DNA from: Candidatus Gastranaerophilales bacterium | GTDB lineage: Bacteria; Cyanobacteriota; Vampirovibrionia; Gastranaerophilales; Gastranaerophilaceae | Length of the DNA stretch: 45,871 bases | NCBI GenBank assembly: GCA_944324225.1 | Contig: CALUVL010000017.1 | Coordinates: forward strand, 1 to 45,871 | Direction: 5' to 3' | Made by a program: the position numbers and the translations under genes | In this document: piece by piece, positions 1 to 45,871 of the stretch | Layout of the letters: each line of letters opens with the position of its first letter | Numbering within the stretch: position 1 is the first letter of the stretch | Notes under the pieces: generated by a model | Told to the model about the DNA's origin: nothing | Database searches by the model: none | What the model saw: the letters and a program-made list of their open reading frames with translations, nothing else

Positions 1-1226
1 CACAAGTTGATGTACCATTGGCCTTTATCTTTGTTTTCAACCGTCGGTACTGTTTCGTCTATATAATAATCTACTGTTGGCTTGGGTGGTTCTTCCGCCA
101 GCCAGTCGTTGTAATCCTGATTGTATAGGTCTTCGTTGAATTCTTTAAAGGCATATTCCATGTCCTGCTGGAAGGATTCCAACAAGGGTTTGCAATCATT
201 ATTATAATCCAGCCCTAATGTTCTGTAATTAGATATTACATAAAACATATCTATACATTTTTGTTTCAAAGTTTTCAATTGAGGTTCACCGCTTGCGTCC
301 ATATAGTAGTTATTCATTAAGGTAACAATATCTTTATCAGCTTGTGATAAAGCTGAATCATTCATTGCCTCTATGAGCTTTTGTTTCATTTCTTCATTTT
401 CTGCTGCATAAATTACATTATGCTCATCACATACAGCTTCTGAAACTGGTACCATTTCATCACTCATATTGTCACCATTAATAGCAGAATTATTAATTCT
501 GCCTGCATCTATTATTACATCTTGCCCAACAGTTGTTTTATACTCTTTAGGATATTTTGATGAATCAGCTACGTGTGAGTCAAAAGGCTCTGAATTTCCA
601 GTTTCTACAAGTTCCAGATCAATTAAATGAGCCAAAACATGCAGATAACAGCCGTCAGAGCTGCCCATAGCGGCATTATAACAGCTTGCCGAAGCTGCTC
701 TGAATGCTTTATACAATTCATTATTCGTTCCTGCTGTCCAGTATTTGTCTAATGTTGAATCCGGTTCTTTGGCTTTCCAGTCCTCGTATTCTTTATTGTA
801 TTCATCCCAGGCTACCTGCCATTCGGGGTTTTCTACCTGTATTGTTTCCCATTCGCCTTCCGGCGCAAGAACCCCGTATTTGTCCAGAAAATCGTACATG
901 TCTGTACTTGCTTCGTAGTTGGCCGCATCAAGTTCTGACACCAAAATCTGGCCGTGCTGGTTGATTATGCCGTACTGGTTTTTCAGTTCTCCATACTGGC
1001 TTAATGATACGCCCGTAAGCTTCTCGGTCATTTTGTTTCCGCTTGCATCGTAGGTCGAATACAGAAGCTCTGTTGAATTCAGGGCATCCATATACGCTGA
1101 ACTCGCTGCGGTTGTTTCATTCGCCAGTGATGTCTTGGCGGTCGTTATTGTCTGGCTCCGCAATTCATTATCTGATATTCTGCTTGTTATGCTTAGTAAT
1201 CTCGCCTGTGATGCCGATAAGCCCAT
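1..1226 (-). CDS. Hypothetical protein, C-terminus beyond window edge
   Basis: An open frame runs from an ATG at 1226 to the window edge, 408 codons without a stop. An AAAGG motif lies 8 bases before the ATG. The protein begins MGLSASQARLLSITSR and its first 45 or so residues look helical and amphipathic. It has no signal peptide or membrane segment. The rest is acidic and rich in Tyr, Trp, Glu and Asp, with two spaced Trp-rich stretches (around residues 125-150 and near residue 390). I do not recognise a named domain. The MGLS-type start recalls the protein encoded at 8756-10108 (MGLSEVSK), so both may belong to a clade-specific family. Function is unknown. The plus-strand frames overlapping it are antisense shadows. 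Confidence 0.75.
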   Translation of the reverse strand, partial: MGLSASQARLLSITSRISDNELRSQTITTAKTSLANETTAASSAYMDALNSTELLYSTYDASGNKMTEKLTGVSLSQYGELKNQYGIINQHGQILVSELDAANYEASTDMYDFLDKYGVLAPEGEWETIQVENPEWQVAWDEYNKEYEDWKAKEPDSTLDKYWTAGTNNELYKAFRAASASCYNAAMGSSDGCYLHVLAHLIDLELVETGNSEPFDSHVADSSKYPKEYKTTVGQDVIIDAGRINNSAINGDNMSDEMVPVSEAVCDEHNVIYAAENEEMKQKLIEAMNDSALSQADKDIVTLMNNYYMDASGEPQLKTLKQKCIDMFYVISNYRTLGLDYNNDCKPLLESFQQDMEYAFKEFNEDLYNQDYNDWLAEEPPKPTVDYYIDETVPTVENKDKGQWYINL

Positions 1227-1387
1227 CTTTCAGACCTTTCCGTTTGTAATATTTAATTTTAAATACGGCTTTTTCTGCAAATATCTTGAATTATATCAGA
1301 ATTTTTCTTTAAAATTTTACAAAAATTTACAAATTTTCCAAATCTTAAAATATTTGCCCTTCTAAGATTTACTGATACCATGAAGGT

Positions 1388-3103
1388 ATGATAAAAATTT
1401 TTATGATTTCTGACAGAAAAAATATCATTGAACGTTACGAGAATTTATGTAATGAAAATTCTTATACTTTTAACTCGTCCGCAGATGTTAAAATAATCAC
1501 TGATCTTCTGGATGCAGAAATCCAAGATATTGTTCTCCTTGACAATGATTCTGAAAACATTAGCACTAAAGAAATTCTCAAAAAAATTAAACCTTTTTGC
1601 GAAAACTCTATTCTTATACTTATTGCAGGGAAAAAAGAGGTTGAAAAAGAAATTTATAAATCTGTAAATTCTATAATTACAGAAGACTTTACGGATACAC
1701 TTGTGTTGTCTGCCTTGAATATAAATTTAAGAGCCAAAAATTCACTCAAAAAACTTGCAGATACAAACAAAGACCTTGCCGCAAGCCTGTATAGACAGAA
1801 TACTCTCTACGGTATCAGTTCACAGTTTGCAAGCACTTTAGACAAAGAAAAACTTTTTGAATTTATGATTGAAGGTCTTGATAAAACTTTAAGTTTTTCG
1901 CTTGCCTGCACGCTTTCATTTTGTTCAGGGAAAGAGCCTGTTTTAATCCTTAACTCGCTTTACGAAATTTCGGAAGAACTTCTTGACGCAATTAAGGTAA
2001 GAACTATTTACAACTATAATTCACTTTTTGAAAGCGGGAATGCGCCTTTTAAACTCAGTGAAAACTCGCTGAAAGTTGTAAAATACGTAAAATATCCTGC
2101 AAGCAGATTCAACTTTACGCTTTTCAGGTTTGATACAATGTTTTCACCTATTGCTTTAGGCGAAACTTTTTATGGCTGTACGGAGGTTTTTAAAGAAAAA
2201 CAATTTACATCAGAGGATTCAAAATGTTTCCAGACAATCGTTCAGCAGGTAACTTTGCCATTAAAAAATGCATCGCTTTATCAGGAAATTATTGAAACAA
2301 ACAAAAAGCTTGAACATCTTGAAAAATTAAAATCAGAATTTATTTCGATAGTTTCACACGAGCTCAGAACGCCACTAACTTCTATTAAAAATTCACTGGA
2401 TATCTTATTAAGCGGGAAGTGTGGAGATGTAACAGAAACTTCCGAAAAATTTTTGTCTATGGCAAAAAGAAATGTCACAAGACTATCTGGAATTATCAAT
2501 GACCTTCTTGACATTTCTAAAATTGAAGCCGGCAAAATGGACTTCCATTTTAAACCGGTTTCGGTCAATTCGGTTATAGATTATGTAAGATCTGCGCTTT
2601 CAGGACTGGCAAAAGAAAAATCTCTTGAACTCATTCTCGAAACAAAAGATAATTTGCCCGAAGTTATGGCTGATTCACAAAGGCTTGAACAGGTATTAAC
2701 CAATCTTCTTTCTAATGCAATTAAATTCACACCTGAAGGCAAAAAAATTACATTGAAATCTGAACTTAAAAATGCTTCTGATATCAAATATCATGCCTGT
2801 TTTGCAGAAAGCATGAAAAATTTAAGCGGAGATTATGTTGTTGTTTCTGTAGAAGATGAGGGCATCGGAATTGCAGAAAATGAATTTTTGCACGCTTTTG
2901 ACAAGTTTGCGCAGATAGAAAATTCACTCTCACGTAAAGTAGGTGGTTCAGGCCTCGGGCTTCCGATTGCAAAACAGCTTCTGGAAGCCCATAACGGCGC
3001 TATCTGGTGTGACAGCGAGCTTAATAAAGGGTCTAAATTTCACTTTGCAATTCCTGTTGACACCGCCAAAGCAGAACAATCTGAAATGCTTAGTATAAGT
3101 TAG
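1388..3103 (+). CDS. Sensor histidine kinase with receiver-like N-terminus and GAF-like region
   Basis: A 571-residue soluble kinase. Residues 1-115 resemble a receiver fold with an Asp at 52 (LLDND), but the N-terminal acidic pair is reduced to a single Asp (ISDRK), so it may be non-canonical. Residues about 135-300 look like a GAF-type sensory region. The H-box SHELRTPLTS puts the phosphorylated His at 324. The N-box (NLLSNAIKF, about 439-447), G1 (EDEGIGI, about 489-495), F-box (FDKFAQ) and G2 (GGSGLGLP, about 519-526) complete a HATPase domain. There is no membrane segment, so it should sense a cytoplasmic signal. The ATG at 1388 follows GAAGG closely. The likely partner is the response regulator at 4050. 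Its 3' end overlaps the convergent gene at 3090 by 14 bases. Confidence 0.93.
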   Translation: MIKIFMISDRKNIIERYENLCNENSYTFNSSADVKIITDLLDAEIQDIVLLDNDSENISTKEILKKIKPFCENSILILIAGKKEVEKEIYKSVNSIITEDFTDTLVLSALNINLRAKNSLKKLADTNKDLAASLYRQNTLYGISSQFASTLDKEKLFEFMIEGLDKTLSFSLACTLSFCSGKEPVLILNSLYEISEELLDAIKVRTIYNYNSLFESGNAPFKLSENSLKVVKYVKYPASRFNFTLFRFDTMFSPIALGETFYGCTEVFKEKQFTSEDSKCFQTIVQQVTLPLKNASLYQEIIETNKKLEHLEKLKSEFISIVSHELRTPLTSIKNSLDILLSGKCGDVTETSEKFLSMAKRNVTRLSGIINDLLDISKIEAGKMDFHFKPVSVNSVIDYVRSALSGLAKEKSLELILETKDNLPEVMADSQRLEQVLTNLLSNAIKFTPEGKKITLKSELKNASDIKYHACFAESMKNLSGDYVVVSVEDEGIGIAENEFLHAFDKFAQIENSLSRKVGGSGLGLPIAKQLLEAHNGAIWCDSELNKGSKFHFAIPVDTAKAEQSEMLSIS

Positions 3104-3872
3104 TGTTTTTATTTAAAAAGCTGCCCGCATCAAGGAGTTTTCCATTTTGGATAAACATATCGGCAACCTCACCGACAGAATTCATATTGTCTTGAACTTT
3201 GGACATCGGAACTTTGCTTAAAACCAAATCATCCAAGGCAAAATAAGCCTTTTCGCCTATTTTATCAAGGATTTCTTTTACAAGTGAAATTCTCTTCGGA
3301 TCAGCATCTTCATTTATTACACTCCTTGTCAATAACATAAAATCCCGTTGGTTATCATATGTCATTGGATTTGGGTGGGATAATGTTTCTTTTGCAAAAA
3401 TTTCCACAAGTGGCTTTGCTGCTTTGAAGTGTTCTGCAACCTTTTTATTTTCCAGCACACCGCCAGTGGTCTGCCATAAGAAATATTTTGAAGTAATTGA
3501 ATCAGTATTATTTATAACTTCCTGCGCAAAATCAAGTGCATTAGGATTTTCTTTTGAGGCTCTCGGAAAAATATCCAGCAATACACCGAGCAACGACTTT
3601 CCGGCACTGGTTTGCCCTTTTAAATTTATATCTGTCGGAAGCAGTGAATGTCTGTTTGCAAGTTCAATTGTGTCAGCAACAAGTCCGAAGTGTTTTGGCT
3701 GCATATCTTTTAAATGCGGAAGAAATTCTTTAACTTCAGGATTGTTTTTTGCCCAGAGTTTGATTGTTTCCTGTAATTCTTCCGTTGTTCTTGTATCTGC
3801 AGTACGCTTTACTGCTCCTAAATGCTGCCATCCGCCAAATCTTGTTAGTGGTGTGGTTAATTTTACTGCCAT
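3090..3872 (-). CDS. Hypothetical protein
   Basis: A 260-residue soluble, helix-rich protein starting MAVKLTTPLTRFGG. The start at 3872 is chosen over a Met five codons upstream because AAAGGAG sits 5 bases before it. No signal peptide, membrane helix or known catalytic motif is visible. The body looks like repeated alpha-helical segments. I recognise no family. It lies between the kinase and the response regulator but on the opposite strand, so any link to signalling is only positional. Confidence 0.72.
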   Translation of the reverse strand: MAVKLTTPLTRFGGWQHLGAVKRTADTRTTEELQETIKLWAKNNPEVKEFLPHLKDMQPKHFGLVADTIELANRHSLLPTDINLKGQTSAGKSLLGVLLDIFPRASKENPNALDFAQEVINNTDSITSKYFLWQTTGGVLENKKVAEHFKAAKPLVEIFAKETLSHPNPMTYDNQRDFMLLTRSVINEDADPKRISLVKEILDKIGEKAYFALDDLVLSKVPMSKVQDNMNSVGEVADMFIQNGKLLDAGSFLNKNTNLY

Positions 3873-3990
3873 GTTGACTCCTTTCAAGTTATTTTATTAT
3901 AAAACCGCACAAGATTTTTTTTGACAGTATGCTAAAGAAAAATAAATATTTTTGCCAAAATTTTAAAACATTAACAAATTTTAACAATAC

Positions 3991-4017
3991 ATGACACCTT
4001 TTTTAATATGCTATAAT
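3991..4017 (+). promoter_or_regulatory. Sigma-70-type promoter for the response regulator/PilB-like pair
   Basis: ATGACA at 3991-3996 (5 of 6 matches to TTGACA) lies 15 bases before a perfect TATAAT at 4012-4017. The TGC just upstream makes an extended -10, which tolerates the short spacer. Transcription would start near 4024, about 25 bases before the ATG at 4050. Confidence 0.7.
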
Positions 4018-4049
4018 ACTTTTATAGATTAATTTACACAGAGGAAAAT

Positions 4050-4421
4050 ATGAAAAACATTCTTATTGTTGATGATGAACAGGATATCGTAGAAAGTTTG
4101 AAATTTGTACTGGAAACAGCAGGTTACAACTGTTATACAGCTTTTGACGGCGAGGAAGGCTTAAGACTTGCTAAAAAAATAATGCCTGATTTAATAATAC
4201 TCGATGTTATGATGCCAAAAATTAACGGATATAAAATCAGCAGGCTTTTGAAATATGACAGCAAATATAAAAACATTCCTATCCTGATGATTACGGCTCG
4301 TTCTCAGGAAGAAGATAAGCTTATCGGAGAAGAAACAGGCGCCGACGAGTATATTACAAAACCCTTTGACCTTGATGATGTCTTAAAACAAGTCGAAAAA
4401 TATTTAGGTAAAGAAAATTAA
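4050..4421 (+). CDS. Single-domain response regulator (CheY/PilG type)
   Basis: A 123-residue stand-alone receiver domain with no output domain. The acidic pair is Asp8-Asp9, the phospho-acceptor is Asp52 (LILDVMMP), the switch Thr is Thr82 (MITAR) and the conserved Lys is Lys104 (TKPF). It should act by binding a partner after phosphorylation. GAGGA precedes the ATG. Its stop overlaps the start of the PilB-like gene by one base (TAATG), so the two are probably translationally coupled. That suggests it controls a pilus or secretion-like machine, as PilG/PilH do elsewhere. The histidine kinase at 1388 is a candidate phosphodonor. Confidence 0.92.
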   Translation: MKNILIVDDEQDIVESLKFVLETAGYNCYTAFDGEEGLRLAKKIMPDLIILDVMMPKINGYKISRLLKYDSKYKNIPILMITARSQEEDKLIGEETGADEYITKPFDLDDVLKQVEKYLGKEN

Positions 4422-5809
4422 TGGAAACCGTAACTAACAAAACACTTGAAAAATTAAAATATGACCTTGTAAGAGCAGGACTTATACAATATGAAACTCT
4501 TGAGCAAGCGCAGGAAATAGCAAATGCACAAAATATAAATATCGGTCAGGCGCTTATTAATTCAGGAATGCTGACGGAAGATGTACTTATCAAATTTCTT
4601 GAAACCAAACTTCACACTCCGTTTGTTAATCTGGAGGATTACAGTCTGGATCCGAAGTGTTTGAAATACATCAACTATACCGATGCAAAAAGATTTAAAA
4701 TTTTACCTTTATTTAAAATTGAAGATACTTTAACTGTTGCAATGGCCGATCCTCTTGATTTGTTTGCAATAGACAGAATAGTAGAATCCGCGGAATGCAC
4801 TATAGAGCCTGTTCTTGCTTCCGAATCAGTTATCCTGAAAAAAATTGATGAATATTACCCGAACGACACAATTGTAGGTGAGATCTATACATCTTCCCAA
4901 TCTGAAGGCTTCGACTGGAGAGATGAACTTCATAGCGAAGACTTGTCAGATTTACATATACAAAAAATCATACGTTCTATTCTTAAACAAGCTATCATTG
5001 AAGAAGTTCACGAAGTTCTTTTTCAAAGACAGGATGACGGATTAGGAGTAAATTTCAAAAAAAACGGAGATATTCTAAACAAAGGAACAATTCCATCTGT
5101 CCTTACACTGTCGTTTACAGCAAAGCTTAAGACTTTAGCTGATCTGGATCCTTCGGTAAGTGAAGTGCCACAGCTTGGGAAATTAAATTTTAAAGTGGAT
5201 GAGATAGCTCTTGTTGCAAGTGTTTCTACATTTCCGACTATTATGGGCGAGAGAATTTTTCTCAAAATTTACAAACCACCTAAAGCTTTAAATAAAATTA
5301 TTACAAATGACACTCAACTTAAAGTGGTAAAAAAAGCGCTTGATATCCCGGGAGTAATACTTGTTTGCGGTTCACCTCTCAGCGGAAAAACCCATGTTAT
5401 TTATTCACTGCTTATGGAATGTGCACAAAAGAACAGCAACAAAAATATTATGACACTAGAAAGTATTGCAAAATACAATCTTCCAAATATTAACCAGTGC
5501 GAATTGAATGAAAATATCGGCTTTAACATGGATAAAGCTTCAAGGTTTATTGAATTTCAGTCCCCTGATATTATCTATCTTGAAGGAATTAAAAACAAAG
5601 AATCTTTTGATTATTTTTCAAGTCTTGTTTACGACGACAAAACTGTTATTATGGAATTTCTTGCAAATAACATGGATGAATTACGTAACAAAATGGCAAT
5701 TTCTGATTTTGAAACGCTCAAATCAATTATCAGCTGCATAATTTTCATTCACTCCAAAAATAGCGTTGAAGTCTTTGATAAAACAACAGCACAAAAATAT
5801 CTGGCATAA
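4421..5809 (+). CDS. Degenerate PilB/GspE-family ATPase
   Basis: A 462-residue protein. Residues about 10-150 match the MshEN/GspE N-terminal domain (LIQYETLEQA, then IGQALINSGMLTE). Residues about 175-450 align with the hexameric secretion ATPase core. The Walker A-like loop is GSPLSGKT (317-324). The Asp box is eroded: TLESIAKY where TLEDPVEY is usual. The Walker B region reads DIIYLEGI (383-390) instead of DIILVGEI. The usual His-box segment (LSTLHTND) is replaced by MEFLANNMDE, and the four-Cys zinc site is absent. It may bind nucleotide but is unlikely to be a normal assembly motor. A regulatory pseudo-ATPase partnered with the response regulator is one possibility (inference). Confidence 0.85.
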   Translation: METVTNKTLEKLKYDLVRAGLIQYETLEQAQEIANAQNINIGQALINSGMLTEDVLIKFLETKLHTPFVNLEDYSLDPKCLKYINYTDAKRFKILPLFKIEDTLTVAMADPLDLFAIDRIVESAECTIEPVLASESVILKKIDEYYPNDTIVGEIYTSSQSEGFDWRDELHSEDLSDLHIQKIIRSILKQAIIEEVHEVLFQRQDDGLGVNFKKNGDILNKGTIPSVLTLSFTAKLKTLADLDPSVSEVPQLGKLNFKVDEIALVASVSTFPTIMGERIFLKIYKPPKALNKIITNDTQLKVVKKALDIPGVILVCGSPLSGKTHVIYSLLMECAQKNSNKNIMTLESIAKYNLPNINQCELNENIGFNMDKASRFIEFQSPDIIYLEGIKNKESFDYFSSLVYDDKTVIMEFLANNMDELRNKMAISDFETLKSIISCIIFIHSKNSVEVFDKTTAQKYLA

Positions 5810-5835
5810 TCCTGCAGTCATTAATAACTTTTATG

Positions 5836-6540
5836 CTAAAATCTTAGTGGATAATCTTTTGGAATTTTCCAGCCGTTATGTTGTATCAAAGCAGCACAGT
5901 ATGCTCTTTCATTGCTTACAATCTGCTGGCAACCTAATGAAGGATTATTTTTCAACATTTCAACTGTTCCGTCCCATCCATGCATATATGGCTCAACACC
6001 TTTTTTATAATGATATTTCGTTTCTTTAGCATAAGGAGCAAATAGAAACGTAAAATATTTTACTCCAGAAAGTTCCATGTTATTTTTTATTGCTCCACTT
6101 TCAGCATCAGTCTGATAATTCTCAAAAGTACCGGCATCCGGCCAAAATTGAAAACTTGCACCTCCTATTAACACCAGAGAACCATCAGGCATATAAACCA
6201 TTACCTTCCCAGTTTTGTCATTTATTTGAATATGAGAATATTTTATATATTTCTTCAAATAAATATCAAACCACTCAGAAGGCATAAGCTTGCCTTCTGA
6301 AGCTTCTTCAGAATCATAAGCATTACCCATAACATCCCAGTATTCTTTTGGTCCATGCTCCACTTCTGACATTGTTATGGCTGTATTTATAACAGAATAA
6401 AATCTGGCAAGTCTGGTTTCTGTAACAGTCTTTCTATAGTGTGACGTCAAATGCGGAATTGTCAATGCGGCAACCAATCCGATTATACCTATAGTTATCA
6501 AAACCTCTGCCATAGTAAAACCTTTATTTATTTTATTCAT
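5836..6540 (-). CDS. Type IV pilin-like (prepilin) protein
   Basis: A 234-residue prepilin-like protein. The leader MNKINKG is short and basic. Cleavage is expected after Gly7, leaving FTMAEVLITIGIIGLVAAL with the conserved Glu5 of the mature helix. The Tyr-Arg-Lys after the helix and a variable globular domain follow. The C-terminus ends NGWKIPKDYPLRF and resembles the tail of the pilin at 22714. AAGGAG lies 6 bases before the ATG. It is divergent from an XRE regulator gene with a perfect palindrome between them. The likely processing enzyme is the PilD homologue at 35940. Whether it is a pilus subunit, minor pilin or pseudopilin cannot be told from sequence. Confidence 0.9.
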   Translation of the reverse strand: MNKINKGFTMAEVLITIGIIGLVAALTIPHLTSHYRKTVTETRLARFYSVINTAITMSEVEHGPKEYWDVMGNAYDSEEASEGKLMPSEWFDIYLKKYIKYSHIQINDKTGKVMVYMPDGSLVLIGGASFQFWPDAGTFENYQTDAESGAIKNNMELSGVKYFTFLFAPYAKETKYHYKKGVEPYMHGWDGTVEMLKNNPSLGCQQIVSNERAYCAALIQHNGWKIPKDYPLRF

Positions 6541-6561
6541 AAATAACTCCTTAATTCATTC

Positions 6562-6577
6562 GGACATAATTATGTCC
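6562..6577. promoter_or_regulatory. Perfect 16-bp palindrome between divergent pilin and XRE genes
   Basis: GGACATAATTATGTCC equals its own reverse complement. It lies in the 68-base gap between the pilin start (6540) and the XRE start (6609). A TATAAT at 6585-6590 could serve the XRE gene, and the palindrome covers the position of its -35 element (GGACA). This fits an operator for autorepression and control of the pilin. The binding protein is inferred. Confidence 0.65.
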
Positions 6578-6608
6578 ACACATATATAATAACCTATATC
6601 ATGAGAAT

Positions 6609-6899
6609 ATGCAAGTTTCTCAAAAAACAAAAAATAGAGAATTTCTTCAAGCCTTAGCTAAAGTTTTGAACAAATTACGCAGTGAAAGCAAACGCTCAGC
6701 CAGATCCATTGCTTATGAAATTAATATGTCAAAAACTACATTGCTTCTAGCTGAAACGGGTAAACTTGACCCACAAATCACTACGTTTTGCAAAATTGCA
6801 GAAGCTTTTTATCTTAAACCGGAAAATCTTTTACAAATGGTCTACAAAGAACTGCCACCAAATTGGTCAATCATTGAAGATAGCATTGATTCTCCCTAA
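6609..6899 (+). CDS. XRE-family helix-turn-helix regulator
   Basis: A 96-residue protein with one Cro/CI-type HTH at about residues 13-66 (RSIAYEINMSKTTLLLAETG, then ITTFCKIAEAFYLKPENLL). No Shine-Dalgarno precedes the ATG. The TATAAT at 6585-6590 would put the transcript start only about 12 bases upstream, so the message may be nearly leaderless. It is divergent from the pilin at 5836-6540 across the palindrome at 6562-6577 and is the obvious candidate regulator. Its 3' end overlaps the convergent MlaE-like gene by 4 bases. Confidence 0.88.
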   Translation: MQVSQKTKNREFLQALAKVLNKLRSESKRSARSIAYEINMSKTTLLLAETGKLDPQITTFCKIAEAFYLKPENLLQMVYKELPPNWSIIEDSIDSP

Positions 6900-7630
6900 A
6901 TAATATAAAAAATCAAATTTATTATAAAATCGGCAATAAGCATATAAACAGTTGATAAAATTGCGGCCTGCGTAGTAGAAATACCTACTTCTTTAGCTCC
7001 GCCTTTTGTTTCATATCCCTGTGTTGCACAAACAAGTGCAATTAAAGCACCGAAAATTGAAGCCTTTAAAAGGCTTATATAAATATCCTTTGTACTCAGC
7101 CATGCCCAGACCGAATACATATACCTTGCAGGATGCAAATCTATGGTTAAATTAGAAACAAACATTCCTCCGATGGTCCCGATGAATTCAGCAAGCAAAA
7201 CCACCATAGGTACAGTAATAGCTGCCGCAATAATTCTTGGAGCAAAATAATACCCTACAGGATCGACTTTCAACGTTTTCATTGCATCAACCTGACTTGT
7301 AACCTGCATATTTGCAATCTCCGCCGAAATTGCGGTTCCAGCTCTTGCACCAATTGCAAGGGCCACAAACCCCGGAGCTATTTCTCGTATCAGAACAATA
7401 ACAATTGTTCCACCTATATAAGCTTCTGCCCCACTCATTAAAAACTGCTTTGAAACCTGAATAGTAATAACAGCAGCCGAAATAAATGCTATGATTAAAG
7501 AGATAGGCAATGAATCATAACTTATTGATGCAGCCTTGCTGATGACTTCAGAAAACCTTAATTGTCCTGTCAGAAGATACTTTAGACTCTTTATTAAATT
7601 TTGAACACACAACCCTAAAAATTCTATCAA
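6896..7630 (-). CDS. MlaE-family ABC transporter permease
   Basis: A 244-residue membrane protein with about five or six hydrophobic segments. It carries the MlaE signature region IREIAPGFVALAIGARAG followed by ISAEIANMQVTSQVDAM. This family is the permease of phospholipid/lipid transport ABC systems (MlaE, or TGD1 in plastids). The start is a TTG at 7630 with GGTG upstream; no better ATG precedes the first membrane segment. The ATPase and the MCE substrate-binding partner are not in this window, so the gene is solitary here. A hairpin at 7658-7682 separates it from ilvE upstream. Confidence 0.9.
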   Translation of the reverse strand: MIEFLGLCVQNLIKSLKYLLTGQLRFSEVISKAASISYDSLPISLIIAFISAAVITIQVSKQFLMSGAEAYIGGTIVIVLIREIAPGFVALAIGARAGTAISAEIANMQVTSQVDAMKTLKVDPVGYYFAPRIIAAAITVPMVVLLAEFIGTIGGMFVSNLTIDLHPARYMYSVWAWLSTKDIYISLLKASIFGALIALVCATQGYETKGGAKEVGISTTQAAILSTVYMLIADFIINLIFYII

Positions 7631-7657
7631 TTAAATTCACCGTATATTTTTTATAAA

Positions 7658-7682
7658 CAGCCTCCCGTAAGGTGGGAGGCTG
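7658..7682 (-). terminator. Hairpin after ilvE
   Basis: A perfect 9-bp stem (CAGCCTCCC / GGGAGGCTG) with a 7-base loop lies just 3' of ilvE on the minus strand. The following T tract is short (TTTAT), so termination may be partial and some transcript may continue into the MlaE-like gene. Confidence 0.6.
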
Positions 7683-7690
7683 AAATATTT

Positions 7691-8605
7691 CTAGTAAACC
7701 GGCATACACCATTTTTTGTATTTCGGAACTTTACCTTTAACAACATCAAAGTATAATTTTTGAAGCTCCTTAGCAATAGGGCCGACATTTCCGTCGCCGA
7801 GTTTTCTGTGGTCAATTTCAACAATCGGGCTGACCTGTGCTCCGGTTCCGCAATAAAATGCTTCATCTGAAATATAAAGTTCGGTTCTGTCAATTGCTCT
7901 TTCTTCAACTTCAAGGCCTAAAACGTCTTTTGCAAGTTCCATAATGGTATTTCTTGTAACACCGACAAGAATGTTATCTGTTTTCATGGTAGTTACGAGT
8001 TTTCCATTCTGAATGAGGAACAAATTCATTGCAGAACCTTCTGTAACCTGTCCCTGTTCATCAAGTACAACAGCATCGTCAAAGCCTGCATTGTGCGCAT
8101 CAGTCTTAATCAAAGCCGCATTAGCGTAAGATCCTGCGACTTTGGCTCTTGGCGGAATTGCGTTGTCACTGTTTCTTCTCCAGCTGGAAACGCACACACT
8201 TAAACCTTTTGATGTGTCTATATAATCACCCATTTTATTTGAAATAATCATAAAGGAATCAGGATTGTCAAAAAGCCCTGGGCCTACCTTCTGAGCCGAT
8301 TTATATAAAGTCGGACGCATATACGCATCTTCTTTGTAGTTATTTTTCTTCATCAAATCAACAGTTATTTTGCAGTATTCCTCTACGGTATAAGGACTCT
8401 CCATATACATAATTTTTGCGCTACGCAGAAGTCGTTCATAGTGTTCTTTTGCTCTAAAAACATAAAGTTGTTTTTCTTCTTCGTTCCAATAAGCCCTTAT
8501 GCCTTCAAATACCGCCGTACCATATAAAAAAGCATGCGTGCGGACAGGTATGGAAGCCTTTGCCATATCGACGTATTCGCCGTTCATATAAACATACTCT
8601 GTCAT
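7691..8605 (-). CDS. ilvE: Branched-chain amino acid aminotransferase
   Basis: A 304-residue class IV PLP-dependent aminotransferase. It catalyses the last step of Leu, Ile and Val synthesis, or the first step of their breakdown. The expected catalytic Lys is Lys155 in PPRAKVAGSY. The region VTEGSAMNLFLI (about 187-198) is the PLP-binding signature with Glu189. The N-terminal HAFLYGTAVFEGIRAY motif is typical of IlvE. The length matches the family. A strong AAGGAGG precedes the ATG, and a TGGTATATT extended -10 lies at about 8639-8647 on the minus strand. ilvC lies elsewhere in the window (26929), so the pathway genes are dispersed. Confidence 0.96.
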   Translation of the reverse strand: MTEYVYMNGEYVDMAKASIPVRTHAFLYGTAVFEGIRAYWNEEEKQLYVFRAKEHYERLLRSAKIMYMESPYTVEEYCKITVDLMKKNNYKEDAYMRPTLYKSAQKVGPGLFDNPDSFMIISNKMGDYIDTSKGLSVCVSSWRRNSDNAIPPRAKVAGSYANAALIKTDAHNAGFDDAVVLDEQGQVTEGSAMNLFLIQNGKLVTTMKTDNILVGVTRNTIMELAKDVLGLEVEERAIDRTELYISDEAFYCGTGAQVSPIVEIDHRKLGDGNVGPIAKELQKLYFDVVKGKVPKYKKWCMPVY

Positions 8606-8697
8606 CTGATCCTCCTTATTTCCTAACCTACAAAATCTAATATACCACGAAAAAACTTTTTTGCACCCATTTATCTATATACCGGACTCCTCAAACA

Positions 8698-8730
8698 TAA
8701 AAACAGGGCACCTGTTATCAAGTGCCCTGT
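8698..8730 (-). terminator. Rho-independent terminator of the repeat-protein gene
   Basis: A 9-bp perfect stem (ACAGGGCAC / GTGCCCTGT, 8703-8711 with 8722-8730) is followed on the minus strand by TTTTTA. It lies 26 bases after the stop of the gene at 8756-10108. Confidence 0.85.
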
Positions 8731-8755
8731 ATGAGGATATATTATGGGAAATTGT

Positions 8756-10108
8756 CTATTCTTGCGGATCCTTTGCATCATCTCCGCCGATAATGCTAAT
8801 GTCTTTAAGAAGCCATTCGGAACCATGCTGGTTTGTTTTCTTGATTGAATTCGGCTGATCGCCTTTTTCGTATGTAAATCCGTCGCTTGACTGCCATTGA
8901 CCTTCACCGATTTTAGTGAAACTTCTTGGTTCCTGACGGAGCCAGTTGCCCGGTTCTGAAGTTGATTGATTTGGATCAAATACCGACCAGTTCGGCACTC
9001 CGTTACTATTAGAAATACTGATTTCTGTTTTTGGAAGGTTTTCGCAGTCGCTGAGATTATTAGAACTGTTGAGGTACAATTCATGACGCTTAAATTCTTC
9101 ATTTTTACCGAAGACATAAGCTTCATCAGGATTTGACCATTTGGTGCCTATATCATTCATAATGTAAACATCACCATCACGGCTTGTACGTCCGCCATCC
9201 CAGAGAGTTCTGTGAATCTGATTGTTCTTGGCATCCTGCCAATCCACACCATAAACAAACTGGCCGACTCCGGCTGTATCTATACCCAAATCATGAAACA
9301 TTTCTTTCATTTTTTCCGGAACATCCGATTTAAAATCTTTTTTAACAAAAAGTGTTTCCGGCGGAAGCGGATAATATACCGGTTTTTCTACATATTGCGT
9401 ATCAATTTTTGTTTGCCACAATGTATCAGTTTTATGAATATATTCCGGCACCTTAATTGTATCATATTTCGTCTGCCACAATGTATCTGTATCATGAATA
9501 TATATTGGCTCTTTTATTGTATCAACTTTTGTCTGCCATAACGTATCTGTCTTATAAATATATTCCGGTACCCTGATTGAATCTCTTATCGTATCGGTCT
9601 GCGTAATATAAACCGGTTTTTCAACAATTTTTTCAACATATTCAGTTTCTGTAACAGTATCTGAAGGCAAATCAACATAGTGGTTGTGAATTTCGTCAAG
9701 TTCACCTGTTGAACAGGCTGCAAGAATAGATGCACCTGTCAAACCTCCGACAGCGCCAAGTGCGTGGCTTGCTTTAAGACCTTTTTGAGCCTGAGGGGCG
9801 TGAGAAGCTAATTTTGCAGCACCCATTAAGGCCTTACCGGCTGAAGGTTTTACAAATTTCAAAATTGAACCGGCTGCCAAAAGAGCTGCAGCTCCGATTC
9901 CCAATTTTGCACCTGTGGACAAACCTTCCTTCTTTTTTAATTCTGCTGCAATTATTTCTGATTTTTTGCTGTCTTTTGATGTTTGACCTTTTGACAAGGC
10001 TTGCGATAATTCGGTGTTGTTCTCTTGTTGTTTTGCCTTAATTTCAGGCTTTTGTTCCATCTGCTGTGCTTGAGCAGCAGAAATCTTTGAAACTTCTGAT
10101 AAACCCAT
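8756..10108 (-). CDS. Hypothetical protein with 20-residue tandem repeats
   Basis: A 450-residue protein beginning MGLSEVSKISAAQAQQ. Residues 1-60 are Gln/Lys-rich and probably disordered. Residues 64-82 and about 112-131 are Gly/Ala-rich and hydrophobic, the second ending in a lipobox-like LAAC at 129-132 that is far too internal for a normal lipoprotein signal. Residues about 150-245 form an extended region with three near-identical 20-residue units (TDTLWQTK at 187, 207 and 227). The last 200 residues are a Trp/Asp/Asn-rich globular part. AAAGGAG precedes the ATG. I recognise no family. The layout (anchor, stalk, globular end) suggests a surface or structural protein, which is inference. 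Confidence 0.8.
   Translation of the reverse strand: MGLSEVSKISAAQAQQMEQKPEIKAKQQENNTELSQALSKGQTSKDSKKSEIIAAELKKKEGLSTGAKLGIGAAALLAAGSILKFVKPSAGKALMGAAKLASHAPQAQKGLKASHALGAVGGLTGASILAACSTGELDEIHNHYVDLPSDTVTETEYVEKIVEKPVYITQTDTIRDSIRVPEYIYKTDTLWQTKVDTIKEPIYIHDTDTLWQTKYDTIKVPEYIHKTDTLWQTKIDTQYVEKPVYYPLPPETLFVKKDFKSDVPEKMKEMFHDLGIDTAGVGQFVYGVDWQDAKNNQIHRTLWDGGRTSRDGDVYIMNDIGTKWSNPDEAYVFGKNEEFKRHELYLNSSNNLSDCENLPKTEISISNSNGVPNWSVFDPNQSTSEPGNWLRQEPRSFTKIGEGQWQSSDGFTYEKGDQPNSIKKTNQHGSEWLLKDISIIGGDDAKDPQE
9401..9600 (-). repeat. 60-bp tandem repeat inside the coding region
   Basis: Three units with an exact 60-base period (anchors at 9415, 9475 and 9535, each reading close to TGCCACAATGTATC on the plus strand) encode the 20-residue unit DTLWQTKxDTIKxPxYIxxT. 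Divergence between units is modest, which suggests fairly recent expansion. Confidence 0.85.
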
Positions 10109-10281
10109 TTCTTAACTCCTTTTTCCTAAACTGTAATTTTCCCCTTAGTGTTTCCACTTATACATAGATAAAGTTTTTTTGAGCAAGATAGTTGCCTGTG
10201 ATATTTTCGTATTTTTCAATTGAAAACCTTTATATAAAAGCGTTTCGGGGATTTTTAATTCAAGTTAACATTTTGTAACAA

Positions 10282-10962
10282 TCATTGTTTTTTGGACATT
10301 TTAGTAGTTTCTATGAACTTTTTAGCATCATTAATCGGTATTGCAAACCCGATACCGATATTTGAAATGTTATTATCAGGATTATAAATTGATTGATTTA
10401 TACCGATAACCTCGCCTGATGTATTCAAAAGCGGACCGCCTGAACAGCCGGGATTGATTGCGGCATCGGTTTGAATTTTATTTTTTGTATAGTCTATCCT
10501 TGAAATTATGCCTTGGGTCAATGTGCCTGAAAAGCCGAACGGATTGCCTATTGCAAGCACTCTTTGCCCGACTTTTATATTTTGGGAATCTCCGAATTTT
10601 ATGGTTTGAAGCTGTGTTTTCGGTGTTATTTTAAGCAGGGCAAGATCCTTATTTTTACCCATTTTTGAAACTATTTCAGCCTTGTAAACCTGCCCGTTAT
10701 ACATTGTAACTTCGACGCTGCTGCTGTCCTCAACAACATGAGAACCTGTCAGAATAAGACCGTTAGGGCTTACAATACAGCCTGTACCGGCGGATATTCC
10801 ATCAGAAGTCTGGGCATCTATTGAAACTATCGCCGGATTTATTTTTTCATAAACTGTTATATTAATTTCTTCATCCGGGGCATAGGCCTTTGAAATCGCA
10901 GGAGTCTGGCAAAAAAGCTGAAAAATAATTGACACAAGCAAAAATAATACTTTTCTATTCAT
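10282..10962 (-). CDS. Secreted trypsin-like serine protease (HtrA/Deg family, no PDZ)
   Basis: A 226-residue S1C-type protease. The N-terminus is a signal peptide (basic MNRK, then a hydrophobic core, cleavage probably after AYA near residue 28). The triad is His75 (LTGSHVV), Asp106 (NKDLALLK) and Ser174 (PGCSGGPLL). The usual Asn/Asp before the nucleophile is Cys173 here. The chain stops right after the protease domain, so there is no PDZ domain and cage assembly like DegP is unlikely. It should act in the cell envelope on misfolded or specific proteins. GAGAGG precedes the ATG. No partner gene is adjacent. Confidence 0.93.
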   Translation of the reverse strand: MNRKVLFLLVSIIFQLFCQTPAISKAYAPDEEINITVYEKINPAIVSIDAQTSDGISAGTGCIVSPNGLILTGSHVVEDSSSVEVTMYNGQVYKAEIVSKMGKNKDLALLKITPKTQLQTIKFGDSQNIKVGQRVLAIGNPFGFSGTLTQGIISRIDYTKNKIQTDAAINPGCSGGPLLNTSGEVIGINQSIYNPDNNISNIGIGFAIPINDAKKFIETTKMSKKQ

Positions 10963-11039
10963 AACAATACCTCTCTTCTTTATTATTCATTTAATTCAAT
11001 TATTTTCATCATATCCGGCTGATTTGTAACGGTTAGTTA

Positions 11040-11068
11040 TTGAAATTATTAAAATTTTAATGTATAAT
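11040..11068 (+). promoter_or_regulatory. Promoter of the ycf23-like gene
   Basis: TTGAAA at 11040-11045, a 17-base spacer and a perfect TATAAT at 11063-11068. Transcription would begin near 11075, giving a leader of about 40 bases before the ATG at 11115. Confidence 0.8.
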
Positions 11069-11114
11069 TCAGAAAAGATTTATAGATGATTTATCAGTTA
11101 AGGAGATTAGAAAT

Positions 11115-11873
11115 ATGGAAAGAATTGATTTATTTAAAAAACATCTGGATGAAAAAAGAGCAGTAAAAATTATTGCAGGTATTGACAATTTTGATATGGA
11201 AAGTGTAAAAAAAGTTGTTGCTTCTGCTGAACAAACCGGAGCAAGCGCTGTTGATATCTGCGCTGATGAAGATATAATTAAAGCTGTCAGAGAAATGACT
11301 GATATGCCGGTATTTGTTTCATCAATTGTTCCTTCGCAACTTGCAAGAGCCGTTGAACTAGGTGCTGATGCTATTGAACTTGGCAATTTTGATGTTCTTT
11401 ACAAAAGCGGAAAAACTTTCTCTGCTAATGAAGTTTTGGAACTTACAAAAGAAACTCTTGCTCTTTTAAAAGGCAACCATGTATTTTTCTGTGTTACTAT
11501 ACCGGGTGAAATCGATATTAACGAACAAATTTCACTTGCAAGAGAACTGGAATCTCTAGGTATTGACTTAATCCAAACAGAAGGTCACTTCTCAAAAACA
11601 GAACAGGCTAACGGTGTTAGAGGCTTAATGGAAAGAGTTGAACTTACAATTTCAAACACAATTGAGCTTGTAAGAAACGTTGACATACCTGTTATGACTG
11701 CTACAGGTATCAACCCGACAACTGCTCCGTTTGCTTTTGCAGCTGGTGCTTCAGCTATCGGATGCGGTTCTTGTATTAACAAACTTTCTTCAGAAATTGC
11801 TATGATTGCAACTTCAAGACAGCTTGTTGAAATCGCTTCAAAGAACGCTGAAAAAATTGCAGCTCTTGTATAA
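11115..11873 (+). CDS. ycf23: Ycf23-like DUF561 TIM-barrel protein
   Basis: A 252-residue protein with the pattern of DUF561/Ycf23, a family known from cyanobacteria and algal plastid genomes. Near the N-terminus it has AVKIIAGIDNFD and GASAVDIC. Later come IELGNFDVLY and a C-terminal TATGINP...GASAIGCGS phosphate-binding-like segment of a TIM barrel. Biochemical function is unknown for the family; a metabolic role is guessed from the fold. AAGGAG precedes the ATG. It is monocistronic, with a strong promoter and its own terminator. It is one of the better lineage markers in this window. Confidence 0.85.
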   Translation: MERIDLFKKHLDEKRAVKIIAGIDNFDMESVKKVVASAEQTGASAVDICADEDIIKAVREMTDMPVFVSSIVPSQLARAVELGADAIELGNFDVLYKSGKTFSANEVLELTKETLALLKGNHVFFCVTIPGEIDINEQISLARELESLGIDLIQTEGHFSKTEQANGVRGLMERVELTISNTIELVRNVDIPVMTATGINPTTAPFAFAAGASAIGCGSCINKLSSEIAMIATSRQLVEIASKNAEKIAALV

Positions 11874-11895
11874 GAAACTTTAAAATAATAAAAAA

Positions 11896-11926
11896 AACAG
11901 ATCTGAATAATCAGGTCTGTTTTTTT
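11896..11926 (+). terminator. Rho-independent terminator of ycf23-like gene
   Basis: An 11-bp stem with one G-T pair (AACAGATCTGA / TCAGGTCTGTT) and a 4-base loop is followed by seven T. It lies 22 bases after the stop codon. Confidence 0.92.
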
Positions 11927-12025
11927 ATGGAAAAGAAAGAATAGCAAATGTCACAAATATTTACATTAAATGGAAATTTAAAAAGGTTTTAACTACAATA
12001 TTTTTGTAGAATTAAGAGGGATATT

Positions 12026-13585
12026 ATGGAATTAATATTAGATATTTTATACATTTATGCTGCACTATATACTATATTTTTTCTTGCACTCGCTATCAGA
12101 AACCTTAATGACAAAAAATTCAGACTTGAAAAAAAATATTCGCAATACGAAGAAAAAGATAATCTTGCAGTTGTGATTTATGCACATAATAATAAAGACA
12201 CTCTTCAAAATCTTATAAGGGAACTGAAATCACAGGATTATCCAATCGGCAATTTCAAAGTATTTTTAATTCTTGATAACTGCACTGATGGTTCACAAAA
12301 TTTCTATCTTAATGACAATTTTATTCACACAATTAATATAAAAGATGTTGGTACAATCGGCAAAGATCAGGCTATATCTATTCTTCTTGAACAACTTGCA
12401 CAGGATGATTACATAGATTCATTCGTGTTTATAGATGCTGATAGAAGCATTGCGCCGGATTTTCTTTCAACTGTGAATGCAACTCTTGTGAAAAACAGCG
12501 TTATCAGCGGAGAAACTATAATTGATACCCAAAACTTTGGACCTGTGGACAAAATAAAAGCTGCTTATCAAAAATATCATATGAATTTCTTACGTCGTGC
12601 CCGTTCGCTTTTCGGGCTTGCATCACAGGCTGACAGCGGGGTTTTTATTATCAAAAAAGAAATCATTAATCAGATTGGCGATGTTGATTTCAAAGATATA
12701 AACTCAGAACTTAAATACAGTCTGCTTCTTTCAAGAATTGGATGCAAATGTACTTACAATCCTAATATCCAGACAATTGTAGACAGTGCAAATTATGAAT
12801 TCAAAAAGCCGAGATTTTCAGCAAGATTGAATTTATTCAGAAACGGCATTTTGCAGATATTTTCTAAGAATTTTGTATTTAACGAGCATGTCCTGTCGCT
12901 TATTTATCCAAACATTTGGACTTTGTTAATTATTTATGCAATTGTTCTTAAACATTCTTACAGTTCTTATTTCTTCCTTGATTTCAAATTCGTATTGTTC
13001 ACATTTATACTTCTGGCTGTTGGATTTGCACTCAGCCTTGTTGAATCCAAATTAACAAAAGCTGAAATTTTAAGACTATTAATGTATCCATTATATTCTC
13101 TCGGACATATAATAAAAAACCTGCCCCCGGTTAGAAAAGCAATGAACAAAATCCTTAACAGAGAAGATTTGCCGGAAAATACCCAGAAATTTGATGTTGA
13201 TGTTGTTGTGTCCACAAGCAGAAACAACCTCAATTGCAGAATGCAATTTATTTCTGACCATGGTCTTGCAAAAATCAGATTCTTTTATAAAAACAAAAAA
13301 TTTACAACAGGTACGCATTTAAGAATGATAGATGCACTTCAGGAATTAAAGACAAAACTGGACGATTACGGATTTGTACTGAGAATTTGCAGCTGCTGTA
13401 CTCACTTTACGCCGAATATCGACGGTTCAACAAATATGTTGAAAGGGTTCTGCAACAGTGATTATCCGTCGCCGTCCATAAAGGAGTCAAAACCGACTTT
13501 AATCTGGAACACCTGTAACGACTTTTGTCCGGCCGAACTGAACAACTTGATTTCGGAAATGATTAAAGAAAGCAATCAGGAGTAA
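12026..13585 (+). CDS. Membrane glycosyltransferase family 2 with Cys-rich C-terminal tail
   Basis: A 519-residue protein. Residues 4-24 form an N-terminal membrane helix. Residues about 45-260 are a GT2 domain with the nucleotide-sugar region VVIYAHNNKDTL, an ILDNCTDGS motif and the metal-binding Asp137-Ala-Asp139. Two or three hydrophobic segments follow at about 290-340. The C-terminus (about 395-519) is a separate domain with Cys455, Cys457, Cys458, Cys476, Cys497 and Cys501 plus His460, a spacing that could bind metal. Such a tail is unusual for GT2 enzymes. It should act on envelope polysaccharide or a lipid-linked sugar. Substrate is unknown. The 3' end overlaps convergent folC by 23 bases. 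Confidence 0.87.
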   Translation: MELILDILYIYAALYTIFFLALAIRNLNDKKFRLEKKYSQYEEKDNLAVVIYAHNNKDTLQNLIRELKSQDYPIGNFKVFLILDNCTDGSQNFYLNDNFIHTINIKDVGTIGKDQAISILLEQLAQDDYIDSFVFIDADRSIAPDFLSTVNATLVKNSVISGETIIDTQNFGPVDKIKAAYQKYHMNFLRRARSLFGLASQADSGVFIIKKEIINQIGDVDFKDINSELKYSLLLSRIGCKCTYNPNIQTIVDSANYEFKKPRFSARLNLFRNGILQIFSKNFVFNEHVLSLIYPNIWTLLIIYAIVLKHSYSSYFFLDFKFVLFTFILLAVGFALSLVESKLTKAEILRLLMYPLYSLGHIIKNLPPVRKAMNKILNREDLPENTQKFDVDVVVSTSRNNLNCRMQFISDHGLAKIRFFYKNKKFTTGTHLRMIDALQELKTKLDDYGFVLRICSCCTHFTPNIDGSTNMLKGFCNSDYPSPSIKESKPTLIWNTCNDFCPAELNNLISEMIKESNQE

Positions 13586-14732
13586 CGACTTCATTAATCA
13601 TATAAAAAGAGCCGCAAACAATAGTAAGAGTATCATCACTATATTCAAATTTATCAAGAGATTTGAACTCTTTTGAAGGAAATGCGCATTCTGTTTGAAG
13701 TTCTTTGACTGTACAGGAATTTGGGTTGCTGAAATGATAAAAATAAATTTCGTCATTTTTGTCAAACAATAGTGTCATCATCTTTTTGTAATCTTTGTTT
13801 TTCAGGCACCCGAAAACAAATCTTCTGTGTTTGTCAGGGAAATAAAAATCCAAACTTTCTTTTAATGCCAAAATGCCGTTAGGGTTATGCGCACCGTCAA
13901 TTATGATATTTTTGTATGCTATATACTGAAATCTTGCAGGATGTTTGACTTTTGAAAGTGCAGTCTGAATAACATTTTCCGGAATTTCAGGAAACACAAG
14001 CCTTACAGCCGCAAGTGCAAGAGATAGATTTTCCTGCTGATAAAGCCCTTTAAGCGAAAGATTAGATGTATCTTCAAAAGGCGTTATCATCAAAAAAAGA
14101 GAATCATTTGCATCTGCGGCATCCCTGATTGCCTCATAACCTTCGGATGTCACAACCGGGCAATTGGCCTTGATAATTCCGGCTTTTTCAAATGCTATTT
14201 TATCCTTTGTATTTCCAAGGCGCTCGGTATGGTCTAAATCAATATGAGTTATAATTGAACAAAGGTTACTTTTAATAACGTTTGTGGCATCAAATCTTCC
14301 GCCAAGACCAGTTTCCAGAACAACGACATCAACGTTATTTTCTTCAAAATATTTAAAAGCCAGAGCCGTCAGGATTTCAAACTCTGTCAGATGAATATTA
14401 TTTTTATCCGCCAGATTACATATTTCAAACACAAGCCGCGCAAAATCTTCATCAGAGATATCAACACCGTTAATTTTTATGCGCTCAGTGTATTTGAAAA
14501 GATGAGGACTTGTATAAAGCCCGGTTTTCTTGCCTGCCTCTCTCAAAACAGCATCAATAATAGCACATACACTTCCTTTACCGTTGGTTCCGGCAACATG
14601 AATGAACTTCAATTTGTCCTGCGGGCTACCGAGAAGTTCCAAAACTGCCGAAATCCGTTCCAACCCGAGATTAATATAAAACTTGCCTTTTGAAGTTAAA
14701 AGCTCTTTTGCTTCTTTGTACGAATAATTCAT
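13563..14732 (-). CDS. folC: Folylpolyglutamate synthase/dihydrofolate synthase
   Basis: A 389-residue Mur-ligase-like enzyme that adds glutamate to folates and may also make dihydrofolate from dihydropteroate. The P-loop is VAGTNGKGSV (about 46-55). LETGLGGRFDATN and the ITHIDLDHTERLG motif that follows are diagnostic of FolC, and DGAHNPNG carries the second-domain signature. The length is slightly short for the family (about 420) but all domains are present. No clear Shine-Dalgarno precedes the ATG at 14732. The short gene 14776-15081 lies upstream on the same strand. Confidence 0.95.
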   Translation of the reverse strand: MNYSYKEAKELLTSKGKFYINLGLERISAVLELLGSPQDKLKFIHVAGTNGKGSVCAIIDAVLREAGKKTGLYTSPHLFKYTERIKINGVDISDEDFARLVFEICNLADKNNIHLTEFEILTALAFKYFEENNVDVVVLETGLGGRFDATNVIKSNLCSIITHIDLDHTERLGNTKDKIAFEKAGIIKANCPVVTSEGYEAIRDAADANDSLFLMITPFEDTSNLSLKGLYQQENLSLALAAVRLVFPEIPENVIQTALSKVKHPARFQYIAYKNIIIDGAHNPNGILALKESLDFYFPDKHRRFVFGCLKNKDYKKMMTLLFDKNDEIYFYHFSNPNSCTVKELQTECAFPSKEFKSLDKFEYSDDTLTIVCGSFYMINEVVTPDCFL

Positions 14733-14775
14733 AACATAAAGTTAAATCAAACCCTTAATGTTTGCAAGCAAAAAT

Positions 14776-15081
14776 CTACTTCAATTTGCTGAAATATTTA
14801 TTATCCGTCAAAGCTTTGTATGTTGTACATCCAGCGCCGTTCATAGGATCAGTAGAGGCAGGCGAACAGTATTTATCAGTTTCACTGTAATAAGTTGTAC
14901 CTTCAGCTCCCATCGGCAGAAGTTTTCCTTTATCATCTATCTGAAACATAAACAAATCTTGCCACAATCTGTTTGGATTTTTGAGATACCCATTCACATC
15001 TACAGAAATAAACGTTCTAGGGCTAGTTGCATGTGCATAGTTATTTATCAAAACTTCTGCCATTGTAAAACCTTTTTGCAT
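14776..15081 (-). CDS. Prepilin-like gene lacking its membrane helix (internal deletion)
   Basis: A 101-residue protein. It starts MQKGFTMAEVLI, an exact prepilin processing site, but the expected TIGIIGIVAAL helix is absent: residue 13 onward reads NNYAHATSPRTF. The remaining part keeps a pilin-like globular end with two Cys (DKYC, GAGC) and a YKALTDNKYF tail. The simplest reading is an in-frame deletion of the helix and the central domain from a full pilin gene. The product could not anchor in the membrane as a pilin does. GAGGA precedes the ATG. The 5' region with its palindrome is intact, as is the divergent XRE gene. It may be a remnant or a repurposed small protein. Confidence 0.75.
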   Translation of the reverse strand: MQKGFTMAEVLINNYAHATSPRTFISVDVNGYLKNPNRLWQDLFMFQIDDKGKLLPMGAEGTTYYSETDKYCSPASTDPMNGAGCTTYKALTDNKYFSKLK

Positions 15082-15097
15082 TTTTAATCGTCCTCTA

Positions 15098-15121
15098 TAT
15101 ATTCAATTATAATTGAATATA
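15098..15121. promoter_or_regulatory. 24-bp perfect palindrome between pilin remnant and XRE gene
   Basis: The core ATTCAATTATAATTGAAT (15101-15118) is self-complementary, and three more pairs extend it to 24 bp. TATAAT hexamers occur on both strands inside it (plus 15108-15113, minus 15111-15106), so a bound regulator would block both divergent promoters. The likely binder is the XRE protein at 15170. Confidence 0.7.
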
Positions 15122-15169
15122 ATTATATATCAATACAAAAATAGTGCAATACAAGTTCATAATACAGTT

Positions 15170-15388
15170 ATGGATAAAAAAGAAATTTTAAAACAAGTCG
15201 GCAAAAATATTCAAAATGCCAGAAAACAAAAAGGTTATACACAGGAAACCTTCTCCGAACTTATGAATGTATCTTGGAGTTACGTTGCAAAGATAGAAGC
15301 AGGGATTTTAAACCTTTCTATCGGGAAAATTGTCGAATTTGCAGAGTATCTTGATGTTGATATTAACGAACTTTTAAAAATCAAATAA
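15170..15388 (+). CDS. XRE-family helix-turn-helix regulator (small)
   Basis: A 72-residue protein that is almost only a Cro/CI-type HTH: KNIQNARKQKGYTQETFSEL, then VSWSYVAKIEAG, then a final helix ending LLKIK. The ATG at 15170 (MDKKEIL) is preferred; the frame opens further upstream at a TTG, but that lies inside the palindrome. No clear Shine-Dalgarno is present. It is divergent from the gutted pilin gene across the 24-bp palindrome at 15098-15121, the same arrangement as at 5836-6899. It is not closely similar to the XRE protein at 6609. Its stop is directly adjacent to the 3' end of murG. Confidence 0.88.
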   Translation: MDKKEILKQVGKNIQNARKQKGYTQETFSELMNVSWSYVAKIEAGILNLSIGKIVEFAEYLDVDINELLKIK

Positions 15389-16516
15389 TTATTCTTTGCC
15401 AGCTATTTCAAGCAACCTGTCACAAATTACGTCAGCTGCGTCATATTTTGCAAGGGCAAGTGCGTTTGTTTGAAGCAAAGAAAGCTTCTTAGAATTTTGT
15501 ACAAGTTCCAAAATCATCTCTAAAAGAGTATCCGCATTAACGACTTCATCTTCAAGATACATTGATGCGCCTTTTTCTTCCATATATCTTGCGTTTTTGC
15601 GCTGATGGTCAGCCGCCGCATGCGGGTATGGGACAAGGATAGATGCCGCACCTGATGCGCAAATTTCCGAAATACTCAGAGAACCAGCCCTTGATACAGC
15701 AATGTCAGATGCCTTCAAAACAGTCACCATATCTTCAAAATAAGGCCTTACAATCAAATTTGAATCGCATTCATACTCAGGATAAATTTTTATCAATTGT
15801 TCTATTACTCTTTCAAAATTTTTCTTTCCTGTCTGGAATATGATTTGCAGATCAAATTCTTTTGAAAGTTTTTTGAGAATATCAACAGACGCATCGTTAA
15901 TCGTCCGTGCACCTTGTGATCCGCCCATTATGCAGAGAGTTGTTTTATTTGAAAGCCCGAGGTTTTTGCGCGCCTCTTCTTTTGAAATTGTTTTAAAAGT
16001 TTTTCTTATCGGGTTGCCGTTTATAAGGCAATTTGGATTTTGGATTTCGGATTTCGCACACTCAAAAGCCAGTGAAACAGCGGAAGCCCTTGGTGCAAGC
16101 TTTCTTGTCACGAGCCCAGGCTTTGCATCACAATCATGCATCATATAAGGAACTTTTAGAATTTTTGCCGCAATAAGAGCCGGTGCAGATACGTACCCGC
16201 CTGTTCCGAACACTGAGTCAGGTTTATATTTCAAAATATAAAAGCAGCTTTTCATTATTGCAAATGAAAGTTCAACACACCATTTTACAAGCCCCAAACC
16301 CGCACGCCTCGGCATTCCATGAACTTTTACTGGCAAAAATTTAAAACCTTTTTGATTTACAATCTCATACTCCAGATTATCAGGATTTCCAATATAGTAA
16401 ATATTTTCGCCTTTCTCGCAAAGTTCATCTGCAATTGCTACAGCAGGATAAATATGCCCGCCCGTGCCGCCGCCGGTTATAAAAAAGGTGTATTTTTTAT
16501 CTTCTTGCAATCTCAT
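15389..16516 (-). CDS. murG: UDP-N-acetylglucosamine-lipid I GlcNAc transferase
   Basis: A 375-residue GT28 enzyme that converts lipid I to lipid II at the inner face of the membrane. The N-terminal FITGGGTGGHIYPAVAIA loop and the C-terminal MGGSQGA plus VSRAGSLSISE segments are canonical, with PYPHAAADHQ near the donor site. The ATG at 16516 overlaps the end of ftsW by 20 bases. A TTG two codons later is a possible alternative start with better spacing from AGGA. It is the last gene of the murF-mraY-murD-ftsW-murG operon. Confidence 0.97.
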   Translation of the reverse strand: MRLQEDKKYTFFITGGGTGGHIYPAVAIADELCEKGENIYYIGNPDNLEYEIVNQKGFKFLPVKVHGMPRRAGLGLVKWCVELSFAIMKSCFYILKYKPDSVFGTGGYVSAPALIAAKILKVPYMMHDCDAKPGLVTRKLAPRASAVSLAFECAKSEIQNPNCLINGNPIRKTFKTISKEEARKNLGLSNKTTLCIMGGSQGARTINDASVDILKKLSKEFDLQIIFQTGKKNFERVIEQLIKIYPEYECDSNLIVRPYFEDMVTVLKASDIAVSRAGSLSISEICASGAASILVPYPHAAADHQRKNARYMEEKGASMYLEDEVVNADTLLEMILELVQNSKKLSLLQTNALALAKYDAADVICDRLLEIAGKE

Positions 16517-17702
16517 CTTCCTGATTCCTTATTTTTTTAATTCTTTTTTTAGATATATTCAGCAAAATTCCGACCATCCAGAGTGACACAATCAGAGATG
16601 AGCCGCCGTAACTGATAAACGGAAGCGGGACACCTGTTGTCGGAAGGAATGAACTTGCAACGCTTATATTCAAAAAAGCCTGAAAACCTATTGCAAAGGT
16701 AATTCCGACTGCCAGAAGCCTTCCGTACATATCAGGACAGCGAGAAGCAATTATAAAACCTCTGTGTACAAGAGTCCAGAAAAGTCCGATAACAAGCACA
16801 CAACCGATAAACCCGAGTTCTTCGGCAAGAATTGCGAATATAAAATCCGTATGACACTCCGGCAGATAAGCGAGTTTTTGAATAGAACCACCGTATCCGA
16901 CACCGTTAAAACCTCCTGAAGCAAACGCTATCAGCGACTGGATTATGTTATAGCCGGCACCTTGCGGATCACTTTCAGGATGACGCCATATTCTTAAACG
17001 TTGAAGCTGATACGGCTTGATAATTGTTGTCAATGCAAGAATAACTGTTGTTATTCCCGCAATCAAACAACTGAAAAATAATTTTAAAGATCCTCCGCCG
17101 CACAAAAACATTACGACGCAGACTGACAGAAGCAGAATTACCATACTCAAATTCGGCTGCATAAAGATAAATGCCAGCATTACGAGTATCGGAATAAAAT
17201 ATTTTACCCACTTTGATTCATCAAAAAGGTTTGGATTGTCCTTGAAAGCTGATGCCATAAGAAGAACAACAGCAGGTTTTGCAAATTCGGACGGCTGAAG
17301 CTGAAATCCCAAAATATTAATCCATCTTTTTGCACCGTTCACCGTAACCCCTAAAGGTGTAAAATCAACAAGCATCAATGCGATTATAATCCCCGCCGCA
17401 AGCAGCGTATTCCACGAGGCAAGCTTTTTGTAATCATAGTTTGTAAAAAATTTCAGCCCGATAAATCCGACAATAAAACAAATTATCTGTTTTATTAAGA
17501 ATTGCGCAGGATTTACCCCCTCATCAAGACACTTTGGCGCCGAGGCGGAAAATATCATCATAAACCCTATCATAACAAGAAAAGTCACGACAACAAGAAG
17601 TGTCTTATCAGGTGATGATATAATAACACTTTGAATTTGCGAACGATTATTTCTTAGCCTGTCCCTGTCGTAATTTCCTCTGTCATAATCTCGATAAGAC
17701 AT
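16497..17702 (-). CDS. ftsW: Lipid II polymerase/cell division protein FtsW (SEDS family)
   Basis: A 401-residue polytopic membrane protein with about ten hydrophobic segments. The start MSYRDYDRGN at 17702 is preferred; the frame continues upstream only inside murD. An Arg/Asp-rich cytoplasmic tail of about 30 residues precedes the first helix. Signatures include NGAKRWINI, the Glu-Phe-Ala QPSEFAKPA, and GVPLPFISYGGSS near the C-terminus. The position between murD and murG supports FtsW rather than RodA. It should polymerise septal glycan with a cognate class B PBP, not present here. It overlaps murD by 20 bases. Confidence 0.95.
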   Translation of the reverse strand: MSYRDYDRGNYDRDRLRNNRSQIQSVIISSPDKTLLVVVTFLVMIGFMMIFSASAPKCLDEGVNPAQFLIKQIICFIVGFIGLKFFTNYDYKKLASWNTLLAAGIIIALMLVDFTPLGVTVNGAKRWINILGFQLQPSEFAKPAVVLLMASAFKDNPNLFDESKWVKYFIPILVMLAFIFMQPNLSMVILLLSVCVVMFLCGGGSLKLFFSCLIAGITTVILALTTIIKPYQLQRLRIWRHPESDPQGAGYNIIQSLIAFASGGFNGVGYGGSIQKLAYLPECHTDFIFAILAEELGFIGCVLVIGLFWTLVHRGFIIASRCPDMYGRLLAVGITFAIGFQAFLNISVASSFLPTTGVPLPFISYGGSSLIVSLWMVGILLNISKKRIKKIRNQEDEIARR

Positions 17703-19032
17703 AATCTTTAAAGACCTTTCCTCTCTCCTCGTATCCGCTGAACATGTCAAAACTTGCGCACGCCGGCGAAAGCAGCACCACATCCGGATTTAATTCCATT
17801 GCTTTATCCACTGCGCTTTCAAGAGAATTTTCTCTTATTATGTTATCAAATCCGTCTGATTTTAAATTTTCCTCAAATCTGTCTGCCGCTTCTCCTATCA
17901 GAATAACTGTCTTAATATGCTTTTTGCAGGCTTCGTCAAACTCTTTCAAGTCCGTGTTTTTGTCCCGCCCGCCTGCGATTAAGGCAACGTTTTGATTGTT
18001 AAATGACCTGATTGCAACCAGCGAAGCCTCCGGATTTGTGGCTTTTGAATCGTTATAAAATACAATTCCGTCTTTTTCGGCAAATTTTTCAAGCCTGTGC
18101 TCCGGAACCTTGAATGTCATTATTGCTTCTTTTATGTGCTCATTTGAAATTCCTTCAAGTTTTGCGGCAATTACGGCGCACATAAGATTTTGATAATTGT
18201 GTTCTCCGATTAGCGGACAATCTTTCAAATCAATTATATGCTCCTCATGCCCGTTTCTTTTGAAATAAACAGCATCATTTTTTTCATAACAGCAATTGTC
18301 ACCGATTTCTCCTGCAAACATAAACAAAGTACTGCCGCATTTTTTTGAAAATTCGAGCAGTTTTTCATCCTTTGCATTCAGAACCGAAAATGCCGGCTCC
18401 TGCGGTGACTTAAAGATTTTAGCTTTTGCGTTGAAATAATTTTCAAGGCTGCCATGCCAGTTTATATGGTCGGGTGTAAAATTAGTCCATACGGAAATTT
18501 GAGGTTGAAATCCGTTGCTGTATTCCAGTTGAAAAGAACTTACCTCACATACGAAAATCTCAACATCTCCGTCCAGCAAATCGCACGGGGGAACGCCATA
18601 GTTACCGCATGGATAAGCTTTAAACTCTGTGTTCAAAATATGTGCCGTCAGCGCCGTAGTTGTAGTTTTACCGTTGGTTCCGGTAATTGCAACAAAAGGC
18701 ATCTGTGTTTGTGAATAAGCAAGTTCAATTTCCGAGATAACAGCGATTTTTTCATCTTTCAGACGCTGCATAATCTCTGATTCAGGAGGAATTCCCGGGC
18801 TTGTGACGGCAATGTAAGAATCTTTTATAAATTCGTCCGAGTGTCCGCCCATCTCAACTTTAATTCCCATAGCCTCCAGATCAGCTATGGTTTTATCGTC
18901 ATCTTCTTTTCGTTCTCTGCTTTCGGTTATAAAAACATCCGCTCCGTGTTTATTCAAATACTTTGCGGCTGAAATACCGCTCTTTGACAGCCCCAATACA
19001 AGAACTTTTTTATCAAACCAGCTTGATTTCAT
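17683..19032 (-). CDS. murD: UDP-N-acetylmuramoylalanine-D-glutamate ligase
   Basis: A 449-residue Mur ligase adding D-Glu to UDP-MurNAc-L-Ala. Domain 1 has the nucleotide-sugar fold VLVLGLSKSGISAAKYL. The ATP loop is ITGTNGKTTTTALTA. The catalytic region includes WTNFTPDHINWHG and the C-terminal domain YNDSKATNPEA. The start at 19032 (MKSSWFDK) lies 2 bases after the mraY stop. AAAGGA is about 11 bases upstream, inside the end of mraY. The central gene of the cell-wall operon. Confidence 0.97.
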   Translation of the reverse strand: MKSSWFDKKVLVLGLSKSGISAAKYLNKHGADVFITESRERKEDDDKTIADLEAMGIKVEMGGHSDEFIKDSYIAVTSPGIPPESEIMQRLKDEKIAVISEIELAYSQTQMPFVAITGTNGKTTTTALTAHILNTEFKAYPCGNYGVPPCDLLDGDVEIFVCEVSSFQLEYSNGFQPQISVWTNFTPDHINWHGSLENYFNAKAKIFKSPQEPAFSVLNAKDEKLLEFSKKCGSTLFMFAGEIGDNCCYEKNDAVYFKRNGHEEHIIDLKDCPLIGEHNYQNLMCAVIAAKLEGISNEHIKEAIMTFKVPEHRLEKFAEKDGIVFYNDSKATNPEASLVAIRSFNNQNVALIAGGRDKNTDLKEFDEACKKHIKTVILIGEAADRFEENLKSDGFDNIIRENSLESAVDKAMELNPDVVLLSPACASFDMFSGYEERGKVFKDYVLSRL

Positions 19033-19034
19033 AA

Positions 19035-20015
19035 TTAGAACAATCCTTTCTGTGTCAAATAAAACAACCATAATGCAAAAGCGTTAAACAAGGCCGACAC
19101 AAGCGCAAAAGTAATAACAATTCTTTTTTCGCTCCATCCGCAAAGTTCAAAATGATGATGAATAGGCGACATTTTAAAAATTCTTTTGCCGGTTGTCTTG
19201 AAACTGATAACCTGCAAAATAACAGACAATGTTTCAATTACAAAAATTCCGCCGATAAAAATAAGAAGGAATTCAAATTTGCCGATTACAGCAAGAGTAC
19301 CCAAAAGCCCGCCAATAGCAAGCGATCCTGTATCTCCCATAAAGACTTCTGCTTTCGGTTTGTTGTACTTCAAAAATCCGAACAATGCCCCTGCAACAGA
19401 AGCTGCAATAATACCGGCGCCGGGATGTCCGTTCAAAAGTAAAATTAATGCACATGCAATAAACGCAAACACACCGGTTGATGAAGCAAGCCCGTCAAGC
19501 CCGTCTGTCAGGTTGTAAGCATTGGAAGCTCCCGTAATCACAAACACTGACAAAACAGGATAAAGCCATCTTAAATCAAAAGCCAGACTTCCGATTGAAA
19601 AATAAGTGCCGTCCGGATTTGTCATCATTACAAAAGCCGTCGGCAAAAGTGCAATTGCAATTTGACGAAGAAGCTTTCCTCTTGCACTCAATCCGTCATT
19701 ATGTTTTCCTTTGAGTTTAAGGAAGTCGTCCTGAAACCCTGCAAAAGCATAGAATAAGAAGGTTATTAATACAATAAAAACTTCTTCGGAAAATCTTTGT
19801 GCAAGCATCAGAGCAATAATTGATGCCATAACAGCCGCAATTATTATAAATACACCGCCAGTCGTCGGAGTGCCTTCCTTCTTATGATGCGCTTCAGGTG
19901 CAACATCTTTGACATACTGTCCTATCATTTTCTTCTTTAAAAATGAAATATACGGAACTCCAAATAAAAGGCATAATATCATTCCGAGTAAAAATGCCAC
20001 TGTTATCATTATCAT
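19035..20015 (-). CDS. mraY: Phospho-N-acetylmuramoyl-pentapeptide transferase
   Basis: A 326-residue polytopic membrane enzyme that makes lipid I from UDP-MurNAc-pentapeptide and undecaprenyl phosphate. Signatures: HHKKEGTPTTGG near residue 45, NAYNLTDGLDGLA in the middle, FMGDTGSLAIGG, and KMSPIHHHFEL near the C-terminus. The ATG overlaps the murF stop by four bases (ATGA), which argues for translational coupling and for this start over the Met two codons later. Confidence 0.98.
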   Translation of the reverse strand: MIMITVAFLLGMILCLLFGVPYISFLKKKMIGQYVKDVAPEAHHKKEGTPTTGGVFIIIAAVMASIIALMLAQRFSEEVFIVLITFLFYAFAGFQDDFLKLKGKHNDGLSARGKLLRQIAIALLPTAFVMMTNPDGTYFSIGSLAFDLRWLYPVLSVFVITGASNAYNLTDGLDGLASSTGVFAFIACALILLLNGHPGAGIIAASVAGALFGFLKYNKPKAEVFMGDTGSLAIGGLLGTLAVIGKFEFLLIFIGGIFVIETLSVILQVISFKTTGKRIFKMSPIHHHFELCGWSEKRIVITFALVSALFNAFALWLFYLTQKGLF

Positions 20016-21373
20016 GACTTGCTGTTCTCCCTCAAATATTCAATTATTTCTTCAAATTTCATTGCTCTTGATGCCTTTAAAAATATTGTACAACCGACAT
20101 CAATGTTATCAAGAATGCAGCGTGCAGCATCCTGATTATTTTCAAAATTCTTTACAAAAAATCCGTTTTCCACAAGCGCTTCGCCGATTTTTTGGGCAAG
20201 ATTTCCAACTGTCAGGAAAGTTATTTTTTTATTTTTCGTCGCATAAGTATTTTTTATATCGGATGCAATAAACTTTCCGACTTCTGCATGCATTTCAGCT
20301 TCTTGCTCGCCTAGTTCCCCCATATTGCCTAGAACTACAACAGAGTTGTCATAAAGGTTTATAAATGTTGTGACAGAAGCCTTCATAGATTCCGGATTTG
20401 CATTGTAACTGTCATTTATAACATTAAAATAGCCGACTTTTTCTGTTTCCCAGCGTTTTTCAATAGGGTGATATGCCAGAAGTCCCGCTTTAACTTCAAC
20501 ATAAGTCATTCCCAGTTTGTAGCCGGTTTCAATTGCAGAAAGAGAATTTTCTATGTTGTAAGCTCCTTCAACATTAAGTTCGTATTCTTTTCCTTTATAA
20601 ATGTATCTAGAATACCCCTGCTTTTGTTCAAGAATCTGCACATCAGCAACAGAAAACCAGATTTTTTCGCCTTTGTAATTTTCAGTAAACTTGTGCAGAC
20701 GAGGATTTTCATTGGCAATTAAAGAACCGTGAGGGTTTAAATATTTTACAATTTCAGACTTTGCTTTTGCAATGTTATCAAGGCTACCGAGCCTTCCAAG
20801 ATGAGCAGATCCCGCATTAGTAATGATTGCATAATCAGGTTCAGAGTATTTTGAAAGAAGTTCAATTTCGCCCAAACCTCTCATCCCCATTTCGACTATT
20901 AAAACCTGAGTATCCGGAGCCATCCCGATAACAGTCTGACAAAGCCCGATTTCGTTGTTATGGTTTGAATAGGTTTTTTGTGTTCTGAATTTTCGGCTCA
21001 AAACAGAATACACCATTTCTTTTGTAGTTGTTTTGCCGGAACTTCCGGTAATAGCAACCGTTATGGGTTTGTACTTGCGACGGATAAACCTTGCAAGACA
21101 TAAATAAGCCTCCAGCGTATTTGAAACCTTATACACAGCACGTGCACCGGCAAAAACTTCGCCACGGGTTGTAAAATACCCTGCCGCACCTTTCTCCAGC
21201 GCCTGCTGTATAAAATTTTCACCGTTAAATGTTTCACCTTTTAGCGGGAGGTAAATTTCGCCCTCTTTAATTGTTCGGGTATCAGTAGAAATCCCGAAAT
21301 TACTATCATCACCAGTACTTTTTAAAACTTCAGCCTCCGAGGCCTCAGCTATTTCTTTCTCATTAAACTTCAT
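20012..21373 (-). CDS. murF: UDP-N-acetylmuramoyl-tripeptide-D-alanyl-D-alanine ligase
   Basis: A 453-residue Mur ligase adding D-Ala-D-Ala to the muropeptide. N-terminal STDTRTIKEGEIYLPLKG binds the substrate. The ATP loop is VAITGSSGKTTTKEM. Later motifs are NHNNEIGLCQT and INDSYNANPESM. AGGA lies just before the ATG. First gene of the operon murF-mraY-murD-ftsW-murG. It is divergent from rplU, with about 180 bases between the two starts. murC, murB, murE and ftsZ are not in this stretch. Confidence 0.96.
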   Translation of the reverse strand: MKFNEKEIAEASEAEVLKSTGDDSNFGISTDTRTIKEGEIYLPLKGETFNGENFIQQALEKGAAGYFTTRGEVFAGARAVYKVSNTLEAYLCLARFIRRKYKPITVAITGSSGKTTTKEMVYSVLSRKFRTQKTYSNHNNEIGLCQTVIGMAPDTQVLIVEMGMRGLGEIELLSKYSEPDYAIITNAGSAHLGRLGSLDNIAKAKSEIVKYLNPHGSLIANENPRLHKFTENYKGEKIWFSVADVQILEQKQGYSRYIYKGKEYELNVEGAYNIENSLSAIETGYKLGMTYVEVKAGLLAYHPIEKRWETEKVGYFNVINDSYNANPESMKASVTTFINLYDNSVVVLGNMGELGEQEAEMHAEVGKFIASDIKNTYATKNKKITFLTVGNLAQKIGEALVENGFFVKNFENNQDAARCILDNIDVGCTIFLKASRAMKFEEIIEYLRENSKS

Positions 21374-21432
21374 ATCCTAATTTTACTTCAAACAAAATAA
21401 TAGATAAAAAAGTTAATAAATATTAATACTGC

Positions 21433-21461
21433 TTGACATCAGGCCTTGAGTATCTGATAAT
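21433..21461 (+). promoter_or_regulatory. Strong promoter of rplU-rpmA
   Basis: A perfect TTGACA at 21433-21438, a 17-base spacer and GATAAT at 21456-21461. The start near 21468 gives a leader of about 85 bases before rplU. A leader of that length could hold a ribosomal-protein autoregulatory structure, but I could not define one. Confidence 0.82.
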
Positions 21462-21553
21462 ATATGTACGTGTATTACAGGTAAATCGTTGACAAAACCC
21501 CGGAAAGCTTGTGCTGTAAGGGTTACGAAACCTCAATTAGAAAGGACAAAAAA

Positions 21554-21913
21554 ATGTACGCAATTGTAGAAACAGGCGGAAAACAGTATCAGGTCGAAGA
21601 AGGCCGCTACGTTGATATTGAACTTCTTAATCAGGAAGCTGATTCAAAAGTGGTTTTCGACAACATCGTTATGATAGTTAACGGTAAAAAATCAAAAGTA
21701 GGTCAGCCTTATGTTACAGGTGCTTCTGTAGAAGGTACTGTTGTTAAAGAAGACAAAGCTAAAAAAATTATTGTTTTCAAACAAAGACCTAAAAAAGGCT
21801 ACAGAAAAAAACAAGGCCACAGACAAGGCTTTACAAGAGTGATGATTAACAAAATCAGAACTTCAGCCCAGAAAAAATCTGCTGAAACTGCTGAAACAAC
21901 AGAAGAAGCATAA
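21554..21913 (+). CDS. rplU: 50S ribosomal protein L21
   Basis: A 119-residue L21: MYAIVETGGKQYQVEEG at the start, then IVFKQRPKKGYRKKQGHRQG with the basic RNA-binding stretch and a TRVMINKI segment. The ATG at 21554 follows AAAGGAC; the longer upstream frame lies in the leader. The C-terminus has an extra Ser/Ala/Thr/Glu tail. It is followed by rpmA after 108 bases, the usual gene pair. Confidence 0.97.
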   Translation: MYAIVETGGKQYQVEEGRYVDIELLNQEADSKVVFDNIVMIVNGKKSKVGQPYVTGASVEGTVVKEDKAKKIIVFKQRPKKGYRKKQGHRQGFTRVMINKIRTSAQKKSAETAETTEEA

Positions 21914-22021
21914 CTAAATTCCAGCACCTACGGTGCTTATACCGTATAAAAACGGAAAAGTGATACAAACAATCGTACAAAAGCAATTCTTAAGTACGAA
22001 ATTTATAGGAGAATATAAGTC

Positions 22022-22276
22022 ATGGCACATAAAAAAGGTATGGGATCTACCCGTAACGGACGAGATTCAGAAGCAAAGCGACTCGGCGTTAAAAAATTCG
22101 GCGGCGAAACAGTTAAAGCCGGCAATATCCTTGTTCGCCAGCGCGGAACTAAAATTCACCCCGGTAACAATGTAGGTATCGGTTCTGATGATACTTTGTT
22201 CGCGTTGATTGACGGTCAGGTGAAATTTGAAGCTCACAGACGTGACAGAAAACAAGTCAGCGTTTATGCTGTGTAG
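22022..22276 (+). CDS. rpmA: 50S ribosomal protein L27
   Basis: An 84-residue L27 beginning [20 protein letters not shown], with the tail that reaches the peptidyl-transferase centre. There is no cleavable N-terminal extension of the kind seen in Firmicutes. AGGAG precedes the ATG at suitable distance. A 6-bp hairpin (AGCACC/GGTGCT, 21923-21937) without a T tract lies in the spacer after rplU. The gene ends before a strong terminator. Confidence 0.98.
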
Positions 22277-22312
22277 CATTAATTAATATTTATTTCGAGA
22301 ACGATAAGATAT

Positions 22313-22351
22313 AAAAAGCTCCGATAGCAGAATTACTTTCGGAGCTTTTTT
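22313..22351 (+). terminator. Rho-independent terminator of rplU-rpmA
   Basis: A perfect 12-bp stem (AAAAAGCTCCGA / TCGGAGCTTTTT) with a 14-base loop and a run of six T, 36 bases after the rpmA stop. Confidence 0.93.
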
Positions 22352-22460
22352 ATTATCAATTTAATTGTAAAACATTGTAAACAAATCATGAGAATTTTTT
22401 AAAGTTTTCAACATCCTTTGTCGATAACAAAAATGTAATCAGACAATTGGAGATAAACAA

Positions 22461-22616
22461 ATGCTTAAAAAGATAGTAAAACCTGCGTGTAATGTATGCG
22501 GCAGTGTTGAATATATATTAAGAGGAGCGAGAAAACGCCGGAGTATGGCGGTGGCAAATGCCAGAAACATTAATATGGAATCTGGCATAAGACCAAAGCT
22601 TGCTGTTGTTAAGTAA
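22461..22616 (+). CDS. Small basic protein, 51 residues, unknown
   Basis: An ORF of 51 codons starting at the ATG at 22461 with GGAG 9 bases upstream and ending TAA at 22614-22616. It begins MLKKIVKPACNVCGS and holds one CxxC pair, then a very basic stretch (RGARKRRS). It is framed by the rpmA terminator on one side and its own 14-bp hairpin terminator on the other, so it sits in a transcription unit of its own size. No clear promoter was found. I recognise no family. It could be a nucleic-acid-binding peptide, which is inference from charge. Confidence 0.55.
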   Translation: MLKKIVKPACNVCGSVEYILRGARKRRSMAVANARNINMESGIRPKLAVVK

Positions 22617-22653
22617 GTGTGTTTGCAGCAAGATTTTAAAGAAGTTGAGAGCT

Positions 22654-22690
22654 AAAAAAGCGGTTTAGTAAATATCTAAACCGCTTTTTA
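22654..22690. terminator. Bidirectional hairpin terminator
   Basis: A perfect 14-bp stem (AAAAAGCGGTTTAG / CTAAACCGCTTTTT) with a 7-base loop. T tracts follow on both strands, so it can serve the small ORF on the plus strand and the pilin gene ending at 22714 on the minus strand. Confidence 0.92.
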
Positions 22691-22713
22691 TATGAAAACT
22701 TTTTATATGAAAA

Positions 22714-23662
22714 TTACAATCTTACAGGATAATCATCAGGTATTTCCATTCCATTCTGGAAAATCAGCATTGTACAAAAGACGTCCTGACTTTGAAACTC
22801 ATAAGGATAAGTAGTTGAAGAAATGCAATACTCTTTCAGCTTATCTCTTGATAGTTCAGGATAATCGGGAACCATAAGATTCATACTGCTCACGTCATCC
22901 CATGAATGTCTTATTACCTTAAACTCAAACAAATCCTTCCCGGCTACCAGATTTTTATCTTTTACTACAGGATTGACTATTATGAACCAACTCAAAGTTG
23001 TATGATCCTTACCTTGCATTTGCTGTATATAACCAATCGTTACACCGTTTTTTAATGTTACTATATAAGCATGATGCAATTGCCAACAACCTTTTTTTTG
23101 TGCATTACATACTTTCATACGCCCTTCTTCCTTGTCAAAACGCCTTATAATATCAAAATGAGGGGCAAAATAATGTTCAAATACATCATGGCTAAGCTCC
23201 CAGGAATATCCGTTTACATCTGCTGTGCCATAGCTGCCAAAAATTTCATCCGGTACAAATGCCATTCCGTGTTCGGCCTGAACCATCTGCAGCGCTTGCG
23301 AAATCAGAGAATATGTAACTTTTAGTTTGTTTTGTGTAACAACTTTTCTGTAGTTGCCTAACAATGCAGGGAAAGTCATTGCAGCTACTATCCCGATAAT
23401 CCCGATTGTAATAAGCACTTCTGCCATTGTGAAGGCAGGTTGTTTTATTTCGACTTTCACTTCATTCTGATTGGGTTTACGACTGAAGGCTCCTTTCAAC
23501 TTTTCAAGGACTCCTCCGGCTAAAGCTTCCGGATGACCTGATACTTTTAATAAATCCTTTTTGATTAAATTGTTTTTTTCATTTAAGTCAGAAACTATTG
23601 CAGGAGCTTTATTTGCGGGTGCCCCCCCCCCCCCGAAATTCAATCATAGCAAGGTTTTTCAC
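22714..23662 (-). CDS. Prepilin-like protein with long N-terminal extension, frameshifted at a 13-G tract
   Basis: The best start is a GTG at 23662 with AAAGGAG 8 bases before it (reading VKNLAMIEFRGGG). The tract of 13 G at 23634-23622 puts this start out of frame, and it stops about 20 codons in. With 12 or 15 G it would read into the long frame. That frame continues for about 300 residues: a 60- to 70-residue Lys/Glu-rich leader, then FTMAEVLITIGIIGIVAAM with Ala at position -1, a YRK motif after the helix, and a tail NGMEIPDDYPVRL. As sequenced, the long frame is reachable only from a TTG at 23643 without a ribosome binding site. The leader is far longer than the usual 6-10 residues. It is 17 bases after the dehydrogenase gene at 23680 and probably in that operon. 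Confidence 0.8.
23622..23634 (-). repeat. Homopolymer tract of 13 G in a pilin 5' coding region
   Basis: Thirteen C on the plus strand (G on the coding strand) in an otherwise AT-rich gene, about nine codons after the GTG start. Tracts of this length slip during replication and are the classic basis of on/off phase variation. They are also error-prone in sequencing and assembly. Confidence 0.9.
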
Positions 23663-23679
23663 GACATTAACTCCTTTCA

Positions 23680-24723
23680 TTATTTATTCATCCATGGTTT
23701 TATCAAAAATTTAACGGCTCTTCCGGCGATATGTTCTTGCATTGCAAATTCCACATCTTTAAGTTCAAGAGTGTTCGTAATAAGTTTTTCCACCTCAACT
23801 TCGCCAGAGGCAATATATTCAAGCGCCTTGCGGAAATACTCGGGTGTATGATGAAAAACACTCATCAATCGGATATCGCCATAATGCATTTTTGTAGTAT
23901 CAAGCGTTACGGTAGAACCGGACTTACATCCACCGAAGAAGTGCACTGTTCCACCGGGACGCACACAGGAAAAAATTCTTTCCCAGATTTCAGGTAGTCC
24001 GACGCATTCGACAGCAACATCAAGCCCTTTATTTTCTTCCGTGAAACTCATAAATATTTTTTCAGGATTCGGATATTTTTTCAAATCAACTATTTCATCA
24101 GCGTGTGCGAACTCATCGGCAAGTTTCAGTTTTATCGGGTTACGGCCTGCGGCAATGACTTTAGCACCTTTTAACTTTGCAAGACGTGCAAACATAAGCC
24201 CGATAGGCCCAATACCAATAATACCAACAGTATCACCTTCCTTAATCCCTGTTCTTTCAACCCCGTGCACGACATTTGCAAGCGGTTCACAGAATGCCGC
24301 TTTGTCAAAACTCACATCATCAGGCAAAATAAGCGTATTTTTCTCAACAATACGAGCAGGTACCGTAATAAATTGTGCATACGCTCCGTTCAATAAGTCC
24401 AGATTTTCGCACAAATTATACTCTTTTCTCCGACAATAGAAACAATGCCCGCAGGGAGCCGAATTTGCACAAACAACTCTATCGCCAGGTTTAAATTTTG
24501 TAACTCCGTGCCCGACTCGGTCAACAATTCCGGCAAACTCATGCCCGAAACCTGACGGTATATTTTTAATCAACACCGGATGTCCGCGCCTGTAGGTTTT
24601 AACGTCCGTTCCACAGGTGAGCGCAGACATAATTTTTACGACAATTTCGCCTTCCTGCGGCGGTTTTACCATAACTTCTTCATATTTTATGTTTTGCGGG
24701 CCGTAATATTGTATTGATTTCAT
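23680..24723 (-). CDS. Zinc-dependent medium-chain dehydrogenase (polyol/threonine type)
   Basis: A 347-residue MDR-superfamily enzyme. The catalytic zinc ligands are Cys37 (TCGTD) and His61-Glu62 (GHEFAG). The structural zinc site is Cys91, 94, 97 and 105 (CGHCFYCRRKEYNLC). The Rossmann loop is IGIGPIGLMFARLA. The substrate is an alcohol or polyol, oxidised with NAD(P); it cannot be named from sequence. The start at 24723 (MKSIQYYG) follows AAAGGA. It lies 43 bases after the related gene at 24767 and 17 bases before the pilin-like gene, so these three are probably cotranscribed. Confidence 0.92.
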   Translation of the reverse strand: MKSIQYYGPQNIKYEEVMVKPPQEGEIVVKIMSALTCGTDVKTYRRGHPVLIKNIPSGFGHEFAGIVDRVGHGVTKFKPGDRVVCANSAPCGHCFYCRRKEYNLCENLDLLNGAYAQFITVPARIVEKNTLILPDDVSFDKAAFCEPLANVVHGVERTGIKEGDTVGIIGIGPIGLMFARLAKLKGAKVIAAGRNPIKLKLADEFAHADEIVDLKKYPNPEKIFMSFTEENKGLDVAVECVGLPEIWERIFSCVRPGGTVHFFGGCKSGSTVTLDTTKMHYGDIRLMSVFHHTPEYFRKALEYIASGEVEVEKLITNTLELKDVEFAMQEHIAGRAVKFLIKPWMNK

Positions 24724-24766
24724 TAGTTTTCCTTTGTGAGAGCCTGTTCGGTCGTGCACTTGCCAA

Positions 24767-25777
24767 TCAGCTTATTTTTATATAAGCTTTCAAAATTTTA
24801 TTTGAAATTGTATCTTTAAAAGCCTCATTTATTTTATCAAACTCATAGACCGTTGACAAATTTTTAACATTAACCCTGCCTGATTTCAAAAGTTCAAGGG
24901 ATTCTAACAAATCTGAAGGTGCCGGAGAATAACTTCCGAGTACAGTTAATTCTCTATAGTAAATCTCATTGTTAGGATAACCAAAATTTTTAGGAGTGCT
25001 TGCAAAAACCAAAATTTTTCCGCCGTTTCTGACCATCTTCAGGGCAAAATCAATGGCTTTGTCTGCACCAGATGTCATAAACACGGCATCAACCCCAAAC
25101 CCGCAGGTTTTATCAAAAATATATTTCTTTGTTTCTTCATAGTCTGACGAATTTATCGCATCAATTCCTAGATTTTTCAAAATTTCAACTCTTTCATCAA
25201 TCAGATCACAACCAGTAACCTTCATTCCGTGAGCCTTAAGAGCCTGTGCCATCAGAATTCCGATAGACCCAGCTCCGACAACAAGAACATTCGAGCCTTT
25301 TGTCAAATTTGCTCTATGCACAGCCCGCACGCAGCAACCAAGAGGTTCATAAAAAGAACCCTCAATTTCAGTAAGGTTTTCCGGCAAAAGATGGGCAACA
25401 TTTTTGAGATGTTCTTCAGACAAATAAACAAGTTCGCTAAAACCGCCAGGAAAAATATTAGTTTTCTTAAAATGAGCACACATTGAAACGTTTCCGGATT
25501 TACAAAAAACACATTCTCCGCAGGGAATATGATGAGAGGTTACAATTTTATCACCCTTTTTAAAATCGGTATCAGAATTAATTTCAATAATTTGAGCGAC
25601 AATTTCGTGCCCGAGTACAGTTCCGTTCGGAGAAATTTTTTCTCTGAATTTAACAATATCTGACCCGCACAGACCACAGCCCAAAACGTTTACAATTGCG
25701 CCTCTGCGCCCGTCTAACTGCAAATTTTTAAGTGATTTAAGGACAATATCCTCATTATTAATAACAGCTATTTTCAT
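24767..25777 (-). CDS. Zinc-dependent medium-chain dehydrogenase (second paralogue)
   Basis: A 336-residue MDR enzyme. Catalytic zinc ligands: Cys37 (GLCGSD) and His57-Glu58 (LGHEIV). Structural zinc: Cys86, 89, 92 and 100 (CGECVFCKSGNVSMC). NAD-binding VVGAGSIGILMAQALK. It is clearly homologous to the protein at 23680 but diverged, so the two probably act on different substrates or on successive steps of one pathway. GAGGG precedes the ATG. First gene of the probable operon. A divergent acetyltransferase gene starts 73 bases away. Confidence 0.92.
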   Translation of the reverse strand: MKIAVINNEDIVLKSLKNLQLDGRRGAIVNVLGCGLCGSDIVKFREKISPNGTVLGHEIVAQIIEINSDTDFKKGDKIVTSHHIPCGECVFCKSGNVSMCAHFKKTNIFPGGFSELVYLSEEHLKNVAHLLPENLTEIEGSFYEPLGCCVRAVHRANLTKGSNVLVVGAGSIGILMAQALKAHGMKVTGCDLIDERVEILKNLGIDAINSSDYEETKKYIFDKTCGFGVDAVFMTSGADKAIDFALKMVRNGGKILVFASTPKNFGYPNNEIYYRELTVLGSYSPAPSDLLESLELLKSGRVNVKNLSTVYEFDKINEAFKDTISNKILKAYIKIS

Positions 25778-25850
25778 TACATCATCCCTCTCAATACAAA
25801 AATTTTAACACAAACTTGCGAAACGTTATAATAAAATATATAATTAGAAT

Positions 25851-26840
25851 ATGACACGAATCCGAAAGTTAAACTGCTTTGATTATCCTAAACTAAAAAA
25901 AATGATATCCTATCTGGGCTCTCCGGAGGGGGAATTTTTTGCAAAAGCTTTTTTAAATACACCTTTTGGATTAATTAACTCTATTTTGCCGCTTAAATAT
26001 AAATTTCTGAATGAATCTTATATTCTTCTGGACGGAAAAGAGATTTTAGGGCTTATTACTATTGAGCCTGCATTAGGAAATCCATACAAAATTAACATTA
26101 CCCGACTTGTTTTGCAAAACAACATGTATGATGCTGGAAAACAGCTCATCGATTTTGTGACGTCAAAATATTCTGCAAAAGGCGCAAGCGCTTTTATAGT
26201 TTCTGTAGATGAATGCCATGATGAACTTCTGAGGCTTTTTACGGATGGCTGTGGCTTCAGACAGTGCGCCAGTGAAACTTTATGGAAAATAGAAAACTTC
26301 GACAAAAATCCTGAAGTTCCTTACGGATTTCGCCCCTTCAACAATGGGGACGCCAAAAATGTCTGCAAATTATACAATGCAGAAATTGAAACCATTTATA
26401 AAGCATCATTAGAAAGAATTAAGCAGGAGTTTGAAGACCCGGTGCTTGGAGGATATTCACAATTTTACAAAAATCGATATGTGATTGAGGATCCATCAAA
26501 GAAAAGGATTATCGGTTATCTTTCAATAACAACAAGCGACAATACAAATTTTATAATAGATTTTACTACAAATGACGGTTATGAAATCTCTTATGAGGAT
26601 ATTTTGAAATATGCAATATCAGAAATTTCAAGACGCAGAACTGTTTTTTATCCGTTTGTGAAACAAAAAAATTACACAAAAACCGCAAACAAACTTGGCG
26701 AATATTTAAGAAACAAAAATTACTCTGCCATTCAAAATCAAGTTATACTTGTAAAACATTTTTACAAACCTGTAAAAACAACAGAAAATGCGCTTCAGGT
26801 ATTTATTTTCGGTGAAAATAGCGGAATTGCAATGAATTAA
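25851..26840 (+). CDS. GNAT-like acetyltransferase, two-domain
   Basis: A 329-residue protein that looks like two GNAT folds in tandem. The first spans about residues 1-155 (ITRLVLQNN, then GASAFIVSVDECHDELLRLF, then CGFRQC); the second about 165-310 (FRPFNNGDAKNVCKLY, then RIIGYLS). Similar proteins occur in cyanobacteria. The acetyl acceptor is unknown. No Shine-Dalgarno precedes the ATG. TTAACA (25805-25810), a 16-base spacer and TATAAT (25827-25832) would start the transcript about 12 bases before the ATG, so the message may be nearly leaderless. Confidence 0.8.
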   Translation: MTRIRKLNCFDYPKLKKMISYLGSPEGEFFAKAFLNTPFGLINSILPLKYKFLNESYILLDGKEILGLITIEPALGNPYKINITRLVLQNNMYDAGKQLIDFVTSKYSAKGASAFIVSVDECHDELLRLFTDGCGFRQCASETLWKIENFDKNPEVPYGFRPFNNGDAKNVCKLYNAEIETIYKASLERIKQEFEDPVLGGYSQFYKNRYVIEDPSKKRIIGYLSITTSDNTNFIIDFTTNDGYEISYEDILKYAISEISRRRTVFYPFVKQKNYTKTANKLGEYLRNKNYSAIQNQVILVKHFYKPVKTTENALQVFIFGENSGIAMN

Positions 26841-26895
26841 TACTATTTTACTAAAAATAACAGAAAGTGTTCATATCTTTTTCTTTTTGTGATAA

Positions 26896-27957
<1,062 letters not shown>

Positions 27958-28004
27958 TTACTGGAAATGGTGATTATCCATTGACTTACACAAATTAAAT
28001 TTGT

Positions 28005-28210
28005 TATTGCAAGCTGCACAGGCGAAGCAATCCAGCCGATTGTTAAATCTGTCATACTAAGTGCAAAGTTTGAAGAATTTCTTTGAATTGTATTATGTAT
28101 TTTTCGCCTGGCGCCTCAAGATGACATCTAAGTAAATTTTTCCGTCATTCTGAACATGTAATAACAGATTTTTCTGGCGCTGCCACAGCTGACAGTATGG
28201 CAAAGAATCT
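28005..28210. repeat. Degenerate dispersed intergenic repeat (copy A)
   Basis: The 381-base gap 27958-28338 holds no gene. A 23-base stretch at 28020-28042 (GGCGAAGCAATCCAGCC core) is identical to 45634-45656. Both are followed by a CCTCA-n-GATGAC block (28113-28124) and a CATTCTGA...AAGAATCT pair (28145-28152 and 28201-28210). Copy A has about 48 extra bases between the last two. This is a short repeat of the kind common in bacterial spacers and carries no coding frame. Confidence 0.8.
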
Positions 28211-28338
28211 CATAATTGTTTGTATGCCGAGGGATAATTGCAATTAAAAAAATAAGATATAAATGTTTACATCAAACGCTATTATATATTATTTATGATA
28301 TGATTTTGGTACCGGTTGTAATTATATAAGGATTTTTT

Positions 28339-29175
28339 ATGTTTAGCAGAGATGTAATTTATGAAGTAGTAGTATTTTCAGTCGGTGACACAAAAGCCGG
28401 CACAAAGATGGGCAAACTTCAGCTAAAAAGCACAGAAGACGGTTCTGTTTTGAACTGTATTTTGTGGGAAGAAGCTCTGAACAGAATGGACAGCAAGCTT
28501 TTCAGATGCGGGAATCTGCTGAGAATAGTTTCAGGATCTTTCAATGAAAAATTCAACAACTGCCTTGTGACATCTTTAGAGCTTGTAAAAGAAGCCAAAA
28601 TGGGGCTTGACGAAACAGAACGGGAAAATTATTATAAAGAATTGGCCTCCTACTTTGATAAAATAAAAAATCCCGAACTTCACAAATTTATCTGTGATTA
28701 TTTTGAAGAACATAAGGAACAAATACTTGTTGCGCCGGCCGCAAAATTAATGCACCACAATTATGTCGGCGGACTTCTTGTCCACACGTTAGAGTGTGTA
28801 AAATTTGCAGAATTAAATATGGATGCGATGGATTACAAGCCAAACCGTGACAATATTTATGCGGCCTGTATTCTTCATGATATCGGCAAAATTTTTGAAT
28901 ACACCATAGATTTAGAAACCGGACTGATTGACTACGACGAACATTTCCGCCAAGAATGGTTAACCCACTCTCAATACGGATTTTCAATCTGTATGACCAG
29001 AGGATTTAAAGAAGTAGCAAAAATGATTGCAGCACACCACGGCAGGGCAGAATGGGGCGCAATTATCGACCTTGACGAACGCGATCTAGAGCCTGAACTT
29101 TATCTTATCCACCTTATAGATAATATGTCTGCCAAATTCGGCAAAATTACAGCTTCTATGTTAGAGGCTAAATAA
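28339..29175 (+). CDS. YhaM-like 3'-5' exoribonuclease (OB fold plus HD domain)
   Basis: A 278-residue protein. Residues 1-85 form an OB-type nucleic-acid-binding region (GTKMGKLQLK, NCILWEEA, GNLLRIVSGSFNEKFN). Residues about 130-270 are an HD phosphohydrolase domain with the metal ligands HHNYVGGLLVHTLE, ILHDIGK (the HD pair) and AAHHGRAEWG. This is the layout of YhaM/CBF1, which trims RNA and single-stranded DNA from the 3' end. AAGGA precedes the ATG at 28339. It lies 18 bases before the first dTMP-kinase-like gene and probably shares its transcript. Confidence 0.88.
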   Translation: MFSRDVIYEVVVFSVGDTKAGTKMGKLQLKSTEDGSVLNCILWEEALNRMDSKLFRCGNLLRIVSGSFNEKFNNCLVTSLELVKEAKMGLDETERENYYKELASYFDKIKNPELHKFICDYFEEHKEQILVAPAAKLMHHNYVGGLLVHTLECVKFAELNMDAMDYKPNRDNIYAACILHDIGKIFEYTIDLETGLIDYDEHFRQEWLTHSQYGFSICMTRGFKEVAKMIAAHHGRAEWGAIIDLDERDLEPELYLIHLIDNMSAKFGKITASMLEAK

Positions 29176-29193
29176 AACAAAAAGGAGTAAATC

Positions 29194-29868
29194 TTGTCTA
29201 AATTAAAAGAAAAACATAATTTAAAAGGAACGCTGATTTGCGTTGAAGGGATTGACGGCTCCGGCAAATCCACACAGCTTGCGCTGTTAAGAGATTGGCT
29301 TAAGTCAATCGGACAGGATGTAATTTTTACAGAATGGAACTCTTCCGCTTTAATATGTCAAACAACAAAGCTTGCAAAAAAGAAAAATATGCTTTCGCCA
29401 AGAACATTCTCGCTTCTGCACGCTGTAGACTTTGCCGACAGATTGAAACAGGTAATTGATCCGGCTTTGAAAGCAGGTTTTATAGTACTTGCAGACAGAT
29501 ATGCCTACACCGCCTTTGCACGTGACGTTGCCAGAGGAGTGGATCCTCAGTGGGTCAGAAAGGTTTATGACTTTGCAATTCGCCCGGATCTTGCAATTTA
29601 TTTTGATATAAATCCTAAAATTTCTATGGAAAGAATTTGCTCCAACCGTGCACCCAAATTCTATGAAGCCGGTATGGACTTAAAACTCAGCAACGACCCT
29701 TATGAAAGCTATATGATTTTTCAGGGGCGTGTAATCAAAGAATATCAGAAAATGGTTGACGAGTTCGGACTTGTGAAAATTGATGCCACGGATTCAATCC
29801 ACAAAAAACAAACCCAAATCAGAGAAATGCTGAGAGAAGTTTTAAAAGCAAAAGGAGTTGTCATTTAA
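29194..29868 (+). CDS. Thymidylate kinase-like protein (first of tandem pair)
   Basis: A 224-residue P-loop kinase of the dTMP kinase family. P-loop GIDGSGKSTQ (about 20-29), an EWNSS segment after strand 2, and the DR motif ADRYAYTAFARD (about 94-105). The start is a TTG with AAAGGAG 7 bases before it. The usual dTMP-kinase SxxAYQ after DRY is replaced by YTAFARD, so the substrate may not be dTMP. It is coupled to a second paralogue through a one-base overlap. Either one or both may supply dTDP; another nucleotide monophosphate is possible. Confidence 0.85.
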   Translation: MSKLKEKHNLKGTLICVEGIDGSGKSTQLALLRDWLKSIGQDVIFTEWNSSALICQTTKLAKKKNMLSPRTFSLLHAVDFADRLKQVIDPALKAGFIVLADRYAYTAFARDVARGVDPQWVRKVYDFAIRPDLAIYFDINPKISMERICSNRAPKFYEAGMDLKLSNDPYESYMIFQGRVIKEYQKMVDEFGLVKIDATDSIHKKQTQIREMLREVLKAKGVVI

Positions 29869-30539
29869 TGGAAAAATTCAAGAAAAAACACAATTATGAA
29901 GGCCTTCTTATAGTAATAGAAGGCACTGACGGAAGCGGAAAATCAACTCAGCTTGAACTTCTCAAACGTGCTATTGAAGATCAATCGTACGGGGTTATGG
30001 TGTCAGAGTGGAAAACATCAAGATTAATAGCAAAGGTTATTGATGATGCAAAAGATAGAAACCTTCTGAATGCCACAACATACAGCCTTCTTTATGCGGC
30101 TGACTTTGCCGACAGGCTGGAAAACAATATTATTCCGGCCTTAAAATCGGGATTTATAGTTCTTTTAGACAGATATTATTATACAGCACTTGCCAGAGAT
30201 GTAGTAAGAGGTCAAGACATAGAATGGGTTAAAAATTTATATGAATATGCCCCGGAACCAGATCTAATCTTTTACCTGGATATGCCTGTTGACGTTTTAT
30301 TAAAAAGAATCATAGGCACAACGGGTCTGGATTTCTATGAAAGTGGCAGAGATGTCGGATTTTCTACAGACTTCTACAGAAGTTTTGAAATTTATCAGAA
30401 AAAATGTCTTGAGCAGTATAACAGAATGAAAGAAGAATACAATTTTATCAGCATTGACGGAACAAAACAGGTAGAAGAAATTCATTCCATAATGAAAGCT
30501 GAAGTACAAAAAATACTAGATTCAGGAGTAATGTACTAA
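29868..30539 (+). CDS. Thymidylate kinase-like protein (second of tandem pair)
   Basis: A 223-residue paralogue of the preceding gene. P-loop GTDGSGKSTQ, EWKTS, and LDRYYYTALARD. The start overlaps the preceding stop by one base (TAATG). The two proteins share the whole fold and clear similarity, so they come from a duplication, but they have drifted well apart. The pair may form a heterodimer (dTMP kinases are dimers) or have different substrates; both are inference. Confidence 0.85.
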   Translation: MEKFKKKHNYEGLLIVIEGTDGSGKSTQLELLKRAIEDQSYGVMVSEWKTSRLIAKVIDDAKDRNLLNATTYSLLYAADFADRLENNIIPALKSGFIVLLDRYYYTALARDVVRGQDIEWVKNLYEYAPEPDLIFYLDMPVDVLLKRIIGTTGLDFYESGRDVGFSTDFYRSFEIYQKKCLEQYNRMKEEYNFISIDGTKQVEEIHSIMKAEVQKILDSGVMY

Positions 30540-30682
30540 AACTTTACATAAGTATTTTCAAGACTTTGTAAACTAATAAACATAAAAATTTACGTACCGA
30601 AACATTTTGCGCCATAATGCAGAATTCATGGTACATTAAGAATAGTAAGTGAGACAATTATAGTGTAAAAGGAGATTAGTTA

Positions 30683-31390
30683 ATGTCTGAATACCTGAGC
30701 AAGGAAGAGATTAAACAGTGGAGAAGCTCATTAGAAAAAATCACGTTGGAGGAGTTTGCTGCAAGGTTGGGAAAAAAGATTGAAGAAGCAAAACCTACCA
30801 ATGATTTAGTAGATATCGTTTTGAAAGGTCAACCGGTAATCTCAACTTCAGATGACTGGATGCCTTCTAAAGCTGAAAGACTTAGTACAATTGCAGACAG
30901 AGCTTACGAGAGAGAAAGAGAAATTGCTCCATCTCCGTTTTCTATTTCTAATATAAAAATAGATGCTGATGTATTGGAACATCATGAACAGGCAAAAACA
31001 CCTGTAAAAACATCAGCTAAAAAAGCATCTGCAAAACCAAAAACCGAAAAAAAAGTAAAAACCGTCTCAAAAACTACTAAAAAAACAAAAACAGAAAGTG
31101 CTTCTAAAACCGTTAAAGCAATAACCAAAAGCACTTCTATAGCAAAATCTGATGCAAAATTAAGAGAAGAAGTCAGAGTTGTTTTCAAAAAAGCTTTGAC
31201 AGACAGAGAACAAAAAGTTTTTGATTATTTTCTTGAAAATAATAACAAGATAGTTTATGCAAAAGATCTTGCAACACTTCTTGATTTGCCAAGAGACTAT
31301 GTATATAAATATATTAAGAATCTCCGTGCAAAAATTGAAGGCGACAAGCTGAATAACGCTGATAAAGGCGGATTTATTTTACACATGTAA
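30683..31390 (+). CDS. Lys-rich putative DNA-binding protein with C-terminal HTH
   Basis: A 235-residue protein in three parts. Residues 1-95 are acidic and helical. Residues about 105-155 form a Lys/Ala/Thr/Ser-rich linker (histone H1-like low-complexity sequence). Residues about 175-235 look like a winged HTH: LTDREQKVFDYFLENN, IVYAKDLATLLDL, then DYVYKYIKNLRAKIEG, the pattern of a recognition helix as in OmpR-type or replication-initiation domains. AAAGGAG precedes the ATG. It is monocistronic with a strong terminator. A nucleoid protein or regulator is likely; the specific role is unknown. Confidence 0.75.
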   Translation: MSEYLSKEEIKQWRSSLEKITLEEFAARLGKKIEEAKPTNDLVDIVLKGQPVISTSDDWMPSKAERLSTIADRAYEREREIAPSPFSISNIKIDADVLEHHEQAKTPVKTSAKKASAKPKTEKKVKTVSKTTKKTKTESASKTVKAITKSTSIAKSDAKLREEVRVVFKKALTDREQKVFDYFLENNNKIVYAKDLATLLDLPRDYVYKYIKNLRAKIEGDKLNNADKGGFILHM

Positions 31391-31408
31391 ATATCTTTAA
31401 GTATAATT

Positions 31409-31443
31409 CCAAAAAGCTGAAGTTAAAAACTTCAGCTTTTTGG
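31409..31443. terminator. Strong hairpin terminator
   Basis: A perfect 16-bp stem (CCAAAAAGCTGAAGTT / AACTTCAGCTTTTTGG) with a 3-base loop, 18 bases after the stop at 31390. The A and T tracts sit within the stem, so it can act in both directions, here also for the convergent transporter gene. Confidence 0.9.
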
Positions 31444-31498
31444 TTTAATACCAAAAATTTGAAAATTAATACACAATAAACAATCAAATATAAAGTAA

Positions 31499-32908
31499 TT
31501 ACTCTTCTGAATAATAATTTTCAGTTACGCTTTTTTCTTTAACGCCAGCCGCAATAAATGCTGCTATAGCAAGGCTTGCAGCTCCGATAAAAAAAACATA
31601 TTCCCAGTGATGATTAATATACAAGGAATCTTCAACCGCAAACGTACACCTGGAAATAAACCACGCAACAAGAGTACATACAAATACCTGAGGTCCGGCA
31701 ATAAAGATATTAAATATTCCCATAACAGAACCTTCAGTACCCTTTTTAATATATTGAGAAAGCATTGCAAAAGGTAAAGCACAAATACTTGCCCAGCCAA
31801 TACCTGCAAGCCCCATTAAAGCTGCAACAATTACAGGAGTTGTTACGAACCCCATACCTAAATATGCAGCAACCATTGAAATTAAAGATATAATATGTAT
31901 TTTTTTATTCCCGTACTTTGCTGACAAAACCCCGATAGGTATTGCAACAACAAAACAAACAAGATTAAAAATTGCAAAACAAATTGAGGAGAAATTGGTT
32001 CCAGCCATCAAAGAATCTGTATAGAAGGTTTGCATGATAATATCAGCTTCTGAAAGATCTGGAACTTTATAAATTGTATGAACAGCATACTGGGTAAAAT
32101 TAATCATTAAGCACATTGTTCCAATCCAGGTAAAAAACTGCATCATACAAATTTTTGGAACTTCCGGGGACATTGAGAAAAAGTCCTTCAATGAATGCAA
32201 GAACGAAGCTTCCTCTTTTTCAGCAGTATGTGCAAGTTCAACCTCTTTTCTGATTGAATGCTCTTTTATTGTAAGACAAGTCCAAATCATAGCAAGCGTG
32301 AAAGCAGCTGCTGCCATAATAAACTGTGCGTTAACAGACATCTGATAACCGAATACATATTTCAAAAACGGAGCAGTTCCGGCCGCTACAACAGACCCTA
32401 AGCCTGTTGCAAGCGATATAAATGAATTTGCAATTGAATGCTGTTCTGGCGGGACAACATCAGGAATTAAAGCTCTGTAAGGACCTTGTGCTATATTTAT
32501 ACAGGCATCGATTACCCAAATCATAATGGCAGCAATAAAGAGCGGAGTCAGAGCCGGCAGTTCAAGACCGGTTAAATTGCTGAACCAAACTGTAACGTCT
32601 GCAGAGTTCGGAAAAATCCATAAAGCAAGAGAAGCAAACAATGCGCCGCCTAAAAGATATGGTCTTCTTCTTCCGAACGGAGAAATTGTTTTATCAGAAA
32701 TAGCTCCGACCAGAGGCTGAAGAATCATCCCGGTAAAAGGACCGGCAAGCCAGATTAAACCGAACAACAAAGGTGATGCTCCCAAATTTTCCGTCACTGG
32801 CCCTGATAAAATAATCCTCATCTGCCAGGCAAATTGGAGGCCGAAAAAGCCCAATGCAAAGTTTAAAAACTGCTTAGCCGTAAATCTTTTAACTCTGTTC
32901 TCTTCCAT
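31499..32908 (-). CDS. MFS sugar transporter, SLC45/GPH-like
   Basis: A 469-residue major-facilitator protein with about 12 hydrophobic segments. The loop-2 signature GAISDKTISPFGRRRPYLL matches sucrose/maltose-type transporters (SLC45, plant SUT, bacterial MalY). A cytoplasmic central loop is at about 205-235 of the protein. The start MEENRVKR at 32908 is preferred because GGGGAG lies 6 bases upstream. It should import a disaccharide by proton symport. No glycosidase or regulator is adjacent. Confidence 0.88.
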   Translation of the reverse strand: MEENRVKRFTAKQFLNFALGFFGLQFAWQMRIILSGPVTENLGASPLLFGLIWLAGPFTGMILQPLVGAISDKTISPFGRRRPYLLGGALFASLALWIFPNSADVTVWFSNLTGLELPALTPLFIAAIMIWVIDACINIAQGPYRALIPDVVPPEQHSIANSFISLATGLGSVVAAGTAPFLKYVFGYQMSVNAQFIMAAAAFTLAMIWTCLTIKEHSIRKEVELAHTAEKEEASFLHSLKDFFSMSPEVPKICMMQFFTWIGTMCLMINFTQYAVHTIYKVPDLSEADIIMQTFYTDSLMAGTNFSSICFAIFNLVCFVVAIPIGVLSAKYGNKKIHIISLISMVAAYLGMGFVTTPVIVAALMGLAGIGWASICALPFAMLSQYIKKGTEGSVMGIFNIFIAGPQVFVCTLVAWFISRCTFAVEDSLYINHHWEYVFFIGAASLAIAAFIAAGVKEKSVTENYYSEE

Positions 32909-33083
32909 CAATTTCTCCCCGGATAAACTTTCTGCTTTATAAAAATACAATGAACATACCCCTTAGTCAATATTAAAAGCTTTCCTCTTAAGCTTTGAGG
33001 GCTGTATAGTTCAAATGAAGTATTATAAATGGAAAAATGAAACGCTCTTTGTTATTTATGACAAATTATTTTTTACCAATTGA

Positions 33084-34712
<1,629 letters not shown>

Positions 34713-34736
34713 TTAATTTTCACAACACAGCGCTTA

Positions 34737-35018
34737 CTAGTTAATTTTCGGCACCTTGAAGAATCCATTTTCTACTTCCGGTGCATTAGCCATCAATTCT
34801 TCTTTTGTAATTTCATAAACTACTTTGTCATCTCTCATGACATTGACAAAATCAATAACCTGAGTCATTGGTTTTACATTTGAAGTATCAACTTCATTCA
34901 TCTGGTCAACATATTTTAAAACATCACCAAGCTGTTTTGTATAAAGTTCTTTTTCTTCTTCTGTAAGTTCAAGTCTTGCAAGTTTTGCAACGTGTTCAAC
35001 ATCTTTTATTGTAATCAT
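34737..35018 (-). CDS. gatC: Asp/Glu-tRNA amidotransferase subunit C
   Basis: A 93-residue GatC, the small subunit that joins GatA and GatB in the enzyme correcting Glu-tRNA(Gln) or Asp-tRNA(Asn). Conserved start VEHVAKLARLELTEEE, then YVDQMNEVDTS and PMTQV. GGGAG precedes the ATG. gatA and gatB are not in the window. It is divergent from the sigma factor gene. Confidence 0.95.
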   Translation of the reverse strand: MITIKDVEHVAKLARLELTEEEKELYTKQLGDVLKYVDQMNEVDTSNVKPMTQVIDFVNVMRDDKVVYEITKEELMANAPEVENGFFKVPKIN

Positions 35019-35103
35019 TTTGCTACTCCCGTAAAATATTTCCTATTTAAATACTAACATAAATATTTTAATTAGATAATATATATATTAAATTAAATTA
35101 AAA

Positions 35104-35133
35104 TTTTCAATTTAAAAAAAGTTATGATATAAT
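35104..35133 (+). promoter_or_regulatory. Promoter of the sigma factor/prepilin peptidase operon
   Basis: A perfect TATAAT at 35128-35133 with TGA just before it (extended -10). A weak TTTTCA at 35104-35109 lies 18 bases upstream. The leader would be about 15-20 bases. Confidence 0.65.
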
Positions 35134-35156
35134 GATTTCAGATTGGAGATTTGTTT

Positions 35157-35936
35157 TTGGTGACACAAGCAAAGAATAATAATGAACTGGATGCCTTACT
35201 AATTTCTTTCAAAAATACAAAAGATGAAAAGAAAAAAAGAATGTTGCATCTAAAAATAGTCGAAGAAGCAATGGTTCTTGTAAAAAAGATTGCCAATACT
35301 ATTTCAATGCAATCAGGAATTGCAAATGAAGATCTTGTACAGGTTGGTTCGCTGGGGTTGATAAAGGCAATCGAGTTTTATAAACTTGATATGAATACAA
35401 AATTCAAAACATATGCGACATACTTTATTAAAGGCGAAATTAAACATTACCTGAGGGATAAAGCGTCTATAATTAAAGCCCCGAGAGAACTTCAGGAATT
35501 GATGTTTAAGATTAACAATGCCCGCAAAAAATTGAATGAATCCGGTATTGAAGATCCTTCAAACGAACAAATAGCAGAATATTTAGAGATTCCTGTGGCT
35601 AAGATTAACGAGGTTACGGAAATAGAAAGATGCAAAAGCACACTTTCTCTTGACCAGTCGCTAATGCAGGATGATGAAGATATTTCTCTGCTTGATAAAA
35701 TTCCAGCTAATGACTATCAGGAATTTATGAATGCTTATGAAAACAAAATAATGCTTGCAAGCACAATTCAAAAATTGCCTCCTGAACTTAGAGAAATTAT
35801 TGAACTAAGCTATTATCAGGATCTTAATCAGAGAGAAATATCCGAAAGAATGAAAATGTCGCAGATGCAAGTTTCACGAAGACTAAAAAAAGCTTTAAGT
35901 AAAATGTATGAATTGATTAAAAACAACGGAGATTAA
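35157..35936 (+). CDS. sigF: SigF-type alternative sigma factor
   Basis: A 259-residue group 3 sigma factor. Region 2 reads DLVQVGSLGLIKAIEFY and KFKTYATYFIKGEIKHYLRD, the pattern of SigF/SigB proteins. Region 3 follows at about 115-150, and region 4 is LPPELREIIELSYYQDLNQREI with an HTH ending MQVSRRLKKAL. In cyanobacteria SigF controls type IV pilus genes. The start is uncertain: GGAG at 35145 favours TTG 35157 (8 bases) or GTG 35160 over TTG 35151 (2 bases). It is 3 bases upstream of the prepilin peptidase, which strengthens the pilus link. Confidence 0.88.
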   Translation: MVTQAKNNNELDALLISFKNTKDEKKKRMLHLKIVEEAMVLVKKIANTISMQSGIANEDLVQVGSLGLIKAIEFYKLDMNTKFKTYATYFIKGEIKHYLRDKASIIKAPRELQELMFKINNARKKLNESGIEDPSNEQIAEYLEIPVAKINEVTEIERCKSTLSLDQSLMQDDEDISLLDKIPANDYQEFMNAYENKIMLASTIQKLPPELREIIELSYYQDLNQREISERMKMSQMQVSRRLKKALSKMYELIKNNGD

Positions 35937-35939
35937 GAA

Positions 35940-36929
35940 ATGGAAATTTTAGTTCTTATCGTTACACTAACATTTATTGTAGGAACGATAATCGGGAGCT
36001 TTTTAAACGTTGTTGCATTAAGAGGTTTGGCAGGAGAATCAATTGTTCTGCCGCCTTCACATTGCACAAGCTGCGGCAACAAAATCAAACCCTGGCACAA
36101 TATCCCTATCTTGTCATATTTATTTTTAAGAGGGAAATGCGCATACTGTCAGGCTCCAATAAGCATTCAGTATCCGATTGTTGAATTTTTTACAGGGTTG
36201 GTTATGGTTGGATGTTTATTCAAATTTTATCCTACAATTACGGCATTATTTGCATTCATCTGCTGCTGCGGACTTATCGTAATGTCAATTACAGATTTGA
36301 AAGAAAAGGTTATATGCTCAGGGCATGTCTGGTTCCTGATTATTGCCGGAATTGTGTATAATATTTATCTCAGTATCAACCTGTTTAACGCACAAGCTGC
36401 AGAGTTCGGAAATTTTGAGATGAATTTTCATAATATTTTATCTCTTCCGATTACAAATTCACTAATTGGAATTTTAGCATCTGCACTGGTTATGGAATTG
36501 CTTGCAGGTGTCGGAAAAATAACAGTCGGAAACAGAGCTTTCGGACTTGGGGATACTTTTATTGCTGCAGCACTCGGCGCATTTTTCGGATTCAAAGCTT
36601 TCCTTATTATGCTTCTTTTAAGCATTGTGGTTCAAGTCGCCGTAGTTATCCCCGGATTTTTCAAAAAACTTGCAGGTAAAAAAGATTTTAATACAATGAT
36701 TTCACTTATTTTGTTCTTTGTTGCAGCTTCGGGATTTGCCTATGCTAATAACATTGGATTGATTGAAAATATGACTGTATGTCTTATAGCTTCTGCTATA
36801 CTTTTTGTAATCGGAATTTATGCCTGCTTCAGAGTTATTAAAGGAATGAAAGAAGACAGTGATTTAACAATTCTTCCGTTCGGACCGGCGATGGCTGTCG
36901 GTGCATTCCTCTGGATGTTTCTTTTATAA
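35940..36929 (+). CDS. pilD: Prepilin peptidase/N-methyltransferase
   Basis: A 329-residue A24 aspartic protease of the inner membrane, which cleaves prepilins after the basic leader and methylates the new N-terminus. The N-terminal methylase domain has the zinc Cys pairs Cys42/Cys45 and Cys67/Cys70. The catalytic Asp residues are Asp119 (SITDLKE) and Asp205 (FGLGDTF). About eight hydrophobic segments. Length is longer than typical (about 260-290), with an extra C-terminal hydrophobic part. Start ATG 3 bases after the sigma factor stop. It is the likely processing enzyme for the FTMAEVL proteins at 5836 and 22714. Confidence 0.95.
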   Translation: MEILVLIVTLTFIVGTIIGSFLNVVALRGLAGESIVLPPSHCTSCGNKIKPWHNIPILSYLFLRGKCAYCQAPISIQYPIVEFFTGLVMVGCLFKFYPTITALFAFICCCGLIVMSITDLKEKVICSGHVWFLIIAGIVYNIYLSINLFNAQAAEFGNFEMNFHNILSLPITNSLIGILASALVMELLAGVGKITVGNRAFGLGDTFIAAALGAFFGFKAFLIMLLLSIVVQVAVVIPGFFKKLAGKKDFNTMISLILFFVAASGFAYANNIGLIENMTVCLIASAILFVIGIYACFRVIKGMKEDSDLTILPFGPAMAVGAFLWMFLL

Positions 36930-36973
36930 AAAATAACCACAATATATTTAATTTAATAAGAGTCGTAAAAAAT

Positions 36974-37591
36974 TTAAACAGAAAGAATTTTAAGCGACTC
37001 TTTCAGTATATCCTCGGCAGATGCATTTTCTTTCAGCGTGTTCAAAACTTTAGAAAAAGCAATCTTGATTTCTTCACGCTCATACCCGAGTGACATAAGA
37101 ACCGTCTGGGCATCTTCCATATCCTGAGTATTTTGTACTGCAGAAGTATTTACTTCAATCGGAGCCGTATTGTTATAATTCATAAGTTTATCTTTAAGTT
37201 CAAGAATTATCTTTTGTGCTAGCTTTGGCCCGACTCCTTTTGCTCTTGTTAATTCTTTATAATTTCCGCCAATTACAAACCCTATTAATTCGGAAGACTG
37301 GAATTCGTCGAGCAGTGTAAGAGCCATCTTACTCCCGACGCCGGAAACTGATGTCAAAATTAAAAAAATATCCCTGTCCTCCTTATGCAAAAAACCGCAC
37401 AAAGACATTCTGTCCTCTCTATGAATTAAAACTGTATAAAGTTTTCCTTCCGTTCCTGTTTTTTCAACCTGCGCATAATCCCTTGCCATAACTTCTGCAG
37501 AATACCCTATTCCGTTATTTTCTATAGTCAAAAAAACACCCTTTGATGTAGCTGTTTTTGATGTAAAAATTCCTCTTATATAATCATACAT
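36974..37591 (-). CDS. ruvA: Holliday junction branch migration protein RuvA
   Basis: A 205-residue RuvA that binds four-way junctions and loads RuvB. The N-terminal OB fold is MYDYIRGIFTSK to about residue 65. HhH motifs are at TSVSGVGSKMALTLL and AKGVGPKLAQKIILELKDKL. The C-terminal RuvB-contact domain is at about 155-205. It starts 2 bases after the dnaA stop, with AAAGGA inside the end of dnaA, so they are cotranscribed. Confidence 0.96.
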   Translation of the reverse strand: MYDYIRGIFTSKTATSKGVFLTIENNGIGYSAEVMARDYAQVEKTGTEGKLYTVLIHREDRMSLCGFLHKEDRDIFLILTSVSGVGSKMALTLLDEFQSSELIGFVIGGNYKELTRAKGVGPKLAQKIILELKDKLMNYNNTAPIEVNTSAVQNTQDMEDAQTVLMSLGYEREEIKIAFSKVLNTLKENASAEDILKESLKILSV

Positions 37592-37593
37592 AT

Positions 37594-38991
37594 CTATACT
37601 TCCTTTAATTCAGATTTGATTTCTGCAACAGCTTTTTCAAGATTTTTATCTTTTTTAATTTCATCACGTATTTTTTCATAAGAATATAACATCGTGGTAT
37701 GTTTCTTATTGAAAAATTCCGCAATATTCTCAAAACTGCTGTCTGTCATTGTTCTTGACAGATAAACTGCAACATGCCTTGAACCTGAAACTTTCTGGTT
37801 TCTTGAAGCACTTTTAAAATCATCTACTGACACCGAATAATAACGTGCGGTGGCTTTTGCAATATCTTCAATCGTAAGTTCTTTTTTTGACACTTCACAA
37901 TTCAATACTTTTTTAGTAAATTCTAAAGTTACAGGAATACCTTCAATATCGGCAAAAGCACTCACTTTATTAAAAGCACCTTCCAATTCTCTCACATTAG
38001 ATACAAAATTCTTTGCAATATATTCATATACCTCAAACGGAACTTCACATCCTGCCTGATCTGCAAGATTTTTAAGAATTGCGACTCGTGTTTCAAAATC
38101 CGGAGGAGTGATATCTACCATAATACCCATTTCAAACCTTGTCCTGAGCCTGTCAGGAAGGGTTGGAATATCTTTGGGCTGACGGTCTGACGTTATAACA
38201 ATCTGCTTGTTGTTATTGTGAAGACTGTCAAACGTATGGAAAATTTCTTCCATCGTTGCCTTTTTAGATTCCAAGAACTGAATATCGTCTATCAAAAGCA
38301 CATCAACATTTCTGTACTTCTGGCGGAATTTGTCCATTCTTGAAATTCTGTCATTACATTGAATATTTTTTATAACTTCATTAAAGTAATCTTCCGTTTT
38401 AATATAGCGGACTTTTAATTTTGGTTTGTTGAAAATTATGTAATGACCGATTGCCTGCATCAGGTGGGTTTTACCAAGTCCTGATGCCCCGTAAATGAAC
38501 AACGGATTATATTTTTTGGCCGGATTTTTGGCCACTGCCATCGCAACTGCATACGCAAACCTGTTGTTTTCACCTACTACATAATTGTCAAATTTATATT
38601 TTAAATTGAGGTTTGAAAAAGACTGCATTTTGGAAAGATTGTCCAGAACTTTCTTCTGTTCTTCATCTTCATCCATATGGACTGATTTTACTTTTGCACT
38701 TTCTTTTTTCTTTTCTTTTATGTATTTTTCTGCAAGCGAAGCATCATACTGAATGTCGAAATCAACATCATGACCAAAGTATTTCTTTAAAGCCCCGCTG
38801 ATTTGTTTATAATAATTTTGTCTGACAATTTGAGGCGCAAGCTGATGAACTGTAATCAAAGAAAAAATATCGTTATCAAATCCGGCAGGTTCAATTGCGT
38901 CTACCCAAGAATAAAAAGCATGCGCCGGAATAACCTCCCTAAGCTCTGTCTTTATTTCATTCCATATTCTTTTAACTTCTGCAATATCCAT
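37594..38991 (-). CDS. dnaA: Chromosomal replication initiator DnaA
   Basis: A 465-residue initiator. Domain I at 1-85, a charged linker at about 90-125, and an AAA+ domain with Walker A GASGLGKTHLMQ, Walker B VLLIDDIQFL and sensor 1 IVITSDRQP. Domain IV has GSRHVAVYLSRTMTDSS. The DnaA-box loop usually written GGRDHTTV or GGKDHTTV reads NKKHTTML, one residue shorter. No consensus DnaA boxes (TTATCCACA) were seen in the flanks, so the origin may lie elsewhere. The upstream 51-base gap separates it from an unrelated hypothetical gene. Next on the strand is ruvA. Confidence 0.97.
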   Translation of the reverse strand: MDIAEVKRIWNEIKTELREVIPAHAFYSWVDAIEPAGFDNDIFSLITVHQLAPQIVRQNYYKQISGALKKYFGHDVDFDIQYDASLAEKYIKEKKKESAKVKSVHMDEDEEQKKVLDNLSKMQSFSNLNLKYKFDNYVVGENNRFAYAVAMAVAKNPAKKYNPLFIYGASGLGKTHLMQAIGHYIIFNKPKLKVRYIKTEDYFNEVIKNIQCNDRISRMDKFRQKYRNVDVLLIDDIQFLESKKATMEEIFHTFDSLHNNNKQIVITSDRQPKDIPTLPDRLRTRFEMGIMVDITPPDFETRVAILKNLADQAGCEVPFEVYEYIAKNFVSNVRELEGAFNKVSAFADIEGIPVTLEFTKKVLNCEVSKKELTIEDIAKATARYYSVSVDDFKSASRNQKVSGSRHVAVYLSRTMTDSSFENIAEFFNKKHTTMLYSYEKIRDEIKKDKNLEKAVAEIKSELKEV

Positions 38992-39042
38992 AAATATATC
39001 TTACTACAAAAGTGCAACAAAAAAATCTCTTTAAATATATTT

Positions 39043-39852
39043 TCATTCTTCTGCTGTGTTTTTAAGCTCAGGATTTATTTCATATTCATCAACAAAGGAA
39101 CCACCTTCGTCAAAATTTCTCTCGTAAGTCCAACCTTTGCCGTTATAGAAAACTTCCTTCATTTTAACATTATCCTTGTTGTAATAAGTTTTGGTAGAAA
39201 GACCCTCTTCTGAGTAATTATAATCTCTTACAATATTTCCACGGTCGTCTTTTATAAAATATCTGAACAAATTGCCATCATCATCCCAATCTATTTGAGC
39301 ACGCACACTTCCATCGTCTTTAACAAATCTGGTTTGGACGGCTCCGCCTGGACGGGAAATCATATCTATACGTTTTAACCCTCGATTTTTAAAAACTTTA
39401 TCTGCTTTCTTTAAAATTGATTTGCCATTTTTATCAACCCTGACACGCTGCTGGTAAACGGTTTCAATTCGGTCTTCAACTCTAAAATCCGGACTCTTTT
39501 TAAAGATTTCCAGAACTTTATCCTTTGCATGCTCAACAAGCTTGAACGCATAATAATTTATCGGTTCAACAGCATCCTCAAACTCTTCTACAGGAGTTTC
39601 TTTTAACCTTGTACGGTAAAGATATATGCCGGCAATAGTTGAAGCCGCTAGCGCAGCTGCGCCAAGATAATATTTTGTATTTTCTTTCATACCTCTATGA
39701 GGTGGTGGCGGCAGTTCCGGTTCTGAGATAACCGGCAGTTTATTCTCTTCTTTTTTTTCTGCCTGAGCAGGCATTTTGCTCATAAGCATGCCGGTCTGAT
39801 TGTTTGCCAGCCTCGGGAATACTATCCTGTTGTGTACACTATTAATTGCCAA
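39043..39852 (-). CDS. Membrane-anchored hypothetical protein with MORN/RHS-like repeats
   Basis: A 269-residue protein. Residues 1-55 are Pro/Lys/Glu-rich and probably disordered, with PELPPPPHRG. Residues about 61-80 form one membrane helix (YYLGAAALAASTIAGIYLY). After a charged linker, residues about 165-260 hold imperfect repeats rich in Tyr, Asp and Asn (FRYFIKDDRGNIVRDYN, KTYYNKDNVKMKEVFYNG, YERNFDEGGSFVDEYE), like YwqK/MORN-type antitoxin-like or RHS beta-strand repeats. Function unknown; the topology suggests display of the repeat part on one side of the membrane. Confidence 0.72.
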   Translation of the reverse strand: MAINSVHNRIVFPRLANNQTGMLMSKMPAQAEKKEENKLPVISEPELPPPPHRGMKENTKYYLGAAALAASTIAGIYLYRTRLKETPVEEFEDAVEPINYYAFKLVEHAKDKVLEIFKKSPDFRVEDRIETVYQQRVRVDKNGKSILKKADKVFKNRGLKRIDMISRPGGAVQTRFVKDDGSVRAQIDWDDDGNLFRYFIKDDRGNIVRDYNYSEEGLSTKTYYNKDNVKMKEVFYNGKGWTYERNFDEGGSFVDEYEINPELKNTAEE

Positions 39853-39904
39853 GTCTTTTCCTCAATTTTCCGTTTATTCTAAAACCCGAACATTTTTTTT
39901 TTTG

Positions 39905-40657
39905 CTAGTTAATTAACAATTCGTATAAAACTATCCCGCAAGAAATACTAAGATTTAACGATTCTACATTATCCTTCATTTCAATTTTTACATCTCTATC
40001 CGCTATATCTGTTAATTCACGGCTTAAGCCATCGGCCTCACTTCCGAACATCACAACAAAAGGCGCTTCTACATTAAATTTTGACAAATTATTTTTTGAA
40101 AGCGGAAGTGTTGCGATTTTCACATGATTTTTAAATTGTTCTCGAAAAAAATTCAAATCCGAAGTCTGAAAAACAGGAACTTTCCACAGACACCCTACAG
40201 CCGAACGCACAACTTTTGGATTATATAAGTCCACACAATCTCCAAACAAAACAACCAGTTCAACACCAAACGCCGATGCTGTTCTGAGAATAGTACCCAA
40301 ATTCCCCGCATCTTTTATATTTTCAACAAGCAAAACTTTTTTCTTCCTGCTGATATTTGCAGTATCAATTTTCTTTTGAACTGCCACCCCCACTGCATCT
40401 GGGGCGCTTTCTGTAGTTGATATTTTTTTCAACACAGATTCTGTTGTAGAAATTAATTTTTGTTTTATAAAATCATATTTTTCTATATGATTTTCATTTA
40501 CAAATACATATTCAAGATTTATACCGCATACAAAAGCTTCATGTATCGGCTTAAATCCTTCCAAGAGAAATAATCCTTTTTCATCACGATATTTTTTTTG
40601 TGAAAGCTTTGCGGTTTCTTTAACCAGAACATTTGATACGCTAGTTATTTTTTCCAT
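39905..40657 (-). CDS. SpoU/TrmH-family RNA 2'-O-methyltransferase
   Basis: A 250-residue SPOUT methyltransferase. An N-terminal substrate-binding domain (about 1-95) is followed by the SpoU motifs VENIKDAGNLGTILRTA, FGSEADGLSRE and ESLNLSISCGIVLYE, which make the trefoil-knot SAM site. It methylates ribose in tRNA or rRNA; the target is not clear from sequence. Its start overlaps the aminopeptidase stop by one base. Third gene of the parvulin-aminopeptidase-methyltransferase operon. Confidence 0.93.
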   Translation of the reverse strand: MEKITSVSNVLVKETAKLSQKKYRDEKGLFLLEGFKPIHEAFVCGINLEYVFVNENHIEKYDFIKQKLISTTESVLKKISTTESAPDAVGVAVQKKIDTANISRKKKVLLVENIKDAGNLGTILRTASAFGVELVVLFGDCVDLYNPKVVRSAVGCLWKVPVFQTSDLNFFREQFKNHVKIATLPLSKNNLSKFNVEAPFVVMFGSEADGLSRELTDIADRDVKIEMKDNVESLNLSISCGIVLYELLIN

Positions 40658-42213
40658 TACCTAACCTCAAACTGTCCGAGCCATTCTGTTTCCTGCTCGG
40701 TCAAAATGGAATAATCTATAAGTTTTTTCTCATAACACATTGAAGTAAAAGAATTTATTTTACCATCCTTTAAATAGCATGAATTTTCGAGCCTTACCCC
40801 AAATAGTTCTTTGTTATATAGGCCGGGTTCAATAGTAAAACACATATTTTCTTTTATTGATGACTTTGCAATCTCACCACATCCCAAATTCGGAGGAGCT
40901 TCATGAACATTTATGCCAATCCCGTGTCCGAGTCCGTGATTAAATGTAAAACCTTCTATTTTATTTTCATCAAAAATCTTTCTTGCAAGACTGTCAATTT
41001 CATACCCCGTGGTTTCAGATGTCACTGGATAATTAAAAGCATTCAAAAAGGCTTTCAAAACAGTAGTATAAACTTCCCTCTGCAACTCATCAGGTTTTCC
41101 TTTCACAAAAACTCTTGTAATATCAGTTGCAAGTCCGCCTTCATAGTATGCCCCGCAGTCTATTAAAATTAGACTGCCGTCTTTTATAATTTCTTCTTTT
41201 GAAGATTTAGAATAGTGGGCTAATGCAGAGTTTTTGTTATGTGCAACAATAGATTTAAAGCTCAAGCTTTTGGCGCCAAACTGTTTAAAATACTCCTCTA
41301 ATTTTTGGTCTATATCATATTCTGATATTTCCTCGTTATTTTCAATATAATCTCTTATTGCACGCACTGCCATATCGGTTCTTTCGAAAGAAGTTTTCAA
41401 ATGAGCTATTTCCGTATCATTCTTAACCGTTCTCATTACCTGAACAGGATTTTCTTTCATACTTCTGGCACGTCTGCCCAAAAGCAGATAATCATGCGCT
41501 GTTATAGTATTTTCATCAACATAAACTATATCTGAACTTATATATTTGTCAAAATGGTTCAACTTGTCTTCAGAAAAAAATATATCCTGACTTGATGTTA
41601 TAAGGGCTTTTGCAAGAATTTTTGAACTGTATGGCTTTGAAAAATCACGTTTATTGTAAAGATAAGAAACGTCTTCCGGATTCGTAAAAAGGATCGACTC
41701 ATTATAATCCAGAGTTCTTTGAATTTGTCGAATTTTTTCTTCAGAAGTTTGTCCGCAAACACATTCACTCAAGTCTTCAATTTCCCCAAAATCCGGAGCC
41801 GCAGTGTCAATACCATCAAAATCCAGCAGTTTCACTTTAAAATGCTTTTCCATTTCTTCAAGACGTTTTTGGGAATTTTTCTTCCCACAAACACCAACAA
41901 CTGCGTGATGTGGAACAATCCGGGATATTTCGCCAAGCTGGCTCTGACCTGCCTGAAGTTTTATAACAGTAACAACTTTCGGATCGGTTTCCAAATCCGC
42001 CTGAATGTGGTATCTTCCATCCACAAAAAGGTAAAGCCTGTCACGACACAATAAAGCATCACCGGTTGAACCTGAAAAACCAGTCAGTAAATACCTTGCG
42101 TTTTCACTTAATCTGTTATACTCAACTAGAAACTCATTTGTCGAATTCACAAGCAGAAAATCAATCTTCTCCGCCTTCATAAATTCACGTGCTTTTTCAA
42201 TAATTTCATTCAT
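40657..42213 (-). CDS. Xaa-Pro aminopeptidase (M24B)
   Basis: A 518-residue metallo-aminopeptidase that removes an N-terminal residue before proline. Two creatinase-like N-terminal domains occupy about 1-270. The pita-bread catalytic domain has the two metal Asp in LIDCGAYYEGGLATDITRVF, the His in NHGLGHGIGINVHE, and the two Glu in TIEPGLY and VRLENS. It overlaps the genes on both sides by one base (TAATG), so the operon is tightly coupled. The N-terminal half is longer than in E. coli PepP, as in AMPP3/XPNPEP-like enzymes. Confidence 0.93.
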   Translation of the reverse strand: MNEIIEKAREFMKAEKIDFLLVNSTNEFLVEYNRLSENARYLLTGFSGSTGDALLCRDRLYLFVDGRYHIQADLETDPKVVTVIKLQAGQSQLGEISRIVPHHAVVGVCGKKNSQKRLEEMEKHFKVKLLDFDGIDTAAPDFGEIEDLSECVCGQTSEEKIRQIQRTLDYNESILFTNPEDVSYLYNKRDFSKPYSSKILAKALITSSQDIFFSEDKLNHFDKYISSDIVYVDENTITAHDYLLLGRRARSMKENPVQVMRTVKNDTEIAHLKTSFERTDMAVRAIRDYIENNEEISEYDIDQKLEEYFKQFGAKSLSFKSIVAHNKNSALAHYSKSSKEEIIKDGSLILIDCGAYYEGGLATDITRVFVKGKPDELQREVYTTVLKAFLNAFNYPVTSETTGYEIDSLARKIFDENKIEGFTFNHGLGHGIGINVHEAPPNLGCGEIAKSSIKENMCFTIEPGLYNKELFGVRLENSCYLKDGKINSFTSMCYEKKLIDYSILTEQETEWLGQFEVR

Positions 42214-42491
42214 TAGAATTTACCGGTTACCTTTATCAAATGCCAGCCGAATTCTGTTTCTACAACTGTCATGTCGTCAACATCTGTATCAAAACATGCA
42301 TCTTCAAACTCTTTAACCATTTCACCCCGTCCAAAGTAGCCTAAATCTCCGCCCTTTTGACCAGAAGGACAGAGTGAACATTTTTTTGCAAGATCTTCAA
42401 AAGTTTCACCCTGTGCAAGGCGTTCTTTTAAAACTTCTATTTGTTCAGGTGTTTTTACCAGAATGTGGCTTGCTTTTACTTCTGTTGCCAT
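42213..42491 (-). CDS. Parvulin-type peptidyl-prolyl isomerase
   Basis: A 92-residue stand-alone PpiC domain. KASHILVKT at the start, LAKKCSLCPSGQKGGDLGYFGRG in the middle and FGWHLIKV at the end are the family signature. It has no signal peptide, so it acts in the cytoplasm. AAAGGAG is about 11 bases upstream of the ATG. First gene of the operon with the Xaa-Pro aminopeptidase, which also handles proline peptide bonds. Confidence 0.94.
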   Translation of the reverse strand: MATEVKASHILVKTPEQIEVLKERLAQGETFEDLAKKCSLCPSGQKGGDLGYFGRGEMVKEFEDACFDTDVDDMTVVETEFGWHLIKVTGKF

Positions 42492-42568
42492 AAATTTAAA
42501 ACTCCTTTAATTCTTTACTATAAAATATTATCAAAAAAACAAATTCAGGGCAATTTTCATTAATAACG

Positions 42569-42601
42569 AAGAAGGTTTTGCAAAATCAGCAAAACCTTCT
42601 T
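42569..42601 (-). terminator. Hairpin between ferredoxin and parvulin genes
   Basis: A perfect 13-bp stem (AAGAAGGTTTTGC / GCAAAACCTTCTT) with a 7-base loop, 31 bases after the ferredoxin stop. Only a weak T tract follows, so termination may be incomplete. Confidence 0.7.
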
Positions 42602-42632
42602 GTATTTTTACTATTATTTACAAATATAACTG

Positions 42633-42809
42633 CTACTCAACTTCAATAGCGCCTACAGGGCAAGCATCAGCAGCTTCTTTAACGCAATCTTCATTATCTG
42701 CAACAGCTGATTCATTAACTTTTGCAATATCTTCAACTGAAAATACAGCGTCACAAATAGATTCGCAAGCGCCGCATGCTATGCATGAATCATTAACTTT
42801 TACGTTCAT
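42633..42809 (-). CDS. 4Fe-4S ferredoxin (58 residues)
   Basis: A 58-residue acidic ferredoxin, MNVKVNDSCIACGACESI and on to GAIEVE. Cys9, Cys12, Cys15 and Cys50 match the four ligands of a single 4Fe-4S cluster. Cys19 and Cys42 sit where the Thermotoga-type ferredoxin has its disulfide pair. AAGGAG lies 8 bases before the ATG at 42809. It should carry low-potential electrons for anaerobic enzymes such as pyruvate:ferredoxin oxidoreductase or hydrogenase (inference). It is monocistronic. Confidence 0.95.
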   Translation of the reverse strand: MNVKVNDSCIACGACESICDAVFSVEDIAKVNESAVADNEDCVKEAADACPVGAIEVE

Positions 42810-42876
42810 TTTTTTCTCCTTATCTTATTTTGACTTTGTGAAAGAAATTTCACATTTTTATTATAAAATAAAAATT

Positions 42877-44052
42877 TTACTTTGCAAGACTTCTGATGCG
42901 ATCCGCAACGTAGCCAAATCCGTAAATTTTTCCGAGATTTTCAGGGTATACAGACTTGCCGTATACAAGTAAAGGCACCATTTCTCTGGTATGGTCGGTT
43001 CCCGGAACTGTAGGATCACATCCGTGGTCGGCTGTTATAAATAAAACATCATCTGCATTCATTTCAGGCAAAATTTTCGCTAAATAGGTGTCGATTTCCT
43101 CTATTGCTTTTCCGTAACCTTTAGCGTCATTTCTGTGCCCGAAAAGCATATCAGTATCAACAAGGTTTGTGAAAATCAAATCGAACTTTGACTCCTGCTT
43201 TTTGTAATCTTTATAAGCTATTTTATCAAGATCAAGTTCACATTTAATAGCTTGAAGAGTAAGTTCCAATCCTTCTTTGTTTGAGCCTGTATGGATTGCA
43301 TGGGTTATACCGGATTTTGAGAATATATCTTCAATTTTGCCAATTCCGATAACCCTTCCGCCAATTTCTTTAATCTCATTAAGAAGGGTTCTTGAAGGCA
43401 CCATTGAATAATCCCTTCTGTCTTTGGAAATTCTGGTTGGTTTACCATCGATTATTTTGTAAGGACGTGCTATCACTCTTGAAACATTATACCCGCCTTC
43501 GTCAAGAATTCTGCGGGCTTTTTCACACCAATCATACAGGGTTTCAAGCGGAATTAAATCTATATCAAGCGCAATCTGGAAAACGCTGTCTGCGCTTGTA
43601 TAAACTATCGGAAATTTTGTTTTGTGATGTTCATCATTCAACTTTTCAATAATAGCGGTTCCGCTTGCGGGGCAATTGGCAAGGACTCTGCCGCATCCGG
43701 TTTCTTCAACAAACTTATCAATAAGTTTTTTCGGGAATCCTTCTGGAAAAGTAGCGAAAGGTTTTTCACTGACGAGTCCGGCGATTTCCCAGTGACCCGT
43801 TGTTGTGTCTTTGCCTTTGGATTTTTCAAGCATAGTTCCGTATTGAGCTGTCGGATTGTCCACAGGAGAAATTCCTTTAAAATTTTGAATATTTCCCAAT
43901 CCCATACTTTCGAGAACAGGAACTTTTAATCCGCCGTTAAATTCGCAGACATTTTTAAGCGTATTGCATTCCGGGATATCGCCGAAATCTTTGCAATCCG
44001 GCATTGCACCAATTCCCATACTGTCTATAACAATTATTATCGCTCTTTTCAA
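42877..44052 (-). CDS. deoB: Phosphopentomutase
   Basis: A 391-residue alkaline-phosphatase-superfamily enzyme that interconverts ribose/deoxyribose 1- and 5-phosphate in nucleoside salvage. Metal sites: IVIDSMGIGAMPD near the N-terminus, LVDTDMLFGHRND, and FITADHGCDPTVPGTDHTRE. The start is a TTG at 44052 with AAAGGAG 7 bases upstream; the frame extends further but without a ribosome binding site. No other deo gene is adjacent. Confidence 0.96.
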   Translation of the reverse strand: MKRAIIIVIDSMGIGAMPDCKDFGDIPECNTLKNVCEFNGGLKVPVLESMGLGNIQNFKGISPVDNPTAQYGTMLEKSKGKDTTTGHWEIAGLVSEKPFATFPEGFPKKLIDKFVEETGCGRVLANCPASGTAIIEKLNDEHHKTKFPIVYTSADSVFQIALDIDLIPLETLYDWCEKARRILDEGGYNVSRVIARPYKIIDGKPTRISKDRRDYSMVPSRTLLNEIKEIGGRVIGIGKIEDIFSKSGITHAIHTGSNKEGLELTLQAIKCELDLDKIAYKDYKKQESKFDLIFTNLVDTDMLFGHRNDAKGYGKAIEEIDTYLAKILPEMNADDVLFITADHGCDPTVPGTDHTREMVPLLVYGKSVYPENLGKIYGFGYVADRIRSLAK

Positions 44053-44154
44053 AACTTCGCTCCTTTTAAAACTTTCCCATACCTGTGATTTTATTTTACC
44101 ACAAAACACAATTTTCTGTAAGATACAAGTCTATTTACATTTTGTTACATTTCT

Positions 44155-44179
44155 AAAAAGCTTATTCTGAAAGCTTTTT
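44155..44179. terminator. Orphan hairpin with T tract upstream of 44276 gene
   Basis: A perfect 9-bp stem (AAAAAGCTT / AAGCTTTTT) with a 7-base loop, followed by T. It lies between divergent genes, so no obvious transcript ends here. A TATAAT at 44189-44194 lies just after it and could be the promoter of the gene at 44276. It may end a short RNA or be part of a regulatory region. Confidence 0.55.
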
Positions 44180-44275
44180 TTGCCTCTGTATAATTTTTGG
44201 CAGGCTATTTTTCGAATACCAAATTTTTATATAAAACATAGGGAAAAATCACAATGATATTTAAGGAGGAAAAAT

Positions 44276-44962
44276 ATGGGGAATTTATCTATTTCGAGCA
44301 CTATTTATGCAACACAGCCGCAAACAACAACCGGCAAAACAGAACAAAGTGGATTGTCAAATAAACCAGACACCATATACAACGTACAAAATATAGCGTA
44401 CAAAAACGATACTATTTACAATTCAAAAGAAAAACATGAACAGAAGCTCCGCCAAGAACAAGGACCGGACGAAGTTATCTTCACAACAAATGATGGCATA
44501 ACTACAGTTTATGCATCACCGAAAGCACAGTACAAAAGAGAATTAAACAATATTGCACTCAATATATGTAGGGCGACTGACGGTATTGGAACTGATAACG
44601 AACTTTTTGAAAGAACGTTAAAACAGATTAACACAGACAATATTCTGGAAGTAATCGAGCGCTGGGATTCATTGATAGGCAAAGAATACGGAGAAACGTT
44701 TATTGAATCCTTCCTTGGGGACGCAAACCTGAAACAACGGCAAACTTATGGCAATCAGCTAATTAAAGCACTATACGAAAGAGTTACGGGTGATAACAAA
44801 CCGGACGATCCAAATATATTTGAACACAAATTAATCTCGGAATTTCTAAAGCTCAATGAAGCAAACTTTTTCCCTGACAAAAAGAAAATGGCGGAACTGT
44901 TTAATGCTCTCGCCACAGGTAAGGGCAAAGAAGCTTTCTATGAATCTTTAAAATCCAATTAA
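44276..44962 (+). CDS. Hypothetical protein with an annexin-like repeat
   Basis: A 228-residue protein. Residues 1-65 are Thr/Asn/Gln-rich and probably disordered. Residues about 93-168 align by eye with one annexin repeat: a helix, then the loop DGIGTDNELF (GxGTD at 103-107), three helices, and acidic residues near 144-149 where annexins complete the calcium site. Only one repeat is clear; eukaryotic annexins have four. No signal peptide or membrane helix is seen. AAGGAGG precedes the ATG. If the match holds it may bind calcium or membranes. Confidence 0.7.
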   Translation: MGNLSISSTIYATQPQTTTGKTEQSGLSNKPDTIYNVQNIAYKNDTIYNSKEKHEQKLRQEQGPDEVIFTTNDGITTVYASPKAQYKRELNNIALNICRATDGIGTDNELFERTLKQINTDNILEVIERWDSLIGKEYGETFIESFLGDANLKQRQTYGNQLIKALYERVTGDNKPDDPNIFEHKLISEFLKLNEANFFPDKKKMAELFNALATGKGKEAFYESLKSN

Positions 44963-44975
44963 AGGTACTAAAAAA

Positions 44976-45008
44976 AAAAAACGGAATGAGACTTTCATTC
45001 CGTTTTTT
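44976..45008. terminator. Bidirectional terminator between convergent genes
   Basis: A 14-bp perfect stem (AAAAAACGGAATGA / TCATTCCGTTTTTT) with a 5-base loop, flanked by a 12-A run. The stop codon of the minus-strand gene ending at 45007 overlaps its right edge. Confidence 0.9.
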
Positions 45009-45546
45009 ACTGCGCAATTTTCACAACGGCATATGCGTTAAAATCAAGAGAACCGAAGATTATTTTGGCCTGATTATCGTTATCAGCAATAAGTCTTACG
45101 AAATTGATTTCTTCCTCTCCGAAATCGTCCTTAGTTTCGGTGGCCGGAACACTTGCGAGCAATTCGCTTGACTGGAAAAGCTGAAGGAAGATTTTGCCGT
45201 CTTTTTTAACCCCTTTAACCTGATAGTGACCGACAGGAAGGATTACGTCTTTTTTAATTTCAAGATTTGCAGGCACAAGAAGGATGGGGAGTTCCGCAGG
45301 CATTTTTGATAGAACTTCGGTTTCGTTGCTTTCCTGAAAAGCCTCGCCGTTTCGCAAAAGTTTGTCTTTTGGCTTTTTAGGCTTGCCTTTTTTGCTCTCC
45401 AGAGCTTTTTCAAACTCTTCATCAGTTACGGGTTTTTGACCGTAAACGTTAGTGTCGCCGAAGTTGTCCCACAGATCACCTTCGGCGTAAGCCGTGTTTA
45501 TGCTGGCACAGAGTATTATAAAAAACATAATTAAAAACTTTTTCAT
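45007..45546 (-). CDS. Secreted hypothetical protein
   Basis: A 179-residue protein with a clear signal peptide (basic MKK, hydrophobic core, cleavage after AYA at about residue 21). A Lys-rich segment at about 50-65 is followed by a beta-rich domain (LPVGHYQVKGVKKDGKIFL, then VVKIAQ at the C-terminus). I recognise no family. It should be periplasmic or exported. The Shine-Dalgarno is weak. It is convergent with the annexin-like gene. Confidence 0.78.
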   Translation of the reverse strand: MKKFLIMFFIILCASINTAYAEGDLWDNFGDTNVYGQKPVTDEEFEKALESKKGKPKKPKDKLLRNGEAFQESNETEVLSKMPAELPILLVPANLEIKKDVILPVGHYQVKGVKKDGKIFLQLFQSSELLASVPATETKDDFGEEEINFVRLIADNDNQAKIIFGSLDFNAYAVVKIAQ

Positions 45547-45620
45547 ACAAATATTTTAAGGTTTTATGGGGAAAAGTAAACCTCTATTTAGTTGAAGAAT
45601 TGAATTGGTGAATAGTTAGT

Positions 45621-45735
45621 CATTGCGAGTCGAAGGCGAAGCAATCCAGCCGATTGATTCATAATAGATCCTTCGGGCTTTGCCCTCATGATGACGTAGT
45701 GACTTTCATATCATTCTGAGCGAAGCGAAGAATCT
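45621..45735. repeat. Dispersed intergenic repeat (copy B)
   Basis: Begins CATTGCGAG and contains the 23-base block (45634-45656) shared exactly with copy A at 28020. Then come CCTCATGATGAC (45684-45695) and CATTCTGAGCGAAGCGAAGA, the typical ends of short repeats common in bacterial spacers. No gene is seen from 45547 to the window end. Confidence 0.82.
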
Positions 45736-45780
45736 AAAAAAATAATTAATTATGTTCATTCATTTCTTTTGTTGCAATAT

Positions 45781-45810
45781 GGTACTTTCTTGTGCCGACA
45801 AGAAAGTACC
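45781..45810. repeat. Long perfect hairpin in the repeat island
   Basis: A 13-bp perfect inverted repeat (GGTACTTTCTTGT / ACAAGAAAGTACC) with the loop GCCG. Without a T tract it does not look like a terminator. It is a palindromic repeat unit adjacent to copy B. Confidence 0.8.
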
Positions 45811-45834
45811 GCAAAGAAATGCTCCTTCAGCTGC

Positions 45835-45871
45835 CGCCTCAGGATGAGGCAGGAACATTTATGTCATTCTG
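45835..45871. repeat. Start of another repeat copy, cut by the window
   Basis: GCCTCAGGATGAGGCAGGAA resembles the central CCTCA-n-GATGA block of copies A and B, and GTCATTCTG at the very end matches their terminal motif. It is truncated by the window edge. Confidence 0.55.

Follow-up and report, generated by a model that had tools for sequence, protein, structure and literature searches.

The window, by which we mean the whole stretch of 45,871 nucleotides analysed, comes from a 1.93-Mb assembly of a Candidatus Gastranaerophilales bacterium that is 99% complete (G000). It includes a prepilin gene and a gene for a small XRE-type regulator that are transcribed away from each other, and the neighbours of the regulator gene are those for prepilin, T2SSE ATPase and MlaE. 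The features of the locus are as follows.

4421-5809: T2SSE ATPase gene, adjoining the prepilin gene (Pfam)
5836-6540, minus strand: prepilin gene, 234 aa, with FTMAEVL signal and DUF6613 body (open reading frame and Pfam)
6541-6608, no strand: divergent promoter spacer, 68 bp (open reading frame bounds)
6547-6552, minus strand: AAGGAG, Shine-Dalgarno sequence of the pilin gene (sequence)
6561-6566, plus strand: CGGACA, -35-like hexamer of the XRE promoter, at the palindrome edge (sigma-70-like scoring)
6562-6577, no strand: candidate operator, the perfect palindrome GGACATAATTATGTCC (conservation in orthologous spacers, once per genome)
6585-6590, plus strand: TATAAT, -10 hexamer of the XRE promoter (scoring and spacer alignment)
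6609-6899, plus strand: XRE-type small regulator gene, 96 aa, starting ATGCAA (open reading frame, Pfam and model)

An earlier note on this DNA had described a divergent prepilin/XRE pair 68 bases apart, with a self-complementary 16-mer at the -35 position of the XRE promoter. Both observations hold: the spacer is exactly positions 6541-6608, and the palindrome covers the -35 position because the CGGACA at its edge (TGGACA in most orthologues, according to the spacer alignment) scores as a -35-like hexamer. The sigma-70-like site that was scored consists of this hexamer, an 18-bp spacer and TATAAT, which begins 7 nt past the palindrome and ends 18 nt ahead of the XRE start codon. There is no Shine-Dalgarno sequence before that start codon, so that the leader of the XRE mRNA would be only about 10 nt long. 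A convincing -35 for the pilin promoter was looked for in the spacer and not found. Perfect palindromes of at least 16 bp appeared in 0.26% of shuffles of the 68-bp spacer, and in 0.005% if at least six G/C were demanded; the whole window contains four (1.3 expected), two of them in divergent pilin/XRE spacers.

The prepilin has a class III signal (F-T-x-A-E) and a hydrophobic N-terminal helix, as in type IV prepilins (GFTMAEVLITIGIIGLVAALTIP), an N_methyl match (PF07963) above the Pfam cut-off and a match to DUF6613 (PF20318), and it also carries the sequence GFTMAEVLITIGIIGLVAAL. The XRE protein matches HTH_3 and HTH_31 weakly, under the Pfam gathering cut-off, and its AlphaFold model (pLDDT 88.5) has five helices in an XRE fold. 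The recognition helix spans about residues 42-49 (KTTLLLAE), where the model has helix 3, beside S41-K42-T43-T44, four recognition-helix residues that are invariant among orthologues. According to Foldseek, the nearest solved folds are those of the restriction-modification (R-M) controller proteins C.Esp1396I, C.BclI and C.AhdI (best E 2e-3; TM-score, by query length, of 0.6-0.7 against C.Esp1396I and other XRE proteins), and a sequence profile search had C.BclI, CylR2 and the ICEBs1 regulator among its matches. The 96-aa protein is probably a dimeric XRE-type autoregulator, and GGACATAATTATGTCC very probably its private operator.

Of 288 genomes of the family, 14 have the exact 16-mer, each in one copy (a reversed control pattern was found in one genome), and relatives with the same operator include named Candidatus Gastranaerophilales and Melainabacteria assemblies, among them Candidatus Scatousia. 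Downstream of it, in 12 of the 14 genomes, is an intact XRE gene of the same subfamily, and 11 of these 12 loci have an FT[L/M]AEVL pilin gene across from the XRE. The other two show decay: G295 has an XRE shortened to 67 aa but retains pilin and palindrome, and in G153 the exact 16-mer is accompanied by no more than a C-terminal part of the XRE, the pilin being lost. When protein retrieval that was blind to the palindrome was combined with retrieval by the 16-mer, 15 intact XRE orthologues were obtained, of which 12 have the exact 16-mer, two (G024, G235) have it with one mismatch, and one (G099), which retains both XRE and pilin, has a damaged half-site. A divergent pilin gene lies beside 12 of the 15, and the three without one keep the palindrome, intact or with one mismatch. 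The earlier note would have given up its reading if the palindrome were unconserved in orthologous spacers or the gene pair absent elsewhere; neither is the case. The spacer alignment that it had called for, run on 14 loci, placed operator, -10 and ATGCAA in fixed register, with a single conserved palindrome. The distance from palindrome to XRE is constant, and that from palindrome to pilin start (with starts picked by their Shine-Dalgarno sequences) varies from 17 to 36 nt. In six genomes, sites with up to three mismatches to the 16-mer were only as frequent as those for the reversed control pattern; we therefore rejected the idea of a 16-mer regulon, and the operator appears to be private to its locus. 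At a few loci (L040, L039, L050) the symmetry continues beyond the 16-mer with differing flank letters, and it is perfect over up to 40 bp in G103; several orthologues have no symmetry past 16-18 bp.

How general is the arrangement? The analysis drew on stretches around matches and on samples from other genomes. Our complete survey of pairs concerns one genome, that of the window, in which 45 FT[M/L]AEVL-type prepilin sites and 48 HTH_3 matches (E ≤ 0.1) were found. An HTH_3 gene lies divergently within 360 bp of 23 of the 45 pilin genes (about 0.4 expected by chance), and none of the 45 has one in convergent or tandem orientation within 700 bp, so the excess is about 60-fold and strictly one-sided. 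Among the 38 HTH_3 genes above the Pfam cut-off, 22 are pilin partners. Three further pilin genes were seen by eye to be divergent from genes for other small DNA-binding-type proteins (L065 and L097, in C3 and C11, and L076, in C4), these being two related short HTH proteins and one AbrB/MazE-like protein. In 400 kb sampled from another genus of the family, 8 of 16 pilins were paired; sample stretches from two other families of the order gave none of four and none of one, and no pilins were seen in a sample of one other lineage of the class. On these small samples, with pairs in two genera and none in the other families, the pattern seems tied to the family.

The paired pilins do not seem to be one Pfam family (DUF6613 matches occur among both paired and unpaired pilins, and there are pilins with no match at all), nor do the pairs seem simply to have been amplified as fixed units, since a Mantel test finds no correlation between the similarity of the XREs and that of the pilin bodies (r=0.02, p=0.41, 21 pairs); there are pilins 72-84% identical whose XREs are only 31-39% identical. 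As for the unpaired XRE genes of the same genome (L171-L186), most are divergent from single genes, including those for glycosyltransferases (L172, L174), an acyltransferase (L182) and secreted proteins (L173, L177), which suggests, as a lead only, that local XRE switches may govern cell-surface traits more widely.

The MlaE-T2SSE junction was sought in 14 genomes of the genus, 13 of which could be assigned (all but G004). The whole pair is present in two of the 14 (G000, G011); in eight MlaE and T2SSE are direct neighbours and both genes of the pair are absent; G006 and G009 have a truncated XRE and have lost the pilin; and in G013 (L217) there is an unrelated pilin gene without an XRE, from which it seems that pilin genes may have landed at this junction repeatedly. 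At this locus, then, the pair is mostly there or lacking as a unit. Among loci whose XREs share 70-82% identity, the full-length pilins share 40-66% outside the signal region, and in more distant genomes with the same operator the pilins are only 26-28% identical and differ in length. Pilin bodies thus change faster than the XRE, and they have been swapped behind conserved XRE/operator units. At one such unit (L046, in G188) the pilin gene has a frameshift and adjoins a repeat of about 121 bp in three tandem copies (361-758, 1324-1566).

The window contains a second pair.

14776-15081, minus strand: prepilin remnant with internal deletion
15098-15121, no strand: palindrome TATATTCAATTATAATTGAATATA, 24 bp, kept in five genomes of the genus
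15170-15388, plus strand: divergent XRE gene (HTH_3), start codon inferred

The core of its palindrome has no more than one mismatch in the five genomes (one mismatch in two). The relatives keep full-length pilins, whose bodies fall into two unrelated types about 30% identical; behind the conserved XRE and palindrome, the pilin body has been exchanged between these types. The second pair thus repeats the first in having a conserved operator.

XRE genes that start with ATGCA(A/G) form subfamilies, each with its own palindrome; the recognition helices and palindromes are these.

SKTTLLLAE: GGACATAATTATGTCC
QKSLLSRLE: TTCTATATATAGAA
S(I/T)SIIST.E: TTCG(C/T)GAA
SKS(I/V)W: TGTTCT...AGAACA
REHINRM: TGTGATTAATTAATCACA

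Besides TTCTATATATAGAA, TATTCAATTATAATTGAATA is another candidate operator. The best palindrome has its centre 37-44 bp upstream of the XRE start codon in 25 of 36 representatives, compared with 8.8% in shuffles, the representatives being mutually related, so that any p-value is a guide only. Such palindromes are found whether or not a pilin gene adjoins the XRE, which indicates that they belong to the XRE, and different recognition helices go with different palindromes. A perfect palindrome common to every pair was not found: by a simple score, only 7 of the 26 pairs in the window's genome have a clear, significant palindrome in their own spacer, and many of its other pair spacers have imperfect repeats or none visible.

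What might such a pair do? The predicted operator would span the -35/spacer region of the near-leaderless XRE promoter, with its centre at about -27, a classical position for a repressor, and binding of the XRE there should repress the XRE gene itself and so keep its expression at a low set point. At 17-36 nt from where the coding region of the pilin starts, this bound dimer would also cover the pilin core promoter or the first transcribed bases, so that the pilin should be shut too, by occlusion or roadblock, unless the pilin promoter is an unusual one. A drop in XRE activity, through noise or some signal, would then turn the pilin on. The position of the operator centre, taken with its closeness to the pilin start, favours an autoregulated dual repressor, and we consider it probable that the XRE is an autoregulated repressor with a private operator, acting in the manner of R-M controllers, which would also shut its pilin; control of the pilin we infer from the geometry. 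The suggestion in the earlier note of a local switch for one pilin gene is well supported for this pair in that the palindrome is conserved, genome-unique and tied to the XRE start. It does not stand as a single oddity, since the genome has about two dozen XRE/pilin pairs, and the palindrome is anchored to the XRE promoter, not to the pilin: it is kept in the three pilin-less intact orthologues and has a fixed distance only to the XRE, so the pilin is not required for operator retention.

This anchoring would also be expected if the palindrome served XRE autoregulation only, the pilin gene being a neighbour that the XRE does not control or that is controlled otherwise. Such a reading accommodates the fixed XRE distance and variable pilin distance, the retention of palindromes without a pilin neighbour in the SKTTLLLAE and related subfamilies, and the divergence of unpaired XREs from other genes. 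It has more difficulty with the 60-fold, strictly one-sided excess of divergent pairs, with the MlaE-T2SSE junctions where XRE decay and pilin loss go together (two genomes) or both genes are absent (eight), and with a palindrome so near the pilin start that bound protein would overlap promoter or leader. We think it rather unlikely. It is improbable, too, that the XRE activates the pilin gene, or activates it at low level and represses it at high level, as R-M controllers do with endonuclease genes: the nearest folds are indeed controller proteins, and the want of a convincing pilin -35 would fit a promoter in need of help, but class I or II activators bind further upstream than 17-36 nt from the start codon, and there is a single palindrome, not a tandem pair of boxes. 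Symmetry reaching 30-40 bp with differing flanks in some genomes (L040, L050) is hairpin-like, and might point to an RNA hairpin in the pilin leader, or to a site for another DNA-binding protein, in place of a site for the divergent XRE. We regard this as very improbable, given that the 16-mer is unique per genome, is found with the SKTTLLLAE subfamily and accompanies the XRE even at loci that lack the pilin, that sister XRE subfamilies have other palindromes at the same place, and that in several orthologues symmetry ends at 16-18 bp. Finally, an accidental pair and palindrome, thrown up by many pilins and XREs in an AT-rich genome, might be argued from the three other perfect palindromes of at least 16 bp in the window, but can be dismissed in view of the conservation of the 16-mer across genera and the genome-wide excess of divergent pairs.

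If the XRE is indeed a dual repressor, the visible differences among the operators of related XRE subfamilies imply that the switches should be mutually insulated, and a cell could vary which subset of its pilins it expresses, stochastically or in combinations. We put forward only tentatively, as a possibility that we would not yet bet on, that Gastranaerophilales possess a large repertoire of insulated XRE/operator/pilin switches, combinatorially assembled, through which each cell chooses the pilins it displays; surface variation would then come about via parallel private repressors and not by DNA inversion, slippage or gene conversion. In these gut relatives of cyanobacteria pilin genes number in the dozens, and in the open-licence PMC papers searched the choice among them is undescribed, with nothing relevant on XRE-controlled pilins or on pilin control in the group. 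Half of the pilins in one genome have a divergent XRE to themselves, which suggests that surface fibres are governed by independent on/off switches across the whole genome, and with a likely operator readable from sequence for one subfamily, pilin choice becomes testable gene by gene. A natural set of XREs with differing recognition helices and matching operators should also help in decoding how XRE proteins read DNA and in building insulated genetic switches.

Among known systems, the C proteins of R-M systems (C.Esp1396I, C.BclI, C.AhdI; also the Kpn2I system, PMC6237814) share the fold and, like the 96-aa XRE, are small single-domain proteins; their genes have a very short leader or none. 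Their sites lie in the promoter of their own gene, beside a partner gene, as proposed for the XRE. The partner here, however, is a pilin and not a methyltransferase or endonuclease, and the neighbours (prepilin, T2SSE ATPase, MlaE) do not make up an R-M locus; the aligned spacers have one palindrome upstream of the XRE and not two tandem C-boxes; the XRE has a long N-terminal helix and a conserved LPENW tail; and there are many paralogous systems within one genome. Repressors of the CylR2 type and of the phage/ICE type (such as the ICEBs1 regulator) are likewise small XRE proteins, and repress promoters via inverted repeats; in contrast to these, no phage, ICE or cytolysin genes adjoin the XRE/pilin pair, and the putative target is one member of a large pilin repertoire. 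Type IV pilin transcription is controlled by two-component systems such as PilS/PilR, a role like that proposed here, but in those cases one global regulator governs one major pilin, whereas here every pilin of a pair comes with a local XRE that has a spacer or operator of its own.

Follow-up and report, generated by a model that had tools for sequence, protein, structure and literature searches.

Phase variation based on poly-G tracts is best known from pathogens. In Campylobacter jejuni and Neisseria, several contingency genes per genome, devoted to surface structures, are switched in frame by poly-G tracts whose lengths and states are scattered. The methyltransferases of phasevarions are another class of genes known to be phase-variable.

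The sortase-dependent pili of Bifidobacterium breve are the closest studied system to the genes considered here. In strain UCC2003, the pilus genes bbr_0113 and bbr_1889 are phase-variable through a G tract, which divides the gene of the first pilus subunit into two frames (PMC9187656). Most cells are OFF in culture, with one or two surplus G in the tract; they turn ON by base loss (ON corresponding to G10 and G9), ten-fold more often in mice (PMC9187656). A G repeat can also act at the RNA level, as in Helicobacter pylori, where a variable repeat in the mRNA leader of tlpB acts via the small RNA RepG (PMC8295292). In the literature searched, nothing was found on phase variation in the lineage examined below, nor was any prepilin family with a common leader tract.

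The gene described here, which codes for a type IV prepilin-like protein, is probably phase-variable (a contingency gene) and switched by replication slippage in a G tract. This reading, drawn from sequence comparison, is favored by the existence of a whole family of such tracts, by differences in tract length among near-identical genes and by purifying selection on the frames concerned.

The G Tract and the Frames on Either Side

The window, i.e., the whole 45,871-nucleotide stretch that was analyzed, is a single contig (C17) from a 1.93-Mb genome, 99% complete, of an uncultured gut bacterium that is a relative of cyanobacteria. On the minus strand, positions 23622-23634 form a run of 13 G (C13 on the plus strand), the presumed slippage site, inside the leader of a prepilin-like gene. 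Runs of at least nine G gave five overlapping matches in the window, all within this tract, where 100 shuffles gave 0.02 on average, the chance expectation for runs of at least that length. At G13, the homopolymer in the gene is of a slippage-prone length.

An earlier, sequence-only reading of this DNA had described a GTG start preceded by AAAGGAG and followed by 13 G, with an early stop in the frame as sequenced. This arrangement was confirmed on the minus strand: the GTG start codon of the leader occupies 23660-23662, the ribosome binding site (RBS) AAAGGAG lies 8 nt 5' of it (23671-23677), and the frame as sequenced (23609-23662) encodes a 17-residue peptide, VKNLAMIEFRGGGGTRK, ending with a TAA at 23611-23609, three codons past the tract. 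An alternative ATG (23678-23680, minus strand), which overlaps the stop codon of the upstream gene (TAATG), is in frame with the GTG, so that the conclusion about the frame is unaffected. The prepilin frame (22714-23643, minus strand) runs for 309 codons when counted from a TTG that has no RBS; as had also been stated, this TTG is its sole start as sequenced. By frame arithmetic, a tract of 12 G links the RBS-borne start to this frame, giving about 315 codons. The same reading had named 12 or 15 G as the lengths that open a complete prepilin-like frame, which holds for both and for 9 G as well, and a change in length toggles the gene between the 309-codon frame and truncation.

Past the tract, a GCTCCT (23602-23607, minus strand) that is conserved at a distance of 12-15 nt in the leader family could pair with the AGGAG of the RBS. 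On the 3' side of the prepilin gene, a perfect 14-bp inverted repeat, AAAAAGCGGTTTAG / CTAAACCGCTTTTT (22655-22689), is terminator-like. Directly upstream, on the same strand, lies a gene annotated as a zinc-binding alcohol dehydrogenase (23680-24759), the end of which also precedes the orthologous prepilin genes L100 and L101, together with a second annotated zinc-binding dehydrogenase (24767-25777, minus strand), likely of the same operon.

The Predicted Prepilin and Its Assembly Machinery

The leader portion of the prepilin frame (23434-23643, minus strand) ends with QPA ahead of the predicted cleavage site. The mature pilin-like portion (22717-23433, minus strand) begins with FTMAEVLITIGIIG and comprises, according to a profile match and a structure model, an N_methyl motif followed by a variable domain. 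The gene thus displays a class III leader motif with its peptidase site, QPA^FTMAEVLITIGIIG, and a hydrophobic N-terminal helix, as in type IV prepilins. The NCBIfam profile TIGR02532 is matched above its cut-off (19.5 vs 16.3), and the Pfam N_methyl score is marginally under it (21.1 vs 21.2). In the structure model (mean pLDDT 71), a helix spanning residues 9-61 is followed by a beta-rich domain, for which a fold search against the PDB gave no match at E <= 0.001. Since about 70 residues of the frame precede the motif, compared with leaders of about 20-30 residues elsewhere in the family, the leader of the window gene is unusually long. Long leaders, namely those at 23434-23580 in the window and in L033, L010, and L139, contain recurring peptides (HPEALAEGS..., CHPE..., FFGLRPQND), which resemble in-frame dispersed repeats.

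Genes for the processing and assembly of type IV prepilins are present in the genome. A prepilin peptidase gene, identified by matches to the A24_N_bact and Peptidase_A24 profiles, is located in the window at 35940-36929 (plus strand) and is the only gene for which the genome gave a Peptidase_A24 match. The genome also has four hits to T2SSE above cut-off, and a profile match identifies a MshEN/T2SSE ATPase at 4421-5809 in the window. A tractless prepilin-like gene (DUF6613) at 5836-6540 is adjacent to the latter and convergent with it.

A Family of Tract-Bearing Leaders

Nineteen tracts of at least 10 G can be found in the genome: 13 are located in prepilin leaders, two in leader copies at contig ends (identical leaders, cut there), and, among the remaining four, three in the middle of DNA methyltransferase genes. 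At least 12 sister genes of the window gene in the same genome harbor a tract in their leader. A prepilin query yields about 44 matches in this genome; in most of the tractless prepilins the leader is short, begins with ATG and is of the MKKAFTMAEV type.

Regarding the methyltransferases, three tandem N6/N4 DNA methyltransferase paralogues (L067, G000:C8:22000-26500) carry tracts of G12, G10, and G9 (C8:23279-23290, 24608-24617, and 25267-25275, minus strand), each with a half of PF01555 on both sides. The G10 copy is ON while the G9 and G12 copies are OFF, and the paralogues have differing upstream parts with nearly identical C-termini, so that, judged by sequence, the locus looks like a phase-variable methyltransferase array. 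On the same contig, a C5-cytosine methyltransferase (L068, G000:C8:29800-32800), both halves of which match PF00145, is broken by a G10 (C8:31311-31320) that puts it off by one.

The same leader with its tract is found across the genus (gut MAGs of Gastranaerophilales), four genomes of which were examined in detail, and this module is also abundant in Candidatus Gastranaerophilales and Melainabacteria MAGs. Within the order, 128 of 192 genomes contain tracts of at least 11 G, nearly all within one family, and in some relatives the number of long G tracts exceeds 100 per genome. A set of 191 tracts, the majority of them from this genus and the named MAGs, was collected, and in 140 of them a stop-free leader and a class III motif lie downstream.

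Other tract arrangements were also encountered. In another group of prepilin leaders (MFNRDALRL-PPP-RNSI; L106, L125, L134, L136, L149, L183, L277, and L294), the coding strand carries C10-C13; these are mostly OFF, and some C-tract leaders hold the OFF state opposite to that of the G-tract genes. In G121, a repeated element (L347-L358) has the conserved flanks GAAACCCGCATGAATACTGAGTTTTGC-G11-TGCCAAACTCTAAGCCCCACAAGGCTTTC; its G side opens no prepilin frame, and prepilin genes lie nearby in L348, L355, and L358. In G177 (L359-L365), G11-G13 tracts with recurring flanks are found in or beside very long frames, possibly those of large surface proteins. The idea of a mobile palindromic element bounded by terminal inverted repeats was rejected, motifs on both sides being found for just one of 133 tracts of the genus, and the downstream AAGGGTTT, considered as a mobile-element motif, is accounted for by the end, KGF, of an ancestral leader. 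Likewise, the tract adjoining mutS in G012 (L233) and G011 (L278) is not that of a phase-variable mutS but belongs to the leader of a prepilin-type gene downstream.

Frame States and Selection

Among the 191 tracts, 136 are associated with both an RBS-supported start, the start codons having been picked by RBS score, and an open prepilin frame. In the genus, 114 of these 136 genes are one G too long, 12 are ON, and 10 need one G more, although these raw counts overstate independence because many tract genes share ancestry. The one-G-too-long predominance repeats within each genome, and of the dozen or so tract genes in the genome of the window nearly all have this single surplus G. Its share of 84% compares with 53% expected when tract lengths are permuted among genes, none of 20,000 permutations being as high; when only one gene per similarity cluster is kept, which corrects for kinship only in part, p = 0.00015. 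The genus thus displays a conserved out-of-frame arrangement at a slippery run, together with a conserved frame downstream. The commonest tract is G12 where it follows ...TTTCA, G13 where it follows ...TTTC, and G11 where three further bases come before it. As the modal length tracks the flanking bases, it is the frame and not the length that stays fixed, and a single mutational equilibrium for tract length is a misfit. Related gene pairs have the same state in 41 of 50 cases. In other genera the states are mixed (14 ON, 15 and 6 in the two OFF states), and the C-tract leaders of other lineages are mostly in the opposite OFF state. Such skewed states should not be expected from a freely hypermutable tract without selection on frame; the bias could stem from common descent with slow tract change, from resetting by ON cells at each transmission, or from direct selection on the frame.

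The orthologues of the window gene follow the same pattern. The window gene and its orthologues from three other species (in G006, G009, and G011) are all one G too long, with tracts of G13, G12, an interrupted 12-mer (G5AG3AG2), and G11, and differences in tract length are compensated by flanking bases, leaving the state unchanged. The interrupted tract, in L100, retains the OFF frame. In a fourth orthologue, L103 (G001), the tract is gone and the gene starts from an ATG of its own; with this loss and the interruption in L100, the switch is not universal among orthologues of the window gene. The comparison of tract lengths across related genomes that the sequence-only reading had proposed therefore revealed the variation in length, but with a single state and with one orthologue lacking a tract. 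Differences in both length and state can be found within near-identical pairs, i.e., L107 (G13, OFF) vs L181 (G12, ON) and L158 (G12, OFF) vs L274 (G11, ON), and the L340/L341 paralogues, three in G182, have G12, G10, and G11.

The out-of-frame genes bear the marks of purifying selection. For the window gene, dN/dS is 0.20 against L101 and 0.12 against L102 (dS being saturated for the latter); it ranges from 0.12 to 0.25 among the window gene and its three same-state orthologues where dS is estimable, and from 0.13 to 0.44 for other pairs of OFF genes. Values this far below 1 indicate that the frames are in use. Upstream of the tract, no RBS-bearing start in the prepilin frame was found in any OFF gene, and 24 of the 96 non-redundant one-G-too-long genes have no ATG, GTG, or TTG whatsoever in that frame. 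An alternative start within the prepilin frame was consequently ruled out for the family, the TTG of the window gene, in ATTGAATTT, not being conserved. Since these frames are under selection yet have no RBS-bearing start ahead of the tract, a change of frame has to occur at the tract, whether in DNA, in RNA or on the ribosome.

Replication Slippage as the Probable Explanation, and Its Alternatives

If the change of frame takes place in DNA, replication slippage in the tract would alter its length by one G or more. With 13 G, as assembled, translation would end three codons past the tract, while with 12 G (or 9 or 15) the RBS-borne start would be in frame and a full prepilin would be produced, which the prepilin peptidase would then cleave before its incorporation into a pilus or pseudopilus. 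Slippage in living cells, the control of expression it would exert and the surface display of the product are inferred from these sequences. As 13 prepilin genes of the genome have the same type of leader and tract, the set of surface pilins made would vary from cell to cell and over time. The proposal of a phase-variable prepilin already made by the sequence-only reading gains from the sister tracts, from the near-identical genes of differing length and from the methyltransferase tracts. The assimilation to textbook on/off switching fares less evenly: the tract family and the length differences agree with it, but textbook slippage does not predict that 84% of the genes are exactly one G too long, and the very uneven states in the genus (114, 12, and 10) speak against a DNA switch. 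Mismatch-repair loss was rejected as a driver, MutS1 being present in all 14 genomes checked, and no mutator background is therefore indicated.

The uneven states are what the principal alternative addresses, namely that slippage is programmed at the level of expression, RNA polymerase omitting one G in a fraction of the transcripts or the ribosome making a +1 shift on tandem GGG codons. Every cell would then make a small steady amount of pilin, with the 17-residue peptide as the bulk product. For a pure DNA switch the two OFF states are equivalent, yet they are occupied by 114 and 10 genes; the state is shared by most genes and kept at G11, G12, and G13 through the flanking bases; a zero-frame stop lies within three codons past the tract in at least 80 of the 96 non-redundant genes; and the window gene and its three orthologues keep one state with differing tracts and low dN/dS. 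On the other hand, some genes are ON and a few are in the opposite OFF state, other genera are mixed and the C-tract leaders of other lineages mostly take the opposite OFF state, L100 holds the frame despite its interrupted tract, the GGG codon, at 10 per 1000 codons, is not particularly rare, and common descent of one leader module could by itself fix the frame. A sufD-like tRNA-Gly suppressor was rejected, the TCC, CCC, and GCC tRNA-Gly all having normal 7-base anticodon loops. Programmed slippage is thus unlikely, but it retains appreciable weight because it alone predicts the asymmetry of the OFF states directly. The same doubtful standing applies to its fuller form, in which dozens of prepilin genes would be maintained in the genus with one G too many and their products obtained via RNA polymerase slippage or a +1 ribosomal shift on a 12-G run, with DNA slippage adding rare, fully ON cells.

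Control at the RNA level is far less probable. The tract and the GCTCCT would here be a target or lock, through pairing with the RBS or with a C-rich small RNA, the frame being secondary, for which RepG offers a precedent (PMC8295292). GCTCCT is present 12-15 nt past the tract in 73 of 116 genes, in all three frames, vs one of 116 for a control stretch; an AGGAGUU-GCUCCU pairing is predicted in the window, and native complementarity reaches 15.3 vs 14.4 (sd 0.2) for permuted pairs. However, this effect is gone among sequences without CTCCT (p = 0.32) and the folding energy is no lower than that of shuffles, so that shared descent of the leader explains the pairing equally well. Base pairing between RBS and GCTCCT, though suggestive overall, is hence unsupported once the CTCCT sequences are removed, and the frame constraint would be left unexplained.

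It is just as improbable that the genes are locked-off remnants, dead or dying and maintained by recent duplication. Some are indeed broken by stops between tract and motif (L036, L080, L180, L220, L229, L230, and L240), and the tract of L100 is interrupted and in the OFF frame, but most of the ORFs are full length, the dN/dS of OFF genes is well below 1, and the class III motif follows a stop-free leader in 140 of the 191 tracts. Least probable of all is an assembly or sequencing error hiding a true tract of 12 G in a gene that is simply ON, which the sequence-only reading had considered the main alternative: G homopolymers are difficult, as documented for Illumina reads in the B. breve study (PMC9187656), but random error cannot explain that 13 of 19 tracts fall in one gene class and, being blind to frame, it would not put G11-G13 tracts off by the same base in genomes from different projects.

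Significance and Comparison With Known Systems

With phase variation by replication slippage as the preferred reading, poly-G phase variation would here constitute a genome-wide prepilin system in commensals of an uncultured lineage with kinship to cyanobacteria. The one-G-too-long resting state may reflect selection for a fast passage to ON by base loss, as the B. breve numbers suggest, or expression through slippage. Were programmed slippage true, the whole pilin repertoire would be expressed at a low, noisy or regulated level from fixed DNA.

Like the B. breve genes, those of the window family belong to a gut commensal, have their frame split in two by a G tract and are mostly OFF by excess G. 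Unlike them, they encode type IV prepilins of a Melainabacteria lineage, with loci numbering from a dozen up to several dozen per genome, whereas the Gram-positive B. breve has sortase-dependent pili at two loci; slippage was measured in B. breve and is inferred in Gastranaerophilales. The variable G repeat of RepG/tlpB is likewise in a message leader, but here the repeat lies within a coding leader and sets the frame. With regard to phasevarion methyltransferases, their counterpart in this genome is the tandem trio with G9, G10, and G12 together with the G10-bearing C5 methyltransferase, a gene class separate from the prepilins. As in Campylobacter jejuni and Neisseria, long G/C homopolymers are located in genes for surface structures, here putative ones; in contrast to those organisms, a single OFF state dominates the genus.
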